From Bacteroidota bacterium (GTDB lineage: Bacteria > Bacteroidota > Bacteroidia > Chitinophagales > Saprospiraceae): 64,000 nt of DNA. Numbering within the stretch: the first letter of the stretch is position 1; each line of letters begins with the position of its first letter. Position numbers and translations under genes: made by a program. The notes below the pieces were generated by a model that saw nothing but the letters and a program-made list of their open reading frames with translations, was not told the origin of the DNA and did no database searches. Below, piece after piece: positions 1-64,000 of the stretch. Location: positions 1-64,000 of the forward strand of contig WGNL01000007.1 in the NCBI GenBank assembly GCA_016124585.1, read 5' to 3'.

Positions 1-21
1 CTTGCGGCATCAACCAAGATA

Positions 22-135
22 TGTTGGTGGCTTTAGCGAGGGGGATCACCTCTTCCCATTCCGAACAGAGCAGTTAAGCCCCTCTGCGCCGATGGTACTG
101 GCCCTGAAGGCCGGGAGAGTAGGTCGCCGCCAACC
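22..135 (+). rRNA. rrf: 5S ribosomal RNA
   Basis: The stretch has the conserved 5S core (CCCATTCCGAACAGAG followed by GTTAAGCCC) and the GATGGTACTG and GGGAGAGTAGGTCG blocks. The 5' GTTGGTGGC pairs with the 3' GCCGCCAAC to close helix I, which sets the ends to within a few bases. It is the last gene of an rRNA operon; the 23S gene would lie just before the window. Confidence 0.95.
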
Positions 136-153
136 CTTTTTCATTCTTACCTC

Positions 154-192
154 GGACGGCCCGGCGGATTCATTCCTGCCGGGCCGTCCTTG
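154..192 (+). terminator. rRNA operon terminator
   Basis: A perfect 12-bp GC-rich stem (154-165 with 178-189) encloses a 12-nt loop and begins 18 nt after the 5S rRNA. Only a few T residues follow, but its strength and position fit the end of the rRNA operon. Confidence 0.8.
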
Positions 193-222
193 TTGTGGGC
201 TTATCCAATTGATACGGACATT

Positions 223-696
223 ATGAAAAATAAGGATACAGGTTTGATTATTAAACTTGAATTAGTTTGGTGGGCTATAACAGCCATTTTATTAATGGCT
301 GTAATTCTTCCAATATATGTGGCAAACAAAAACTTCCCTTACCTTATTCCTAATATTATCTTTGTACTCACCTTTATAACACTTTCCCGCTATATATTCA
401 TGCTCAGGTATACTCCTATTAGATATGCTCAGTGGCTAAAAGTCTTACTTCTAATTTGTTGTATTCCGTTAGTAATTTACATGATTCAGGAATTACACGC
501 ATTCACAAGATTTGCTGATGAAATTGGAGTTCAGGCACTCTTTTCTGAGTTAGTCGAAAAAAGTCAAGATAAATTGGTAGAATATACCAAGGCTGAAATG
601 CTATTTTTTGGTGTTGGGGGCATATTAGCGACTGTGATTTTTCCTTTTAGAATGATAATCTCATTTTGGAGAACCCATAATCTTGGAACTACCTAG
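223..696 (+). CDS. Small integral membrane protein, unknown function
   Basis: This 157-residue protein has about four hydrophobic segments: residues ~10-32, ~38-58, ~68-85 and ~122-145. A hydrophilic stretch with many Glu and Lys residues lies between the last two. I recognise no enzyme motif. I chose the ATG at 223 because the earlier in-frame TTG at 190 falls in the tail of the rRNA terminator. The gene directly follows the rRNA operon and its 3' end overlaps the convergent lysoplasmalogenase-like gene by 36 bp. Function is unknown. Confidence 0.7.
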   Translation: MKNKDTGLIIKLELVWWAITAILLMAVILPIYVANKNFPYLIPNIIFVLTFITLSRYIFMLRYTPIRYAQWLKVLLLICCIPLVIYMIQELHAFTRFADEIGVQALFSELVEKSQDKLVEYTKAEMLFFGVGGILATVIFPFRMIISFWRTHNLGTT

Positions 697-1401
697 GCGT
701 ACTTGGTTTTCTTTAGACTCAATTTTAATCATGCCTGAGGTTAAAAGAAATTGCCCCAATAGATAAGTAGTCATAACAGCCAAACTGCTGAAGGTCTCGT
801 TAATCTCAGGGTATTTAAATTTTTTCAAAGCAATTATTAAGTCAGAAATTACAAACAAAATTGCTCCAGAAAATAATCTTTGAAAACTTGGCTTTGGAAC
901 ACGGTTTTTCATGTTAAAACTAGATGCACACATCACGATAATCGCTGTTGAGTAAATAACTACTGGAATAAGCAATTTACCTAGACCATTCCAAAGCAAA
1001 CAAACAATGCTGATAAGTACAACTAGGAATGGCAATATCAAGGCTTTCTGCTGCCGAATACACCCAGATTTAACATTTGGGAAATTTGAAAAAGTAGAAA
1101 TATAACAAAGATGGGCCAGTAAAAAGCTCCCCAATCCTAGAAGGAAAAATAGCTCACCTTTTGAAGCAACGAACATCAAAAAACTATCTCCAATTACAGA
1201 CAGAATTAAGCCAAACAGGAAAAATCTGGAATAGGTATTAGAATAAATGTTTACAGATGAATAGTACCATAAAGAAAGCAAACTAACCAGTAATGGTTTC
1301 GTAATGAAGGTGAGTAACTCCAATCTAAAACCTATAGCAATTAAGTGAAGAATTGTACACAAGAAAAACAAGCTCAAAATTATTCGAAAATTGAAATTCA
1401 T
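661..1401 (-). CDS. YhhN/TMEM86-family lysoplasmalogenase-like membrane protein
   Basis: The 246-residue protein is almost wholly hydrophobic, with seven to eight predicted membrane helices. It shows the family pattern: a paired small-residue and acidic motif around residues 68-75 (LSVIGDSFLMF) and a second Asp-containing helix near residue 185 (LFVISDLIIAL). Family members hydrolyse the vinyl-ether bond of lysoplasmalogens, but many bacterial members are uncharacterised, so the substrate is inference. The 3' end overlaps the convergent upstream gene. BatD lies 30 bp upstream on the same strand, so the two may be co-transcribed. Confidence 0.7.
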   Translation of the reverse strand: MNFNFRIILSLFFLCTILHLIAIGFRLELLTFITKPLLVSLLSLWYYSSVNIYSNTYSRFFLFGLILSVIGDSFLMFVASKGELFFLLGLGSFLLAHLCYISTFSNFPNVKSGCIRQQKALILPFLVVLISIVCLLWNGLGKLLIPVVIYSTAIIVMCASSFNMKNRVPKPSFQRLFSGAILFVISDLIIALKKFKYPEINETFSSLAVMTTYLLGQFLLTSGMIKIESKENQVRLGSSKIMGSPK

Positions 1402-1431
1402 TTTATAGTAAATTGAAAGCCATATATTTAA

Positions 1432-3195
1432 CTAATTTTTTTTGCTAATTTCTTCCTCTATCACAATTATTAATTCAATAGCATTTTCGTAAGTAGTTTG
1501 CATTGAGGCTTGATTATCTAATCCAGCAAAAAGCGCCACTTCGCAAGTTTGTAGCACTTTCACAAAATCATTGATAGAACTCTGAGTTACCGCTAGGGAT
1601 GAAAGATTTTCCCTTACGTTTTCTTTAGAAAATTGAGAAAGCTGTAGTCCAGTTTTATCACAGACATAGCCCAGGAAGGCTTTAGAAACCTCATCATAAA
1701 ACCCACGACTATTGCCAAGTTGAAGCTGCTGTTGAGCAGTAGCCAACCTTTTTTGTGCCTCCCTTCCGGCGGACTTTGCTTTTTTGATTATTGGATCAAT
1801 GGCTGCCTGTTCTTCTTGCTTTTTTCTATAAAAAACCAAAAAGCAAAATGCCAAAAACGGAATTACTGAAAGTAGATAGAAAGAAGAAGATCCGGTAAAT
1901 GCGCTTGAATTTCGAGTAAAGTTGGCCTTTGATTTGATGGGTAAAATATCATTGATTCCAGAAATTCCAATATTCGATATTGTAGGCTTTCTCCCATTTC
2001 CTGTGCCTACCTGAATGGCGAAAGGCCCTACAGGAAAATCAGCATACCCATTTTTCTCTGTACTAAAATAGCTCACAATAGGCTTGATGGAAAATTGCCC
2101 AGGAAATTTTGGTAGGATTAAATATTCAAAGCGCTTTTCGCTGATTATTTCACCCTTTATCTCATCGCTTTTGTCGCCAACTACTTTAGGTGGATAAACC
2201 TCAAAGGAATCAGATAAAACCAAGTTCGGAGGTAGAATACGTTTGGTATCACCGTTGCCAGTCAGTACTAGATTTAATGTAATTGCATCATCAGTAGTTG
2301 CATTTTGCCGGTCAATACCTGCCTGTAATTCATAATTTCCAACAGCTCCACAAAACCCGTTCGGCTCGCCACCAGGCAATGGCGAGACATTGATTTTAAC
2401 GGCATCAGTAGTAAAAAAGACGGGCTTGACATTACGGCTAAAGAAAAATCCAGACCTATTATTATCATCAACTATGGCCAATTGAATACGAAATGGCTCG
2501 ACTGTCAGTTGTCCAGTTTTTTGAGGAAATAGGGCAATACGTCGAAGTATTTTAGTGGCATATTGTTGTCCATTCAGCACTTCCTGTACAGTATTGGAAC
2601 TGAATTTTCTAAGTTCTAAAGCATAAAATCCATCGTAAACCGGATCTTCAGGAATGTCGTACCCGTCAATGCCAACCCTTGTGTAAAGCTTGAAATCTAG
2701 TAATACTTGCTCCCCGACGTAAGCTTGGCTTTTGTTGGGTTCTACCCTTACGAAATATTGCTCGCCAGCAGTTATACCTGCCTTTTCATTTCCTTTCACT
2801 ACTTCTACCTCAATCGGCTCTGAACGTATCAATTTCCCGTTTGCTTTTACGGAGGCACTGCCAATTAGGAATTTACCAATTTTAGTAGGTTGCAGAGTAT
2901 ACCCAAAACCCACTTCACGGCTTACATTCCCATTTACAATATTCATTGAGCTGATTGTATTTGGGCCGGCAACTATTTCAAAATCTTTAAAACTGGGGGG
3001 GACAAATTGCGTCCCATTGGCATTTTTCAGGGTAAATGTTACTTCAAAAGAGCCATTTATTACAACCTGCCGGGCATCGGACACAGCTTCAAAAGTAATA
3101 TTACTTTGCCCAGAAGCCATCCATGCCAACATCCAGCAACAAGCCGTCAGGCACGTCTTAAGTAAAATATTTATTATCGAAATTTTAAGCGACAC
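1432..3195 (-). CDS. batD: BatD-family (oxygen-tolerance) protein
   Basis: The 587-residue protein has an N-terminal signal sequence ending near ASGQ (residue ~30), repeated Ig-like domains typical of BatD, one membrane helix around residues 440-458 followed by RKKQEE, and a cytoplasmic helical tail. BatD normally belongs to the Bat aerotolerance cluster with VWA-domain BatA/BatB and a MoxR ATPase; none of these is adjacent here, so this is an isolated or distal member. The start is a GTG at 3195. The next in-frame Met would remove most of the signal peptide, so GTG is preferred. Confidence 0.85.
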   Translation of the reverse strand: MSLKISIINILLKTCLTACCWMLAWMASGQSNITFEAVSDARQVVINGSFEVTFTLKNANGTQFVPPSFKDFEIVAGPNTISSMNIVNGNVSREVGFGYTLQPTKIGKFLIGSASVKANGKLIRSEPIEVEVVKGNEKAGITAGEQYFVRVEPNKSQAYVGEQVLLDFKLYTRVGIDGYDIPEDPVYDGFYALELRKFSSNTVQEVLNGQQYATKILRRIALFPQKTGQLTVEPFRIQLAIVDDNNRSGFFFSRNVKPVFFTTDAVKINVSPLPGGEPNGFCGAVGNYELQAGIDRQNATTDDAITLNLVLTGNGDTKRILPPNLVLSDSFEVYPPKVVGDKSDEIKGEIISEKRFEYLILPKFPGQFSIKPIVSYFSTEKNGYADFPVGPFAIQVGTGNGRKPTISNIGISGINDILPIKSKANFTRNSSAFTGSSSFYLLSVIPFLAFCFLVFYRKKQEEQAAIDPIIKKAKSAGREAQKRLATAQQQLQLGNSRGFYDEVSKAFLGYVCDKTGLQLSQFSKENVRENLSSLAVTQSSINDFVKVLQTCEVALFAGLDNQASMQTTYENAIELIIVIEEEISKKN

Positions 3196-3344
3196 AGCTG
3201 AAGATATTTAGGCACCGAAATATGATAAACTGAGCAATATTACAGTGCTTTCATCACTTTTTAGGTTTTCCAATTCCATTGAAACTGACAAATTGACTGT
3301 TTTTTACCAATGGCAAACATATTGATAAAGTGCGGAGTTGAACC

Positions 3345-3941
3345 ATGTTTAAAAAATTCAAAAAAATGACCAGTAAAGATAAAACTGCTGAACAGCAGCA
3401 AGATGAAATATTGGAACAATTAGAAAACGGCGCTGAAGAGCAAGCTGATGTTGTAGTAGGTGACCTCGAAAATGGGCAATCTGCTGAAAATCAAGCAGAT
3501 ATTGGCGACCTCCAGCAGCAATTAGACGACATGAAGGACAAGTACATACGAATGGTTGCTGAATTTGACAATTTCAAGAAGCGCTCCATCCGGGAAAAGT
3601 TAGACTTTATGAAGTCGGCAGCACAGGACACCCTGTCAGCCCTTTTGCCAGTTTTAGACGATTTTGACAGGGCTAAAAAATTTGCAGAGGGAAAAGAGAA
3701 AGCTACATGGGATACGGGCGTCGACCTCGTTTATCAAAAACTTTACAATGTCGTTCGTAACAAAGGTTTGGAACCAATGGAATCTACTGGACAAACTTTT
3801 GACCCAGATATGCATGAGGCCATTACGGAAATTCCTGCACCAACGGAGGAACTGAAAGGAAAAGTGGTGGACACCATTGAAAAAGGTTACAAGCTCAACG
3901 ATAAAATCATCCGTCACGCCAAGGTGGTGGTCGGAAAATAA
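3345..3941 (+). CDS. grpE: Nucleotide exchange factor GrpE
   Basis: This 198-residue protein has an acidic, Gln-rich N-terminus, a long coiled coil (~65-120) containing the family signature MVAEFDNFKKRS, and the C-terminal beta domain with the typical GYKLNDKIIRHAKVVV ending. GrpE dimers release ADP from DnaK. The ATG at 3345 follows an A/T-rich leader without a clear Shine-Dalgarno. It is followed 100 bp later by dnaJ on the same strand, forming a chaperone operon; dnaK is not in the window. Confidence 0.97.
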   Translation: MFKKFKKMTSKDKTAEQQQDEILEQLENGAEEQADVVVGDLENGQSAENQADIGDLQQQLDDMKDKYIRMVAEFDNFKKRSIREKLDFMKSAAQDTLSALLPVLDDFDRAKKFAEGKEKATWDTGVDLVYQKLYNVVRNKGLEPMESTGQTFDPDMHEAITEIPAPTEELKGKVVDTIEKGYKLNDKIIRHAKVVVGK

Positions 3942-4041
3942 ATGTGCGGTGTATTTATGTGCCGATTTTTTTTAAATAGTTGAAAGTCAATCACTTGCAT
4001 AAGCACATAAATGCAAATCACGCAAACACAGCAAGCGGAAT

Positions 4042-5214
4042 ATGGCAAAAAGAGATTATTACGATGTTTTAGGCGTCGGTAAAAATGCAGATGCGGACAC
4101 AATCAAAAAAGCTTATCGGAAAAAAGCGCTCGAACACCACCCCGATAGGAATCCAGGCGATAAAAAAGCCGAAGAAAGTTTCAAGGAAGCTGCAGAGGCC
4201 TACGAGATATTAAGCAATGCCGACAAAAAAGCCCGCTACGACCGCTACGGTCATGCGGGCGTTGACCCGAATATGGGTGGCGGTTTTCGAGGCGGTCATG
4301 GTGGCATGACGATGGAAGATATTTTCTCCCAGTTCGGCGATATTTTCGGAGGTGGCGGAGGAAGCCCTTTTGATGAATTCTTTCGGGGCGGACAACAGCG
4401 TGGCGGCGGTCGGCCACAAGGGCAACGTGGCAGCAATCTTAGAATTAAAGTCAAACTGACGCTTGAAGAAATTGCCACTGGCGTCAACAAAAAAATCAAG
4501 GTTAACAAGCAAGTTGGTTGCCAGACCTGCGGTGGCAGCGGTGCCAAAGACAAAAGCTCGGTTCAGACCTGTGGCACTTGCCGTGGTTCTGGCTATGTGC
4601 GTCAAGTACGCAGTACATTCTTCGGTCAAATGCAAACGACCACCACTTGTCCAACGTGCCAAGGTTCTGGCGAAACCATCACTGCCAATTGCCCGACCTG
4701 CAAAGGCGATGGACGCACTTATGCCGAAGAAACGATTGACATCAATATCCCCGCTGGAGTTTCTGAAGGTATGCAACTTTCGCTTGGTGGCAAAGGAAAC
4801 GCTGGTGCCAAGGGCGGGCCAAGCGGTGATTTGCTTATCAATATTGAAGAAATACCGCACGAGCACTTGCAGCGGGATGGCCTCAACATCGTCTACGACC
4901 TCCACGTAAATTTCGTGGATGCAGCATTGGGCACTTCCATCGAAGTGCCGACCATCGAAGGTCCTGTGAAAATCAAGGTGCCAGATGGTACGCAGGCGGG
5001 CAAGATTTTTAGGCTGAAAGGCAAAGGCTTACCATCCGTACAGAGCTACGAAAAAGGCGACCAACTCATCCAAGTGAATGTTTGGACACCGAAAAAGCTC
5101 TCTGACGATGAGCGGAAGATGCTGGAAAAGCTGCGGGTTTCCCCGAATTTCAAGCCAGCTCCTGAGAAAGGCGAACGAGGTTTTTTTGACAAGATGAAGG
5201 ATTATTTTTCATAA
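4042..5214 (+). CDS. dnaJ: Chaperone protein DnaJ
   Basis: The 390-residue type I Hsp40 is complete. The J domain spans ~1-70 with the HPD motif in HHPDRN (residues 32-37), followed by a Gly/Phe-rich linker (~75-130). The zinc-finger domain has four CxxCxGxG-type motifs ([36 protein letters not shown]), followed by the two C-terminal substrate-binding beta domains. It stimulates DnaK ATPase and delivers unfolded clients. It lies downstream of grpE and ends at a strong terminator. Confidence 0.98.
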
Positions 5215-5236
5215 AATATTAGCGCCAATACTGGCT

Positions 5237-5277
5237 AACGGGCTGCCCCCAATCACAGGAGCAGCCCGTTTTTATTT
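5237..5277 (+). terminator. Terminator of grpE-dnaJ
   Basis: A perfect 10-bp stem (5237-5246 with 5261-5270) carrying CGGGCTGC is followed by TTTTTATTTT, just after the dnaJ stop codon. Confidence 0.9.
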
Positions 5278-5417
5278 TCGTTAAGCGCCTCATCGCATTT
5301 CTTTCGTCGAAAAACTGTACTCCCACCTCAAGCTTCCTATTATTTTTGGTTGCTTCAACTTGAGGTATATCTCTCAAAAACCATAATTACTAGTTACAAA
5401 TCACTAAACATCAAACC

Positions 5418-6968
5418 ATGTTTTCGAGCTTGTATCCCTTCACCTTCGTACTCAGCCTCGCTGCACTCAGCGGCTGGTTTTTCTACCGTGACAACGAGCA
5501 GCGCAGCGAGTTACTTCGTAAAATCTTCCTGAGCGGCATTGCAGGTTTTGGTGTCTGCTGGCTGATGGCAGAGGGGCAATGGTCTTACAAATTCCTATCG
5601 TTGCTGCGGGAGCTACTGGTGCTGGGCACTGTTCCGATCTTGCTCAGTATTTTCCGTAAAACAAAATGGGGCTATGTTGTGGCGCTACTTGGGGTACTCA
5701 CAGGGCTTCGTTTTTTTTATTTTGAAAAACTGAAGAACACATTTCCGCAGGCTGATTTTCCGAAGGGAAAAATAGAAATCACTGCTGCACCTGCTGGTCT
5801 CGACCCAAATGGTGAGCTGCTGCTGGAATTGAAAGAAGGCGTGCAACTGGCTGATATTCAGGATGTTTTGAAAAAATATGGCTTGACGGCTAGACCTGCA
5901 TTTACCCCAAAAGATATTGATGCCACTCAGCTCGACAATTATTTCGTGGTGGACGTGCCTGCCAATGATGATTTTCCGAAGGTAAAAAAGGAACTCTCGT
6001 CGCTTGCGCAAACCGAGTGGCTGGAAGAAAACGAGCAGGTCAGCATCTCGCCGATGGAAATGGAACCGATGCGCCCCAGCCTCCCGATTGATAAAAAATT
6101 CGGGCTTAACGACCCTGGCCTCGTCAATCTCTGGGGCTTCGAGGAAATGAAAGTGGACGAACTTTACTCGGTTTTGAAAGATAAAAAACCAGTAAAACGA
6201 GCGCTCATTGCTATTTTGGACACGGGCGTGGATGCTAATCACGAAGACCTAAAAGCCAATTTCATCTCCACAAAACCTGCCTACGACATCGACAAAGCGG
6301 GCCACGGAACCCACTGCGCAGGCATCGCCGCCGCAGTCAGCAACAATGGGGTAGGGGTGGCTTCTTTTTCGCAAACCAATGAATATGTGCGGGTTACGAG
6401 CGTCAAGGTCTTGTCGGACGGTGGCATGGGCACGCAGCAATCCATTATCAACGGCATGTTGGAAGCGGCGGATAGAGGTGCTGACGTGCTGTCGCTTTCC
6501 CTCGGCGGCTTGTCAACGGACAGTCGGCAGCGGGCCTACCAAAAAGCCCTCGACTATGTCAACAAAAAAGGCTGCATCGTCGTCGTAGCCGCAGGCAACG
6601 CCAACCGGAATGCCAAGGATTTTGTGCCTGCCAACGTGGATGGCGTCATAACGGTCAGTGCAGTGGACACTTTGCTGAACCGAGCTTCCTTTTCAAATAC
6701 CACCCCCGATGTGAAAATGGGCATCGCTGCACCCGGTGTTAAAATTTACTCTACCATCCCCGGTAGTGTTTACGCCAGTTTCAACGGAACGAGCATGGCA
6801 ACGCCCTACGTTGCCGGGCTGCTTGGACTGATGAAAAGCCTAAACCCTGACCTGACGACTAAAGAAGCCTATAAAATTTTGAATGAAACAGGTGCGGAAA
6901 CGCAGCAAACGCAGGAGACGGGGCGGTTGATTCAGCCGGGGAAGGCAGTGTCAAAAATTGTTAATTAA
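5418..6968 (+). CDS. Membrane-anchored S8 (subtilisin-like) serine protease
   Basis: This 516-residue protein begins with three or four membrane helices (residues ~5-22, ~36-55, ~62-80, ~83-103). A small inhibitor_I9-like region (~120-210) follows, then a full subtilase domain. The catalytic triad is visible as Asp268 (AILDTGVD), His296 (GHGTHCAG) and Ser459 (NGTSMATPYVAG), and the oxyanion Asn lies in VVAAGNAN. Most subtilases carry a cleavable signal peptide; here a multi-helix anchor replaces it, so the protease probably stays in the inner membrane facing the periplasm (topology inferred). No T9SS sorting domain is present. A TATTTTTG box (5341-5348) could be its promoter -7 element. Confidence 0.92.
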   Translation: MFSSLYPFTFVLSLAALSGWFFYRDNEQRSELLRKIFLSGIAGFGVCWLMAEGQWSYKFLSLLRELLVLGTVPILLSIFRKTKWGYVVALLGVLTGLRFFYFEKLKNTFPQADFPKGKIEITAAPAGLDPNGELLLELKEGVQLADIQDVLKKYGLTARPAFTPKDIDATQLDNYFVVDVPANDDFPKVKKELSSLAQTEWLEENEQVSISPMEMEPMRPSLPIDKKFGLNDPGLVNLWGFEEMKVDELYSVLKDKKPVKRALIAILDTGVDANHEDLKANFISTKPAYDIDKAGHGTHCAGIAAAVSNNGVGVASFSQTNEYVRVTSVKVLSDGGMGTQQSIINGMLEAADRGADVLSLSLGGLSTDSRQRAYQKALDYVNKKGCIVVVAAGNANRNAKDFVPANVDGVITVSAVDTLLNRASFSNTTPDVKMGIAAPGVKIYSTIPGSVYASFNGTSMATPYVAGLLGLMKSLNPDLTTKEAYKILNETGAETQQTQETGRLIQPGKAVSKIVN

Positions 6969-7032
6969 TAATTGAAAATGGAGAATTGAAAATTGGAAAA
7001 GTCCTAATTCTCAATTCTCCATTTTCAATTAT
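6968..7032. terminator. Perfect 22-bp palindrome between convergent genes
   Basis: The arms 6968-6989 and 7011-7032 are perfect inverted repeats of an A/T-rich word (AATTGAAAATGGAGAATTGA), with a 21-nt spacer. The element begins in the stop codon of the protease gene and reaches the stop codon of serA, so it fills the whole intergenic space. It lacks a U-tract outside the stem. It may serve as a two-way terminator or be a dispersed repeat. Confidence 0.7.
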
Positions 7033-7979
7033 CAATTATTCTTCAGTTTCCCGATTATCTGCTCCGCCAATTCGATACCGATAGCCGATTGGGCTTCCTG
7101 CGTGGAGCCACCGACGTGCGGGGAAACGGAGATGCGTGGGTAACTGAGCAGCTCTGGGCGAGGAGTTGGTTCGCCAACGAACACATCAAGGCCAGCACCG
7201 CCAACTTTGCCAGAAGCAAGACCAGCCAGCAGAGCATCTTCATCAATTACGCCACCACGGGCAGTGTTAACGAGGATGACACCATCCTTCATTTTCGCAA
7301 TTTCATCCGCCCCAATAATGGCCTGTTTGCCGCCGACATGGATGGTGATGACATCAGAATTACGCAGCACTTCGTCTAGTGAAGTTGTTTTTACCGGGAC
7401 GCTCAAATGCTTGTCAGGCATACCGAGAATGCTGATTTCAATATCTGCCTCTGCCACCATCGGGTCAGTCGCCACGACTTTCATGCCCATCCCAAGTGCC
7501 ATTCGGGCTGCCTCCTGACCAATGCGGCCGAAGCCAATGATACCTATGGTACGCCCCCTAAGCTCGATACCCGCCGAGCAAGTTTTTTTCAATTGCCCAA
7601 AATCACCGCTTGCCATCTCACGGGTGGCCTGATTGATGAGGCGGGCGAGGCTGAAAGCATGCGTGAACACCAGTTCAGCGACGGCACGGCTACTAGCTTT
7701 GGGTGTATTGCAGACGTGGATGCCCTTCTCCCGGGCGTAGGCATGGTCAACATTGTCAAGGCCGACACCGCCACGTGCAATAATCTTCAGGTTGGGGCAG
7801 GCATCAATCAAATCTTGGCGAACCTTGGTGGCGCTCCGAACGATGATGACATCGTAGCCCGGCAGTTTTTCAACCAGATTTTCTTGTGGTATTTTATTGG
7901 TGTCCACCTCAAAGCCAGCAGCTTCGAGCATTTTTTTGCCGTCGGCATGAATGCCATCATTGGCGAGAATTTTTATCAT
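7032..7979 (-). CDS. serA: D-3-phosphoglycerate dehydrogenase (short form)
   Basis: This 315-residue D-2-hydroxyacid dehydrogenase has the NAD-binding motif [14 protein letters not shown] (~147-160). The catalytic Arg is in [10 protein letters not shown], the Glu in DVFVGEPTP and the His in [12 protein letters not shown]. The [10 protein letters not shown] ending and the N-terminal half match phosphoglycerate dehydrogenases rather than lactate or glycerate enzymes. It would oxidise 3-phosphoglycerate as the first step of serine synthesis. The C-terminal ACT regulatory domain is missing, as in short SerA forms. It is convergent with the protease gene and no serC is adjacent. Confidence 0.88.
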
Positions 7980-8193
7980 TTTAAATAGATTTTAGCGATG
8001 TGTCGATTGGTTTTGGTGTCAAAAGCGCTGCAAAGTAAGGCATTTTTTAGGCAAAGGTTGAGGATGAAATATCATGTTTTACTTGATTTTTACCCATGCA
8101 ATTACCCACCCCAAACGATGAAAGCCCGACACTCTCCACCAAAGTGTTTAATTTTGACACCGATGGCTTCCGCCATTTTATTGAAATAAATCA

Positions 8194-9846
8194 ATGATGA
8201 AAAAAAATCATACCCTAGTAATTGCCCTGTGCTTCGCTTTCCTTTTTTCTGGGAAAATGGTGGAAGCACAAACAAACCGAGCAATCGTTCATTTTGCCCC
8301 AAATAAACTGAACCAAGCTGATTTTTTACAGCCCAATGGTGAAAAATCCAACAAGGGCACAGCGCTTAGTCAAGTACCACTTCAGCCTGCTGGACCGTTC
8401 TTGGCGTATTCCCTGGTTTGGTATTCACAGGATTGGGAAGAAGGCACCGACCAAATGATTGCACTTTTCAATGGTGGGCAAGATAGCCTTGCACCTGTTG
8501 AAATAATGCCGGAAGGTCACGTTGATGAGGACGCTTATCGGCACGTCAGCCAACTTTATTTTTTGGAAAAAAACGCATCAAAGTTTCGCATCCATTTCAG
8601 CGGAACCCATAAAATTGACAGCATAGCTGTTCACTTCTTCGACCCAGGGTCAAGTCCCCAATTCACCCCTTATAATCCGCAATCTGTAATCCCAAATCCG
8701 AGATCAGTTTGCACCTGTCCCCAACCCGCCTACCAAGGCCGTCTCGACTGGTGTCCAGATGGCTCTTGCCCCACCGACCCCACACCGGAGTTCGTGCCTG
8801 ATCCGACGCATATCATCGTCCACCACACGGCTGGTACGAACACGGCCACTGATTGGGCGGCGGTTGTCCGCTCGATTTGGGATTTTCATGTGAATGTGAA
8901 CGGCTGGGACGACATCGGTTACAATTGGCTCGTCGACCCGAATGGCGTATTATACGAGGGTAGGGGAGATGGCAGACTCGGTGCCCATTTTTGTGCTCAA
9001 AATGGTTTCACGACTGGCATCTGCGTAATGGGTGATTTCACAAACATCCAACCTACCAACAACGCCCTGAACAAACTGGAAGAATTCCTCGCTTGGGAAT
9101 GTTGCGATGAAAATATTGACCCGCTCGGCACGGGATTTCATGCTGGATCTGGCCTTACTTTACCCTTCATTTCCGGCCATCGTGATGGCTGCATGACTTC
9201 CTGCCCCGGTGATTCTTTTTATCCGTTGCTACCTAGTGTGCGGACAGCTACCCAGAATAAAATCAGCGCTGGCTGCAACAGTTCGGGTGTGTTGGCAGCT
9301 CCGACAATTTTGGCTATTACTTTTGTTAGCTACAACAAAATCAGCCTCTCGTGGCAAGATAATGCAGTGACGGAGAATGGTTATGTGATTGAACGCTCCG
9401 AAGGCACGAACGGAAATTTTACCCAAATCATCCAACTACCTGCAAATGCCACGGCATATTCAGACAACAGCGTTATGCCCAATAAAACCTATTTCTACCG
9501 GGTGCGAGCCAAGCAGAACACGGAGTATTCTGCTTACAGCAACGAGGCGATTGCGGTGACTTCCCTCTCTGCTACGGAAACCGTATTGCACGGCGGAACA
9601 TTGACAGTTTTCCCAAACCCAACCAGTGGTTTGCTGAATTTAAGTATTGATAATCAATGGATTGGAGATACTGGTGTTTCGGTTTTTGATGCAATGGGTA
9701 GGCAAGTGATGAACTCGTTTTACGAAGGGAAAACTGCTGGAAAAGCAAATTTTCAACTAGATTTAAGCGCCCAACCAGCGGGTGTTTTGATGGTAAAAAT
9801 GATGCAGGGGGAAGATGTGGGGTGGTTTAGGGTGGTGAAAAACTAG
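8194..9846 (+). CDS. T9SS-exported PGRP/Amidase_2 N-acetylmuramoyl-L-alanine amidase-like protein
   Basis: The 550-residue protein has a signal peptide (MKKNHTLVIALCFAF, cut near VEAQ) and an N-terminal beta region (~30-150). A PGRP/Amidase_2 domain (~205-360) carries the zinc ligands His210 (HHTAG), His329 (SGHRDG) and Cys337 (SCPGD). A fibronectin type III domain (~367-456) and a T9SS sorting domain (~468-550, VFPNPTSGLLNLS) follow. It probably cleaves the muramoyl-alanine bond of peptidoglycan outside the cell, for example of other bacteria (role inferred). The linker at 8663-8705 is built from repeated ATCCGCAATC-like words. The start could be 8194 or 8197. Confidence 0.9.
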   Translation: MMKKNHTLVIALCFAFLFSGKMVEAQTNRAIVHFAPNKLNQADFLQPNGEKSNKGTALSQVPLQPAGPFLAYSLVWYSQDWEEGTDQMIALFNGGQDSLAPVEIMPEGHVDEDAYRHVSQLYFLEKNASKFRIHFSGTHKIDSIAVHFFDPGSSPQFTPYNPQSVIPNPRSVCTCPQPAYQGRLDWCPDGSCPTDPTPEFVPDPTHIIVHHTAGTNTATDWAAVVRSIWDFHVNVNGWDDIGYNWLVDPNGVLYEGRGDGRLGAHFCAQNGFTTGICVMGDFTNIQPTNNALNKLEEFLAWECCDENIDPLGTGFHAGSGLTLPFISGHRDGCMTSCPGDSFYPLLPSVRTATQNKISAGCNSSGVLAAPTILAITFVSYNKISLSWQDNAVTENGYVIERSEGTNGNFTQIIQLPANATAYSDNSVMPNKTYFYRVRAKQNTEYSAYSNEAIAVTSLSATETVLHGGTLTVFPNPTSGLLNLSIDNQWIGDTGVSVFDAMGRQVMNSFYEGKTAGKANFQLDLSAQPAGVLMVKMMQGEDVGWFRVVKN

Positions 9847-9859
9847 CCTTGGAACCTTT

Positions 9860-9922
9860 CATAAATAATTAAACAGCCCTGTTAGGGTTCTGAACCCTAA
9901 CAGGGCTGTTTAATTATTTATG
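9860..9922. terminator. 31-bp perfect inverted repeat, two-way terminator
   Basis: The arms 9860-9890 and 9892-9922 are perfectly complementary. They contain CAGCCCTGTTAGGGTTC flanked by TAAATAATTAAA, so T-rich sequence follows the GC core on both strands. It lies between convergent genes ending at 9846 and 9935. Confidence 0.85.
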
Positions 9923-9934
9923 AAAATGTAAGAC

Positions 9935-11227
9935 TTATTCAATCTCCATCCCCAACCATTTCTCCAGCGTCGTCACCAATTTTTCCCGCTCAGCTTTCGT
10001 CATGTTTTTGATTCTCGCCCCAGCGTGGCTGGTTTTTGGCATAAAAAAGAAGACAGCGTTGGTCTTGCCGCTGGGTCGAACTGCCGTTGCCGACCAAGTA
10101 TCCGAATCCCCGTTGATGTAGATGAAATTGTTGCCCCAATCGTTGAGCCAGTTGGCCACTTTCTTGGGCAGTTCTCCATTGAAATGCTTCTCTACCTTGC
10201 CCGGCATGAACACAGCGCTTGGGTGCGGTGACATCGGCAGCGCCTTCAACAAACCCTTGAAATCCTCGGTGCGGTAGCCGTAGTAGCCCATCTCGTCGCC
10301 GGCTTGGTAGTAGTGCGAGGAGTAGCCTGCGATTTGTTCGTCGGAGAAAAACCCGAGGTCGGACACAGCGAGAAAGTTCGCAATCGTGCTGTCCAGCGGC
10401 ATTTTATCGTCGGGGATTTTGGAGCAGTCGTTCCCCATTTGCCAGAAAGAAAACTGGTATTCCAACACTGCATACTCGAACGCCTGCTCGAAACTCAGGT
10501 AGGTAAATTTTAGACCTGCACCTTGCGCAAACCAGTGGAGTTTGCTCAAAACCTCCTGTCGATTTTTCAGCAAACGCATCTGCACAGCCTTGATTTTCGC
10601 TCGGCACTCAGGTGTCCCAACGGTGTCAAGGAAAGCGTAAATACGGGGTTCTTCCAACGATTGGTTGAGCGGAGCAACGTAGGGAACGGCCACATCCACA
10701 TCAGCAGGGTAAAAATAGCGGTAGTAAATCGTCGTTTGCCCGCCTTTGCTGATGCCCGTGCTGAGCCATTTCCCCTTGTAGATTTCCCGGAAAATCTGGT
10801 TGATGTGGTGAAGGTCGGCAGTCTCCTGCTCCAAATTTAGGTATTGATAATCAAGCGGTTCTAGCTTGCTGTCGCCGAAATAGCGGTGCTCCACATCGAG
10901 TTGGTTGCCCTTGAGCAAGGTACTGAGTTCGTAGATGCGGTTGCTGGGCCGCTGGTAGCCTTCCGTGCAGATGATGGTCGGGCGGTCGAAGCCGCTGTGC
11001 GTCAGGAAAACCTTTTGGTAAAAAAAGCCTTTTTCGGGGTGTTGATGGTCAATCGGCTGCCGGACTTTCAGTTCGTAGGCAGCCTGAAACCCATCTGGTG
11101 TGTCAATTTTTTTAAAGCTGACATCCGGCAGATTGAAAAGTGCAGCTTCGAGGTTGTTGGTGGCATTTTGCGCCAGCAGAAAAGTTGTACAGCAAAAAAA
11201 AGTAAATACTGTGAGTAAATGCTTCAT
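9935..11227 (-). CDS. Secreted S37/S28-type serine peptidase (tripeptidyl aminopeptidase-like)
   Basis: This 430-residue protein has a signal peptide (MKHLLTVFTFFCCTTFLLAQ) and an alpha/beta-hydrolase fold. The nucleophile elbow is GISKGG (STGISKGGQTT, residue ~150). The acid lies in YINGDSDTWSA (~378) and the His in KTSHAGARI (~404). The pattern, including EGYQRP and VEHRYFGDS, matches the PS-10/S37 and S28 families, which remove short N-terminal peptides, often after proline. It is probably periplasmic or extracellular, as there is no sorting domain. An in-frame ATG two codons earlier (11233) is an equal start candidate. The adjacent same-strand membrane dipeptidase suggests a peptide-scavenging pair. 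Confidence 0.8.
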   Translation of the reverse strand: MKHLLTVFTFFCCTTFLLAQNATNNLEAALFNLPDVSFKKIDTPDGFQAAYELKVRQPIDHQHPEKGFFYQKVFLTHSGFDRPTIICTEGYQRPSNRIYELSTLLKGNQLDVEHRYFGDSKLEPLDYQYLNLEQETADLHHINQIFREIYKGKWLSTGISKGGQTTIYYRYFYPADVDVAVPYVAPLNQSLEEPRIYAFLDTVGTPECRAKIKAVQMRLLKNRQEVLSKLHWFAQGAGLKFTYLSFEQAFEYAVLEYQFSFWQMGNDCSKIPDDKMPLDSTIANFLAVSDLGFFSDEQIAGYSSHYYQAGDEMGYYGYRTEDFKGLLKALPMSPHPSAVFMPGKVEKHFNGELPKKVANWLNDWGNNFIYINGDSDTWSATAVRPSGKTNAVFFFMPKTSHAGARIKNMTKAEREKLVTTLEKWLGMEIE

Positions 11228-11280
11228 TATCATTGGATTGTTGAATTGTTAGTTTGGTAAATGATTTTGGAATTAGCTTC

Positions 11281-12507
11281 TCAATTTTTAGCTACCCGTT
11301 CCACTTCCCGCCAAACACGGAAGAGGTTTTTGTAGCAAATTTTAGCAATGTCTTCTTCGGTGTAGCCTCGTTTCAGCAACACATAAATCAAGTTGGGGTA
11401 GGCGGAAACGTCCTTCAGGCCTGTTGGAAGTGAATCGCCAACACCATCAAAATCAGAACCAAGGCCCACGTGGTCTATCCCAGCGAGTTTGACAGCGTGG
11501 TCAATGTGATTGGCCACCATCTCCACATCAGCGAAGAGGGAATCCCGGTTTTCTTCGGTAAAAATTTTGATAAGTGGCTTGGCGTCCTCGTCCTCCTCCT
11601 TCAGGCCCTTGGCCTCCAGCATTGCCAACATCTTGGCACGCATGGCTTCTCGGCTTTTTACAACACGCCCGTCAAGGAAGGTAGAACCGAAATTTATCAT
11701 GATGACCCCACCGTTTTTCCCCAAGGTTTGAATCATGTCGTCGCTCATATTTCGGTGAAAATCAGGGGTGTAAGAGCGACATGAAGAGTGCGAGGCAATG
11801 ACCGGGGCTTTCGATACGCCAATGGCTTGGTAAAATGCCGCATCGCTGACATGCGAAATATCCACCATGATGCCGAGTCGGTTCATCTCCAAAACTACCT
11901 CCCGCCCAAATGGACTGAGGCCATTGTTAGTGCGGGTAGTGTCATAGCTGGAATCGCAAATGAGGTTGTCTTTGCCGTGGGTGAGGGTGATGTAACGGAT
12001 GCCGCTTTGGTGAAAATAGGCGAGGTCGCTGGTCTTGAGAATCGGGGCGCCATTTTCCATGCCCATGGGGAGGGAGATTTTACCAGCGGCAAAGTTTTTT
12101 TCAATTTCATCAGGCGAAAAGGCAAGGCCGAATTTATCGGGGTGCATGGTGGTAATCCCGACAACCATGCCCATGAGGGAATCAGCCAAGGATTTGCCCC
12201 CGTCCGGTTGAAGCTGGTAGCTGGATGGGATGTAAATGGACATGAATGGGGCGCTCAACCCACCTTTTTTTGCTCGGACGTAATCAAAATCGCCCTCATC
12301 CGTTTGAATGGGCAGGCCAGTGAACTCTTTCGTAAGTCGAAAGTTTTTTACCGAAAGCCGATAGGGTAGGTCAACATGCCCATCCACGATGATAAAACGG
12401 TGCGCCAATTCGTCTGCCTGTTTGCGAAGCAATTCGTCTGTAACGGGTGTTTGCGCTAAAAGGCTGATTGTCAGGCAGCTAAGTAGGAGGATGAATGTTT
12501 TTTTCAT
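11281..12507 (-). CDS. Membrane dipeptidase (peptidase M19)
   Basis: The 408-residue protein has a signal peptide (MKKTFILLLSCLTISLLAQ) and the renal-dipeptidase metal ligands. These are HVD in IVDGHVDLPY (~43), Glu in GMENGAPIL, His in VDISHVSDAAF, His in VIASHSSCRSY and Asp in GLGSDFDGVG. It hydrolyses dipeptides, including those with D-residues, using a binuclear zinc site. It is located 54 bp upstream of the S37/S28-type peptidase on the same strand, probably as one operon feeding amino acids from exported proteolysis. Confidence 0.93.
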   Translation of the reverse strand: MKKTFILLLSCLTISLLAQTPVTDELLRKQADELAHRFIIVDGHVDLPYRLSVKNFRLTKEFTGLPIQTDEGDFDYVRAKKGGLSAPFMSIYIPSSYQLQPDGGKSLADSLMGMVVGITTMHPDKFGLAFSPDEIEKNFAAGKISLPMGMENGAPILKTSDLAYFHQSGIRYITLTHGKDNLICDSSYDTTRTNNGLSPFGREVVLEMNRLGIMVDISHVSDAAFYQAIGVSKAPVIASHSSCRSYTPDFHRNMSDDMIQTLGKNGGVIMINFGSTFLDGRVVKSREAMRAKMLAMLEAKGLKEEDEDAKPLIKIFTEENRDSLFADVEMVANHIDHAVKLAGIDHVGLGSDFDGVGDSLPTGLKDVSAYPNLIYVLLKRGYTEEDIAKICYKNLFRVWREVERVAKN

Positions 12508-12585
12508 CGTAAAACGGGTTTGTTAGCGGGAAAGTTAATGAGTTTGGTCGAAAAGCAGACCGGGATGTTAACACTGCCTTAGAAT

Positions 12586-12613
12586 TTTGGGCAGCCAAAG
12601 CTTCTTATTTTTG
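12586..12613 (+). promoter_or_regulatory. Candidate Bacteroidota promoter
   Basis: TTTG at 12586-12589 and TATTTTTG at 12606-12613 are 16 nt apart, close to the phylum consensus. The predicted start near 12620 gives a ~65-nt leader for the PKD/OmpA gene at 12685. Confidence 0.45.
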
Positions 12614-12684
12614 CCCAAATCGCTAGTTCAGGTTCGACGCTCCGAACTTTAGTCTTTTTACTTTTTACATTGCACAGTTGATAG

Positions 12685-14613
12685 ATGAATTTGAAATCTC
12701 CCTTCTTTTTTGCCATTATTTTTCTTTGCTCCGCAATGGGCAGGTTGCATGCCTCACCTGCCAATGATCATTGCTCGAAGGCAATGTGGCTGAAAGACGT
12801 GACGAATTATTGCAGCTCACCTCGCCAGTTTACCAACTTCGATGCAACGCCGGGAGGCCCAGACCCCGCCAATTGCTTCCCACCTTATATTAACGATACG
12901 GACAATGATGTTTGGTTCAAGTTCACTGCCGTGGCCACCGTTGTGAACATCAGCGTAATTGGTGCTATTCGGAACAACCCAGGTGGCACTTTGCAATACC
13001 CTCAATTTGTACTTTACAGGGGCGATTGCAGTGCGCTGTATGAAATTGGGTGTATCTCGGATGGCCAAGGTTACAATATCGTCGAGACTTTTATCGGGAA
13101 TTTGTCTGTAGGTGCAACTTATTTCCTTCGGGTGGATGGCCGTAACAACAAAACTGGCACTTTCCAGCTTTGCATCAACAATTTTAATCCCGTGCCATCG
13201 CCTTCTTCGGACTGTTCCACGGCGGTGGTACTTTGTGATAAATCCAGTTTCAATGTGCCAAGCATGAGCAATGCTGGCCGCAATACTTCTGAATTGCCGA
13301 GGGGAATCTGCGTGCCGGAGGAATCGCAGTCTGCTTGGTACAAATGGACCTGTGAGGAGTCTGGCCAGCTCAGCTTCACCTTAAAGCCCAACAACCCCAG
13401 TGACGACCTTGATTTTGTGCTTTTTTTGTTGCCAAATGGCGTGAATGATTGCGACATGAAAATCCCTGTTCGGTGCATGGCTGCTGGAGAAAACCTTGGT
13501 GCGCCTTATTCTACCTGGCGGCGCTGCTCCGGTGCGACAGGACTTTCTGCCAGTTCGACCGACATTGTGGAAGAGCAGGGCTGTGATGAAAACAACGATA
13601 ATTTCCTCACGCCACTCCGCATGGAATCAGGCAAAAGCTATGCGTTAATGGTGAACAATTACCAAAATACTGGCAATGGTTTTTCGGTGGAATTCGGTGG
13701 TACGGGCAGTTTCGTGGGGCCAGTGGCACATTTTACTGTAAGCAAGCTCAAGATTCCAGTTGGAGAAAAATTGACAATAAAAAATGCCAGCAGTTTTGCC
13801 GGCGGCATTAAAAACTGGGAGTGGAATTTTGGCGTTGGGGCTAATCCGCAAAAGGCCAAGGGAGCCGGCCCACATGCTGTGACCTATAATTCGGCAGGAA
13901 AAAAGTCCATATCGCTGAGTATTGAAACTGCGAATGGCTGCCAAGTAACGAAGGTCAGGGAAATTCAAGTGACGGAGGCACCGCCCCCGCCTCCACCTGC
14001 TCCAAAACCGGAAAAAGCTAAGCCCAAACCTGCACCGCCACCCAAAGTAGAACCTGAACCACGTACACCGATTGTAGAGCCAGAATTGCCACCTGCCCCA
14101 CCTGTCGAGCCGGATTTTACGGAAAGCACTGCTGATTCTGTAGCTGACGAACAAGAACCTAGTCCTTTGATGGATGAACAGCTTGAAACAGAGCCAAAGG
14201 AATCGGTGTCTGTTGAGGAATCTGGTATGGTGGATTCTGACACCACAATGGTCATGGTCACATACGATGTGGAATACGTGGCTACGATTTACTTCAAAGC
14301 GGATTCTTTCGCATTGGAGGAAAAAGATTTTGAGACCCTGAGCCAAGTTGTTGATATGCTGGAAGAAAATCCGAAGCAGATAGCACTAGTTGAAGGACAC
14401 ACCAATAATATTCCTTCAAATGAATATTGTGAAAAATTGGGCAAAGCACGTGCTGACTCCGTAATTGACTACCTGACCAGCAAGGGCGTTGACAGTCAGC
14501 GACTTACACGGAAAGTGATGGGCAAAAAACATGTTGTCACGAAGGACATCAGCCATCCTAGCCGACGACGCAACCAGCGGGTGGAGGTGAAACTGCTGCT
14601 AAAACAAGAGTGA
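12685..14613 (+). CDS. PKD- and OmpA-domain envelope protein
   Basis: The 642-residue protein starts with a signal peptide cut near LHASPAND. Two Cys-containing beta-sandwich regions follow (~25-165 and ~170-340), resembling the PPC-like domains of Bacteroidota surface proteins. After them come a PKD-like domain (~345-430, WEWNFG and HAVTYNSAG), a Pro/Lys/Glu linker (~430-520) and a C-terminal OmpA domain (~528-642, IALVEGHTNNIPSNEYCEKLGKARA and SRRRNQRVEV). The OmpA domain would bind peptidoglycan, so the beta domains probably project from the outer membrane (inference). It is not a T9SS cargo, since it lacks the sorting domain. Confidence 0.85.
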   Translation: MNLKSPFFFAIIFLCSAMGRLHASPANDHCSKAMWLKDVTNYCSSPRQFTNFDATPGGPDPANCFPPYINDTDNDVWFKFTAVATVVNISVIGAIRNNPGGTLQYPQFVLYRGDCSALYEIGCISDGQGYNIVETFIGNLSVGATYFLRVDGRNNKTGTFQLCINNFNPVPSPSSDCSTAVVLCDKSSFNVPSMSNAGRNTSELPRGICVPEESQSAWYKWTCEESGQLSFTLKPNNPSDDLDFVLFLLPNGVNDCDMKIPVRCMAAGENLGAPYSTWRRCSGATGLSASSTDIVEEQGCDENNDNFLTPLRMESGKSYALMVNNYQNTGNGFSVEFGGTGSFVGPVAHFTVSKLKIPVGEKLTIKNASSFAGGIKNWEWNFGVGANPQKAKGAGPHAVTYNSAGKKSISLSIETANGCQVTKVREIQVTEAPPPPPPAPKPEKAKPKPAPPPKVEPEPRTPIVEPELPPAPPVEPDFTESTADSVADEQEPSPLMDEQLETEPKESVSVEESGMVDSDTTMVMVTYDVEYVATIYFKADSFALEEKDFETLSQVVDMLEENPKQIALVEGHTNNIPSNEYCEKLGKARADSVIDYLTSKGVDSQRLTRKVMGKKHVVTKDISHPSRRRNQRVEVKLLLKQE

Positions 14614-14615
14614 TA

Positions 14616-14752
14616 CGATTGCGGATTTTTAGTTGCGGATTTCGGATTGGTGCAGATGACATGTTTCCAAAAATTACCTTTGCCCGAAAATTCAATTAGG
14701 GTGAAGGGTTGAGGTAATTACTGCCGCAATTTGCCACCCGCAATCCGCAATC
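14616..14752. repeat. ATTGCGGATT-type inverted repeats between genes
   Basis: Words GATTGCGGATT (14618-14628) and GTTGCGGATTTCGGATT recur in inverted form as CCCGCAATCCGCAATC (~14737-14752). They flank a TACCTTTG box (14675-14682) that could be the promoter of the following gene. Related words occur inside the amidase gene (8663-8705), so this looks like a dispersed low-complexity repeat. Confidence 0.5.
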
Positions 14753-14755
14753 AAA

Positions 14756-15442
14756 ATGCCCAACGCAGGTCTGTCCATTCTCGCCGTTACTTTGGCCTAT
14801 TGTATCTATTATTTTGCTTGGAATTCCGTTTCGCTTCGCAAATATTTCGATAAAAAATTTGGTGTTGAACCTGCCAAAATCAAGTGGATTTACTTCATCC
14901 GCTGGCAGGGTGTATTCTTTTTTGGCATAGTGCCGCTGGTGATTTGCATAGTGCAAGGCATTGATTTACAATCAGTTGGCCTCAGTTTTAAAAATCCTGC
15001 TCCGACCCTGCTATGGACGCTAGGCCTCAGTGTCGTGGTCATCTTGCTCAACTATTTCGCTGCCCGCTCTGCCGATAACCTGGCCATGTACCCAATGATT
15101 CGAACTGCGGTGCCTTGGCCTGCTAGCCTACGCATCAATAGTTATTTGACTTGGGCGGCCTACCTCTTGGCCTACGAATTTGCTTTCCGAGGGTTTCTGT
15201 TTTTTACTTGCCTGGAAGTGATGAGCCTGCCACTTGCCATTGCCGTGAATATTGCACTCTACGTCCTCGTCCATATCGCCAAGGGCTGGAAAGAAGCAGT
15301 GGGAGCTGTGCCGCTCGGCGTTGTACTATGCCTGCTCACCGAGCAGACTGGCACCATCTGGATTGCCTTCTTGGTGCATGTGGCGATGGCTTGGGGGAAT
15401 GAGGGCTGGTCGTATTATTGGACGAGGAAAGGCAGTAAATAA
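14756..15442 (+). CDS. CPBP-family intramembrane glutamic endopeptidase-like protein
   Basis: The 228-residue protein has six to seven membrane helices. The CPBP/CAAX motifs are visible: ExxxR in YEFAFRG (~residue 141), His in LVHIAKG (~170) and the last-helix FLVHVAMAWGNE (~210). The usual EE pair of motif 1 is reduced to YE, but the catalytic Glu and Arg are kept. Family members cleave in or near the membrane; the substrate is unknown. The ATG at 14756 is the first in frame. Confidence 0.8.
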   Translation: MPNAGLSILAVTLAYCIYYFAWNSVSLRKYFDKKFGVEPAKIKWIYFIRWQGVFFFGIVPLVICIVQGIDLQSVGLSFKNPAPTLLWTLGLSVVVILLNYFAARSADNLAMYPMIRTAVPWPASLRINSYLTWAAYLLAYEFAFRGFLFFTCLEVMSLPLAIAVNIALYVLVHIAKGWKEAVGAVPLGVVLCLLTEQTGTIWIAFLVHVAMAWGNEGWSYYWTRKGSK

Positions 15443-15480
15443 AGGAATTTCCAATTTATTGTAAAATTGTCGTTCTGCTG

Positions 15481-15614
15481 TGCGCCGCTTTTTTCATCGT
15501 GAAACGACCTGTACTCGTCATGCAGAAAGTCCTACTATCCGCCGCTTTCCCTCACTGCGTGGACAGTTCCCTCACGGCAGTGACAGGTCGTTTCACGATG
15601 ACAAAAGCGGTGCA
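15481..15614. mobile_element. MITE-like 134-bp hairpin element
   Basis: The ends 15481-15512 and 15583-15614 are inverted repeats matching at 30 of 32 positions (core CATCGTGAAACGACCTGT). Inside lie a second short inverted repeat (CACTGCGTG with CACGGCAGTG) and a direct repeat TTCCCTCAC. There is no ORF. It could be a non-autonomous transposon-like element or a structured RNA; no target-site duplication is obvious. Confidence 0.5.
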
Positions 15615-15762
15615 TAGCTGGGAAATAAGGCATAACCAAGGTACATTCCAAACAGTATAATCTCAAGAAACATTTCAAAACCTTTCACAGGCTTGCAGGT
15701 GAAACTGGATGCCTACAATTTGTAGGTGTTAACCATTTTACTCACCTTTAAATTTTTTGTAC

Positions 15763-16113
15763 ATGAAGAAGTTGTTTTTTCTGCTGCTCTTTGCGCTGCC
15801 GATGGCCATTGGCTTTGCCATGCCACCTGTAGCTACACTTGACTGCACCTGTGATGCGCCGACCAACGTACACAAGACCAGCTACACTACCACTTCCGCT
15901 ACTTTCTCTTGGACGGCGGTAAGTGGGGCTACTGGCTACAAAGTGAAGTACGTGCGCCAATCCGATGCCTACGCTAGCCCGGAATGGACCACGACCTCCA
16001 CTTCCTACACCTTCACCAGCCTGACCCCAGGTGCCTACAAGTTCTACTTCGCTACGGACTGTGGGGAGGAGGTGTCGGGTTTTATCATTATTGATGATAT
16101 TAATGGTACTTGA
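15763..16113 (+). CDS. Small secreted fibronectin type III domain protein
   Basis: The 116-residue protein has a signal peptide (MKKLFFLLLFALPMAIGFA) and a single fibronectin type III fold. Marks of the fold are APTNVHKTSYTTTSATFSW, then SGATGYKVKYVRQ, and a final TFTSLTPGAYKFYFA. A CTCDAP stretch follows the signal cleavage site. It lacks a T9SS domain and catalytic residues, so a small binding or structural protein in the periplasm or outside is likely. The ATG at 15763 starts the signal peptide; an upstream in-frame TTG (15757) is less likely. A terminator follows 24 bp later. Confidence 0.75.
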   Translation: MKKLFFLLLFALPMAIGFAMPPVATLDCTCDAPTNVHKTSYTTTSATFSWTAVSGATGYKVKYVRQSDAYASPEWTTTSTSYTFTSLTPGAYKFYFATDCGEEVSGFIIIDDINGT

Positions 16114-16135
16114 AAAATCATTGTGAACTGTAAAA

Positions 16136-16168
16136 GTGCAGCCTCTGGTGAGGGGCTGCGCTTTTTTT
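16136..16168 (+). terminator. Terminator after the fibronectin-type gene
   Basis: A GCAGCC/GGCTGC stem (16138-16143 with 16154-16159) is followed by CTTTTTTT. The T-run reaches the stop codon of the convergent gene. Confidence 0.8.
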
Positions 16169-17591
16169 ATTCTAGTTCGGCTATTTTTTCTTTGAGCCAG
16201 GTGATGGAGGCAATGCCTTTGGGTTCCGCTTCTTCTACCTCTTTTTTCAGTTTTTCTAGCGCTTTTTTGTCACCGGGAATAATTTTGGTAAGTTGCTTGG
16301 TGAATTTAATAAGGTTGGTATAGTGGATACGCTTGGCTGCTGAGAAGTCTTTGTGGCGATTTAAGTAGGTGCGGAAGCTGTCCATCATAGAATAAAGAGG
16401 TTCGACTTCATCAATTTCATAATATGTCTGAAGAAGTGTGGCTTTGGAGTTTAGATTATAAGTGAAATCTTCATATTCAATTGTTTGCAATATTTTTAAC
16501 ACTTTGTCATAATTTTTTTGTGAGAAATATACTTGAGCTAAATTAAAAGATACAGTATTCTCTCTCATTGAATCTGGCAGAAACTTTTTATAACTATTTA
16601 TGAAATTTTCCGCCCAATTTGTTTTGCCAAGTCGTGAAGCTGCTACTACAATATTCCTAAAATGCCAAGGCGAGAGTTCGCCATCATTAAATAAAAGTTC
16701 TTTATTTAATAATATTACAAATACATTAAAGTATTCCTCTAAGAATTGTCGACTGCCTTTGTTTACTTTTTTTATGCAATAGTTTAATGCAGCTTGGTAA
16801 AAGAATTCTGCTTCATTTTTTGGGAATAAGTCACTAAATTTCTCAAGAACTTCCATCATCTTGAAGTAATGGTCAATATTTTCAGCATCAACATATGTTA
16901 AATAAATTTTATAATAAACGGCAATTGGGGGCACGTCTTCAAAGCCATATTTCTCAACCTGACTAACAATTTCATCCATTAAGAGCAAATCATACTCATG
17001 CGAGACTAAAATTTTTTGACTAAGGACGGAACATGCAAAACGAAGTTTTTCAGCAATAAAGAATCTATCTAAGTTGTTTAATATTGCTTCTTCGTTTTTC
17101 TTAGTTGTTCTGTCGTGTTCCAATCCTAAAACCTCAAAATAATTTTTTTCTACTTGATATTGAGTTAGATAGTAATTAGCAGTCCGATAAGGTTGTTGGC
17201 TGCTCAACCTCCTAGCTGTCTTCATAGTACTATTGTACAATTTATCCAATTTCTTTTTGGCAACAGCTTCAATTAGAAAAGTGGCTTGGTGTATAGGATT
17301 CTCTTCGTAAATCTGCTGTGCCAAGAAATCCTCTACAAGTTTCAACAAATCGGAGCAGTTTTTGCGAAAAAGCACGTCGTCGTAAGACTCACCTGGATAA
17401 ATTTTTGACCATAGTTCAGGTTTTTCCAAAGCTTCTTGCGATTTTTCGTTGATATGTGAAATAAGCAAATCGAAGAGCAAAACCAAAGCTTCATTCCGGT
17501 TGAAATAAGGGGAAGTCAAAAATTTTTTCAACCTATTTTGCTCATATTTGTCAAAATTGTAAAGTATGGAATAAAGTTTGCTAGTTTGCAT
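16167..17591 (-). CDS. Conserved helical protein of unknown function
   Basis: This 474-residue protein is mostly alpha-helical and rich in Lys, Glu, Leu and Tyr. It has no signal peptide or membrane segment and repeated Y-and-L-rich helical hairpins, resembling a TPR-like solenoid. The start MQTSKLYSILYNFDKYEQNRLKKFL and the phrase LTSPYFNRNEA look like a lineage-specific Bacteroidota family, but I cannot assign a function. It is probably cytoplasmic. It stands alone, convergent with the fibronectin-type gene. Its base composition is more A/T-rich than its neighbours. Confidence 0.75.
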   Translation of the reverse strand: MQTSKLYSILYNFDKYEQNRLKKFLTSPYFNRNEALVLLFDLLISHINEKSQEALEKPELWSKIYPGESYDDVLFRKNCSDLLKLVEDFLAQQIYEENPIHQATFLIEAVAKKKLDKLYNSTMKTARRLSSQQPYRTANYYLTQYQVEKNYFEVLGLEHDRTTKKNEEAILNNLDRFFIAEKLRFACSVLSQKILVSHEYDLLLMDEIVSQVEKYGFEDVPPIAVYYKIYLTYVDAENIDHYFKMMEVLEKFSDLFPKNEAEFFYQAALNYCIKKVNKGSRQFLEEYFNVFVILLNKELLFNDGELSPWHFRNIVVAASRLGKTNWAENFINSYKKFLPDSMRENTVSFNLAQVYFSQKNYDKVLKILQTIEYEDFTYNLNSKATLLQTYYEIDEVEPLYSMMDSFRTYLNRHKDFSAAKRIHYTNLIKFTKQLTKIIPGDKKALEKLKKEVEEAEPKGIASITWLKEKIAELE

Positions 17592-17960
17592 AATCAGAAA
17601 ATCTTTCTAACTTAGAGCCTTGTAACTTCTGACCCCTAAAGGGGAACCTAATTCAACATTTCTTTTGGTTAGGTTCTTGCGTCCCAGTCAGGTTGGAAAT
17701 TCAAATTTTATCAAAAATAGCGAAAAATAAATATCTCACAAACGTATTTTTTAAAGGCGTATTTTTTTGAAACTAGGAATTTGATTATCAAGGTTTTATA
17801 ATTTAGTTGGATTATTCACGAATTTGAATTTTGTTTTCACACCCGGAATTTTTTGTGTTTGTTGGTTTTTGATTTCCGGGTTAGACTTGTACCACGAATT
17901 TAGAACAGCAACTTCGACGGGGAAAAGGCCCGAACAGACTTGAAACACTTTTAATTAGCA
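17592..17960. other. Intergenic region with candidate promoter and inverted repeat
   Basis: This 369-bp A/T-rich region lies between divergent genes. On the plus strand TTTG (17858-17861) and TAGACTTG (17882-17889) are 20 nt apart, a near-consensus promoter for the gene at 17961. A 7-bp inverted repeat CCCGGAA/TTCCGGG (17842-17848 with 17874-17880) straddles the -33 box and could be an operator (inference). Nothing else is recognisable. Confidence 0.4.
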
Positions 17961-20531
17961 ATGAAAATCCACGAATCCATGAACTTTTCGTTCTACACAA
18001 AAAAAAATTTACTTCTACTGCTGGCCGTTTGTTGGTTCAGCTTGGGGGCTTTGGGGCAAAATCCTGTCATTGAGATTTACCACGAAACCGTCCTCAAAAA
18101 TGGGTCATACGACCTTCCTTTTACCCACTATTACATTCCTGCCGCACCTCAAATCGATTATGAGACTTCCAATGGTAATGGTTATTTCAATCCAAGTTTT
18201 TGCTGCGGAGGCAACAAGGGTGTGAAAGGCTATGGAGCGCCCAATCATTTTTATTATGCCCCAGCGCAAGGGTTTGTGGGACGTGACACGGTCATCATGC
18301 AATACCATAAACAAGATGGCAATAGTGGGGAAGTGACGGCACACAAGATTTTCTATTTTACCGTAGTTCCTTCTTTTCTTCATGCCAATGATGATTATGT
18401 GGCCACACTGGAAGGCCAAACCATCGAAATTGAAGTGCTCCCCAATGATATTGGGAATGGTACCAACCAGACCATTTCAGAGGTCACCAATATCAACAAC
18501 GGAACGGCGGTTTTGAACAGTGACCATACCAAAGTGATTTTTACCCCTGCTGCTGGTTTCAGGGGCATTGCCAATCTGAACTATTCTATCTGTGATGCAC
18601 AAGGTTCCTGCTCTTTTGCAGTAGTGAATATTTGTGTAAACGCCATCAATCCACCTGCTAACGAAACGCTTACCATTACCACCAATAAGAATACACCCCA
18701 AGTTGTCATGCTTGACATGGATGCTTCTTATACGGTGAGCGAAGCGCCATCCCATGGTAGTTTGAGCACACAGCAACCTTACTTTTATACACCCAATCAG
18801 AATTATGTAGGGCCAGACGAAATCGTTTTTGAAAATCCTGCTGGCAATACCCGTACTGTGGTGATTAAAGTGGTGAACGTGGATAGGGTCAGTGATTTGA
18901 CCATCGATGACATCGTTTATACCGCCAAGAATCAAGCGATTGAAGAAATCCATTTATTGAAGAATGACAATGGTGGCCAGTATTTTCAGACAGTATCTGC
19001 CATTACCAGTGGCTTATTGGGCACTTTGACCTATCTTCCTATGCCGGAAAAAGGTGTTTATCATTATGTGCCACCTACAGGCTTTACAGGGGTTGATAAA
19101 TTTAAGTATAAGGCATTGGTAGGCCCAAATACCTATGATACGGCAACCTGCTATATCGTGGTCAACGATTTAAACCCTGCGCTGCCTGTTTTTCAAATGA
19201 CAACCCCGAAGAATACTCCATTGGTCTTGGGTGACCATTTGCCATTGGATGCTTATTCTTATCAGGCATTTAGCAATCCAGCAAATGGTGATTTGACCTA
19301 CTTGCCAGGTGATGATACCTACACTAGTACGCATGGCCAGACTTTTTCAGGTCGAAATATGCTGGTTTATGACCCTGACACTGACCAAACAGGATATGAT
19401 GAATTTGAATTCGAATACTGTGCTGATGGTTTGCCGAATGGCTGCCAATTGGTAAAAGTTGAACTGGAAATCATTGATATAGCCAACCCACAATCCCCAA
19501 CCCTTTGTGCGGGCAGGGAATGCGTATGGGCTGGTGATGCCAACCGGGATGGTGCTGTGGATGTACTGGATGTTTTGCCGATTGGCATGTGCATGGGTGA
19601 AGTTGGCCAGACCCGGACCAATGGTTCCACGGAATGGTATGGGCAATATTCCAATAACTGGAACAGCTTTTTTGCCGATGGACTTGGTTTTGATGTGAAA
19701 TATTTGGACACTGATGGTAATGGTATCGTTAGTTCGATGGATACTTCGGCGATTGGCCAAAACTATGGTAACCATCATAACCTGACACCGAATCCCATTG
19801 ATGCACTCGAAAATCTTCCTTTCTATATCCAAGAACCGATATTCCCTGAAGATCCAGAAATTGGCGATGTTTTCTATGCCCCTATCGTTTTGGGTACGAA
19901 CAATACCCCAGCCATCAATGCCTACGGCTTAGCTTTTGAACTGCTTTATGACCCAGCATTTTTTGATGTGAATATCATTTTCAGTGACAATGCTTGGATG
20001 GACTATAATTCACCTATTCTTTCCATGACCAAAAAGCCATTGCCCGGCAAGATTGATGCAGCTTATACTCGCACAAGTGGTTTGGCGGCGAGTGGTTTTG
20101 GAAATATTGGCGTAGCAGAGTTTATAGTAATTGATGATATCTCTGGTACTCGGCCAACTAAGCTTTCCACACAAGTGCAGCTTAACGGCCTTGGCTTGAT
20201 GAATGGCAGTGGTCAAATGGCAGGATTGCAGAAGAGTAGTTTTGAAGTGGCTTTTGGCGGCAGCAAGGAAGTGAAGCCCGTCACTGAGCAGCAGTTGGTT
20301 GTTTTTCCAAATCCAGCCAGCCAGAGCGTTACGCTGCACCTGAACGGCCTTGGCCATGAGATGGAGCAGGTAATGGTCTATAATATGACAGGCGGCTTAG
20401 TGTATGATTCTGGCAAGATGACAGCTAAGCGCATGATGGTGGATGTAGCAGGCTTTGCGCCGGGCATGTATGTCGTGAAGGTACTGGCCAATGGCGAGGT
20501 ACTGAGCAAGAAGATTGAAGTGATTCGATAA
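17961..20531 (+). CDS. T9SS-exported protein with Ig/cadherin-like, dockerin-like and cohesin-like domains
   Basis: The 856-residue protein has a signal peptide ending near LGALGQN (~33). Tandem Ig- or cadherin-like domains follow (~130-510), with the pattern ANDDYVATLEGQTIEIEVLPND and FTPAAGFRGIANLNYSICD. Two EF-hand-like dockerin type I segments come next (DANRDGAVDVLDVLPIG ~528 and DTDGNGIVSSMDTSAIG ~583). A cohesin-like beta domain spans ~620-765 and a T9SS sorting domain ~775-856 (VVFPNPASQSVTLHL). It is probably a cell-surface or released adhesion or scaffold protein. The calcium-loop residues of both dockerin-like repeats are intact. An ATG six codons later (17979) is an alternative start. 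Confidence 0.85.
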   Translation: MKIHESMNFSFYTKKNLLLLLAVCWFSLGALGQNPVIEIYHETVLKNGSYDLPFTHYYIPAAPQIDYETSNGNGYFNPSFCCGGNKGVKGYGAPNHFYYAPAQGFVGRDTVIMQYHKQDGNSGEVTAHKIFYFTVVPSFLHANDDYVATLEGQTIEIEVLPNDIGNGTNQTISEVTNINNGTAVLNSDHTKVIFTPAAGFRGIANLNYSICDAQGSCSFAVVNICVNAINPPANETLTITTNKNTPQVVMLDMDASYTVSEAPSHGSLSTQQPYFYTPNQNYVGPDEIVFENPAGNTRTVVIKVVNVDRVSDLTIDDIVYTAKNQAIEEIHLLKNDNGGQYFQTVSAITSGLLGTLTYLPMPEKGVYHYVPPTGFTGVDKFKYKALVGPNTYDTATCYIVVNDLNPALPVFQMTTPKNTPLVLGDHLPLDAYSYQAFSNPANGDLTYLPGDDTYTSTHGQTFSGRNMLVYDPDTDQTGYDEFEFEYCADGLPNGCQLVKVELEIIDIANPQSPTLCAGRECVWAGDANRDGAVDVLDVLPIGMCMGEVGQTRTNGSTEWYGQYSNNWNSFFADGLGFDVKYLDTDGNGIVSSMDTSAIGQNYGNHHNLTPNPIDALENLPFYIQEPIFPEDPEIGDVFYAPIVLGTNNTPAINAYGLAFELLYDPAFFDVNIIFSDNAWMDYNSPILSMTKKPLPGKIDAAYTRTSGLAASGFGNIGVAEFIVIDDISGTRPTKLSTQVQLNGLGLMNGSGQMAGLQKSSFEVAFGGSKEVKPVTEQQLVVFPNPASQSVTLHLNGLGHEMEQVMVYNMTGGLVYDSGKMTAKRMMVDVAGFAPGMYVVKVLANGEVLSKKIEVIR

Positions 20532-20544
20532 GAGATATAAGAAA

Positions 20545-20583
20545 AAAGGCTTACTAAGCTTTAAGCTTAGTAAGCCTTTACCC
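20545..20583 (+). terminator. Terminator of the cohesin/dockerin-like gene
   Basis: A 17-bp perfect stem (20545-20561 with 20563-20579, AAAGGCTTACTAAGCTT) lies 14 nt after the stop codon and ends in TTTA. Confidence 0.85.
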
Positions 20584-20610
20584 AGCCCAGAAAACGAAAG
20601 ACATTATTCA

Positions 20611-20668
20611 TATTCGTGGAATTTTATCATTGCTAGTGAGTCGCACCGTTTGTGCGACTTCTTTTTTT
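20611..20668 (+). other. Possible degenerate first unit of the repeat array with terminator
   Basis: TTCGTGGAATTTTATCATTGCTAG (from 20613) loosely resembles the array motif found further on. It is followed at once by a perfect hairpin GTCGCAC/GTGCGAC (20640-20646 with 20652-20658) and a T-run. The terminator is clear; the kinship to the array is weak. Confidence 0.5.
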
Positions 20669-20952
20669 CTCCTAGTCTCATCTTTTTTCCCACCTTTTTT
20701 GAGATTTCCCTTTTCTAAAATTAAGTTTTTTTTCACAAAATCGAACAAACAATGCTGGTGTTCTTGTTGTATTTATTTGATAAACAAAGGCTTAATCAAA
20801 AAGCATCAAAACAATTTAGTATTAAAAAAATATTACAACCCTAAAATTTTGTCTTTGGCTTAGGCGTTTCACTGCTGCATATTTGTATCGTGAAAGATGG
20901 ATAACGAGGAGAGCGGCTAAAGTTCCCGCAAAAAGAAGTGGGAACCACAAAA
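20669..20952. other. Gene-free A/T-rich stretch
   Basis: I see no coding frame here. Near its end, GTTCCC (20922-20927) pairs with GGGAAC (20940-20945) in a short hairpin that precedes the first array unit. Otherwise it is A/T-rich sequence without recognisable elements. Confidence 0.5.
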
Positions 20953-20958
20953 TTTGAA

Positions 20959-20988
20959 TATGTTCATGGGATTATAATTTGTTAATAG
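20959..20988 (+). repeat. Array unit 1 motif
   Basis: This 30-nt motif begins TATGTTCATGGGATTATAAT and ends TTGTTAATAG; it is identical to the motif at 21100-21129. It contains a five-codon frame ATG TTC ATG GGA TTA TAA. TTTG (20953-20956) lies 18 nt before TAATTTG (20975-20981), so the motif is also promoter-like. A terminator hairpin follows directly. Confidence 0.85.
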
Positions 20989-21022
20989 CAGGCCGTTAGG
21001 TTTTATACGGTCTGCTGTTTTT
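20987..21022 (+). terminator. Array unit 1 hairpin terminator
   Basis: A 10-bp stem AGCAGGCCGT/ACGGTCTGCT (20987-20996 with 21007-21016, one G-U pair) is followed by GTTTTTC. It overlaps the last bases of the motif. Confidence 0.8.
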
Positions 21023-21099
21023 CACCTCAAACGGGAGGTGAGCGGTCGGATAGAAAGGAAAGAAGGGATGACAGGAACTTCCGGCCAAATTGAAAAGAT

Positions 21100-21129
21100 T
21101 ATGTTCATGGGATTATAATTTGTTAATAG
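21100..21129 (+). repeat. Array unit 2 motif
   Basis: A 30-nt exact copy of the motif at 20959-20988, 141 nt further on. Both flanking sequences are unrelated to those of unit 1, so the identity is confined to the motif. Confidence 0.85.
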
Positions 21130-21175
21130 TGGGGCGTCCCAACTTCTGTTTCAGGGGCGTCTCCCTATTTTTTTC
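21127..21175 (+). terminator. Array unit 2 hairpin terminator
   Basis: The arms 21127-21140 and 21154-21167 form a 14-pair stem with one mismatch and a few G-U pairs, followed by seven T residues. The sequence is unrelated to the unit 1 hairpin. Confidence 0.7.
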
Positions 21176-21187
21176 ACAAATTATACC

Positions 21188-21256
21188 TATAAAAAATAGG
21201 CTTCCTTTAGGAAAGCCAATAAAAAAAGGCTGACTTCTTTCAAGTCAGCCCTCAGT
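21188..21256. other. Two consecutive hairpins between array units 2 and 3
   Basis: GGCTTCCT/AGGAAAGCC (~21200-21218) and GGCTGACTT/AAGTCAGCC (21227-21250) form stems separated by an A-run. On the minus strand each stem is followed by T residues, so they may end transcription coming from the right. Confidence 0.55.
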
Positions 21257-21262
21257 TTAGGA

Positions 21263-21292
21263 CATGTTCATGGGACTATAATTTGCAAATAG
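21263..21292 (+). repeat. Array unit 3 motif
   Basis: This copy differs from units 1 and 2 at four of 30 positions. One change turns the fifth codon of the mini-frame from TTA to CTA, both leucine. TTAG stands where TTTG precedes the motif in unit 1. Confidence 0.8.
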
Positions 21293-21307
21293 CAAGTGTT
21301 CTATGAA

Positions 21308-21382
21308 AAGTTGATTAACAACTTTGTGCCGCTAAGGTAAGGGCAGAAATATCACATCACCAAGCCCTGCCCAATTATTTTT
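21308..21382 (+). terminator. Array unit 3 hairpins with terminator-like end
   Basis: A first hairpin AAAGTTG/CAACTTT (21308-21325) is followed by GGGCAG/CTGCCC (21341-21346 with 21367-21372) and AATTATTTTT. Unit 3 therefore has a longer body (~80 nt) than units 1, 2 and 4. Confidence 0.55.
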
Positions 21383-21407
21383 AGAAAAAAGATTATTTGT
21401 TTTGGAT

Positions 21408-21434
21408 ATGTTCATGGGATAATAATGTTAACAG
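21408..21434 (+). repeat. Array unit 4 motif (short form)
   Basis: The motif ATGTTCATGGGATAATAATG is three bases shorter, so the mini-frame reads ATG TTC ATG GGA TAA. TTTG lies just upstream at 21401-21404. Confidence 0.75.
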
Positions 21435-21460
21435 TCGTTCTTCGGAACGACTTTTTTTTT
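21434..21460 (+). terminator. Array unit 4 terminator
   Basis: A classic intrinsic terminator: GTCGTTC/GAACGAC with a TTCG loop (21434-21451), followed by nine T residues. Confidence 0.92.
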
Positions 21461-21608
21461 GCCATTTTGCGAACTATTTGTACATCTTTTTGGTTTATCT
21501 GGCAGTCTCCCAATTAACTGAAAGTATTACTTGGTTTTTAGTTGGTTTTGTTTGTTAGCAAAGGGTGTGGTTTATGCCATACCCTTTTTCTTTTTTCTTT
21601 CCCGGCAG

Positions 21609-21638
21609 TTTCCAATAATTTCCATTCCGCTAACTTTG
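21609..21638 (+). promoter_or_regulatory. Candidate promoter giving a leaderless mRNA
   Basis: TTTC (21609-21612), 18 nt, then TAACTTTG (21631-21638) matches the Bacteroidota promoter pattern. The predicted start falls at about 21644-21646, on or next to the ATG of the following gene. Confidence 0.55.
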
Positions 21639-21643
21639 TTTGC

Positions 21644-22612
21644 ATGATGAACGCACTTTTACTCGAAGAAAAAAACATTGCGCCCCGATTGGTTAATCTG
21701 GAGACGCCTACTGCCCAACAGGGAGAGGTGGTAGTAAGTTTGAATGCGGCAAGTCTCAACCACCGTGATGTTTGGATAATGAAAGGAAAGTATCCTGGAA
21801 TCGAACTGCCTTTGATTTTGGGTTCGGACGGGGTTGGAATATTGGATGGCGAGGCGGTGATCATCCAGCCTGGCAATAATTGGGGCGCAGACGAACGGTT
21901 TCAGGGCAGCTCCTACCAAATCTTAGGCTTGCCAAAGAACGGCACTTTTGCTGAGCAGGTCGTTGTGGGTGAGCAACAGATATACCGCAAGCCACCTCAT
22001 TTGAGCATGGAGCAGGCAGCAGCTTTGCCCTTGGCAGGGCTTACAGCTTACCGAGTCTTATTTTCCCGCTGCAAGGCTAAGGCTGGTGAAAAGATTTTGG
22101 TGACAGGTGCAGGCGGGGGAGTAGCGTTGTTCTGTATCCAATTTGCTTTGAAGGTTGGGTTGGAAGTTTATGTGACTTCCGGTTCTGAGCATAAAATTGA
22201 GCGGGTATTGGACTTAGGAATCACAGGAGCAGTGAACTACAAAACGGATGACTGGTCCAGCGTACTTAAAAAACAAGCAGGCGGATTTGATATAGTAATA
22301 GATGGCGCAGGAGGGGCAGGTTTACAAAACCTTGTAAAGCTCTGTAATCCTGGTGGCCGAATCGGGATTTATGGTGCCACCAGCGGAGTGGTTCCAAATT
22401 TTAGTCCGCAGCCTATTTTCTGGAAACAGTTGTCCATTCTGGGCTCTACGATGGGAAGTGATAAAGACTTTGGAGAAATGCTTGATTTCGTGACTGAGCA
22501 CCAAATTGTACCAATCGTAGATTCGGTTTTTTTATTGGAAGAAGGGGCGAAAGCCTTCAAACGCATGGAAGAAGGGCAACAGTTTGGAAAGATTGTTCTG
22601 AAAATTGCATAA
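21644..22612 (+). CDS. Zinc-free MDR oxidoreductase (quinone oxidoreductase-like)
   Basis: This ~322-residue medium-chain dehydrogenase has the N-terminal GroES-like fold (SLNHRDVWIMKGKYPG, LGSDGVGI). The Rossmann NADP motif is VTGAGGGVALFCIQFA (~150-165), and a C-terminal region ends in FGKIVLKIA. The catalytic-zinc Cys and His and the structural four-Cys loop are missing, so it groups with quinone oxidoreductases and enoyl reductases that use NADPH. The start is the ATG pair at 21644/21647; the longer open frame upstream runs through the promoter. The substrate is not predictable. Confidence 0.85.
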   Translation: MMNALLLEEKNIAPRLVNLETPTAQQGEVVVSLNAASLNHRDVWIMKGKYPGIELPLILGSDGVGILDGEAVIIQPGNNWGADERFQGSSYQILGLPKNGTFAEQVVVGEQQIYRKPPHLSMEQAAALPLAGLTAYRVLFSRCKAKAGEKILVTGAGGGVALFCIQFALKVGLEVYVTSGSEHKIERVLDLGITGAVNYKTDDWSSVLKKQAGGFDIVIDGAGGAGLQNLVKLCNPGGRIGIYGATSGVVPNFSPQPIFWKQLSILGSTMGSDKDFGEMLDFVTEHQIVPIVDSVFLLEEGAKAFKRMEEGQQFGKIVLKIA

Positions 22613-22615
22613 AAA

Positions 22616-22646
22616 AACCGCTGCGGTCAACCCACAGCAGTTTTTT
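22616..22646 (+). terminator. Terminator of the MDR gene
   Basis: AAACCGCTGCGGT pairs imperfectly with ACCCACAGCAGTTT (G-U and one bulge), followed by TTTTTT. It lies between convergent genes and may act on both strands. Confidence 0.7.
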
Positions 22647-22667
22647 CATTTATCCACTAAGCAAAAA

Positions 22668-23231
22668 TTACTTTTTGCCAGCAGTAGCAGGAGCTGCATT
22701 TGTCGTAGCCATGAAGTCAGCAAACATTTGTTGAGCTTTTGAAGCTTCTGCCTTCACAGAATCGAATTTTGCTTTCCACTCACCCAATTTTGCATTTGCG
22801 TCAGTAGTAGCTGCAGTAAGTTCAGCAATTTGTGCGTTAACGTCACCTTCGATTTTGCCAGCAGCCAAGCCATCAGTAAGTGCTTTCATGGTGTTGCTTT
22901 TTTCAGTCCATGAAGTGACAAAAGCATCCAATTCAGTAGCAATACCAGAAATGCCAGTAGTGCTGCCATTTGCTGCAGCTTGGATTTCAGCATATTTCGC
23001 TTTAGCTGCATCGTCCCATTTTTCCATAGCTTCAGGAGCTACAGCCATAGCAGAAGAAGCGTTTGCCCAGTTTGCCTGCTCTGTTTTCACAGAGGTAGCG
23101 AATTCAGTAACTTGTGAAGTTGTGCTGTCCCAAGTTTTGGCGAGTTCCTCGATTTGAGGTTTGAATTTTGCAACACTGTTGCAAGCCGCAAAAACAAGTG
23201 CGATAGCAGCGAAAGTCAGTACCTTTTTCAT
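22668..23231 (-). CDS. Ala/Lys-rich coiled-coil lipoprotein
   Basis: The 187-residue protein begins with a lipoprotein signal (MKKVLTFAAIALVFAAC, lipobox FAAC with Cys17). The rest is a long helical, Ala-, Thr- and Lys-rich region with heptad character (~25-175) and few aromatic residues. It is probably an outer- or inner-membrane-anchored coiled coil in the periplasm, in the general style of Lpp or TolA-like spacers. I do not recognise a specific family. A TAATTTTG box on the minus strand (23292-23299) may be its -7 element. Confidence 0.8.
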   Translation of the reverse strand: MKKVLTFAAIALVFAACNSVAKFKPQIEELAKTWDSTTSQVTEFATSVKTEQANWANASSAMAVAPEAMEKWDDAAKAKYAEIQAAANGSTTGISGIATELDAFVTSWTEKSNTMKALTDGLAAGKIEGDVNAQIAELTAATTDANAKLGEWKAKFDSVKAEASKAQQMFADFMATTNAAPATAGKK

Positions 23232-23573
23232 TGTCGAAATCTTTTAAGTTAAGTGAAGATAGAAATGGTTGATTTGCAAAAAATTGCGTCGCAAAATTAG
23301 CAAGGTCTTTCAATTTCAGCGTAACATGCTGAAATATTATTTTGTTCGATAGATGTTGTATTCATACTCAAGAAATTATCCTTGGTTCTAACGGACAATT
23401 CTGTCTTTCTATCTTATTCTAGCCTAATTGATTCGTCTTCGTGTCTTGTTTACTAATCAACGGCTTAATATTGAATTTGCACCATTTGGATTGCGCAGAA
23501 AATTTTTAACTTTGCCGCCCGAATGCGGAATAGCGGAACGAAGTTCTCGTTACAATCCGTTTTCGTTTGAAAT
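23232..23573. other. Intergenic region upstream of tRNA-Arg
   Basis: This 342-bp region separates the divergent lipoprotein and tRNA-Arg genes. Besides the promoter elements listed separately, it is A/T-rich sequence in which I see no gene. Confidence 0.5.
23485..23514 (+). promoter_or_regulatory. Promoter of tRNA-Arg
   Basis: TTTG (23485-23488), 18 nt, TAACTTTG (23507-23514): a full match to the Bacteroidota promoter consensus. Transcription would start near 23521, about 50 nt before the tRNA. Confidence 0.7.
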
Positions 23574-23648
23574 GGCTCCGTAGTACAATGGATAGTATGT
23601 AGGTTTCCGGAACCTAAGATACAGGTTCGATCCCTGTCGGGGCTACCA
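23574..23648 (+). tRNA. tRNA-Arg (anticodon CCG)
   Basis: The cloverleaf closes with the acceptor GGCTCCG/CGGGGCT (two G-U pairs) and an encoded CCA. The anticodon stem TAGGT/ACCTA holds the loop TTCCGGA, giving anticodon CCG, which reads CGG. The T arm is ACAGGTTCGATCCCTGT. The 75-nt length is normal. Confidence 0.95.
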
Positions 23649-23650
23649 AA

Positions 23651-23700
23651 TAAAAGCCACAAGTTTCTGATAATCAGAAACTTGTGGCTTTTATTTTTTT
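23651..23700 (+). terminator. Terminator of tRNA-Arg
   Basis: A perfect 20-bp stem (23651-23670 with 23674-23693) starts two bases after the tRNA and is followed by a T-rich run. Confidence 0.9.
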
Positions 23701-23709
23701 GTGTAAACT

Positions 23710-23743
23710 AAAAAGCCGACTTGGTTATCCAAGTCGGCTTTTT
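23710..23743. terminator. Second hairpin, two-way terminator
   Basis: A perfect 15-bp stem AAAAAGCCGACTTGG/CCAAGTCGGCTTTTT lies just downstream of the OmpA gene on the minus strand. Its A/T ends give a T-run on both strands. Confidence 0.85.
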
Positions 23744-23764
23744 ATATAAAATCGAAAAATTTAA

Positions 23765-24529
23765 TTATTGGCCAATTTGGTAAAGCGGGCCAGTCTTTGG
23801 AGATGGCTTAGCTTCTGTACGGCGATTTTTCGATTTGTTTTCTCTGTTGGTGTTTGGCGCTAGTGGAGCACTGTCACCACGGCCAGCAACAGTAAGCTGC
23901 TCTGGCTTAACTCCCAATTTGATCAAACGCTTAACCACATTCATGGCCCGGTCAACGCTGAGATCCCAATTGTTGTAGCCTCCGCTTGGAAATTTATCAG
24001 AATCGGCGTGGCCTTCAACGAGGAGATGCATGCTTGGGTTGTTCTTCATGGTAGCAGCCAGTGACTCGATTGATTTCCTAGACTTGCGGTTCAATTTTGA
24101 AGAACCACTAGAGTAGTTAACAGGATCAGCCAGTGTCACGACCATTTCACCATTTTGGTTTGTTACAGCCACATCGCTACCTAAACCGAAAGCATCTTTT
24201 ACTTCTTTCTTGATGCGAGCAAGTTCAGCATCTTTGTCAGCTGCTGCTTTACGGGCTTTGTCAGCGTCCATTTTAGCGGCATCTACGTCCTTACGAAGGC
24301 CATTGATGTCAGACTCAAACTTTGTTTTTTGGCTGGCCATGTCGCTTTGAAGAGTTGACACTTGGCCTTCCAAGTTGTTTATTTGTTTTTGGCTCTCAGC
24401 CAGTGAGTTAGCCATTGCTGTTTTCTCATCCATTAACTGGTTGAATTTCTTCTTAGAAACACAGGAAGGGAATGCGAGAACTGCCACCATAAGGATCGTC
24501 AGCAATCGAAGTGTTAAGTTCATTCTCAT
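23765..24529 (-). CDS. OmpA-domain lipoprotein with coiled coil
   Basis: The ~254-residue protein has a lipoprotein signal (LLTILMVAVLAFPSC) with the modified Cys near residue 23. A long coiled coil (~28-125) follows, then an OmpA/MotB peptidoglycan-binding domain (~140-240; LLVEGHADSDKFPSG, NWDLSVDRAMNVVKRL, NRENKSKNRRTEA). It would tie the outer membrane to peptidoglycan. The start is the ATG at 24529 (MRMNLTLRLL); the longer frame begins at an unlikely TTG. A CAAAGGTA box at 24720-24727 (TACCTTTG on the minus strand) may be its promoter. Confidence 0.88.
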   Translation of the reverse strand: MRMNLTLRLLTILMVAVLAFPSCVSKKKFNQLMDEKTAMANSLAESQKQINNLEGQVSTLQSDMASQKTKFESDINGLRKDVDAAKMDADKARKAAADKDAELARIKKEVKDAFGLGSDVAVTNQNGEMVVTLADPVNYSSGSSKLNRKSRKSIESLAATMKNNPSMHLLVEGHADSDKFPSGGYNNWDLSVDRAMNVVKRLIKLGVKPEQLTVAGRGDSAPLAPNTNRENKSKNRRTEAKPSPKTGPLYQIGQ

Positions 24530-24812
24530 TTTAAATTTTGATTTTGTAATGAAAAAATTTTGAGCCAAAGCTGGTTGAAAACAAGTTGTGGAAAAGCGCG
24601 GAGTAGATTTTTATGCCCGGAGTTTTGCCATTTAATTTTAAGAAAAAAGAAAATACTTGCTTTCAAACAGGTCGTGCCAATTGAATGTAAAGTGGCAAAT
24701 CTCCACTTTGTTCACCGAGCAAAGGTAAATACTGGGTTTAATTTTTGGCTATTTCCTTTCAAATAGTTGTTTTATTTATAAAACATGAAAGTCATGGCAA
24801 CTTGAGATGGAG

Positions 24813-25574
24813 TCAGTCTGCCACGTAAAAAGCACGGGAAATACTAATAAATTGACCACCATCCTGCACGGAGGCAGTAATAATGAACTTTCCGCCATTC
24901 TTGGATTTTTCTACAATGGCTACCAGGTCGTCGCTGATGCCACCTCTGCTCGTGGCGGTCGTTTTCCTTTTTCCGCGGTTGGCGTAGGTGAAAGCAAGTT
25001 CGTCAACATATCGGCTGTCTCCCTCTGGCCCACGCACATAAACACTGAAGGGTAGGTTTCGCTGTAGTTGTTCTATGGAAACCGTGTCCCCTACAATATC
25101 GCCCCAAGTAATTGTAAACCTTTCGGCAAGTGCTTGCTCAGCGTTACGGAGCGAAAACTGGATTGGCAAGTTGAGTTTTACATTGACAGGTTGTCCATCT
25201 TGCATTCCAGGTTCCCAAGTTGGCATGGCTTTAATCACAGCAAGAGCTGCTTCTCCACAGCCACTTCCAATATCCGTCAACAATGTAGGCGATTTCACTA
25301 GCCCGGTTTCATCGATGACAAAATTCACGTAAACAGTGCCTTCTATTTTTTTGCTTTTAGCTTCCTCGGGGTACTCAAGATGTCGTGAAATAAATTGTAC
25401 GAGCGCCCTATCTGAACATTTTTTTTGTGCTTCAACATCTTTGGCTTGGCTGGCGCAATCACCAAAGCAAGGCATTTTACTGACATGCGTAAAAAGCGTG
25501 TCAGCACTGTATTGCGACCAGAGTAACTGGCAAAAGAGCATTGCCAGAAAGGATGCCATGAAAGATTTTCTCAC
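24813..25574 (-). CDS. Secreted TonB C-terminal-domain protein
   Basis: This ~253-residue protein has a signal peptide (RKSFMASFLAMLFCQLLWSQ). A TonB C-terminal domain (~60-145) carries the usual YPEEAKSKKIEGTVYVNFVIDETG and GCGEAALAVIKAMPTWEPG. A second beta domain (~150-250) resembles the GldM C-terminal region and ends in RAFYVAD. The start is uncertain: the GTG at 25574 supplies the positive n-region, while the ATG at 25559 would lack it. It has no long Pro-rich spacer, so it is not a classic TonB. The role is inferred as a periplasmic energy-transducer-like or envelope protein. Confidence 0.72.
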   Translation of the reverse strand: MRKSFMASFLAMLFCQLLWSQYSADTLFTHVSKMPCFGDCASQAKDVEAQKKCSDRALVQFISRHLEYPEEAKSKKIEGTVYVNFVIDETGLVKSPTLLTDIGSGCGEAALAVIKAMPTWEPGMQDGQPVNVKLNLPIQFSLRNAEQALAERFTITWGDIVGDTVSIEQLQRNLPFSVYVRGPEGDSRYVDELAFTYANRGKRKTTATSRGGISDDLVAIVEKSKNGGKFIITASVQDGGQFISISRAFYVAD

Positions 25575-25778
25575 AGTTATTTTTCTTGAAAAATGAAATC
25601 CGGGAGGCACAAGTGTGTGTAGCGCTTGCTTTCAGCTTCAAAGCAAATTTATTCAAATACTTTGGAATGAATTTTACATTTGGGAAAAATTATGCCATTT
25701 CCGTTAATTCGATTGTAGGCTGCTTGGCGATGTTTGGCTAAATTCGCCACCATCCTTTCCACCAAAACTTAATTTTTG

Positions 25779-26762
25779 ATGAAAACTACCATCAACTGGG
25801 GCATACTAGCCCCAGGCCGCATTGCCCATAAATTCGCACACGACCTGCAATTGGTAGAAGGTGCTAAATTGCACGCAGTCGGATCTAGATCGCTCGAACG
25901 AGCAAAGGACTTCGCTAGCGAATATGGAGCACCTCATGCGTTTGGCAGTTATGAAGCTTTGCTCGATTGCCCTGACCTAGATGCCGTTTATATCGCCTCA
26001 CCACATGTTGGGCATTGTGAACATGCGATTATGTGTCTGGAAAAAGGTATTGCTGTGCTTTGTGAAAAACCTTTTGCCATGAACACATCGGAGGTGCTGA
26101 AGATGGTAGAATGTGCCAGAAAGAACAATGTCTTTTTGATGGAGGCTATTTGGACCAGGTTCATTCCCTGTTTTGAAGAAATGCTGCGGCTGTTGAAGGA
26201 TGGCTACATCGGCGAGCTGAAAACCATACGAGCTGACTTTGGATTCAAGGCGGATTTTCCTCTAACGCATCGAGTCTTCAATCCAGCATTAGGTGGCGGT
26301 GCGTTACTCGATGTTGGTATTTACACAATTTTTCTCGCTACTTGGCTTTGGGGCAAACCTGAGCGAATCAAGGCAACGGCTGTCATGAGCAGCCTAGGGG
26401 TAGATGATAGTTGCGCCATGATTTTTGAATATCCAGACAAACGATTGGCAATACTTGACTGCTCGCTCGTGCTGAAGACGGAGATTGAAGCATATATATA
26501 TGGTGAAACTGGTACAATACAGCTGCACAACCGATTTATTAATCCACAGGACTTATCGGTTTCTTTTTATGAAAAAACGAGCGAACACTTTCATGTTCCC
26601 CTGACGGGTCATGGTTACTACCACGAAATTTTGGAAGTGAACGATTGCCTTCGCCGGGGGATGACCGAAAGTGAAAAACTGCCGCTTGATTTCAGCATTC
26701 AGCTAATGGAAACGCTGGATTGGGTGCGACGTGAAGCTGGAATTGTTTACGCTGTAGGATGA
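25779..26762 (+). CDS. Gfo/Idh/MocA-family NAD(P)-dependent oxidoreductase
   Basis: The 327-residue protein has an N-terminal Rossmann fold (INWGILAPGRIAHKFAHDL). The family CEKPFAMN motif follows VLCEKP (~95), then the C-terminal alpha/beta domain with GGGALLDVGIYTI (~170), which carries the putative active-site Asp. The order resembles dimeric dihydrodiol dehydrogenases and sugar dehydrogenases acting on cyclic polyols. The substrate cannot be stated. The ATG at 25779 is preferred over an adjacent TTG. Confidence 0.88.
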   Translation: MKTTINWGILAPGRIAHKFAHDLQLVEGAKLHAVGSRSLERAKDFASEYGAPHAFGSYEALLDCPDLDAVYIASPHVGHCEHAIMCLEKGIAVLCEKPFAMNTSEVLKMVECARKNNVFLMEAIWTRFIPCFEEMLRLLKDGYIGELKTIRADFGFKADFPLTHRVFNPALGGGALLDVGIYTIFLATWLWGKPERIKATAVMSSLGVDDSCAMIFEYPDKRLAILDCSLVLKTEIEAYIYGETGTIQLHNRFINPQDLSVSFYEKTSEHFHVPLTGHGYYHEILEVNDCLRRGMTESEKLPLDFSIQLMETLDWVRREAGIVYAVG

Positions 26763-26823
26763 CATTCATGAATTTTGGGTGAAAATCGCTTGCATCTTCG
26801 AATCTAAACTGCCTGAAAAAGTA

Positions 26824-26850
26824 AAAGGGCGCCCAACGTGGACGCCCTTT
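26824..26850. terminator. Terminator between convergent genes
   Basis: AAAGGGCG/CGCCCTTT (26824-26831 with 26843-26850). On the minus strand the stem is followed by TTTTACTTTTT, so it chiefly ends the gene at 26954. Confidence 0.75.
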
Positions 26851-26953
26851 CTCGTAAATGGCTATTTTACACTACTCATATTTTGAAAATTGCAGGATAT
26901 GCTGTGAATTTGCAATGAAATGTCCAAAGTCGCAGTTCCCTTGCAAATTATTT

Positions 26954-27379
26954 TTACTGAATAAAAGTCTGCTTTCCAGCTTGAGCGCCCAATGTTTTCA
27001 AGGTCATGGTGTGGCCATCAGCCATTTCGACTTGGGCCAGCATTGTTCCTGTTTTTTCTCCCGTTTTTTCGCAGATATTGTGAATGGCGATAAATTCGCC
27101 GTCGTTGGAGACTTCCCAGTGGCCACAGACCGCTTGTCCTTCAGGGGTTATGCCTTTGAATTTTCCGTCGGCAAAAAGGCTGAGGCTGGAAAAACCCCAA
27201 TCCAAATCATCTTGGCTTATCTTGGTCCAATCTCCCACAAGACTGATTTTTAGGCTTTCACGGTGGGCGGTATCCATGTTTTCGTAGCTGGAATTTACGG
27301 TGAGCGAATCTTTGGAAAAACTTGCAAAACTCAAATTGGCAAGCAACGAAAGCAATAATACGAATGCAGAAGATTTCAT
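26954..27379 (-). CDS. Small secreted lipocalin-like protein, unknown function
   Basis: The 141-residue protein has a signal peptide (MKSSAFVLLLSLLANLSFAS). The mature part has alternating beta segments, with GDWTKISQDDLDWGFSSLSLFADGKFKG and CGHWEVSNDGEFIAIHN. This is the pattern of small lipocalin-like proteins of Bacteroidota that open with a G-x-W motif. Two Cys residues (CGHW and NICEK) could pair. No function can be assigned. Confidence 0.7.
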   Translation of the reverse strand: MKSSAFVLLLSLLANLSFASFSKDSLTVNSSYENMDTAHRESLKISLVGDWTKISQDDLDWGFSSLSLFADGKFKGITPEGQAVCGHWEVSNDGEFIAIHNICEKTGEKTGTMLAQVEMADGHTMTLKTLGAQAGKQTFIQ

Positions 27380-27824
27380 TTTTGATTTTGGTTGATGAAA
27401 GATTTTTGGTCAAGATTGGGGCGGCAGCAGGGCAGTTCACTTGGCAATTTGATGATAAAACGACTTTCATAAAAATATGAAAACCAATGTGTTAAATCCT
27501 GAAAATGCAGTTAGAACTGCCCGCTGCCTTTTTATGTATCAGGTGATTTCTTTATTTCATGGACAAAGGTATGCCCCTAAGGTTGCCTCTTTCCAAATGC
27601 TGCTGGAGGTGCGTAGGCAAATTCTCGACGAACGTCCATTTATTTAACCTTTCCTTCACATCCATTGATTTTGGGAAGCTGTTTTGACAATCGTTTTCAA
27701 AAAACTAATTTCACACCAGTGACGAGCTTAACAATGTTTTTGTTACTACCCCAATATTGATTTTAGGTTCAATCAGTTTGTGTACAGTTAATTTAGGTTG
27801 AATACAACCTCCAATAAAGAATCA
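27380..27824. other. Intergenic region between divergent genes
   Basis: This 445-bp region carries the minus-strand promoter candidate at 27564-27597. I see no gene or repeat in it. On the plus side a CAGTTTG (27773-27779) lies ~45 nt before recO, without a clear -7 partner. Confidence 0.5.
27564..27597 (-). promoter_or_regulatory. Candidate minus-strand promoter
   Basis: On the minus strand TTTG (27597-27594), 22 nt, then TACCTTTG (27571-27564). It would serve the secreted protein gene at 27379 with a ~180-nt leader. Confidence 0.5.
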
Positions 27825-28556
27825 ATGCTTATCAAAACCCGTGGCATCGTCTTCAAGGCGAAAAAATATTCGGAAACCAGCGTCATCGTTGATGTTTTCA
27901 CGGAGGAGAAAGGCCTCCGCTCCTATATTGTGAGCGGGGTGCGTTCCAAACGCCCATCTGTGAGTGCCGGATTGCTGCAACCTATGACACCTGTTGAACT
28001 GGTGGCCTACCACCGGGATGACCATGACCTCACCCGCCTCAAGGAGGTTCGTCCGCACCATGTTTTCCAGACGATTCCGTTTGATATTCGTCGTAGCTCA
28101 GTTGGACTTTTCATGGTGGAGGTGGCTCGAAATGCAGTGCTAGGCCATGAGGCCAATGAGGCTCTTTTTGATTTTTTGCTTCGCTACTTTCAGTTTTTGG
28201 ATGAAACTCCACACTCGATTTCCAATTTGCACTTGCACTTCATGTTGCACTTGACAGAGTTCTTAGGTTGCCTGCCAGGAGGTGACTTTGAGGAAGGAAC
28301 GCCTTATTTCGACTTGCAGGAAGGTGTTTTTACCCATGAAAAACCATTTCACCACCATTGGCTGGCCGAGCAGGCAAGTGCGAAGTTTTACCAGTTGCTA
28401 CTTTTGCCTCTTCAGCGCTGCCATGAAGTACCTTTTGAGCGGGAAGAACGTCGAGCTTTGGTAAAAAATCTGTTGCTGTACTTTCGTTTGCACATTGAAA
28501 ATTTCCAACCTGTACATTCCCACGAAGTATTGGAAGAAGTGCTTGGTACATATTAA
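27825..28556 (+). CDS. recO: DNA repair protein RecO
   Basis: The 243-residue protein starts with the RecO OB-fold (MLIKTRGIVFKAKKYSETSVIVDVFTEEKGLRSYIVSGVRSK) and continues with the helical C-terminal domain. It helps RecR load RecA on SSB-coated DNA in the RecFOR pathway. The Cys-rich zinc motif of some RecO proteins is absent, as in many Bacteroidota. The ATG at 27825 is where family similarity begins; the open frame extends 27 bases further to a TTG. Confidence 0.93.
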   Translation: MLIKTRGIVFKAKKYSETSVIVDVFTEEKGLRSYIVSGVRSKRPSVSAGLLQPMTPVELVAYHRDDHDLTRLKEVRPHHVFQTIPFDIRRSSVGLFMVEVARNAVLGHEANEALFDFLLRYFQFLDETPHSISNLHLHFMLHLTEFLGCLPGGDFEEGTPYFDLQEGVFTHEKPFHHHWLAEQASAKFYQLLLLPLQRCHEVPFEREERRALVKNLLLYFRLHIENFQPVHSHEVLEEVLGTY

Positions 28557-28702
28557 CTAATATACAAACTGCTTCTTGATATGAAATTTGTCATAAAAAT
28601 GGCTACTGAGTTACCTGATTTTTTACAGCTTTGGCGGTGAAAAATATCACTTGAAAAAACGGGACAGGCTTGAATATTTGTCCAACTCAAAACATGAAAC
28701 TT

Positions 28703-30604
28703 ATGTCGTACCGCATTCACAGCTTTGAAGAATACCAATCTGTATATAAAAATAGCGTTGAAAACCCCGAACAATTTTGGGCTGATATTGCGAAGCAATT
28801 TCATTGGTACAAGCCTTGGGAATCTGTGTTGGAATGGGAATTTAAAACCCCAAGCGTTGCTTGGTTTAAAGGAGGTAAAACCAATATCACCTACAACTGC
28901 CTCGACCGTCATCTTAAGACTAGAGGCGACGAAGTTGCCATTCTTTGGGAACCTAACAATCCTGAAAACGATGCAATCCGCTTGACCTACCAACAACTGT
29001 ACGAGGAGGTATGCCGGACAGCAAATGCATTAAAATCACTTGGCATTGGGAAGGGCGATAGGGTTTGCTTTTACATGCCAATGGTGCCTGAACTTGCCAT
29101 CGCTGTACTTGCTTGTGCTAGAATTGGAGCTATACACAGTATCGTTTTTGCCGGATTCTCAGCGCAGTCACTTGCAGATCGTATAAATGACTCCGCATGC
29201 AAAGCAGTGATTTGTTCAGATTTCAATGCTCGTGGCAACAAAAATATTCCAGTAAAAAAAGTGGTGGACGAGGCTATCGCAATTGGCTGCCCAAGTATTG
29301 AAAAAGTGCTGGTGCTGCAGCATACCGGTGACCCTGTCACATGGAATGCTGAAACTGATATTTGGTGGCATGACATCGTGCCGAACCAGCCTGCTACTTG
29401 CGAACCAACCGAGATGGATGCCGAGGACATGCTGTTCATCCTCTACACATCGGGTTCCACTGGCAAGCCTAAAGGAGTAGTTCACACTGTTGGCGGCTAC
29501 ATGGTGTACGCTGGCTATACGTTTGAAAACGTTTTTCAATACAACGAAGGGGATATTTACTGGTGCACGGCAGATGTGGGTTGGATAACGGGCCACAGTT
29601 ACATTATTTACGGACCACTGCTGAACGGGGCGACATCGCTTATGTTTGAAGGTGTTCCCACTTTTCCCGATGCGGGGCGGTTTTGGGAAATTTGTGAAAA
29701 ACATAAGGTGAATATTTTTTACACAGCACCGACTGCTATCCGAGCACTGATGGCCGCTGGTGACCAATGGACGGAAAATCATGACCTGAGCAGCCTGCGA
29801 GTGCTAGGCTCCGTTGGTGAACCCATCAATGCGGAGGCATGGCATTGGTACGATGAAAAAATCGGGAAATGTCGTTGCCCCATTGTGGATACTTGGTGGC
29901 AAACGGAAACAGGCGGTATCCTAATCTCACCATTAGCGGGATTGACGCCGTTGAAACCAACCTTTGCCACCTTACCATTGCCAGGTGTCCAGCCGTGTTT
30001 GGTGGATGCTTCTGGTAATGAAATTGAAGGGAACGATGTGGAGGGAATGTTGTGCATGAAATTCCCATGGCCAGGTATAATACGTACCACCTATGACGAT
30101 CACCAGCGCTGCAAGCAAACTTACTTTGCAACATTTGAGAATAAATATTTTACCGGGGACGGCGCTCGTCGAGACAGTGATGGCTACTATCGTATCATTG
30201 GCAGGGTGGATGATGTCATCAATGTAAGCGGTCACCGCATTGGTACTGCGGAGGTGGAAAATGCTATCAATGAACACCCACTGGTGGTGGAAAGTGCGGT
30301 GGTAGGTTTCCCTCATGAAATTAAGGGACAAGGCATTTATGCTTATGTCATACTCGATGGTATGGTGCCTGATGAGCCAACATTTAAAAAAGAATTATTG
30401 GCAACGGTGACCCGAATCATCGGCCCTATTGCGAAGCCAGACGAAATCCAAATCGTGTCCGGCTTGCCCAAAACCCGTTCTGGTAAAATCATGCGGCGTA
30501 TTCTTCGGAAGATAGCAGAGGGTGATACCTCCAGTCTGGGTGACACCTCAACTTTACTGAATCCAGAAGTGGTAGTGGAGATTAAAGACGGGGCCAAACG
30601 GTGA
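28703..30604 (+). CDS. acs: Acetyl-coenzyme A synthetase
   Basis: This ~633-residue ANL-family enzyme has the AMP-binding motif YTSGSTGKPKGVVHT (~250-265), WWQTETGG (~405), YFTGDGARRDSDGYY and GRVDDVINVSGHRIGTAE (~500), and the C-terminal SGKIMRRILRKI with the catalytic Lys that is often acetylated. It activates acetate to acetyl-CoA via acetyl-AMP. Length is normal for Acs. The ATG at 28703 fits the family start; the ATG at 28694 is in frame. The gene ends directly against the convergent queD-like gene with no intervening base. Confidence 0.95.
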   Translation: MSYRIHSFEEYQSVYKNSVENPEQFWADIAKQFHWYKPWESVLEWEFKTPSVAWFKGGKTNITYNCLDRHLKTRGDEVAILWEPNNPENDAIRLTYQQLYEEVCRTANALKSLGIGKGDRVCFYMPMVPELAIAVLACARIGAIHSIVFAGFSAQSLADRINDSACKAVICSDFNARGNKNIPVKKVVDEAIAIGCPSIEKVLVLQHTGDPVTWNAETDIWWHDIVPNQPATCEPTEMDAEDMLFILYTSGSTGKPKGVVHTVGGYMVYAGYTFENVFQYNEGDIYWCTADVGWITGHSYIIYGPLLNGATSLMFEGVPTFPDAGRFWEICEKHKVNIFYTAPTAIRALMAAGDQWTENHDLSSLRVLGSVGEPINAEAWHWYDEKIGKCRCPIVDTWWQTETGGILISPLAGLTPLKPTFATLPLPGVQPCLVDASGNEIEGNDVEGMLCMKFPWPGIIRTTYDDHQRCKQTYFATFENKYFTGDGARRDSDGYYRIIGRVDDVINVSGHRIGTAEVENAINEHPLVVESAVVGFPHEIKGQGIYAYVILDGMVPDEPTFKKELLATVTRIIGPIAKPDEIQIVSGLPKTRSGKIMRRILRKIAEGDTSSLGDTSTLLNPEVVVEIKDGAKR

Positions 30605-31015
30605 TTATTCACCAAAATATTCTACGTAAATATTCTCCGTTTCGTACAATTTGATGCAGTGCAGCTTACATCCTGTGATTAGTGGTTCGAGTTGTTTCCA
30701 GAACAAAATGGCAAGATTCTCTGTGGTGGGTTGCATTCCTTTTGGAATAAAAGGCACATCTAAGTTTAGGTTGCTGTGATCCACGTGGTCAACGATGCTT
30801 ACTTTGATTAGCTGACTGAGCTGCTTCACATCCATGACAAAACCCGTTACCGGGTCCGGCGTTCCTTTCACAGTAACGAATAAATCGTAATTATGGCCAT
30901 GCCAGTTGCGGTTGGCGCATTTCCCAAACCACTCCATGTTTTTCTCTTCGCTCCAATCCTCCACCCAAAGCTTGTGTGCGGCATTGAAGCGTTCTTTTCT
31001 CGTCAGATAAACCAT
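30605..31015 (-). CDS. queD: 6-carboxy-5,6,7,8-tetrahydropterin synthase-like (QueD/PTPS)
   Basis: The 136-residue PTPS-fold protein has the zinc ligands His in FNAAHKLW and the HGH pair in NWHGHNYDL. The catalytic Cys is in GKCANRNWHGH, the DHxxLN-type motif appears as VDHVDHSNLN, and the Glu is in PTTENLA. QueD makes 6-carboxytetrahydropterin from dihydroneopterin triphosphate for queuosine; some homologues instead act in pterin metabolism. The start is the ATG at 31015. A minus-strand TACATTTG box at 31080-31087, with TTG 21 nt upstream, is a likely promoter. Confidence 0.88.
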   Translation of the reverse strand: MVYLTRKERFNAAHKLWVEDWSEEKNMEWFGKCANRNWHGHNYDLFVTVKGTPDPVTGFVMDVKQLSQLIKVSIVDHVDHSNLNLDVPFIPKGMQPTTENLAILFWKQLEPLITGCKLHCIKLYETENIYVEYFGE

Positions 31016-31245
31016 TGCAGCTTTTAGTTTTCGTTGGGTGGATACCAATCATTGTTAGCACCTGCCCGAAAAACGGATGCAAATGTACAAATTATCGGTC
31101 TCAACTGTCAATAGCCGTTCCTCAACTTTGCACTGTGTTTTTTTAAGTGAAAATCGGACAGAGCTGCTTTTTCATCTAATTTATTCCCCTTTTTATTTTT
31201 AAAACAGCCAATCTTGCGCCATGATTAACTTCAACGAGAAATAAC

Positions 31246-32304
31246 GTGACATTGAGCGGCGACATTAAACAAAGGTTGTTGCGATTGGCATCCAATCGGG
31301 CCATCCGGCACTCGCTTTTTTGGGTGGCGCTATTTCTTTTGTATTCAGTGGTGGAGGTCTTCGTGACTCGGCAGCCATTTATCTATACTGTCAGCAACAA
31401 TGTGGTAAGGCTGATTTTGTTGGGCATGGCAGTGTACTACAATGTGTATCGTTTGATACCAAAATACTTGGCTGACAAGCGCTTTTTCTGGTATCTGGGT
31501 TTTTTGTTGCTTACCGTTTTTATCGTGACACCGTTAGAAGTGTTTTTTATCTATGCAAAATCTGGCAACTACCCTGAAATGCAAGTACAGGTTTTGGAAA
31601 ACTTGAACTGGCAGTTTCTACCCAATTTTTTCGTGCTCAGCACCTCCACCGTAGTAAAAATCACGGTGGATTGGTACACCAATATTCGGGAAAAACAGGA
31701 GCTGGTCACAGAAACGATGCAATCTGAATTGCGTTTCCTGAAGTCTCAAATCAATCCTCACTTCCTGTTCAACACTTTGAATAGTTTATACGCATTGACG
31801 CTCAAAAAATCCGACTTAGCCCCAGACATTGTTCTCAAGCTTTCAGAAATGATGCGCTACATGCTCTACGAATGCAATGAAAAATGGGTACCATTGAGCA
31901 AAGAAGTAAACTACATAGCCAATTATCTCGAACTTGAGCGCATTCGCCAAGGCAACCGGGTGGACATTAGTTATGAAGTCGATGGCTTAGTGAGCAACCA
32001 AAAAATAGCGCCTTTGATGTTTATCCCTTTTATCGAAAACTGTTTCAAGCATGGCCTTGGCAGCCAGATTTCTAGGGGTTTTGTAAAAATCCACCTTGAT
32101 GTACGGGGCAATCAAATAGATTTACGAATTGAAAACAGCAAGGCCGAGACTATGCCGAAACAACTGCATCCCCGAAGCGGTGGAATTGGGTTGGTGAATG
32201 TGAGGCGTAGGTTAGACCTACTGTACCCCAACAACTATAAACTAAATGTGGAGGATGCTCCAACTACCTACACGGTAAATTTGCATCTGCAGCTGGAAGA
32301 TTGA
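31246..32304 (+). CDS. LytS-type sensor histidine kinase
   Basis: The 352-residue protein has four N-terminal membrane helices (residues ~22-42, ~48-70, ~78-103, ~122-140). A His_kinase domain with phospho-acceptor His172 (SQINPHFLFNTLNSL) and an HATPase domain (FIENCFKHGL ~265, GGIGLVNVRRRLDLLY ~310) follow. It pairs with the LytTR regulator 87 bp downstream. The start appears to be a GTG at 31246: the nearby ATG at 31221 opens a seven-codon frame that stops at 31244, one base before the GTG. Confidence 0.9.
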   Translation: MTLSGDIKQRLLRLASNRAIRHSLFWVALFLLYSVVEVFVTRQPFIYTVSNNVVRLILLGMAVYYNVYRLIPKYLADKRFFWYLGFLLLTVFIVTPLEVFFIYAKSGNYPEMQVQVLENLNWQFLPNFFVLSTSTVVKITVDWYTNIREKQELVTETMQSELRFLKSQINPHFLFNTLNSLYALTLKKSDLAPDIVLKLSEMMRYMLYECNEKWVPLSKEVNYIANYLELERIRQGNRVDISYEVDGLVSNQKIAPLMFIPFIENCFKHGLGSQISRGFVKIHLDVRGNQIDLRIENSKAETMPKQLHPRSGGIGLVNVRRRLDLLYPNNYKLNVEDAPTTYTVNLHLQLED

Positions 32305-32391
32305 CCAGCATGCTTTTTTAGAAATATCCCAAATTGCCAACGCTGTTTTGATGGAATCAATTAAGAAACTCAAACTCAAAATATTCAAAAT

Positions 32392-33120
32392 ATGATTAAC
32401 GCTATTATTGTTGACGACGAGCCGCTGGCACTTGAAGTGCTGGAAACCTACCTAGAGAAAATGCCTGATGTTCACCTCGTTCAACGCTGTACAAATGCTT
32501 TTGAAGCCAATGAGGCATTGAAAAATAATGATATTGACTTGATGTTTCTTGACATCCAAATGCCCCAGCTTACTGGCATTGATTTTTTGAAAACACTAGC
32601 TGACCCTCCACTGGTCATTTTCACAACGGCTTATTCCAATTATGCCATCGAAGGTTTTGAACTCAATGCGACCGACTATTTGCTCAAGCCAATTTCATTG
32701 GAGCGTTTTATGAAGGCTGTGAACAAGGCTGTAGATCAAATTGAGCTGAAACGTAAAGAAGGAGCGCACCATGTAGAAATTGGTGATGCAGAGGATTTTA
32801 TCTTCGTCAAGGCGGACAAAAAATTCGTGAAAGTGAATTTTTCGGAAGTGCTGTACATCGAAGGTTTGAAGGATTATGTCATCATCCGAACAGAAAAAGG
32901 TAGGGTCATTACCCTGCAAACCATGAAAAGTTTGGAAGAAAAACTACCGTCCAAGATTTTCCGCCGGGTCCATCGTTCCTACATCGTCAATATCGGCAAA
33001 GTGGAGGCTATAGTCGGCAACATGGTGGAAGTAATTGAAAAAGGGCAGCCCAAGCATTTGCCTATCGGCAAAAACTATCGGGATGAACTGCTCGGAATGG
33101 TCAACGAAAATCGGTTATAG
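32392..33120 (+). CDS. LytTR-family response regulator
   Basis: The 242-residue protein has a receiver domain with phospho-acceptor Asp54 (LMFLDIQMPQLTG), acidic pocket residues in IVDDEPLA and the conserved Lys in YLLKPISLERF. A LytTR DNA-binding domain spans ~140-240 (VLYIEGLKDYVII, MKSLEEKLP, RVHRSYIVNIGKV). It forms a two-component system with the LytS-type kinase upstream. LytTR regulators commonly bind direct repeats; the target here is unknown. Confidence 0.93.
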   Translation: MINAIIVDDEPLALEVLETYLEKMPDVHLVQRCTNAFEANEALKNNDIDLMFLDIQMPQLTGIDFLKTLADPPLVIFTTAYSNYAIEGFELNATDYLLKPISLERFMKAVNKAVDQIELKRKEGAHHVEIGDAEDFIFVKADKKFVKVNFSEVLYIEGLKDYVIIRTEKGRVITLQTMKSLEEKLPSKIFRRVHRSYIVNIGKVEAIVGNMVEVIEKGQPKHLPIGKNYRDELLGMVNENRL

Positions 33121-33126
33121 GCGGGA

Positions 33127-34110
33127 TTATACCATTTTCAACAACCGCATTTCGTGCCAGAGTGTAGTGGAAAGGCCGTCTTTTAACGAACGGGGTTCAT
33201 AATCAAGTTCAGTTCTTGCTTTTGAATTGTCGCCGATATAGGTTGCTCCAGCAAGTATCCGTAAACTTTCAGATGAAAAGTCTGGGGGTAGTGGAAACAG
33301 CAGTTCCAACGGTCTTACAAATCCAGCTAGAAAACGCATGAGGCGTGGCTTTACGGCTCTTGGCAGTCTTTTTCCAGTGATTCGGTGTGCAAGGCCCATT
33401 GCATCTATCAGGCTGTGTGTTGGGCCAGCTATAATATATTTTTCCCCGGGCTTCCCTTTAAACATTGCTTGATAATGCGCTAGAGCAATGTCTTCTACAT
33501 GTGCCCAAGAATAGGCCACCTTTCTGGGGACCATCGGGAGTTTTCCTTTCAAATATTTAACAAGCGTAGTTCGGACGGTGCTGGTATCTTCTGGGCCATA
33601 AATCAGACCTGGCATAACAACTACTAAAGGGAGTCCATTTTGTATAAATTCCAAAGCTAATTTATGCGCCTCGGCTTTGGTGTAGTCATAATGGGTAAGA
33701 TGCTTACCTTCAAAATGGTAACTTTCATCGGCTGTTTTACCTTTTGTATCTGAGTTGACAGCCAGTGAGCTAGTGTAAACACCTTTTTTAATGCCAAGCT
33801 CCAGCATCAATTCCATTACGTTTCGGGTACCATTAATATTAATCAAAGACCCCTCTTTTCTGGATTTTCTTCGTGCACCTATTTTGTACCAACCAGCAAC
33901 ATGGAAAACGCCGTCGCATTCTGACATAGCGTTCCGCATGCTCTCCTTGTCTGTGACGTCTCCTTGGGCAAGTGTACAGCCTATTTCAGCGAGTGTTTGT
34001 GCCTTTGATGGATTGCGAACCAACACAACAACTTCATGCCCATGGCTGCGCAGGAGCTTTGCAATGTATCTCCCCACAAATCCAGTTCCCCCAGTCAGAA
34101 AAAAGGTCAT
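33127..34110 (-). CDS. NAD-dependent epimerase/dehydratase (extended SDR)
   Basis: The 327-residue protein starts with the glycine motif FLTGGTGFVGRYIAKLL. It has the SDR active site as YDYTKAEAHKLA (YxxxK ~155) preceded by a TSSLAV Ser. VMPGLIYGPED and the C-terminal arm match dihydroflavonol-4-reductase-like and HpnA-like SDRs. It would reduce or epimerise an unknown sugar or alcohol substrate. The ATG at 34110 begins the Rossmann fold; the longer frame upstream is non-homologous. It is convergent with lytR, only 6 bp away. Confidence 0.88.
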   Translation of the reverse strand: MTFFLTGGTGFVGRYIAKLLRSHGHEVVVLVRNPSKAQTLAEIGCTLAQGDVTDKESMRNAMSECDGVFHVAGWYKIGARRKSRKEGSLININGTRNVMELMLELGIKKGVYTSSLAVNSDTKGKTADESYHFEGKHLTHYDYTKAEAHKLALEFIQNGLPLVVVMPGLIYGPEDTSTVRTTLVKYLKGKLPMVPRKVAYSWAHVEDIALAHYQAMFKGKPGEKYIIAGPTHSLIDAMGLAHRITGKRLPRAVKPRLMRFLAGFVRPLELLFPLPPDFSSESLRILAGATYIGDNSKARTELDYEPRSLKDGLSTTLWHEMRLLKMV

Positions 34111-34431
34111 TCGTTTTTGATTTTGGGCAAATTTATCTTTCTTCTTGTTATGCCTGCATTTTATTTGTAGGATTAAAATAGGTGTTTGCATTTTTGTCAA
34201 GCCAACTAAGTAGGCATTAGTTGTGACTTATTCTGGCAGTTTTCGATTTTGACTTTTTCAACATTTCCATAGGGGTTTAAGTCTCCGAATGTGTCATATA
34301 AACATTACCATCCTGTACGGCAAATCCTTTCCAAGTTGGGCCAAATTTTAAAGTTTTTCTCCTGCGTCCTGTATCTGAGCCGACCATCGTTTTAGTATTT
34401 CAGTCTTTTTGCATCACCTAAATTTTTTGTT
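34111..34431. other. Intergenic region between divergent genes
   Basis: This 321-bp region holds a minus-strand TAAATTTG box (34128-34135) close to the SDR start. I recognise no terminator, RNA or repeat. Confidence 0.5.
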
Positions 34432-35595
34432 ATGAAAAACGCCGTAACTACAATGGCTACTATTTGTAGCCTGCTGTTGACAACTCTTTGCCATGCCCAT
34501 ACTTCTGATGACTCACTTGGCTTTCAATGTATATTAGTGAAATTTCAGACAGAGTCTGCCGCTACATTGGCATTTTACCAACAAAAGCAAGCCAAGTTGT
34601 CTGCTCAATTGGCAGCAATTGACCTCGAATTGGCTGCAAGTGCCGGACACAAAAAGCGTAAGTTCCATAGGGCTTTAGTCGCCAAACTTCGACTGATGGA
34701 TACACAGGCAATGCTCGAAGAACAGTCTGATATTTCGATGCTAAAAATCCGCTACCGGAAGGGCATTGACTTGATACGGGTGATGTACGAGAAAATACTG
34801 GGCCTCGACCACCATTTCACTGGACTTCACACCTATCAGAATATCACCACTTTGTCCAACCCCAACTCGTACCCGGAGTTTGAAAAAGCCAAAGAGATGA
34901 TTGAAAAAAACAAGAACAAACGCTATTCACTTAAATTACCAGCGCTGCTTGAAACCAACCCCCTGGTGTCGGGCACATTCATGTTGGTAGGTCTGCTGAT
35001 GGGGGAGAGCAGCCAAGATGTGAAAGAAGAAGAGGCGGGTAAAATAGCCTGCATTCTTGATTTTACCGTACGCATGAACGCAGATCTTGGCGTCATCAAC
35101 AACGAAACAGAGTTTTTGAAAAATGCCAACCAAACACTGTTGCAAGATTGCCAACGGTTATTTGCGGATTATGGCAAGGCGGTTGGTTACCATACTTCAT
35201 TGGAAGATTGCCGTAACTTGGATGATTGGGAAACGCTTTTTCAAAAATTGGATGAAAAAATGGCTGATATCGAAGATGGCTTTTCAGATGGGAAGGGTGT
35301 AGTGTTAGCAAACAGTCGTGACCTCGTAAACATCGAATTTGCTACGCAACGAGTCTCCGATTTCATTGGCAAATACAGCAATTTCATCGGGCAGGGCACG
35401 CAGTATTACCAGAAGTTCGACCATATTGTCAATACATATCAGAATGAGGCGGTATGCCAAGCACAGCTTCCCCTTCAGTTTGAAGAGTTGAAAAAAGACA
35501 TTAGTTCCACTATTGAGAAATTTCACAATACCTATAACCTGCCTGAAATACAGGGTTCGAGGTTGAAAGATTTGATGTATGGGGTGGGGGAGTGA
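34432..35595 (+). CDS. Secreted helical protein of unknown function
   Basis: The 387-residue protein has a signal peptide (MKNAVTTMATICSLLLTTLCHAH). It is otherwise mostly alpha-helical, with long charged and Gln/Leu-rich stretches (~35-110) that look coiled-coil. A short hydrophobic patch (NPLVSGTFMLVGLLMG) lies near ~180. There is no lipobox or sorting domain, so it is probably periplasmic. No recognised motif. It may be a lineage-specific protein; the next gene encodes a T9SS surface protein. Confidence 0.65.
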   Translation: MKNAVTTMATICSLLLTTLCHAHTSDDSLGFQCILVKFQTESAATLAFYQQKQAKLSAQLAAIDLELAASAGHKKRKFHRALVAKLRLMDTQAMLEEQSDISMLKIRYRKGIDLIRVMYEKILGLDHHFTGLHTYQNITTLSNPNSYPEFEKAKEMIEKNKNKRYSLKLPALLETNPLVSGTFMLVGLLMGESSQDVKEEEAGKIACILDFTVRMNADLGVINNETEFLKNANQTLLQDCQRLFADYGKAVGYHTSLEDCRNLDDWETLFQKLDEKMADIEDGFSDGKGVVLANSRDLVNIEFATQRVSDFIGKYSNFIGQGTQYYQKFDHIVNTYQNEAVCQAQLPLQFEELKKDISSTIEKFHNTYNLPEIQGSRLKDLMYGVGE

Positions 35596-35764
35596 AGTGT
35601 AATTTGGTTTAAAAGGCTTTGCAAATGAAGGAATATTTCCGTTTGACTAAAAACTTGCAAATGGACAAAATTAATAAGCAAACAAGTTAGTGTTAGGTTT
35701 TGATGTACTACTTTTGAACGGTATAAGCCTGTCGATTTACAAAATCAGTCGCAAAACCGCCAGC

Positions 35765-38700
35765 ATGAAAAAACGCTTCACTACCCTCTTTTTGCTACTT
35801 GCCCTATGTGTGTTTAATGCAAGATTATATGGCCAATGCAATCAAAATTTTTGTCTTACACCAGTACTTTCTTTTGACGCATCATCCGCTTGCATCCTAC
35901 CAGATGAGCATTACTTGGATTGTTATACTGGCGAGACTTATGATTCACCGCCGTATAGTTTTCCACCTTTTTGGTGTACCAGCATCGAAAACAACCAATG
36001 GTTTGCATTTGTGGCCAGCACGACTTCCGTGGATTTCAATATTTATGTGGACAATTGTGACTATGGAGGAGGTTTGCAAGCTGCGCTTTTAGAAACAGTG
36101 GATTGCATCAACTTCAGTTTCGTTTCAGATTGTATTGGGAACATTCCTGCTGGCACTTCTTTGCAATTGGTAAATAATATTCCCTTGGTTCCAGGCCAAA
36201 CCTATTATCTTATGCTAGACGGTATTGCTGGCGCAAAATGCTCTTTTACTATCAACGCTGGCACGGGTATTTTTGGGCCGGAAAATGTATGCCTGCCTGC
36301 ATCAAACCCTTTTGATTATTATTCAAATTCGGAAACTGACTGGACGATTATCCCCCCAGTTGCTGGAACTATTGTCAGTGCCAATCCTGCTCCGCAAGTA
36401 CAAGTGCAATGGAACCAACCAGGCTCAGCCCTGATTTGTGCTCAAAGTGTCAATTGCTCCAGCAATAATTTCTGCTTACAAGTGAATGTTGGGCAATATG
36501 CTACAACCACTCAAACAGTCTATTTGTGCCCTGGAGAATATGTGACTTGCGGCGGACAGCTATACACGATACCTGGTGTTTACACCAACTATTTTTATGT
36601 CCCCAATAATTGTGATTCGATTTTGATATGCAATGTAGTTTCAGTGCAGCCAAGCAATACTGATTTGGGGCAGGTTATGATGCCTTGTTCTGGGGCCTAT
36701 GAAGTATGTGGTGAAATTTTTAATGAGCTTGGCCAGCACCAAGTGGTTTGTCAAGGTTGGCAGGGATGTGACAGTACTGTCGCCGTTGAATTGGTGCAAG
36801 GTGATGTATTTGCAGATGTTGGGCCGGATTTTACCTTTGCTTGCGATGCTAGCGACCAAGCTATATTAGATGCTTCAGCATCCTCGCAAGGTAGCAATTT
36901 TACCTATCTATGGACGACAATAGATGGCCATATTGTCAGTGGTGAAAATGGATTGGCACCAACCGTGGATGCAGTCGGAACCTACTGCCTAACAGTGACG
37001 AACCAAAATTCGGGGTGCATAATGACGGATTGCTTAACCATTACGGATAAAATCAATATCCAATTAGATGGGCCAGATTTTTTCTGCCCAGGGTTTGGTG
37101 ATTTGACATATCAAGTAACGACAAATTCCAGCGCTGCCACCTTCCTATATTTTCAAGTAAATGGTAACGTCACATCAACGAATACAACGGCTGGGCTTCA
37201 TACCTACTATTTTGATGTTAATCTAGATAGTACCTCATCAATATCGGCTTGGGCCGTTGATGCGACTGATTGTTCCAGCGATACCGTTGCAATGTTGGTG
37301 AATAAAAACAACGCCCATATCGAATTTGAGCTATCTCAAACAGAATGCAACGTGGGCCATCTGACGGCTAATTTGGTAGGGGATTTCCAAAACACTGCAG
37401 AAAATTATTTGTGGGCTGGGATGAATGGAGCAGGTTCCCCAACAATTCCAATCTATCAAAATGGTGCAGTTGCCCTGACAATTGTTGATAATTATGGGTG
37501 CAATTGGGATGCGGTTTACAACGTAAGCCTTGATTATACGGGGCTTTGTGCGTATGTCGAAGGTACTTTGCTGAATAATTTGCCTGGAAATTGTATGCCC
37601 AATACTTCAGATATAGCATTAGCTGGGTGGGCAATTCAGGCTGTAAATGCTAACGCAACCTACTATGGAACAACCGATGCCAATGGTCATTATCTAATTC
37701 CCGTTGTTCCTGGTGATTACACAGTGAGTGTATTATTGCCTCCTGGGAATGGATTTGATGCTTGTGCAAATGACTTTGCAGTTTCTCTACCAAGTATTGG
37801 AGCTACAGCTTCCCAAGATTTTCTGGTTTACCAACTCCCGGATTGCCCATTTATGACTATTGATGTAGGCTGCAATTTGTTGCGTCGTTGTATGAACAAT
37901 GCATACTATGTAAAATATTGTAATCAAGGTTCTTCCATTGCGAATGATGCTTATATTATAGTCACTTTAGATGCTGATTTAACTTTCTTAAATGCAGGCA
38001 TTCCGTATATAGCTTTGGGCGGTAATTCCTTTCGTTTCAATGTGGGGGATGTATTGCCTGGGCAGTGTGCGAGTTTTTTAATCAGCACGTTTCTCTCTTG
38101 TAATGTGCCTATTGGGCAGATACATTGTGTAACTGCACAGGTATTCCCAACTACAATTTGCACAGGATATGGCCCCTCAAATTTTACTGATGTAGATTGT
38201 CGGCCTAATATCGGAAGCTACGACCCTAATGCTAAAACAGCCTTACCGACAGGTCAAGGTACTGAGCACTATATTTTGGCTGGCACAGAACTGACCTATC
38301 AAATCCGTTTTCAAAATACGGGAACAGATACGGCATATAATGTAATAGTCCGGGATACTTTAGTGGATAAGTTCGAGCTTTCAAGCCTACAACTTGGTGT
38401 AAGTAGTCACTCATATACGCATAATTTTTATGGCCAACGTATATTGAAACTGAGTTTTGACGACATAAAATTGCCGCCAGTAGGTGTAAATGAAGCTGCA
38501 TCGATTGGTTATTTTGAATTTAGGGTAAAACTTAAGGACGATTTGCCAGTGCAGGATTTGATTGAAAACCAAGCCTTTGTTTATTTTGATAATAACTTGC
38601 CAGTTGCTACCAATATATATTACCATACTATTGGAACGCCTGCTAATGAATCTTTTCAAACTGTCCATATATGTCTCGGCGACAGCTATGATTTTAATGG

Positions 38701-39841
38701 TGAGAATCTAACCCAGTCTGGTGATTATACGACTGTATTTTTAGCATCTAATGGAGGTGATAGCACAGTTCATTTGAGCTTGTTTGTACACCCGCCAGTT
38801 GTCACTGAAATTGTGGCGCAAATATGTGAAGGCGAAACTTATGTTTTCGATAACCAAACACTTGAACAATCAGGGGAATATACTGCGCAATTTAATACTG
38901 TAAATGGGTGTGATAGCACAGTTGTATTAATGCTCAATATTGTTGATAATATTGTAATGGACATAAATGGAACAATTTGTTCAGGAGAAAACTATATCTT
39001 TAATAATGAGCCGCTAACAGAAAGTGGTACTTACACTGCTACCTTCACCTCAACAGGTGGTTGTGACAGCATCGTAACGCTTACGTTAAGGGTGGTGTTT
39101 CCGGTTTTTGTCGAACAGGTAATAAATATCTGCGATGGGGAATCCGTTCAAATTGGTGATCAGATTATCAGTGTTGCAGATACAATTGTTGAGGAGATGA
39201 GCACATGGTATGGTTGCGACAGTACCCACACGACAATTGTAAATGTGCTGCCTTTGCCTCAGCCAAGTTCTTTCGAAACTGCCATCTGTTTTGGCGAAAC
39301 ATATGATTTTAACGGACAGATAATCACCTCACCTGGCAATTATGAGGGTGTTTTTGAAACAGCCAATGGTTGTGACAGCATAGTGACGCTTATGCTCAAT
39401 GTTTATCCGCAAAATCCAGTAACAAATATTGAGCATGAAGTAATTCAAGGAACCTTGTTTCAAGGGATTTTGATAACCTCTGACACCACAATCGAGACGC
39501 TTTTGACAGATATGAACGATTGCGACAGCCTCATAAATCATCATTTTACAGTATTGCCGAATGCGGTACATGACATTTTATGGGAGAAACAATTTGAGGT
39601 ATTTCCCAACCCAACTAGTAGGGCATTTTATATTCGGTTTAATCTTGGCCAAGTTAGTATTGTAAAACTTAAACTGCTGGATGTTGTGGGAAGATACATG
39701 CCTGTGCCATGGGAGGCATCTATCTACGGGCCGGGTGAACATTTGGTTAAATTGGAAATCAATGATTTACCATCCGGCCTTTATTTTGTTGAGTTTCAAA
39801 CCAATGACTGCAAACAATCTGCGAAATTGGTTGTGAATTAA
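35765..39841 (+). CDS. Large T9SS-exported multi-domain surface protein
   Basis: This 1358-residue protein has a signal peptide (MKKRFTTLFLLLALCVFNARLYGQ) and Cys-rich PPC/Ig-like domains (~25-590). A carboxypeptidase-regulatory-like beta-sandwich (~597-675, TDANGHYLIPVVPGDYTVSV) follows. A DUF11/DUF7619-like domain (~823-960) has ELTYQIRFQNTGTDTAYNV. Then come about six tandem ~60-residue repeats with ICxGExYxFN and GCDSxVxLxL (~962-1275), and a T9SS sorting domain (FEVFPNPTSRAFYI to GLYFVEF). The ATG at 35765 starts the signal peptide; the frame is open upstream. A TACTTTTG box at 35709-35716 may be the promoter -7 element. Function is probably adhesive or structural. Confidence 0.85.
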   Translation: MKKRFTTLFLLLALCVFNARLYGQCNQNFCLTPVLSFDASSACILPDEHYLDCYTGETYDSPPYSFPPFWCTSIENNQWFAFVASTTSVDFNIYVDNCDYGGGLQAALLETVDCINFSFVSDCIGNIPAGTSLQLVNNIPLVPGQTYYLMLDGIAGAKCSFTINAGTGIFGPENVCLPASNPFDYYSNSETDWTIIPPVAGTIVSANPAPQVQVQWNQPGSALICAQSVNCSSNNFCLQVNVGQYATTTQTVYLCPGEYVTCGGQLYTIPGVYTNYFYVPNNCDSILICNVVSVQPSNTDLGQVMMPCSGAYEVCGEIFNELGQHQVVCQGWQGCDSTVAVELVQGDVFADVGPDFTFACDASDQAILDASASSQGSNFTYLWTTIDGHIVSGENGLAPTVDAVGTYCLTVTNQNSGCIMTDCLTITDKINIQLDGPDFFCPGFGDLTYQVTTNSSAATFLYFQVNGNVTSTNTTAGLHTYYFDVNLDSTSSISAWAVDATDCSSDTVAMLVNKNNAHIEFELSQTECNVGHLTANLVGDFQNTAENYLWAGMNGAGSPTIPIYQNGAVALTIVDNYGCNWDAVYNVSLDYTGLCAYVEGTLLNNLPGNCMPNTSDIALAGWAIQAVNANATYYGTTDANGHYLIPVVPGDYTVSVLLPPGNGFDACANDFAVSLPSIGATASQDFLVYQLPDCPFMTIDVGCNLLRRCMNNAYYVKYCNQGSSIANDAYIIVTLDADLTFLNAGIPYIALGGNSFRFNVGDVLPGQCASFLISTFLSCNVPIGQIHCVTAQVFPTTICTGYGPSNFTDVDCRPNIGSYDPNAKTALPTGQGTEHYILAGTELTYQIRFQNTGTDTAYNVIVRDTLVDKFELSSLQLGVSSHSYTHNFYGQRILKLSFDDIKLPPVGVNEAASIGYFEFRVKLKDDLPVQDLIENQAFVYFDNNLPVATNIYYHTIGTPANESFQTVHICLGDSYDFNGENLTQSGDYTTVFLASNGGDSTVHLSLFVHPPVVTEIVAQICEGETYVFDNQTLEQSGEYTAQFNTVNGCDSTVVLMLNIVDNIVMDINGTICSGENYIFNNEPLTESGTYTATFTSTGGCDSIVTLTLRVVFPVFVEQVINICDGESVQIGDQIISVADTIVEEMSTWYGCDSTHTTIVNVLPLPQPSSFETAICFGETYDFNGQIITSPGNYEGVFETANGCDSIVTLMLNVYPQNPVTNIEHEVIQGTLFQGILITSDTTIETLLTDMNDCDSLINHHFTVLPNAVHDILWEKQFEVFPNPTSRAFYIRFNLGQVSIVKLKLLDVVGRYMPVPWEASIYGPGEHLVKLEINDLPSGLYFVEFQTNDCKQSAKLVVN

Positions 39842-40069
39842 TCACAGAAATTAATAATTAGATTCAATAAGAATGCATTGGATTATTATTAACTAATTGA
39901 TTGTCATGTTCATTGAAACTCATATTTCGCTTCCAAAAAACATTCAATGAAGTTTTTATTTGAAAGTATAAGTGGAATAGAATATAAGCTTATCATTTAA
40001 GAAGATATTCAGCATATTATTATGAGCGGGGCGCTTTACTCGGAAAGTGCCACCGCTACACCTTAATGC

Positions 40070-41050
40070 CTACATTTCGCAGACTGCCAATTGGCATTCA
40101 CTTGCCCCAGCTTTGGGTTGCCATAGGTATATTTTGCGGAGCTTATAGTTGATAGCCACCTTGTATTCTTTTAAAAATTGGATGCCAAGAATGCCATGCA
40201 GTGCTATAGGTAGTTCCTTGCTCACGGCTTGCAAGTCTGTTAGGATTACTTCCAGTTTTTCCAGTCTATGGTCTCCCAGACTCACATCATGGATATAACC
40301 TTTTTCCTGCCTGATTACTTGTTGTGAAAGTCCTGCAAGCTTTAAATGTCCAATTGGTTCAAATTGTTGAAGGTCTAGCATTTCGGGTTGTAGGATATTG
40401 CGTTCAGAGCCTGAGTCAATGCCCATGCGCACTAGCTTGTCACCTAGCTTCATTTCAAGGTATGGAATATGGCCACTCATTTTAAAGTCAAATGCATCGG
40501 CAGATGTATAAGGGCTGTCGGCGCTACGCCTTCCGTTATTTTTTAATTTGAAGAGCATGATTTGCTGACTTTGAAAATCAATTTGAAGTTCATAGTTCTT
40601 CAGAACATTGTATCCGAGTATACCAGCAATGGGCATTTTTTTCAATTTTTCTAAAGCGCTTAAATCTAGCACTAGCGCCATATCCTTGGCAATATTGACA
40701 CCAGCAATTTCGATTCGATATGCAACTAGGTGTTGCACGTTGAGTACTTGTCCGTAAAGTCCCATAACTTCCGAATGTTCGTCCTTGCCTTCGTAATAGG
40801 CGCTGTTAAGAATGAGGTCGGAAGAGCCAGTGTCAAAGAGAAAAATCCCTACCTGATTATTGACGGCTGCTTGCACGAGCATGGTATTTCCTACCAATTG
40901 GAATGGAGTGGAAATAGGGTCATCGGCTGCTAGTAGTGATTTGCTCGTTGTCAATAACAGCAAAACAAAAAAAAGAAATTTAACTATCGCTTCCGTAAAG
41001 GCAAAAGCCTTCAAGGCAAGCTGGTTGACGAATGTGTATCCAACTTTCAT
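40070..41050 (-). CDS. Retropepsin-like aspartyl protease
   Basis: The 326-residue protein has a signal or anchor helix (~22-40, VKFLFFVLLLLTT). Two aspartyl-protease lobes carry the motifs LFDTGSSDLIL (~72) and MGIDSGSERNIL (~210), each followed by a hydrophobic flap-type Gly region (GILGYNVL and GILGIQFLKEY). Both active Asp residues are present in one chain, so it should act as a monomeric pepsin-like enzyme. It is probably periplasmic or envelope-anchored; the substrate is unknown. Confidence 0.8.
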   Translation of the reverse strand: MKVGYTFVNQLALKAFAFTEAIVKFLFFVLLLLTTSKSLLAADDPISTPFQLVGNTMLVQAAVNNQVGIFLFDTGSSDLILNSAYYEGKDEHSEVMGLYGQVLNVQHLVAYRIEIAGVNIAKDMALVLDLSALEKLKKMPIAGILGYNVLKNYELQIDFQSQQIMLFKLKNNGRRSADSPYTSADAFDFKMSGHIPYLEMKLGDKLVRMGIDSGSERNILQPEMLDLQQFEPIGHLKLAGLSQQVIRQEKGYIHDVSLGDHRLEKLEVILTDLQAVSKELPIALHGILGIQFLKEYKVAINYKLRKIYLWQPKAGASECQLAVCEM

Positions 41051-41375
41051 CTTCGGGTGATTTTAATACATTTATGGGCTAACTCTTCGAAGAATAAACC
41101 GAAATAATATGCCTTATTGGCTAATACAAAGGAACTTCTAATAAAGACATGCCACAACAGCCGGTTTTAAAAAGCAAGGTAGTCCGGGTAGGGAAATATG
41201 GGTCCAGTTTAAAAGTGGCAGGTAGTCCGGCTGAAAGCTTATTAATAAAGTATAAAAGTGTTAATAATCAGATTTTTTCTACACTATTGTTTGTTGATAA
41301 AAAGATATAAGGTTGATTATATTCAGTGCAAATTTTGAGATAATTCGATTATAAAAGAGCTGCACATACCGCTTA
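41051..41375. other. Intergenic region with an imperfect direct repeat
   Basis: In this 325-bp region AGGTAGTCCGG occurs at 41177-41187 and again at 41220-41230, each preceded by an A/T-rich TTTAAAA word. The two copies are 43 bp apart upstream of the protease gene and could be a regulator-binding pair. No gene is visible. Confidence 0.45.
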
Positions 41376-41834
41376 CTATTTCCAATAATTTCTCATTAAA
41401 TCTTCAACCCATTCGGGTTGGGTAATGGGGCCTTTGGGTTGGAATTCTTTAAAAACAGGCTTAATATCCAATATTGGTGTGCCATTAATGGCGTCAAGAT
41501 ATTTTACTTTGAGTGTACGTCCTCTATGTTCCAACAACTCAACGGTACAAAGTCCAATGCGATTGGGACGGTCTTTTTTTCGCTGCCCGAATATTCCCAT
41601 GAGCGGATATTCTGAATTTCCACGGGGATGCCCTTTAAAAACGATAGTGGAATCTGCTACCTTGTCGAAACTGTAGATGATTTCCAAATGGGAAAATGCC
41701 GAGATATTTTCTAAGGCGGCTGTTGGGATTTGCGGAGCCAATTCAAGCTCAGAAATTATGGTTTCCCAATGGTCATCTATTGGTTCTTGCCTCGTGTTTT
41801 TTACAAAGGCAATCGGCTGAAGGAGGATTTGCAT
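41376..41834 (-). CDS. trmO: TrmO-like tRNA (t6A37) N6-methyltransferase
   Basis: The 152-residue protein matches the TsaA/YaeB (TrmO) beta-barrel family: PIAFVKNTRQ at the start, HLEIIYSF, FKGHPRGN, MGIFGQRKKDRPNRIGLCTVELL and YLDAINGTPILDIKPV. TrmO methylates N6-threonylcarbamoyl-adenosine 37 in some tRNAs with S-adenosylmethionine. The length is that of the bare core, without the C-terminal extension of E. coli TrmO. A minus-strand TAATTTTG box (41866-41873) may be its promoter. Confidence 0.85.
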   Translation of the reverse strand: MQILLQPIAFVKNTRQEPIDDHWETIISELELAPQIPTAALENISAFSHLEIIYSFDKVADSTIVFKGHPRGNSEYPLMGIFGQRKKDRPNRIGLCTVELLEHRGRTLKVKYLDAINGTPILDIKPVFKEFQPKGPITQPEWVEDLMRNYWK

Positions 41835-42058
41835 GTGGATGAATTTTGAAAATGAGATAATGGGCCAAAATTAGTTTGGTGATGGATTCAATGGTGGGGT
41901 TTATTATGAACAACTGCTTTGGTAAGGATATTTCCCCATTTAATTGTTAAATCAATAGGAATAAGAACCTCGCTAACTACTTGATTATGTATTGATTGTG
42001 TTTTATTGAAAATGGCATGCTAAGCTGTTTTACCAAGCAAATTTTTTCCAATGATTTC

Positions 42059-42091
42059 TTTGTAAATACGAGGAACAAATCTTTACCTTTG
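42059..42091 (+). promoter_or_regulatory. Consensus promoter for the first giant gene
   Basis: TTTG (42059-42062), 21 nt, TACCTTTG (42084-42091). The predicted start near 42098 gives a leader of about 295 nt. Confidence 0.6.
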
Positions 42092-42344
42092 GCGTAACTT
42101 ATCTGACTTTTGACTTTCTGTACGATGTAGAATCTTTGTAAAGAAAATTGTTTAGTAAACTTTTTATCATTTGGGGTCCATTCAAATACTAGAACCTTTT
42201 TAGGAAATTGAAATGATTCATTTTGATTGAATATTTTCTGAAGTTCTACTAAACTCTGCTTGTCTAGCTACATCTCTCACTCCAACCTCTTACAGAAGGT
42301 TTCAAACCGATTTAGATAAAAATTTAATAATCAAATTATTCTGT

Positions 42345-42361
42345 TTGACCACTATGGTCAA
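42345..42361. promoter_or_regulatory. Inverted repeat TTGACCA-N3-TGGTCAA
   Basis: A perfect 7-bp inverted repeat with 3-nt spacer ends 31 bp before the start codon, inside the presumed leader. It may be a dimeric regulator site or a small leader hairpin. Confidence 0.45.
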
Positions 42362-42392
42362 ATGGGATTTCTGTGACCATAAAACATTGAAA

Positions 42393-45300
42393 ATGAAAAT
42401 CATTCTAATTTACCTAACCCGAATGTTAGCTGTATTCATCGCAATTGGATGCTTGCAGACTACACAGATGTTTGCACAGTCAAAAAGCATCAACCTTGGC
42501 TTAGAGGCTGACCCAGCTGATGCTAGTAGCAACTACCAAATTAAAAGCCCCAACTTGGGGAGCTTCAGCCCTAGCCCTACCTTCTCAGAAAAAGGTAAAG
42601 GCAACGAAAAAATGCTTGTCATGGGCTGCGACTTGACAACTTATCAATCTGCGACCCTTATAGGTCCTGGTGATTTTCCTTACACAAGTCCGGGCACAGG
42701 TGTCACCGTAAGTGTCAGCACCGATGTCACAACTATATCAAACACCACCTATTCCTGTGACGGAAATTCTTTCGCATGTTCGAACCCCGCTTGGTGGCTA
42801 AATTCCGCTTCCCAATCCATTGTCCTAACTTTTTCTGCACCAGTTACCGATTTTTCAGTAGTAGTCAACGGTACGAATCAGGATGAATTATTCACTTTCA
42901 CCGCTGCAACTGGAACTATCAGCTTGGACAATTTTTGTACAGCTTCTTTTGCTGTAACTGGAGGTGGAAACCAATTGGTAGATAATGTTTCTACGACAAC
43001 AGGAACTTTGATAACTGTACTTAACCCTACTGGTTCCACCCAGTACACCATCACCCATAATGGAGTTGGGGCAGGCTCGAGGATTACTCTGTTGGATTGT
43101 TTTCAAAACGAGCCAGGCTGCGTCAACCCTTTCGTCAGTTTGCCAGCCAATGGTGCTTCAACTGTTGCCTGCCTAGCATTGGCTACCCAGCCGACCCCAC
43201 CAAATGGCACTGATCAGGATGGCAACTCCGTTAGCCCATCTTCTGGTCCTACTATAACGGATAACCCAAATCCCCTTTCCTGTGAAGGTACAAGAACCTA
43301 CACTTGGACTTATATGGACTGCGAGGGGACTGAATATTTTTGGAGCTACGTCTATACCATCGAGCGCAATCCGTTTACGATTACTACGCCAAACGGCGCT
43401 TCGACAGTATCCTGCCATACGCTAGCCACCCAGCCTACGCCGCCCACGGTGATGAGCGATTGCGGAGAAACATTGACGCCAACAGGCCCGGCCGTTACCG
43501 AAAACCCAGCTCCTTTGTTCTGTAACGGTACACGAACCTACACTTGGACTTACACGGATTGCGCCGGTAACTCTGCCCAATGGAGCTACGTCTATACCAT
43601 CGATAGGAATCCCTTCACGATTACAACGCCAAATGGTGCTTCCACAATTAGTTGTCTGAGTCAAGCTGTCGATCCTGCACCGCCTACTGTATTGAGCGAT
43701 TGTGGAGAAACCTTGAATCCAGCAGGCCCTTTTGTCTTTGACAATCCCAATCCTGCCGTCTGTGAAGGTACCCGTACCTTTACCTATACTTACACTGACT
43801 GTGAAGGCAATACGGCCGATTGGAGCTACGTCTATACCATTGAGCGCAATCCGTTCACGATTACCACGCCAAATGGCGCATCCACAGTTAGCTGCCTGAG
43901 TCAAGCGACAGCGCCGATGCCACCAACCGTGGTGAGTGATTGCGGGGAAACCTTGAACCCAACTGGCCCCTTTTTCTCTGACAACCCCAACCCATTAAGT
44001 TGCGAAGGCACTCGCACCTATACTTATACTTACACGGATTGCGAAGGCAATACAGCCGATTGGAGTTATGTCTATACCATTGAGAGAAACCCATTTACAA
44101 CTCCGGCAAATGGATCGGCAACGGTGAATTGCGTCAGCGAAGCAACGCCACCAACCCTGCCGATGGTGACTAGTGACTGTGGTGAAACACTGGCGCCGAG
44201 CGCCCCGGTCATTACCGACAGTCCCAGCACGATTGATTGCGGCGGCTCAAGAACCTACAGTTACACCTACACGGATTGCGAAGGCAATACTGATACATGG
44301 AGTTTTGTTTATACCATCAGTCCGATTGGTGGTGTAATAAAACCAGCTGATGGTGCTTCGACAGTGCCTTGCGTTTCACAAGCTGTGGAGCCTACACCAC
44401 CGACTGTGACCAACAATTGTGGTGTCGTTTTGGATCCTGATGAAATGATCGTGACAGATGCACCAGACCCCATCACTTGCGAAGGGACTCGCACTTACAC
44501 TTGGAACTATTTCGATTGTGATGAAAATGAGTTTTTCTGGAACTACGTCTATACCATCCAGCGAAACCCGATTTCCTTGCCAGCCGATGGTGCCTCAACG
44601 GTAACCTGCGCAAGTGCTGCCACCACGCCAACTCCTCCAACTGTGATGGGGGATTGTGGTGAAACACTGATGCCAACTGGCCCCATTGTCACCGACGACC
44701 CCAATCCAATAACTTGTAATGGCACAAGAACCTATGCTTATACTTACACGGATTGTACTGGTAATTCTGCCACATGGAATTATGTTTACACTGTTAGCCC
44801 AACGGGCGGGATAACACTCCCACCAGACGGTGAAGAAACGGTAAATTGCGTCAGCGAAATTACCGCACCAATGCCACCTACTGGAATGGGCGATTGTGGT
44901 GAAATGATACCACCAAGCGGCCCAACCATCACTGATGAGCCTAACCCGCTCAGTTGCAGTGGAACCCGCACTTATACCTATACTTATACGGACTGTGCTG
45001 GTGGTACTGCCACATGGAACTATGTTTATACTGTTAATCCAACGGGAGGGTATTCATTGCCGCCGGATGGTGCTTCAACAGTGTCTTGCCCAGCATTGGC
45101 CACCATGCCAACGCCGCCAACCGTGATGGATGTTTGTGGGAATATTGTGGAACATGGGGGTGTAGAGATTACCGAAAACCCAGACCCCGTGACCTGCGAA
45201 GGCACGATTACCTATTCATGGAATTATTCCGATTGTCTGGAAAATATCTCGGTTTGGTCATATACCTACACCATCGAGCGGAATCCATTTACCATCAGCA

Positions 45301-48300
45301 CGCCGAATGGTGCTTCGACAATTGCCTGTCTTGCGCAAGCAATCCAACCAGCGCCGCCTACGGTGATGAGTGATTGCGGTGAAACGTTGACACCGACCGG
45401 TCCGGTCGTTACCGACAGCCCGAACCCAGTTACCTGTGAGGGCACTCGAACCTACACGTACACTTACACAGATTGCGAAGGAAATCAGGCTTCTTGGAGC
45501 TTTGTTTATACCATTGAGCGGAACCCATTCACCATCAGCACGCCAAACGGTGCTTCGACGGTCGCTTGTCCTACATTGGCGACCCAGCCAACGCCACCGA
45601 CGGTGATGAGCGATTGTGGTGAAACGCTGACGCCTTCAGGCCCAGTTGTTACTGAGAATCCAAACCCGCTGATATGTGAAGGCACTCGAACTTATACGTA
45701 CACTTACACGGATTGCGAAGGAAATCAGGCTACTTGGAGCTATGTCTATACCATCGAGCTGCCCCCTTTTACCATCAATACGCCAAACGGTGCTTCAACC
45801 GTTGCTTGCCCAGACCAGGCTACTGAGCCGGCTCCACCCACGGTAATGAGTAATTGCGGTGAACCAATTTACCCGACAGGTCCATTTGTTACGGAAAACC
45901 CATCCCCGCTGTCATGTGAAGGCACTCGAACTTACACGTATGTTTTCACAGATTGTGCCGGGCATCAGGCTTCCTGGGACTTTGTCTACACGATTGAGCG
46001 GAATGATTTCAGTTTGCCTGCTAACGATTCTTCAACTGTTGCTTGCGTTGCACTCGCTGTATATCCAACCTTGCCAACTGTTCAAAGCAATTGTGGGGAA
46101 ACACTGATGCCGACTGATCTGGTCATTGTCGATAATCCGAACCCACTTATTTGCGGAGGTACTCGCACCTATATTTACACTTACACAGACTGTGAAGGCA
46201 ATTCACATGATTGGATGTATAAATACACCATTACGCCATCGACATTTATGGTGCCAGCAGATGGTGCATCCACGGTGTCGTGTCCTTCCATGGTTACAAC
46301 ACCAACGCCCCCAGTCGTGAGCGATGGTTGTGGAAATCCTACCACGCCGACTGGTCCTGTGATCACGATGAACCCTGAGCCACTTTCCTGCGAAGGAACT
46401 GTGACCTACACTTATACCTACGTCGATTGTTCAGGGAATATGGTTCCTTGGAACTATATCTACACCATTGAAAGGAATGATTTCTCGGTGCCACAGAATG
46501 GCAGTGCAACAGTTTCCTGCGTTGCGCAAGCGACAACTCCTACGCCTCCCGCCGTTCAAAGTGATTGTGGTGAAACGCTGACGCCGACTGGCCCTGTCGT
46601 CACGGATAATCCAAACCCGCTGCTCTGTGGCGGTACCCGGACTTACACTTGGACTTACACGGATTGCGAGGGCAATACCCACAATTGGAGCTTTGTTTAC
46701 ACGGTCACGCCAGTGCCGTTTGTTGTACCAGCCAATGGAGCAGCAACAGTGGCTTGCCCAGCTTTGGCCACCCAGCCTACGCCGCCAGTGGTGAATGATG
46801 CTTGTGGCAACCCGACCACGCCAACTGGCCCGGTCATCACCAATAACCCGAACCCGCTGTCTTGCGAAGGCACTCGCACTTACACCTGGACTTATACCGA
46901 TTGTGCTGGAAACATGACGCCTTGGAGCTTTGTCTATACCATTGAGCGTGAGCCATTTACTGTCCCAGCGAATGGTGCTGCCACGGTTGCTTGTCTTGCT
47001 TTGGTGACAACTCCGACGCCGCCAACCGTGATGAGCAACTGCGGGGAAACCTTGCCAACGCCAACTCCAGTCATCACAGACAGCCCGAACCCGCTGACCT
47101 GCGAAGGCACTCGGACGTATGCCTACACCTACACGGATTGCGAAGGAAATCAGGCGACGTGGAGCTACGTGTACACGATTGAGCGGGAGCCATTCACGAT
47201 TTCCACCCCGAACGGTGCGTCCACCGTGGCCTGCCCTGCGCTGGCAGTTGCGCCTACGCCGCCTGTCGTGATGAGCGATTGTGGGGAAACATTGCCAACG
47301 CCAACGCCAGTCATTACCAATATTCCGAACCCACTGACTTGTGAAGGCGCTCGGACTTACGCCTACACTTACACGGATTGCGAAGGAAACACAGCGACTT
47401 GGAGCTACGCTTACACGATTGAGCGGGAGCCATTTACTATTCCGGCGAATGGTGCTGCCACGGTTGCCTGCCCAGCAAATGCGACACAACCCACGCCACC
47501 AACAGTACAGAGCAACTGCGGTGAAGTGTTGACTCCAACTGGCCCGGTCATCACCAACAACCCCAACCCGCTAACATGCGAAGGTACCCGCACTTATGCT
47601 TGGACGTACACCGATTGTGAAGGCAATACGGCCACTTGGAGTTTTGTCTATACCATCGAACGGGAGCCGTTTGCGATTAGCACTCCTAATGGTGCTGCAA
47701 CTGTGGCTTGCCCTAACCAAACGGATGTGCAGCCAACGCCTCCTGTGGTGACGAGCAACTGCGGTGAAGTGCTAACCCCTGTGGTCACTTCTACTGCAAA
47801 ACCGGGCTGTGAAGGCAACCGAAATTGGATTTTCACTTACACGGATTGCGAGGGCAATACGGCGACTTGGGTCTTTATCTACACGGTTGAGTACCAAGAT
47901 TTTAGCATCCCTGCGAGTGAGGTAGTTAGCGTAGGTTGCCCAATAAATGTGGTTCAGCCAGTGCCACCTGCTGTTATCGACAATTGTGGAAAAGAGTTGA
48001 CGGCTATGGGGCCTGTCATTACTACTACAAACAATGCAAGTGGTTGTGAAGGCAGCAGGAAGTATGAGTGGACGTATAAAGATTGCGAAGGGAACAGTCA
48101 TGTTTGGAGCAAAACTTTCAACATCGAGTACGATGGCGACTTCTTTGTTTATCCTGACGGCGAAACGGCAGTCGGTTGTCTTTCTTATGCTGAATTCCCC
48201 CCCGTACCACCAACTGTTTATGGCACTTGCGGGGAGGTTGCCCATGTTTCTGGCCCAACGATTACCGAAAGCGTTGACCCAAGTGGCTGCAGCGGTACCC

Positions 48301-49664
48301 GTAAATTCACTTTCATTTATACAGATTGTGGCGGCCACAGCCATCCGTGGAGCTTTACCTACCATGCCGAAGATACAGAGCCTCCGGTAGGAACCTGCCC
48401 AGATGGATTGGTGGATGTTGTCAATCTAAGCTGCATTGATGATGTACCATGCCCAGATGATTATGATTTCAGTTCTAAAATTAATGAGTTGATTGCCGCT
48501 GGTGGCATTTATGATGTATGCAGTGGTAACAATATCAAAGTTGAACTGGACAGTTGGTCTAGCTTGTGGCAATGCACTGACCTTTTGGGTGATGGGGTTT
48601 ATACATTTGGTCGTACTTTCTATTTCCGGATTGCAGACCAGTGCGGTAATGAAATGCCAAGTCTCTGCAGTGTGACTTATTCTGGCAAATGCCTCCCGCT
48701 ACAAACGTTCACACAAAGCGAATGGGGTAATGAGGGTGATGCTCCTCATGTGCTAACACCCAGTGATACGACTGACCTGCAAACCATTACAGGTTTATTG
48801 AGTGAACTAGGCCCACTCAAAATTGGAGGCAGCCATCGCTCCTTGACCTTGACTGATGCACAGTGTTTGATGAATTTGCTGCCAAGTGCTGGCAATCCAA
48901 CCACACTGAGCAATTGTCATCAAACCAATTGTAGTGGTTGCAACCCAGCTGGTCCTTCGGGCTTAAAAAACAGCATGGCTGCCAACACCATTGCTTTGAT
49001 ACTTAACATGCGCTACAATGTCAAGTACAATGAATTGACGATGACTGAAATCCGGAATCAAAGCCTTGGTTGTATTGATATTGACCAAAACATAAAGACC
49101 TGTACTGATAATGGGGATTGTGAGCTTCAGCTATTTGAGACCAATGGTGTACAACATGTTTTCCCTTACACAATAGGTGGCCTGCTTGACTTGGCAAACC
49201 TGTTTTTGGATGGTGATTTGGCATTGACGCCAGGAGCTAAATTGGTCTATGCAAGTGCAATTAACAGCACTTTGGTTCGGGTAAATGCTTTCTGGCATGA
49301 CGCAGAGGCACAGACTAACTGTCAGCAAGATGCTGGCATGCCATTCACGGCTGACAATGCTGGCGATAAAGCTTTGCCAAACAATCCAGTCCTGGTGGGC
49401 AACCAAACATTCAGCTTGTCGCCGAATCCAGCTAGCAGTGAAGTCAATATTAAACTGACAGGTTTGGTAGATGGAGAGATGGTGACTTTTGAGCTTTTCA
49501 ACCAACTTGGCCAACGGGTTATGCAAATTGAGTTCGGGAAAGTCCAGTTCCTGAATGAGCGAATTGACTTGAGTGGGATAAAAAGCGGACTTTACATCGT
49601 AAGCCTAAAAGCTGGAGCCAATCATTTTGAAGAAAAACTAGTGATAGGTAATGGCAAACATTAG
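42393..49664 (+). CDS. Giant T9SS-exported repeat protein (22 tandem four-Cys repeats)
   Basis: This 2423-residue protein has a signal peptide (MKIILIYLTRMLAVFIAIG, cut near MFAQS) and an N-terminal domain (~30-240). Twenty-two tandem repeats of ~77-80 residues follow (~245-1999), with the shared pattern NGASTVxC, PTPPTVMSDCGETL, CEGTRTYTYTYTDCEGN and WSYVYTIER. Each carries four conserved Cys residues, probably in disulfides. A Cys-rich module (~2000-2340) shared with the next gene precedes a T9SS sorting domain (~2345-2423, LSPNPASSEVNIKL). It should form a long stalk-like surface adhesin or matrix fibre (inference). The ATG at 42393 starts the signal peptide; the frame is open from 42345. 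Confidence 0.9.
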   Translation: MKIILIYLTRMLAVFIAIGCLQTTQMFAQSKSINLGLEADPADASSNYQIKSPNLGSFSPSPTFSEKGKGNEKMLVMGCDLTTYQSATLIGPGDFPYTSPGTGVTVSVSTDVTTISNTTYSCDGNSFACSNPAWWLNSASQSIVLTFSAPVTDFSVVVNGTNQDELFTFTAATGTISLDNFCTASFAVTGGGNQLVDNVSTTTGTLITVLNPTGSTQYTITHNGVGAGSRITLLDCFQNEPGCVNPFVSLPANGASTVACLALATQPTPPNGTDQDGNSVSPSSGPTITDNPNPLSCEGTRTYTWTYMDCEGTEYFWSYVYTIERNPFTITTPNGASTVSCHTLATQPTPPTVMSDCGETLTPTGPAVTENPAPLFCNGTRTYTWTYTDCAGNSAQWSYVYTIDRNPFTITTPNGASTISCLSQAVDPAPPTVLSDCGETLNPAGPFVFDNPNPAVCEGTRTFTYTYTDCEGNTADWSYVYTIERNPFTITTPNGASTVSCLSQATAPMPPTVVSDCGETLNPTGPFFSDNPNPLSCEGTRTYTYTYTDCEGNTADWSYVYTIERNPFTTPANGSATVNCVSEATPPTLPMVTSDCGETLAPSAPVITDSPSTIDCGGSRTYSYTYTDCEGNTDTWSFVYTISPIGGVIKPADGASTVPCVSQAVEPTPPTVTNNCGVVLDPDEMIVTDAPDPITCEGTRTYTWNYFDCDENEFFWNYVYTIQRNPISLPADGASTVTCASAATTPTPPTVMGDCGETLMPTGPIVTDDPNPITCNGTRTYAYTYTDCTGNSATWNYVYTVSPTGGITLPPDGEETVNCVSEITAPMPPTGMGDCGEMIPPSGPTITDEPNPLSCSGTRTYTYTYTDCAGGTATWNYVYTVNPTGGYSLPPDGASTVSCPALATMPTPPTVMDVCGNIVEHGGVEITENPDPVTCEGTITYSWNYSDCLENISVWSYTYTIERNPFTISTPNGASTIACLAQAIQPAPPTVMSDCGETLTPTGPVVTDSPNPVTCEGTRTYTYTYTDCEGNQASWSFVYTIERNPFTISTPNGASTVACPTLATQPTPPTVMSDCGETLTPSGPVVTENPNPLICEGTRTYTYTYTDCEGNQATWSYVYTIELPPFTINTPNGASTVACPDQATEPAPPTVMSNCGEPIYPTGPFVTENPSPLSCEGTRTYTYVFTDCAGHQASWDFVYTIERNDFSLPANDSSTVACVALAVYPTLPTVQSNCGETLMPTDLVIVDNPNPLICGGTRTYIYTYTDCEGNSHDWMYKYTITPSTFMVPADGASTVSCPSMVTTPTPPVVSDGCGNPTTPTGPVITMNPEPLSCEGTVTYTYTYVDCSGNMVPWNYIYTIERNDFSVPQNGSATVSCVAQATTPTPPAVQSDCGETLTPTGPVVTDNPNPLLCGGTRTYTWTYTDCEGNTHNWSFVYTVTPVPFVVPANGAATVACPALATQPTPPVVNDACGNPTTPTGPVITNNPNPLSCEGTRTYTWTYTDCAGNMTPWSFVYTIEREPFTVPANGAATVACLALVTTPTPPTVMSNCGETLPTPTPVITDSPNPLTCEGTRTYAYTYTDCEGNQATWSYVYTIEREPFTISTPNGASTVACPALAVAPTPPVVMSDCGETLPTPTPVITNIPNPLTCEGARTYAYTYTDCEGNTATWSYAYTIEREPFTIPANGAATVACPANATQPTPPTVQSNCGEVLTPTGPVITNNPNPLTCEGTRTYAWTYTDCEGNTATWSFVYTIEREPFAISTPNGAATVACPNQTDVQPTPPVVTSNCGEVLTPVVTSTAKPGCEGNRNWIFTYTDCEGNTATWVFIYTVEYQDFSIPASEVVSVGCPINVVQPVPPAVIDNCGKELTAMGPVITTTNNASGCEGSRKYEWTYKDCEGNSHVWSKTFNIEYDGDFFVYPDGETAVGCLSYAEFPPVPPTVYGTCGEVAHVSGPTITESVDPSGCSGTRKFTFIYTDCGGHSHPWSFTYHAEDTEPPVGTCPDGLVDVVNLSCIDDVPCPDDYDFSSKINELIAAGGIYDVCSGNNIKVELDSWSSLWQCTDLLGDGVYTFGRTFYFRIADQCGNEMPSLCSVTYSGKCLPLQTFTQSEWGNEGDAPHVLTPSDTTDLQTITGLLSELGPLKIGGSHRSLTLTDAQCLMNLLPSAGNPTTLSNCHQTNCSGCNPAGPSGLKNSMAANTIALILNMRYNVKYNELTMTEIRNQSLGCIDIDQNIKTCTDNGDCELQLFETNGVQHVFPYTIGGLLDLANLFLDGDLALTPGAKLVYASAINSTLVRVNAFWHDAEAQTNCQQDAGMPFTADNAGDKALPNNPVLVGNQTFSLSPNPASSEVNIKLTGLVDGEMVTFELFNQLGQRVMQIEFGKVQFLNERIDLSGIKSGLYIVSLKAGANHFEEKLVIGNGKH

Positions 49665-50185
49665 GCAATTATTCTGCCCAAATTATCGGTCAGTTTTATA
49701 TTAATTTAATTTCAATTTTTTGTAAAAAACAGAAGACGGCTACCCCAAATTGGAATTAGCCGTCTTTTGTTTTTACGTAAGTGTATAGCACCCAAATACT
49801 TTGTTAAATCAGTCATCATGCATATGGTAAGACAAAGTTTGATGAAAAAAAATCATTTGTCAGGAACTACCCAAAACTGGATAAAATCCAATTTTTAAAG
49901 AAATGAGTGCTTTGGGTTAGGTGGTTAATTCTGGTTTTATTCCAATCTTTGAGCCCGAAAAGCACTAGAGTGATGCCGAAAACTTGTCCATTTTGACTGC
50001 ACTTGCCCAGAATTTCTACTGAAAATTGCTTCGGCAATTATTGGTTCTATATTCCAAAACTGATTTATGACCCTTGAATTGGGCATTTTACTAATTGCCC
50101 CATGGGTTCATTTACCCTAACAACCACTAATCAAAACTTGATGCCCAGTCATAAACAATCTTCCCAACATAAAACTTTATTTATT
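49665..50185. other. Intergenic region between the two giant genes
   Basis: Apart from the terminator at 49733, this 521-bp region shows no gene. A minor in-frame ATG at 50102 precedes the second giant's signal-peptide start, but I found no consensus promoter. Confidence 0.45.
49733..49772 (+). terminator. Terminator of the first giant gene
   Basis: A 10-bp stem AAGACGGCTA/TAGCCGTCTT (49733-49742 with 49757-49766) is followed by TTGTTTTT. Confidence 0.88.
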
Positions 50186-53100
50186 ATGAATCTAAAAATT
50201 CGTACACAGTTTGTCTTGTGTGCAATGCTTTTGCTATTCTTGAGTACAGAGGATTTTGCACAAATTTCTATCACAAGTCCTGCGTTCTCAGTTACAGAAG
50301 ATTTTAGTACCCTAGCCTCTTCGGGCACTTCATCTACGGTGCCTACAGGCTGGGCATTCCTAGAAACGGGTACAAATGCGAATACAATTTACACTGCCGG
50401 TACCGGTAGTAGCAATGCTGGTGATACATACAGTTTCGGCTTATCGGGCGACTCTGAGCGTGCCTTTGGAGGCTTGCAGAGTGGTTCCTTGACCCCAACA
50501 ATTGGTGTTTCCTTCACCAATAATTCGGGAAACACCATCAATAGTTTTGATATTACCTACACTGGTGAGACATGGAGAGTAGGAGGGAGCAACCGTTCTG
50601 ATGGAATCCAATTTCAGTACAGTACCAATGCTACCTCATTGAATACAGGTACTTGGACATCAGTAGCGGCCTTGGATTACTTCAACCCTGGCTTTCCTAC
50701 TTCGCCACAGTCCGGTTCCATGATACATTCAGCACTGATTTCTTCAACAATTTCAGGCTTGAGCATTGCGAACGGTACCACTTTCTGGCTTAGGTGGATA
50801 AGTGTAGATGTAAGTGGTTCGGATGACGGTCTCGCAGTGGATGATTTTACCCTCTCGAATATTGTGGTTCCTGGCCCATGCTCCAGTATTACGACGCTTA
50901 CCTGCGATGTACCTGTCACTGCAAGCCTTTCTGGCTCCGGCTCTTGGAATGTAAATGCGTGTGGGTTCTCTACACCTGGTTCAGAAATGGTTTACAGTTT
51001 TACCCCAACCAATACTGGGTTGCACAGCCTACAAGTAAATTCTGCCAGTGGAGATTATATAGACTATTTTTACAAAGCCGCTGCCGATGGGTGTTCCTCT
51101 ACCGGATGGACCTGCATTGCCGATAATATCGGCACTGGGTCAGTCATATTTGGTTCATTGACTGCTGGGGTAGAGTACTATATTTTGCTGGATGCTGAAA
51201 CTACGGCCGCTTCCACTCAAAATTTCCAGATTAATTGCGCAGCCATTTCACCTCCTGCCAATGACCACTGTGAAGATGCCATTACGCTTCCTGCTGCTAC
51301 AGCTACCTACTGCGGAACTACGATTGGTGCAGATGCTGATACGCCTAACGGTGGTGCTAACTGTGGTACGAGTGCAGATGCAGATGGCTCAGGAGTTTGG
51401 TATACCTTCCAAGGTGATGGCCAGGCTTGGGACTTTTTCTTCCCACAAATTGGGGAAGATTGGGATCCAGAAGTGAATGTATATTCGGGCTCCTGCGGCA
51501 ATTATACCTGTGTGACAGGGGACGATGATAGTGGTGGCGGCTTGAGCGCCCAATTTACGGTGAACACGGTTTCTGGCACTACCTACTTCGTTTATGTGCA
51601 CCCTGCATGTGGCGAGGAAGGCTGTGGCGTTTCAGATTTTTGCTTTGATGTAAGCGTACCTACCACGCCTGTAGTGCTGACCTGCCCAACCAACCAAACT
51701 GAATCTGCATGCCTTTCGCAGGATACTATCAATGCACATTTTGCCCTGTGGTTGGCTACGGCTTCAGGCACTGGTGGCTGCAATGGCGTTTTGACTAACA
51801 ACAATACTGGTGCGCCTTCTGCATGTGGTGGTTTCACTACAGTAACTTTCACTTACACAAGTGAGTGTGCTCCTACCACAACAACTTGTCAAGCTACTTT
51901 CACAGTAACTGCTCCACCTTCGGTTGTTCTGACTTGCCCTGTCAATACAACAGTAGCCTCTTGTCAAACCCAGGCAGGAGTGGATGCCCAATTTGCGGCA
52001 TGGCTTGCTACCGCTTCCGGCAGTGGTGGTTGCAATGGTGTTTTGTTGAACAACAGCACGGGCGCTCCTTCTGCCTGTGGTGGCTCCACAACAGTTACCT
52101 TCACCTACACTAGTTCCTGTGCTCCAACCACAACTACTTGCCAAGCTACTTTCACAGTAACTGCCCCATCTTCGGTTGTTTTAACTTGCCCTGTAAACAC
52201 TACAGTTGCCGCATGCCAAACACAAGCTGACGTGGATGCGGCATTTACAGCTTGGCTTGCTACCGCTTCTGGCAGTGGTGGTTGCGATGGTGTTTTGTCA
52301 AATAATAATATAGGTGCACCCTCGGCAGGTGGTGGTTCTACTACGGTGACTTTCACCTACACGAGCAGTTGTGCACCAATGACGACAACCTGCCAAGCGA
52401 CTTTTACCGTTACGGGAGCACCTCCAGTAGTTTTGACTTGCCCTACAAACACCACTACGGCTGCTTGCCAGACACAGGCCGATGTAGATACGCAGTTTGC
52501 TGCTTGGTTGGCAACTGCCTCTGGCAGTGGCGGTTGTAACGGTGTTTTGTCAAACAACAACATAGGTGCACCTGCTGCGTGCGGTGGTTCTACTACGGTG
52601 ACTTTTACCTACACAAGCTCTGTTGATCCAATGACAACGACTTGTCAAGCAACGTTCACCGTGGCAGCAAGCACGACACCTACTGTCAATTGCCCAGTGG
52701 CTACCACTGTCAGTGCATGTTTGACTCAGGCTCAGTTGGATGCTGCGTATGCAGCTTGGCTGGCCTCGGCCTCAGTATCAGACGGCTGTGGTGGCGGCAC
52801 AATTACCAACAATGCCCCAGCAGCACCTGCGATCTGCAACCCAAATGCAAATACCATCACGGTAACTTTCACTTATTCTGGTGGCGCTTGCCAAACAGTA
52901 CCTGTGACCTGTACTTCTACTTTCACAGTACCAGCTTATTCAGATTTCACAGTACCAGCCAATGGTGCTTCCCAAGTGGCTTGTCCATCACAAATTACCC
53001 AACCTACACCGCCAGCGGTGTTGGATGCCTGTGGCAAAACGTTGACGCCGACAGGTCCTGTTGTTGTGAACAACCCGAATCCAATCGCTTGTGAAGGAAC

Positions 53101-55162
53101 CCGGACTTACACTTGGACCTACACAGATTGCGCTGGCCACAGCCACCCATGGAGCCATGTGGTAACGGTAGAGCGCCAACCATTTGGGGTACCTGCTAAT
53201 AGTGGTGCTACGGTGGCTTGCCCTGATCAAACTGATGTACAGCCAATACCTCCTGTGGTGCTTAGCAACTGCGGCGAAGTGCTTGCTCCGGTCATTACTA
53301 GCACCCCAAAACCTGGTTGTGAAGGCAACCGTAACTGGGTTTTCACCTACACAGACTGCGAAGGCAATACAGCTACTTGGACCTTTATCTACACTGTAGA
53401 ATTCCTTGATTTCACGGTACCTGCCAACGAAACTGTCAATTTGGATTGCCCAGTGGAAGTGGTTGTACCAACGCCACCAAGTGTCATGGACAATTGTGGT
53501 AAAACATTGGTGCCGACTGGCCCAGTCATTACTTCCACTGATAACGCTAATGGTTGCGAAAGTAGCCGTAGTTATGCTTGGACTTACAAGGATTGTGAGG
53601 GAAACACTCACATTTGGAGCAAGACTTTCAATTTTGGTTACTCTTCCGATTTCTTTGTTTATCCCGATGGTGAGGTGAACGTAGGATGCCTTTCCTATGC
53701 TGAGACAGGCCCAATCCCTCCGACAATTTACAGCAGCTGTGGTGAAGAAATCAGTTTCACTGGTCCATTTGTTACTGAAACGATAGATGCAAACGGTTGC
53801 AGCGGCGTACGCAAGTTTACCTTCATTTATACGGATTGCGGTGGCCACAGCCATCCTTGGAACTTCACTTACTACGCCAACGACAATGAGCCACCAGTCG
53901 GCAACTGTGCCAACGTGGACGTAACCGACCTTGATTGTATCGAAGATGTACCATGCCCTGGCGATTACGATTTCTCAGACAAGATTCATGAAATGATTGC
54001 CACTGGCAATATTTATGATGTATGCAGTGGTGACAATATCAACGTGGAATTGGACAGCTGGTCGGCACTTTGGCAGTGCAGTGATCCAGATGGGGATGGC
54101 ATCTACACATTTGGCCGCACATTCTACTTCCGTATTTCTGACCAATGCGGCAACGAAATGCCAAGCCTCTGTGGCGTAACCTACTCAGGCCAATGCCTCC
54201 CAATGGAAACTTTCCTGCAATCTGAATGGGGCAATGAAGGCGACCTGCCAAGCGATGCAACGCCAAGCGACACTACTGACTTGGAAACCATTACGAAGCT
54301 TTTACAGCAAGGCCCACTGACAATTGGCGGTAGCAATCGCTCACTGACGCTTACCGATGCACAATGCTTGATGAACCTTGTGCCAGGCGTTGGCAACCCA
54401 ACGATTTTGGGTAATTGTATCCAAACAAACTGTAATGGTTGTAACCCTGCTGGCCCTATCGGCATGAAGAACACACTGGCCACAAATACCATTTCGCTGA
54501 TTCTCAACATGCGCTTTAATGTGCAGTACCATGATTTAGCGATGGCTGATATTCGCAATCAAGGCTTGGGCTGCATCGATATTGATGACAACATCAAGAC
54601 CTGTGATGCCAATGGCGATTGCGAGCTGCGAATCTTCGAGATGAATGGTACTGAGCATGTGTTCCCCTACACAATGGGTGGACTTTTGGCATTGTCCAAC
54701 CTTTACCTTGATGGCAACCTGTCATTGAGTCCTGGATTCAATTTAGTCTATGCTGCAGCCATTAACATTTCTGTAGTGAATGTGAATGCTTACTGGCACG
54801 ATGGCATGACACCAACCTCGTGTCCTCAAGCAGCTGGTATGCCTTTCACTGCGGACAATACAGGCAGCAAATTGCAGCCAACCACGAAACCACAGGTGAA
54901 AGCGGATAAAGTGTTCAGCTTAGCGCCAAACCCTGCTGGTAGCGAAGTCACTTTCAGACTTGCAGAGATGGCAGAAGCTATGCCTGTGACTGTGGAAATC
55001 TATAGCAGCCTTGGCCAATTGATGTTCAGTAAGGACTTGGGGCAGGTATCTACTATCTCCCAACGTATTGATGTTAGCGGCTTCAACACTGGTCTTTATT
55101 TTGTAAGTGTGAAAGCTGGAGGAGATCGTATGGAACAAAAGCTTGTGATTGCGAGAAATTAA
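50186..55162 (+). CDS. Giant T9SS-exported repeat protein, paralogue of the upstream gene
   Basis: The 1658-residue protein has a signal peptide (MNLKIRTQFVLCAMLLLFLS). An N-terminal jelly-roll-like domain (~25-230) and PPC-like domains (~240-490, GVWYTFQGDGQAWDF) follow. Five ~84-residue repeats (~493-918) have VVLTCP, WLATASGSGGC and TTVTFTYTS. Four repeats of the type filling the upstream giant come next (~920-1233). The same Cys-rich C-terminal module (~1234-1580) and a T9SS sorting domain (~1585-1658, LAPNPAGSEVTFRL) close it. Two of the five repeats have lost a Cys. The ATG at 50186 begins the signal peptide; an ATG at 50102 is in frame but adds a non-signal stretch. The shared C-terminal half indicates duplication. 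Confidence 0.9.
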   Translation: MNLKIRTQFVLCAMLLLFLSTEDFAQISITSPAFSVTEDFSTLASSGTSSTVPTGWAFLETGTNANTIYTAGTGSSNAGDTYSFGLSGDSERAFGGLQSGSLTPTIGVSFTNNSGNTINSFDITYTGETWRVGGSNRSDGIQFQYSTNATSLNTGTWTSVAALDYFNPGFPTSPQSGSMIHSALISSTISGLSIANGTTFWLRWISVDVSGSDDGLAVDDFTLSNIVVPGPCSSITTLTCDVPVTASLSGSGSWNVNACGFSTPGSEMVYSFTPTNTGLHSLQVNSASGDYIDYFYKAAADGCSSTGWTCIADNIGTGSVIFGSLTAGVEYYILLDAETTAASTQNFQINCAAISPPANDHCEDAITLPAATATYCGTTIGADADTPNGGANCGTSADADGSGVWYTFQGDGQAWDFFFPQIGEDWDPEVNVYSGSCGNYTCVTGDDDSGGGLSAQFTVNTVSGTTYFVYVHPACGEEGCGVSDFCFDVSVPTTPVVLTCPTNQTESACLSQDTINAHFALWLATASGTGGCNGVLTNNNTGAPSACGGFTTVTFTYTSECAPTTTTCQATFTVTAPPSVVLTCPVNTTVASCQTQAGVDAQFAAWLATASGSGGCNGVLLNNSTGAPSACGGSTTVTFTYTSSCAPTTTTCQATFTVTAPSSVVLTCPVNTTVAACQTQADVDAAFTAWLATASGSGGCDGVLSNNNIGAPSAGGGSTTVTFTYTSSCAPMTTTCQATFTVTGAPPVVLTCPTNTTTAACQTQADVDTQFAAWLATASGSGGCNGVLSNNNIGAPAACGGSTTVTFTYTSSVDPMTTTCQATFTVAASTTPTVNCPVATTVSACLTQAQLDAAYAAWLASASVSDGCGGGTITNNAPAAPAICNPNANTITVTFTYSGGACQTVPVTCTSTFTVPAYSDFTVPANGASQVACPSQITQPTPPAVLDACGKTLTPTGPVVVNNPNPIACEGTRTYTWTYTDCAGHSHPWSHVVTVERQPFGVPANSGATVACPDQTDVQPIPPVVLSNCGEVLAPVITSTPKPGCEGNRNWVFTYTDCEGNTATWTFIYTVEFLDFTVPANETVNLDCPVEVVVPTPPSVMDNCGKTLVPTGPVITSTDNANGCESSRSYAWTYKDCEGNTHIWSKTFNFGYSSDFFVYPDGEVNVGCLSYAETGPIPPTIYSSCGEEISFTGPFVTETIDANGCSGVRKFTFIYTDCGGHSHPWNFTYYANDNEPPVGNCANVDVTDLDCIEDVPCPGDYDFSDKIHEMIATGNIYDVCSGDNINVELDSWSALWQCSDPDGDGIYTFGRTFYFRISDQCGNEMPSLCGVTYSGQCLPMETFLQSEWGNEGDLPSDATPSDTTDLETITKLLQQGPLTIGGSNRSLTLTDAQCLMNLVPGVGNPTILGNCIQTNCNGCNPAGPIGMKNTLATNTISLILNMRFNVQYHDLAMADIRNQGLGCIDIDDNIKTCDANGDCELRIFEMNGTEHVFPYTMGGLLALSNLYLDGNLSLSPGFNLVYAAAINISVVNVNAYWHDGMTPTSCPQAAGMPFTADNTGSKLQPTTKPQVKADKVFSLAPNPAGSEVTFRLAEMAEAMPVTVEIYSSLGQLMFSKDLGQVSTISQRIDVSGFNTGLYFVSVKAGGDRMEQKLVIARN

Positions 55163-55207
55163 GATTTAGTTTCTTTATACTAAATTTTCAAAAGAAAATT
55201 GACAGGT

Positions 55208-55244
55208 GCGGTGGGCAGCCTTTGGGTTGCCCACCGCTTTTTTA
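55208..55244 (+). terminator. Terminator of the second giant gene
   Basis: A 13-bp stem GCGGTGGGCAGCC/GGTTGCCCACCGC (55208-55220 with 55225-55237, one G-U pair) is followed by TTTTTT. Confidence 0.93.
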
Positions 55245-55452
55245 TTCATGAAATTGGGTTTTAAATCATGAAACGGCTTGCCATTTTTAATGAATGCTGG
55301 CTTTGAGCATAAAATTTGTAGTAGAAAAGCATCACCGAGTTGCTTTCCCGATAAATCTACTTTCCAATCCCACTTTGGTTATGATTCTTTAATAAACCCA
55401 AGCAATGCAGTGCATTGGACAGTGCCTTGATTTGGATTAAAACTTACTGCAA

Positions 55453-56154
55453 ATGAAATCCACGAAACTGATTTTGGCGGGCTGCTTAATTTTTATGTTG
55501 CCAATTGTTTCATTTTCACAAAAATTTTGGGAAATAAGTGCCTCCCCCGGCTTGATGAATTATTACGGCGACTTAACACCGCCACTGTTTACTGTTAAGG
55601 AAGTCAATTTTGGTGGGCAATTAAGTGTTCGAAGGTATTTTGACAGGGAGCATGCAATTCGAGTCAATATTTTGCACGGTAAACTAGCAGGAGACGATCA
55701 TAATTTTGATAGAAACTACCTAAGGGGTAACAGCTTCGAAGGGCGTTTGACAGAGTTTGCTGTAATGGGAGAAATAGATTTTAAGGGACGGAAGCGTTTT
55801 TCTACAAGGCATGGGTATGAAAAAATGGCTTCACTATACCTGTTTGCTGGTGGCTCTGTTGCTTATTTTGACCCAACAGTACATTACGGCAACCCTGATA
55901 GCAAGGACAAGGATATTGATTATATAAAATGGCATATCGGCATGCCCATTGGCGGCGGGGTGAAAATTGATGTCAATGAGAAATTAGTCATTGGTCTGGA
56001 ACTAAGCTATCGCTTCACCATTTCTGATTTTTTAGATGGAACACAAGCATCAGGAAATACCTATAAAAATGATTCCTATACTTTTGGAGGTGTTTCAGTA
56101 GGATACCGTCTGTTCGACAAGATGAAAGTGGCAGAAGAATCAACCCAAAAATAA
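55453..56154 (+). CDS. DUF6089-like outer-membrane beta-barrel protein
   Basis: The 233-residue protein has a signal peptide (MKSTKLILAGCLIFMLPIVSFSQ). The mature part fits an eight-strand beta barrel with the DUF6089 pattern: an early GLMNYYGDLTPP, VRRYFDREHAIRVN, LYLFAGGSVAYFDP, PIGGGVKIDVNEKLVIGLELSYRFTISDFLDG and a closing VGYRLF. These barrels are common in Bacteroidota outer membranes and their function is unknown. Confidence 0.82.
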   Translation: MKSTKLILAGCLIFMLPIVSFSQKFWEISASPGLMNYYGDLTPPLFTVKEVNFGGQLSVRRYFDREHAIRVNILHGKLAGDDHNFDRNYLRGNSFEGRLTEFAVMGEIDFKGRKRFSTRHGYEKMASLYLFAGGSVAYFDPTVHYGNPDSKDKDIDYIKWHIGMPIGGGVKIDVNEKLVIGLELSYRFTISDFLDGTQASGNTYKNDSYTFGGVSVGYRLFDKMKVAEESTQK

Positions 56155-56276
56155 TTTCAGGTATACCTAATTAGGAAATGAATTTTTGATAAAAAGGAAA
56201 AACAATTTTCTTTCTTTGAACGAAAATTGAACGTTCTGCGTTTGCTGTTTACATCCTTAGACATATATCGAAGACT

Positions 56277-56576
56277 ATGCAAGCGAATATCAAGAGAGTA
56301 CACATCATAAGTAGGCATAATGAAGGCTGGGCTGTTAAAAAGCAAGGTGCTTCTCGTGCCCTGAAAGTCTATCCAACAAAAGATGATGCACTCTTCGGAG
56401 CATTTCCCTATTTGCAACTAGGATATGACCTTGTTATTCACAGGAAGGATGGTTCTGTTGAGCAGTACAAAAAGGCAGATGAAACTAGTAGGTTCGTGGA
56501 TGCTAGTACTGGAAAAAAGCCAATAAATGGTCAGCAGAAACGGACCAACCAAAATACCAAGAGTGTAAAAAAATAG
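56277..56576 (+). CDS. DUF2188-domain protein
   Basis: The 99-residue protein matches the DUF2188 fold: VHIISRHNEGWAVKKQGASRALKVYPTKDDAL, then DLVIHRKDGSVEQYKK. The C-terminal ~30 residues are a basic, Asn/Gln/Lys-rich tail. It has no signal peptide and is small and cytoplasmic. Members of this family occur widely and their role is unknown. A Rossmannoid gene starts 83 bp downstream on the same strand, so the two may form a unit. Confidence 0.75.
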   Translation: MQANIKRVHIISRHNEGWAVKKQGASRALKVYPTKDDALFGAFPYLQLGYDLVIHRKDGSVEQYKKADETSRFVDASTGKKPINGQQKRTNQNTKSVKK

Positions 56577-56659
56577 CATTTCCACCTATCTCCTTACTTT
56601 TTTAACAAAGGCTATCCCGAATGATAGCTGACGAACCATTACAACACCTCCCACTCAAA

Positions 56660-57277
56660 ATGAGCAATTTCAACAAGAATGTTTTCATCAACTGTCCGTA
56701 TGACGATGAATACCTGCCGTTGTTGAAATCTATGATTTTTACCATAAAGTCTTGCGGATTCAATCCTAGAATTGCCTTGGAGAGGTTTAATTCAGCGGAA
56801 GTCAGGTATCAAAAAATTAAGCAATTGATTGAGGAATCTTGTTATAGCATCCATGACCTCAGCAGAATAAAAGCAGCTAAGGCTGGTGACTATTTCCGAT
56901 TGAACATGGCCTTGGAATTAGGAATGGACATTGGTTGTAGGGATTTCCATCCTGACCCGATTTTCCGGGAAAAAAAATTGCTGGTTTTAGAAGAGGAGCG
57001 TTACAGCGTCCAAAGAGGACTTTCTGATATATCCTTTGGCGATTGCAAATTTCATGATGGGAGCGAAGAAAAATTGATGAAATGTGTCAGGGATTGGTTT
57101 TATGAAAGTGGCAACAAAAAAATCAAGCCAGCCTCTGCAATTTGGGATGAGTTCAACGAATTCATGTCCAATCTTTTTGTTGATAAGACTGCTCAAGGCT
57201 ACAGTCACGAGGAGATTGACCAGATTCTGGTTCCCGAATACATTGATTGGATTGATGAGCGATTCGGTGAAAAGTGA
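56660..57277 (+). CDS. Rossmannoid TIR/SLOG-like protein of unknown function
   Basis: This ~205-residue protein begins with a Rossmannoid strand and loop (NKNVFINCPYDDEYLPLLKSMIFTIKSCGF). LERFNSAEVRYQKIKQLIEES, YSIHDLSRI, LNMALELGMDIG and KKLLVLEEERYSVQRGLSDI follow. This resembles TIR-, SLOG- or deoxyribosyltransferase-like nucleotide-processing folds in which a Glu in LELG sits at the active site. I infer a nucleotide- or NAD-related role, possibly in defence or signalling, but no family name is certain. The start is the ATG at 56660 (MSNFNKN), where the fold begins; an ATG at 56621 is in frame. Confidence 0.65.
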   Translation: MSNFNKNVFINCPYDDEYLPLLKSMIFTIKSCGFNPRIALERFNSAEVRYQKIKQLIEESCYSIHDLSRIKAAKAGDYFRLNMALELGMDIGCRDFHPDPIFREKKLLVLEEERYSVQRGLSDISFGDCKFHDGSEEKLMKCVRDWFYESGNKKIKPASAIWDEFNEFMSNLFVDKTAQGYSHEEIDQILVPEYIDWIDERFGEK

Positions 57278-57303
57278 ATTACTCAATTACGATAAACAAA
57301 AAT

Positions 57304-57330
57304 GCCCGCCCCGGTAAACCGGGAGCGGGC
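57304..57330 (-). terminator. Terminator of the SPOR gene
   Basis: The stem GCCCGC-CCCGGT/ACCGGG-GCGGGC is interrupted by one unpaired A. On the minus strand it is followed by ATTTTTGTTT, so it ends the gene at 57393. Confidence 0.8.
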
Positions 57331-57392
57331 TCCATCGTCATTGGTCTCAAGAAAAGAAAACTACTATTTTGGAACAAAGAAATCTGAAGGTA

Positions 57393-57824
57393 TTAACCCC
57401 TGATAACTTTGCGATTACCATCAGAGAATTGAATAAGCCGGGCTTTTTCTGCCTTGGGCTTAACTACATTTTTCACAAAATCAAGCGCAGCATCCTTGGA
57501 GTTAAAATTCGCCACGATGAGGTAGGAATAGCCACCTTCAGGGAGTTTTTCATACACAACATTTCCAAATTGCCGGAATAGTGGATTCGTTTTGTCCATC
57601 GGATAAGTCGATGTAGCAATTTCAATGGCATAGCCGTCGAAAAGCGCAGGAAGACGCTTGTGTGGACGAACTGAAACGGGAGCAGGAGCCGTTTTTTTGA
57701 CGGGGCTGCTGATGGATGCAAGTGTACTTTCTGGTTCGAAAGCCGTACCACCTTGACAAAAGACAGTGGTACAAAAAACCATCGCCAGAAATAAACAAAT
57801 TATGCGGGAGGCAATCTTTTTCAT
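57393..57824 (-). CDS. Secreted SPOR-like domain protein
   Basis: The 143-residue protein has a signal peptide (MKKIASRIICLFLAMVFCTTVFCQ), a Pro/Ser-rich linker (~30-58) and one SPOR-like domain (~62-142) with GYAIEIATSTYPM, GNVVYEKLPEGGYSYLIVANFNSKDAALDFV and ARLIQF. SPOR domains bind peptidoglycan with denuded glycan strands, often at division sites. This is a minimal exported version without other domains. Confidence 0.75.
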   Translation of the reverse strand: MKKIASRIICLFLAMVFCTTVFCQGGTAFEPESTLASISSPVKKTAPAPVSVRPHKRLPALFDGYAIEIATSTYPMDKTNPLFRQFGNVVYEKLPEGGYSYLIVANFNSKDAALDFVKNVVKPKAEKARLIQFSDGNRKVIRG

Positions 57825-57916
57825 GGAATTATAAATTTAATAATAATTAAATATGTAAAAATCATGCCAAGTTTTACCGATTGAAAATCAGTCTTAAGTG
57901 GCATTAACTTTACACT

Positions 57917-58114
57917 TCAGAGTAAATGCCCACTCGGGATTTCAGTACGAACAGACTTATAATCTTGTGAACGGTGGCTGTCCAATGAAAAAGACGAAGA
58001 AGAACCATCTTCATTGGAATCGGAAGCGTTGGATGGCTTTCCTGAGCCTACAGTGAAAAGTAGTAGCCCAAATGACAGGGCCATAAGACAAAATAGTGTA
58101 ACAGTGTGTTCCAT
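57917..58114 (-). CDS. Possible small single-span membrane protein
   Basis: A 65-residue frame from the ATG at 58114 has one hydrophobic helix (MEHTVTLFCLMALSFGLLLFTV), then a Ser-, Asp- and Glu-rich tail with the SSSSFSLDSHRSQD run. It has no homologue I recognise, so it is a tentative gene. The frame extends further upstream to a TTG. Confidence 0.35.
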   Translation of the reverse strand: MEHTVTLFCLMALSFGLLLFTVGSGKPSNASDSNEDGSSSSFSLDSHRSQDYKSVRTEIPSGHLL

Positions 58115-58307
58115 GCGAGCTTTGGTAAAATGTTCTGGATTATTGTTAGTATCAGTTTTCTTCCTAAAAACCAATGAGCTCGGCTGAGTTGTATGTTCAA
58201 ATCACAATGACGTTGCAAACATAGACAAATTTAATATTTATATTTTAATCTTTTGATAACTTTTTTTGAAAAATATTTTTTCGAGTTCCTAACTTTAAGA
58301 AAAGGCT

Positions 58308-58315
58308 TATATTTG
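58308..58315 (+). promoter_or_regulatory. Candidate -7 box for tRNA-Leu
   Basis: TATATTTG matches TANNTTTG. A clear TTTG at the right distance is missing; TTCC at 58286-58289 is a weak substitute. A start near 58322 would put 45 nt before the tRNA. Confidence 0.4.
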
Positions 58316-58366
58316 CACCCGCTTTTGAAAGAAAATAATTTATGTTGTTTTCACAAAAGTTAAAAT

Positions 58367-58450
58367 ACCCGTGTGGCGAAATTGGTAGACGCGCTACTTT
58401 GAGGGGGTAGTGTCCGCAAGGATGTGCTGGTTCAAATCCAGTCGCGGGTA
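58367..58450 (+). tRNA. tRNA-Leu (anticodon GAG)
   Basis: The acceptor ACCCGTG/CGCGGGT is followed by discriminator A; CCA is not encoded in the usual register. The D arm (GGTAGACGCGC) and anticodon stem CTACT/GGTAG with loop TTGAGGG give GAG. A variable arm (TGTCCGCAAGGATG) makes it class II, as leucine tRNAs are. The T arm is CTGGTTCAAATCCAG. Confidence 0.93.
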
Positions 58451-58460
58451 CCCACAGAAA

Positions 58461-58497
58461 GCGTAACGAGTTGAATCTGAACTTGTTGCGCTTTTTT
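58461..58497 (+). terminator. Terminator of tRNA-Leu
   Basis: GCGTAACGAGTT pairs with AACTTGTTGCGC (58461-58472 with 58480-58491, two G-U pairs), followed by TTTTTT. Confidence 0.85.
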
Positions 58498-58498
58498 C

Positions 58499-58545
58499 AA
58501 AAGACGAAAGGGCTACAGGTCAATCCTGTAACCCTTTCGTCTTTT
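58499..58545. terminator. Second hairpin, terminator of the sialidase-like gene
   Basis: A 21-bp stem (58499-58519 with 58525-58545, one mismatch) lies 18 bp past the stop codon of the minus-strand gene. AAAA/TTTT ends allow function on both strands. Confidence 0.8.
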
Positions 58546-58562
58546 GAAAACCTATTTTCTAT

Positions 58563-60431
58563 TTAATCAATCACCAGTTTTTTTGTCAAAGCCATTTCAT
58601 CATTCTCAACTTTGACAACATATATACCAGGATTTAAGTCCGATACATCCAAAAAAGTGCTTTGTTTGCCAGCACCTAAATTATCCAGTTTCTTACTTGA
58701 CAATTGTTCTCCCAATAAGCTGAACAAAGACAAGCTGACGACTGAACCTTGAGCTAAATCAAAGTCAACATAGACCAAAGTATGAGCTGGGTTTGGGAAA
58801 ATGGTCAGTGAATTTCGCTCTGAAATAACCTCTTTATCTTCAGAGATTATGCTAAAATCATCCTTGTTAAGTGATAAATGCATGATGTACTGGTCAGGAA
58901 CTGTTGCACCAGAAGCAGTTAGTCCGGGAATATAGTCTTGTTGATAAATCAACTGAATATTGTCACCTGTAAAAGAAGGAATGGCTGGGAAAGCAGCCTC
59001 AACAAACTCTGGCAACTCAGTTACCTCTGGGTTGATTATGCCAAATGGTGCCGACCAAGTCTCTCCTCCATCTGCTGATTTTATGATAAAAATATGGCGG
59101 TAAGTATTGCCGCCGCTACCATCCGTAAAAAGTTCGTTGAAGGCCATGTAGACTAAAAAAATATTGCCATCTGCATCAATGGAGGCAGTAGGGAAACTGG
59201 CAAGGCCAGCATTGGTATACCGATAGTCACCAATACTACCGCCCAAGGTGATTTCCATGTCGCCATCCAGGTCTTCGGCACCTGCAATGGTGGTGAGGGT
59301 GCCCGATGATTCACTCCAATAACCAATGCCATTGGTTCCCAAATAAACTGATATGCTTGCATCTGCTGTATTGCCTGCTACATAAAGTTCCCCAAAAAAT
59401 AGATGAACCATGCCTTGGTCGTCGATGACCAATGAACCGGCACCATCAGAGCTAAAAGTAGCCAATGGTTCAGGAGCATTATCATCTGGAGGGAGGTCAG
59501 ATTCAGAGTAAGCTTCACCATTCCACTTGTCGAGCGGAAAATCATAAACAACATGTTTTTCCCATGTTTCACCATTGTCCGTGGATTTCATGACAAGGAT
59601 GTCACCAAAAAGGCCCGTAATGGAGATTGCTACAGTCTCGCCCCTCGCCTCAATATTATAAGCTTCGGCCGGCATGGTCAAGTATTTTGAGCTATCGACA
59701 CCAGGTAGTACCACATCTTGTTTGTCCCAAGTTTGACCACCATCTGTTGAGCGCCAGTAAAGTGGATGGTTGGTCATGCCCAAGTATTCAGATCCGCCAA
59801 AATCGGGATGAAGTGTAATACCGACTACATGGAGGCTATTTCCATCAGCCCCGCCAGCAGCAATTTTTGCCCAAACATTGCCGCCAGGCACATCTGAAGG
59901 TAGAATATGAGGTGTCCAAGTAGTTGCACCCAATGGCTTCGTGTAGGCAATGAGTTGCCACCCAGCAGATAGTGCTTTGTGTGAAATGACGACCTCGGTA
60001 CCATTTTCCATAACAGTGTAAGAAGGGTATCCTGACCGGGTGCCTTCAACCTGTGCTGTAGGGTTAGGGCCCCAATCTGCTCCGTCGAAGTAATTGTAAC
60101 CAGTGCCTCGGTCATCGAAATTGGGCTGAATAAATGACATCTGCCAAGCTGCGCCTATGGTTCCATCACTGGGTTCTCCAATCCGTCTGCCTAAGGAAGC
60201 AATGGTTTGAATGTCAAAATTTGTGCGGCCAATTTCTTTTTCCTGAACCCGAAATCCTGTAATGGCTGCGGGTATGTTAGGAGTGTTTTCACTGGAAACA
60301 GTTCCATCTGGTGCTGTGCTTAAAATGGCTTTTCCTTTTGTCGTGCCTGCATTTACAGGCAAATTCCGGTATTGGCCGAAAGCTGCCATTAAACAGGAAA
60401 CTAGGAATGTAACAAGTAGTGTTCTTTTCAT
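58563..60431 (-). CDS. T9SS-exported sialidase-fold (BNR/Asp-box) protein
   Basis: The 622-residue protein has a signal peptide (MKRTLLVTFLVSCLMAAFG). A beta-propeller region carries Asp-box repeats: RSTDGGQTWDKQ (~223), KSTDNGETWEKH (~283) and KSADGGETWSAP (~455). A T9SS sorting domain follows (~545-622, LTIFPNPAHTLVYVDF to GIYVVKV). The catalytic Arg triad and Tyr of true sialidases are not evident from reading, so it may be a binding or other propeller protein instead of a neuraminidase. Confidence 0.82.
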   Translation of the reverse strand: MKRTLLVTFLVSCLMAAFGQYRNLPVNAGTTKGKAILSTAPDGTVSSENTPNIPAAITGFRVQEKEIGRTNFDIQTIASLGRRIGEPSDGTIGAAWQMSFIQPNFDDRGTGYNYFDGADWGPNPTAQVEGTRSGYPSYTVMENGTEVVISHKALSAGWQLIAYTKPLGATTWTPHILPSDVPGGNVWAKIAAGGADGNSLHVVGITLHPDFGGSEYLGMTNHPLYWRSTDGGQTWDKQDVVLPGVDSSKYLTMPAEAYNIEARGETVAISITGLFGDILVMKSTDNGETWEKHVVYDFPLDKWNGEAYSESDLPPDDNAPEPLATFSSDGAGSLVIDDQGMVHLFFGELYVAGNTADASISVYLGTNGIGYWSESSGTLTTIAGAEDLDGDMEITLGGSIGDYRYTNAGLASFPTASIDADGNIFLVYMAFNELFTDGSGGNTYRHIFIIKSADGGETWSAPFGIINPEVTELPEFVEAAFPAIPSFTGDNIQLIYQQDYIPGLTASGATVPDQYIMHLSLNKDDFSIISEDKEVISERNSLTIFPNPAHTLVYVDFDLAQGSVVSLSLFSLLGEQLSSKKLDNLGAGKQSTFLDVSDLNPGIYVVKVENDEMALTKKLVID

Positions 60432-60598
60432 AAGTCTGCATTTTTATTGAAAAAATTAAAGAGGTAAGGTAGGCAAATTTCAAAGGCCAAAGGAAAATGG
60501 ATGATGCAAAAGTTAGGACATTCAAAATTCTCCAAATATGCATGTAGATTTGCAGCTAGTGCAGACTCGTTTTTCAAATAAATAAACATAATTCCTGC

Positions 60599-61393
60599 AT
60601 GCCTACCATTAAAGAAATCACTGACTATTTAGAATCCATTGCCCCAACCTCCTACCAAGAAAGTTACGATAATGCGGGCCTAATTACAGGCGATCCTAAC
60701 TGGCAGGTAGAAGGCTTGCTTTGCACATTGGATGCTATAGAGGAGGTTATTGAAGAAGCAATCCACAAAGGTTGCAATCTGGTAGTGGCTCACCATCCCA
60801 TTGTTTTCAAAGGGTTGAAACGGTTCAATGGACGGAACTACGTAGAGCGAACTGTCATCAAAGCGCTAAAGCACGATGTGGCCATTTATGCTATTCATAC
60901 CAATCTTGACAATGTGCTTTACAAAGGCGTAAATGGCAAAATTGCCGAAAAGCTTGGCCTACAAAACGTTTCTATCCTTTCACCAAAAGCCGAGGTAGGT
61001 AATCCGGAGGTTGGTGCTGGCATAATTGGTGAATTGCCTAAACCTATGGGTGGCGCTGAGTTCCTGCTTTTTTTGAAAAAAAACATGCGGACGGGTTGTG
61101 TCCGCCACACACCGCTTCTTGGCCGGCCCATCAAGACCGTGGCACTTTGTGGCGGTTCCGGTAGCTTTCTTTTGCCAACAGCTATTGCGAAAAAAGCAGA
61201 TGTGTACATCACGGGAGATTTCAAGTACCATGAGTTCTTCGATGCGGATGGCCACCTCGTCATTGCGGACATTGGTCACTACGAATCAGAGCAGTTTACA
61301 ATTGATTTATTACATGAAATTATCTCTGAAAAATTTACTACTTTTGCACCCCTAAAAACAAACGTGAACACAAATCCTGTTCACTATCTTTAA
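60599..61393 (+). CDS. Nif3-like dinuclear metal-centre protein
   Basis: The 264-residue protein matches the Nif3/GTP cyclohydrolase I type 2-like family. The metal ligands appear as VVAHHPIVFKG (two His, ~65), IHTNLDN (~103, Asp) and IADIGHYESEQF (His and Glu, ~225). Many members are annotated only as dinuclear metal-binding hexamers; catalysis is uncertain. It lacks the central insert found in longer YqfO forms. A zinc-ribbon gene follows 67 bp later, as is common in Bacteroidota. A TAGATTTG box at 60545-60552 may be the promoter -7. Confidence 0.92.
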   Translation: MPTIKEITDYLESIAPTSYQESYDNAGLITGDPNWQVEGLLCTLDAIEEVIEEAIHKGCNLVVAHHPIVFKGLKRFNGRNYVERTVIKALKHDVAIYAIHTNLDNVLYKGVNGKIAEKLGLQNVSILSPKAEVGNPEVGAGIIGELPKPMGGAEFLLFLKKNMRTGCVRHTPLLGRPIKTVALCGGSGSFLLPTAIAKKADVYITGDFKYHEFFDADGHLVIADIGHYESEQFTIDLLHEIISEKFTTFAPLKTNVNTNPVHYL

Positions 61394-61460
61394 AAAATTT
61401 GGGTTACGGTAATTTGGAAATACCTGTGATTAACCGTTGACCATTAACTATCAATATAAT

Positions 61461-62222
61461 ATGGCAGAATTGACCGTTGAGGAAAAACTCAAAAGCCTCT
61501 ATGAACTGCAACTGATTGATTCTCAAATCAGTGAACTCCAAATCCTGAAAGGTGAGCTTCCGATGGAAGTACGTGACCTCGAAGACGAAATAGCTGGTTT
61601 GGAAACTCGCTTCCGTCGTTTGCAGGAGAACATGGAAGACCTGGAAGGCGAAGTAGGCCGCTACGAAGCCAATATTGCGGAATCAACCGCCTTGATTGCC
61701 CGCTACGAAAAGCAGTTGGAGAATGTGAAGAATAACCGGGAGTTCGAAGCCTTGACCAAAGAGGTGGAGATGCAACGCCTTGATATTCAGCTTTCTGAGA
61801 AAAAAATCAGGGAGTCAAAAGTGAATGTTGATGCCAAACAAGCTACCCTCACTTCCACGGAAGAGCGCCTGAATTCCAAAAAAGCTGACCTTGACCGCAA
61901 AAAAGTAGAACTTCAGGCAATCCAAGAAAAAACGGAAAAAGACGAGGAGAAGCTTCGCAAAAAAAGCGAAAAGGCTCGTAAGAAAATTGAGGAACGCTTG
62001 CTGAAAGCTTACACCAAAATCCGTGATTCCTACCGCAATGGCCTAGCTGTTGTGACTATTGAAAGGGATGCTTGCGGCGGTTGCTTCAACCAAGTGCCAC
62101 CACAGCTTCAACTGGAGATTGGCATGCGGAAGAAAATCATGGCCTGCGAGCATTGCGGTCGCATCTTGGTAGATTCCCAAATCCTGCAAGCTGCTGAAGA
62201 CCTCGTCGAAGCAGAAGATTAA
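61461..62222 (+). CDS. Coiled-coil zinc-ribbon protein (CT398-like)
   Basis: The 253-residue protein is a long antiparallel coiled coil (~10-200, rich in Glu, Lys, Leu) capped by a C-terminal four-Cys zinc ribbon (CGGCFNQVPPQ and CEHCGRILVD). This layout matches the CT398/DUF164 family that often follows Nif3. A role in RNA or transcription-related work has been proposed for the family; none is proven here. The ATG at 61461 (MAELTVEEKLK) is the family-like start. Confidence 0.88.
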   Translation: MAELTVEEKLKSLYELQLIDSQISELQILKGELPMEVRDLEDEIAGLETRFRRLQENMEDLEGEVGRYEANIAESTALIARYEKQLENVKNNREFEALTKEVEMQRLDIQLSEKKIRESKVNVDAKQATLTSTEERLNSKKADLDRKKVELQAIQEKTEKDEEKLRKKSEKARKKIEERLLKAYTKIRDSYRNGLAVVTIERDACGGCFNQVPPQLQLEIGMRKKIMACEHCGRILVDSQILQAAEDLVEAED

Positions 62223-62284
62223 AAGCTGGATACTAGATATTTGATGGGGCAATGAGTTTTAGTAAAAAATTCGCTCCTAACATG

Positions 62285-62319
62285 AAAAGCCCCTTGAAGT
62301 AAACTTCGTGGGGCTTTTT
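62285..62319 (+). terminator. Terminator after the Nif3-zinc-ribbon genes
   Basis: AAAAGCCCC/GGGGCTTTT (62285-62293 with 62310-62318) with an inner GAAG/CTTC pairing, followed by a T. Confidence 0.88.
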
Positions 62320-62343
62320 CCATTCCATATCATCCTGCATCCA

Positions 62344-63333
62344 ATGTCCAACCTTCGCTTACGGCTTTTATCCTACGTCATCATGGTTTACATGCTGATG
62401 GCCTTTGCATGGTGGTCTATGCTGCTTTTTACCAAAAACCAAGATGCGTTTAGTGCCAAAAGGGATTTAATGCGGATTGGCATGGTGGCTGAAGGAAGAG
62501 TGAAAAATCAATCTGAGTTTGAGCAAATGCCTGAATATCAAACGCTTGCAAAAAAATACAAACGGCAGGAGCGGATGATTTTCGGTGAGGCGACGATGTT
62601 TGTGCTGACTTTGCTCGCTGGGCTTTGGTTCATCAACCAAGGCTACCAGAAACAGGAAAGGGCCAACCAGCAACGCCGCAATTTCTTGCTTTCCATTACC
62701 CATGAACTGAAATCTCCGATTGCCTCCATTCAACTGGTTTTGGAAACCTTTCTTCGTAGGGAATTACCGAAGGAAAAAGCTGACAAGTTGGCAACCAGCG
62801 CCCTGCGGGAAAACGAAAGATTACATGAATTGGTGGAAAATTTATTGCTTTCAGCCAAATTGGAAACTGCCTACCAACCCATTTTTGAAGAACTCAACTT
62901 AGCCGATTTATTGGAAGATTTGATGGCAAAATCGGCGGACAGGCATCCAGAAGCGGTTATTGCCCTTGAGAAACCTGACGATTTTCCTTTGGTGAAAATG
63001 GACAAGCAGGGCATCATTTCCATCACCACCAATCTTTTGGAAAACGCCATCAAATATGCTGATGGCAAGCCAGAAATTGAAGTCAGGCTCTTCCAAGAAA
63101 ATGATAAAGTGGTGCTGGAATTTGCCGACAACGGCCCCGGCATCCCTGAAAGAGAAAAAAAACGCATTTTTGAAAAATTTTACCGAATAGGCAGTGAGGA
63201 AACCCGCCAGACCAAAGGAACAGGTTTGGGTTTGTTCATTGTCCAGCAAATTGTGAAAGCACATAGCGGTACAATACAAGTGCTTGATAATCAACCAAAA
63301 GGAACTGTATTTAAAATTGTTATTGGGTATTAA
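62344..63333 (+). CDS. Membrane sensor histidine kinase (HisKA type)
   Basis: The 329-residue protein has two membrane helices (~8-27 and ~82-102) with a short ~55-residue periplasmic part. The HisKA phospho-acceptor is His120 (SITHELKSPIASIQ). The ATP-binding domain has NLLENAIKYA, FADNGPGIPEREKKRIFEKFYR and GTGLGLFIVQQIVKAHSG. It pairs with the OmpR-type regulator 47 bp downstream. The ATG at 62344 is preferred, because an earlier in-frame start would lie in the preceding terminator. Confidence 0.93.
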   Translation: MSNLRLRLLSYVIMVYMLMAFAWWSMLLFTKNQDAFSAKRDLMRIGMVAEGRVKNQSEFEQMPEYQTLAKKYKRQERMIFGEATMFVLTLLAGLWFINQGYQKQERANQQRRNFLLSITHELKSPIASIQLVLETFLRRELPKEKADKLATSALRENERLHELVENLLLSAKLETAYQPIFEELNLADLLEDLMAKSADRHPEAVIALEKPDDFPLVKMDKQGIISITTNLLENAIKYADGKPEIEVRLFQENDKVVLEFADNGPGIPEREKKRIFEKFYRIGSEETRQTKGTGLGLFIVQQIVKAHSGTIQVLDNQPKGTVFKIVIGY

Positions 63334-63380
63334 TTGCACGAAAATACCCAATTTCTAATGCCTAATACCCAATATCAAAA

Positions 63381-64000
63381 ATGAGAATATTACTTGTCGA
63401 AGACGAAGAGAACATCCGGGATGTCGTGAAGCTGAACCTTGAACTGGAAGGCTTTGAGGTCGTGGCTACTGGCAAGGGCTGGGACGGTTTGAAGTTTTTT
63501 CGGGAACAACATTTTGACCTCATCATTTTGGATGTGATGCTGCCAGAAATCAACGGCTTCGAGATTTGCGAGCAAATCAGATTGTCCAACATGGAAGTAC
63601 CCATCATATTCCTAACGGCGAAGGACGGTCCAATTGACCGGATCACTGGCTTGAAGAAGGGCGCTGACGACTATTTGACCAAGCCATTTCACCTCGAAGA
63701 ACTGCTCCTGCGGGTCAACAACCTCATCCGCCGGACCAACAAAGCGCCTGAAAACACGCCTGAAGTCGTTCAATTCGGCAAGAACAAGGTCAATTTCAGA
63801 ACCTTCGAGGCAGAGGGGAACGATGGCCCCTTTGTTTTGACGAAGAAAGAAGCCATGCTACTCAAACTCCTCATCGACCGCAAAAACGAAGTCGTTTCAC
63901 GCAATCAAATCCTACAGTCCGTCTGGGGTTACGACGTCTATCCCTCCACCCGCACGATTGACAATTTTATCCTCTCGTTTCGGAAATATTTTGAAGAAGA
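63381..64000 (+). CDS. OmpR/PhoB-family response regulator (truncated by window end)
   Basis: At least 206 residues are visible and the frame is still open at the window edge. The receiver domain has MRILLVEDEENIRDV, phospho-acceptor Asp51 (IILDVMLPEINGFE) and the Lys in DYLTKPFHLEELLLRV. The winged-helix DNA-binding domain begins near residue 130 (VLTKKEAMLLKLLIDRKNEVVSRNQILQSVWGYD). It is probably co-transcribed with the kinase upstream. Confidence 0.95.
   Translation, partial: MRILLVEDEENIRDVVKLNLELEGFEVVATGKGWDGLKFFREQHFDLIILDVMLPEINGFEICEQIRLSNMEVPIIFLTAKDGPIDRITGLKKGADDYLTKPFHLEELLLRVNNLIRRTNKAPENTPEVVQFGKNKVNFRTFEAEGNDGPFVLTKKEAMLLKLLIDRKNEVVSRNQILQSVWGYDVYPSTRTIDNFILSFRKYFEE

Follow-up and report, generated by a model that had tools for sequence, protein, structure and literature searches.

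In Bacteroides, the family of paralogous sRNAs named FopS is described as comprising 14 RNAs, each having a terminator in addition to a single-stranded 5' seed (GTGTTTTTCATAG...), which repress translation of SusC by binding near the start codon of susC mRNAs (PMC11697453). According to the same account, RbpB counters FopS and binds its seed region, and copies of FopS were noted in one phage (PMC11697453). Rfp18 of Flavobacterium psychrophilum, another sRNA of this phylum, is reported to affect secreted proteases (PMC9723704). A literature search, with most subscription papers outside its scope, returned no paper on such RNAs in the Saprospiraceae.

Here we describe a tandem repeat array in a window of 64,000 nt, the start of contig C24 of a Saprospiraceae genome of 6.63 Mb in 45 contigs. 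On balance we favour the reading that this locus encodes one noncoding RNA made of four linker-hairpin sRNA modules, which would pair with mRNAs of secreted and surface proteins at their start regions. An earlier note on this DNA had placed four motif copies 141-163 nt apart, and both the positions and the spacings (141, 163 and 144 nt) are correct (Table 1); the 19-mer ATGTTCATGGGATTATAAT, allowing up to three mismatches, has exactly four matches in the window, where shuffles average 0.01 and none reached four. Copies 1 and 2 are indeed identical over 30 nt, and TAATTTG lies 18 nt after TTTG in unit 1 and after TTTA in unit 3, as had been noted. The claim that each copy has its own hairpin and T-run stands in part: by eye, a hairpin directly follows copies 1, 2 and 4, with T-runs of 5, 7 and 9 nt, whereas copy 3 is followed only later by a small and then a larger hairpin, and a strong T-run usually belongs to the last hairpin of an array only.

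Table 1. Coordinates of the array, its parts and two related features of the window.
Feature	Position	Strand	Basis
Related unit with another linker (ATTCGTGGAATTTTATCATTGCTAG), hairpin and T-run	20600-20669	+	similar units at other loci
Predicted promoter, TTTG...TATTTGTA (TTG-N25-TTGTA)	20854-20887	+	upstream-element counts; predicted transcription start ~20890
Predicted single noncoding transcript, units 1-4	20890-21460	+	a single promoter-like element, a single strong terminator
Hairpin A, before unit 1	20922-20945	+	predicted fold
Unit 1 linker	20953-20988	+	sequence, repeat and mismatch search
Unit 1 hairpin, T-run of 5	20987-21022	+	predicted fold and sequence
Unit 2 linker	21097-21129	+	sequence, repeat and mismatch search
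Unit 2 hairpin, T-run of 7	21125-21174	+	sequence; fold of orthologous unit L078
Unit 3 linker, ACTATAAT variant	21257-21292	+	sequence, repeat and mismatch search
Unit 3 downstream hairpins	~21308-21326 and ~21341-21372	+	by eye
Unit 4 linker, ATAATAAT variant	21401-21433	+	sequence, repeat and mismatch search
Last hairpin and 9-nt T-run, predicted array terminator	21434-21460	+	covariation, T-run
Predicted target: start region (AAATTTATAATTCC-ATG) and 143-aa secreted-protein gene (57396-57824)	57396-57838	-	11/14 upstream positions complementary

The only plus-strand open reading frame of at least 50 aa that overlaps 20890-21460 is a 53-aa frame with a TTG start (21397-21558), and none of that size lies wholly inside this interval. 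At gathering thresholds, Rfam found one 5S rRNA and two tRNAs in the whole window and nothing else; up to E = 5, the array region gave five weak matches, all under their gathering scores. Variable stems occupy the position of hairpin A in other arrays. The related unit upstream of the array, perhaps a separate sRNA, has similar counterparts at the matching place in several relatives. Similar units were seen at L036, L038, L040, L041, L074 and L078, and, from other genera, at L043, L052, L058, L066, L097 and L140. Between units 2 and 3 of both arrays of this genome (21199-21251; L009 ~3770-3800) there are hairpins with minus-strand T-runs, as if a transcript of the opposite strand terminated there. 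Elsewhere in the window, four stretches of tandem repeats of ~240-252 nt (43341-52659) probably encode repeated domains of large surface proteins.

The module consists of an invariant linker (GGATATGTTCATGGGATTATAATTTGTTAG) and a covarying hairpin. The core itself was used to select copies, and host copies were gathered from fetched loci; beyond it the flanking sequence is TTTTGGATATG-core-TTTGTTAG. Compared with mononucleotide shuffles, 201 of the 230 host copies with an exact core, 44 of the 75 with one mismatch and 41 of the 73 with two are followed by a stem that exceeds the 99th percentile. The stems vary between units yet remain paired: among 23 last units, hand-chosen from different arrays and aligned, 93.2% of cells pair, and two-sided changes occur in 25 cells against 7.0 in shuffles, with none of 500 shuffles reaching 25. 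Sliding the partner abolishes this covariation signal. The predicted accessibility of the linker is hardly higher than that of the control (0.47 against 0.45). The array is a real, conserved, structured RNA locus with a well-supported anatomy, and the earlier suggestion of small RNAs gains support from structure, covariation and conservation.

Searching this genome and its relatives with the motif at up to two mismatches, as the earlier note had proposed, revealed a second array and copies throughout the family. Within this genome there are seven motif copies at this threshold; the second array, on C14, resembles the first in layout and has four units, the third of them degenerate, while C28 bears one lone copy directly after a phage-like gene. 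Among 60 genomes, this one included, at least 37 carry the 19-mer with up to two mismatches: all 14 of the genus, at least 21 of the 23 sampled from other genera of the family, often in tandem, and at least 2 of the 23 from other families of the order. The reversed 19-mer, used as a control, gave one match each in at least 3 of the 60. The order-level matches among those listed are single and imperfect, and those of G055 fall in transposase-like frames; some two-mismatch matches within the family (L015, L027, L028) do not resemble units. We also scanned one genome for each of 84,980 species with TTCATGGGATTATAATTTG, which matched at least 119 stretches. Among the 80 listed, most titles read Saprospiraceae or Saprospirales and the remainder Lewinellaceae, Chitinophagales or just Bacteroidetes/Bacteroidia, the genera named being Phaeodactylibacter, Flavilitoribacter and Algoriphagus; Phaeodactylibacter luteus and Flavilitoribacter nigricans are carriers in culture. 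The Algoriphagus match (L096) has no evident hairpin and was taken as a chance match. In different genomes (L010, L061, L081), single motif units also come after a conserved gene for a small membrane protein of phage- or tailocin-like type.

In sequence, the linker is the antisense of a Bacteroidota start region (AAATTATAATCYC-ATG-AA), and its reverse complement, CAAATTATAATCCC-ATG-AAC, itself resembles one. Start regions of 856 genes of this genome show a peak of A at -13 to -11 and an enrichment of C at -1; Flavobacterium johnsoniae is described as using A-3, A-6, A-12 and A-13, with Shine-Dalgarno sequences rare (PMC8710568). No 16S gene was found in the assembly. Scored under the start-region profile, the complement of the linker falls in the top 1.5% of its own permutations. 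With the ATG aligned, 4 of 865 genes match at 11 or more of the 14 upstream positions, where permutations average 0.25; two of these four strict genes, C5 and C19, had first been met via a motif search, and without them the count is 2 of 863 (p = 0.036). In an independent set of 583 genes, one reaches 11 of 14 (p = 0.15) and 14 reach at least 9 of 14 against 5.5 expected (p = 0.028); once G-U pairs are allowed, its count at 11 or more is no higher than expected (4 against 4.45). Among 558 genes of public contigs, fetched because they bear the motif, 11 reach at least 9 of 14 against 4.7 (p = 0.036). A third set (131 genes) was excluded, its loci having been retrieved by way of the motif. When two sets from this genome are pooled, with the ascertained C5 and C19 genes included, 32, 10 and 5 genes reach 9, 10 and 11 or more matches in the exact register; at 14 other offsets, the corresponding counts range over 7-24, 1-7 and 0-2. 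Compared with shuffles in which the anti-AUG core is preserved, duplex energies show no genome-wide excess other than at or below -24 kcal/mol (2 against 0.38). Ten of the 15 best duplexes, C5 and C19 among them, involve signal-peptide genes as called by a simple ad hoc rule, against 5.2 expected, and 1 of 100 shuffles was as high. Genome-wide target enrichment is weak. In 150 genomes of the family, AATTATAATCNNATGAAA has 43 matches against 8 for one permuted pattern; the 30 loci read were mostly single-copy units on the opposite strand, and 8 lay at the start of a long frame. Separately, two genes for secreted proteins (MKKTNF...), at L329 and L332, have start regions with ~26 nt of complementarity to single-copy units like L337.

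Three of the four strict candidates, all of them signal-peptide proteins, were compared with the best-matching orthologue in each genome of the genus: a lipoprotein with a CCP_MauG domain (C5), a secreted protein of 2054 aa (C19) and a lipoprotein with a PAP2 domain (C14). At 70% identity or more, 12 of the 13 relatives have ATAATC no more than 12 nt from the ATG (C5 6/6, C19 2/2, C14 4/5), although the sequence further upstream has changed. Below 60% identity, the block is strictly kept in just 1 of 18 relatives (C19 in G007), which counts against targeting. Two of these 18, G003 and G004, have lost the aligned ATG but retain AAATTGTAATCTCA. Over 13 pairs picked for aligned starts and an identity of 45-93%, positions -14 to -1 agree at 10.6 of 14, compared with 7.9 for 30 control pairs, and farther upstream the figures are 9.1 and 8.8 of 20; the control set is small, at 15 genes, and some of its frames are doubtful. 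For the predicted target within the window, 10 relatives were found, two of them without a listed frame. Among the eight shown, three keep ATAATTCC-ATG, as does this genome, three others have GTAAACCC-ATGAAC, one has GTAATACC-ATGAACAT and one has an ambiguous start. This target provides weaker evidence, since the region farther upstream is also conserved in the closest relatives. Together, a few locally conserved sites and weak statistics hint at targeting.

Under the reading that we favour, an RNA of ~570 nt (~20890-21460) would be made from one promoter and end at one strong terminator, and would act either whole or after being cut into units. Each linker, antisense to the start region from the A-rich -13 to -11 through the AUG and codon 2, would pair with mRNAs for signal-peptide proteins and lipoproteins and block ribosome binding without Hfq, with multiple linker copies per transcript raising the dose. 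We infer the transcription and processing of the array RNA, its pairing in the cell, the repression and its physiological role. An invariant linker present in several copies per RNA, with variable hairpins between, could also suit a sponge in which the linkers bind an RNA-binding protein, for instance an RRM protein, and the array titrates it, much as CsrB titrates CsrA. The binding of RbpB to the FopS seed region, as described (PMC11697453), would fit such a role. Yet this explanation, which we hold to be unlikely, accounts neither for the in-register fit of the linker complement to start codons nor for the conserved blocks in close orthologues, and a single regular expression for an RRM-type motif found none in frames of 60-180 aa across 2.06 of the 6.63 Mb.

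Copies of the module in phages bear on a further alternative. The exact 16-nt core occurs in 33 viral stretches, 11 of which (12 instances) show by eye a linker and then a hairpin; an automatic stem test passed 9 of the 29 distinct viral sequences with the exact core. A viral scan with a CATGAG core returned 12 stretches, none with an evident unit on reading. The frame before the unit matched PHROG head and tail structural families in L214 and L228, and the other five of the seven such phage frames scanned had no PHROG match. From the motif alone, we infer that the unit-bearing viral contigs may infect Saprospiraceae. The core starts 6-25 nt past the stop codon of a phage frame in 8 of the 12 instances (L214 and L223 being near-identical), and a phage-like gene also precedes the host copies L010 and L061, as would be expected of an element that stabilises or processes mRNA 3' ends, with the arrays as decoys or stacked copies. 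Such an element would however be expected at far more genes than the seven copies of this genome allow, and most host copies stand in arrays with their own promoter and no open reading frame, making a general 3'-end function a decidedly poor candidate.

We examined the 190 nt upstream of the first unit at 39 loci, and found TTG-N20..25-TTG[TA]A at 33 of them; the six without it count against the reading that we favour, as does unit 3 of the window for its want of a close hairpin. The relaxed element precedes 33 of 35 loci against 3.05 in shuffles, in a test that left out L051 and L057 (two copies each) and L064 and L079 (one each), none of which has the element. Its spacer is exactly 25 in 27 of the promoter-like elements, and it lies 43-107 nt ahead of the motif. 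In 34 arrays (L051 and L057 excluded), the strict N25 form precedes 25 of 34 first units and 0 of 61 later units (5 of 950 shuffles), and the longest T-run after the motif reaches 7 nt or more in 29 of the 34 last units against 3 of the 61 others. Unit 2 of the window has a T-run of 7, and some termination there is possible. Given a promoter before the first unit and a strong last T-run, each array is read as one noncoding RNA with 2-5 linker-hairpin modules.

These counts argue against independent small-RNA genes, as the units had been described, and against a promoter series in which one regulator or sigma factor would fire a short transcript from each motif into its hairpin. That idea drew on TTTG and TATAATTTG, which are like Bacteroidota promoter boxes, and the 18-nt spacing given earlier is correct. 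However, the genome prefers another spacing: upstream of its genes, TTG-N19/20-TAnnTTTG, equivalent to TTG-N24/25-TTG, is commonest (23 and 20 against 9-17 for other spacers), whereas the motif itself reads TTG-N22-TTG, 22 nt against 25 in the array promoter. The motif would lie 43-107 nt inside the predicted transcript, a better promoter stands upstream of unit 1 with none upstream of later units, degenerate copies retain TTCATGGGAT with the -7 box lost, and phage copies come after stop codons. We consider a promoter series very improbable. An array of mini-ORFs (ATG TTC ATG GGA TTA TAA), a frame present in units 1-3 with a synonymous change in unit 3 and one codon shorter in unit 4, is scarcely credible, as third positions are no less invariant, the commonest core change (GGA to AGA) is non-synonymous, stops differ between copies and some phage copies have no first ATG. 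The earlier proposal of recombination sites was rejected because the orientation relative to the hairpin is constant.

If the locus is indeed an RNA directed at start regions, then start-codon-directed sRNA control would extend from Bacteroides to an environmental family in which no Hfq was found, and the array would supply a concrete seed, predicted targets and a link to phages. Its tandem layout in a single transcript would be a natural dose series, and the complementary blocks upstream of orthologues would offer ready tests of pairing in bacteria that do not rely on Shine-Dalgarno sequences. The array RNA may also help to explain how Bacteroidota phages influence host surface proteins, for which the phage-derived IpeX, described as acting on a porin, is a precedent (PMC12197685). 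More speculatively, and with rather less confidence, near-invariant linkers antisense to the ribosome landing zone of mRNAs without a Shine-Dalgarno sequence might govern the translation of surface and secreted proteins across the Bacteroidota. The Saprospiraceae would then have multiplied the linker within single transcripts (2-5 doses, often in two arrays per genome), and phages would carry the module at the 3' ends of structural-gene mRNAs, remodelling the host surface during infection.

Several described systems share parts of this organisation. LhrC of Listeria is a multicopy sRNA with a hairpin, a single-stranded stretch and a terminator that inhibits translation of the mRNA of a surface protein; as described, it differs in presenting CU-rich sites in loops as well as the stretch to the Shine-Dalgarno sequence, and in having its own promoter for each copy (PMC4132741). 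The csRNAs of Streptococcus are closely similar copies in which an unpaired stretch, flanked by two stem-loops, is complementary to the start region and contains CAU in 53 of 61 (PMC3091779). Unlike the linkers, the csRNAs are described as pairing with a Shine-Dalgarno sequence and depending on CiaR, and that source does not describe them as one transcript (PMC3091779). CcsR1-4 of Rhodobacter sphaeroides are reported as four homologous sRNAs of one precursor with a 3' terminator (PMC8625941, PMC10253847), an arrangement that is predicted here; on the same accounts, they are transcribed together with ccaF1, which encodes a small protein, and RNase E cuts them (PMC8625941, PMC10253847), whereas 20890-21460 wholly contains no plus-strand frame of at least 50 aa that could be a CcsR-type DUF1127 gene.

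The nearest parallel is with FopS (RF04319) and GibS (RF04182), and it qualifies the earlier statement that no described family fits: FopS sRNAs work alike (PMC11697453), and the part that holds is that their Rfam model has no match. RF04319 gave none in the array region of the window up to E = 5, nor in L009, L043, L055, L337, L338, L209 and L228 up to E = 1; as positive controls, L484 and L481 exceeded the gathering score and L485 reached 51.4 of 56. As described, FopS members are separate genes with the seed at the 5' end of the transcript, in contrast to the 2-5 modules per transcript behind a leader seen here, and the seed differs after UUCAU. Membership of FopS therefore fails, on the unmatched Rfam model and the different gene organisation. 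Alignment with the FopS seed is borderline, with p of 0.02-0.05 for a single-copy unit and 0.13-0.34 for the array consensus, and common descent is possible on sequence grounds. The FopS seed occurs exactly in 23 viral stretches (L475-L497) and lies 7-8 nt past a stop codon in four of them, three of which share one sequence, a parallel to the phage units described above. Like the array, FopS and GibS are multicopy and carry a conserved seed with UUCAU followed by a hairpin (PMC11697453, PMC7366714). The last units show both a conserved seed and a terminator hairpin, and the linker is weakly predicted to be single-stranded. Binding near the start codon of mRNAs without a Shine-Dalgarno sequence is reported there and tentatively predicted here from a few sites, and the two also have in common a lack of Hfq, which was not found in any of the 14 genus genomes; the predicted FopS targets are, moreover, described as enriched in outer-membrane proteins. 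The most likely identity of the locus is that of a tandem precursor which resembles FopS and would act on start codons.
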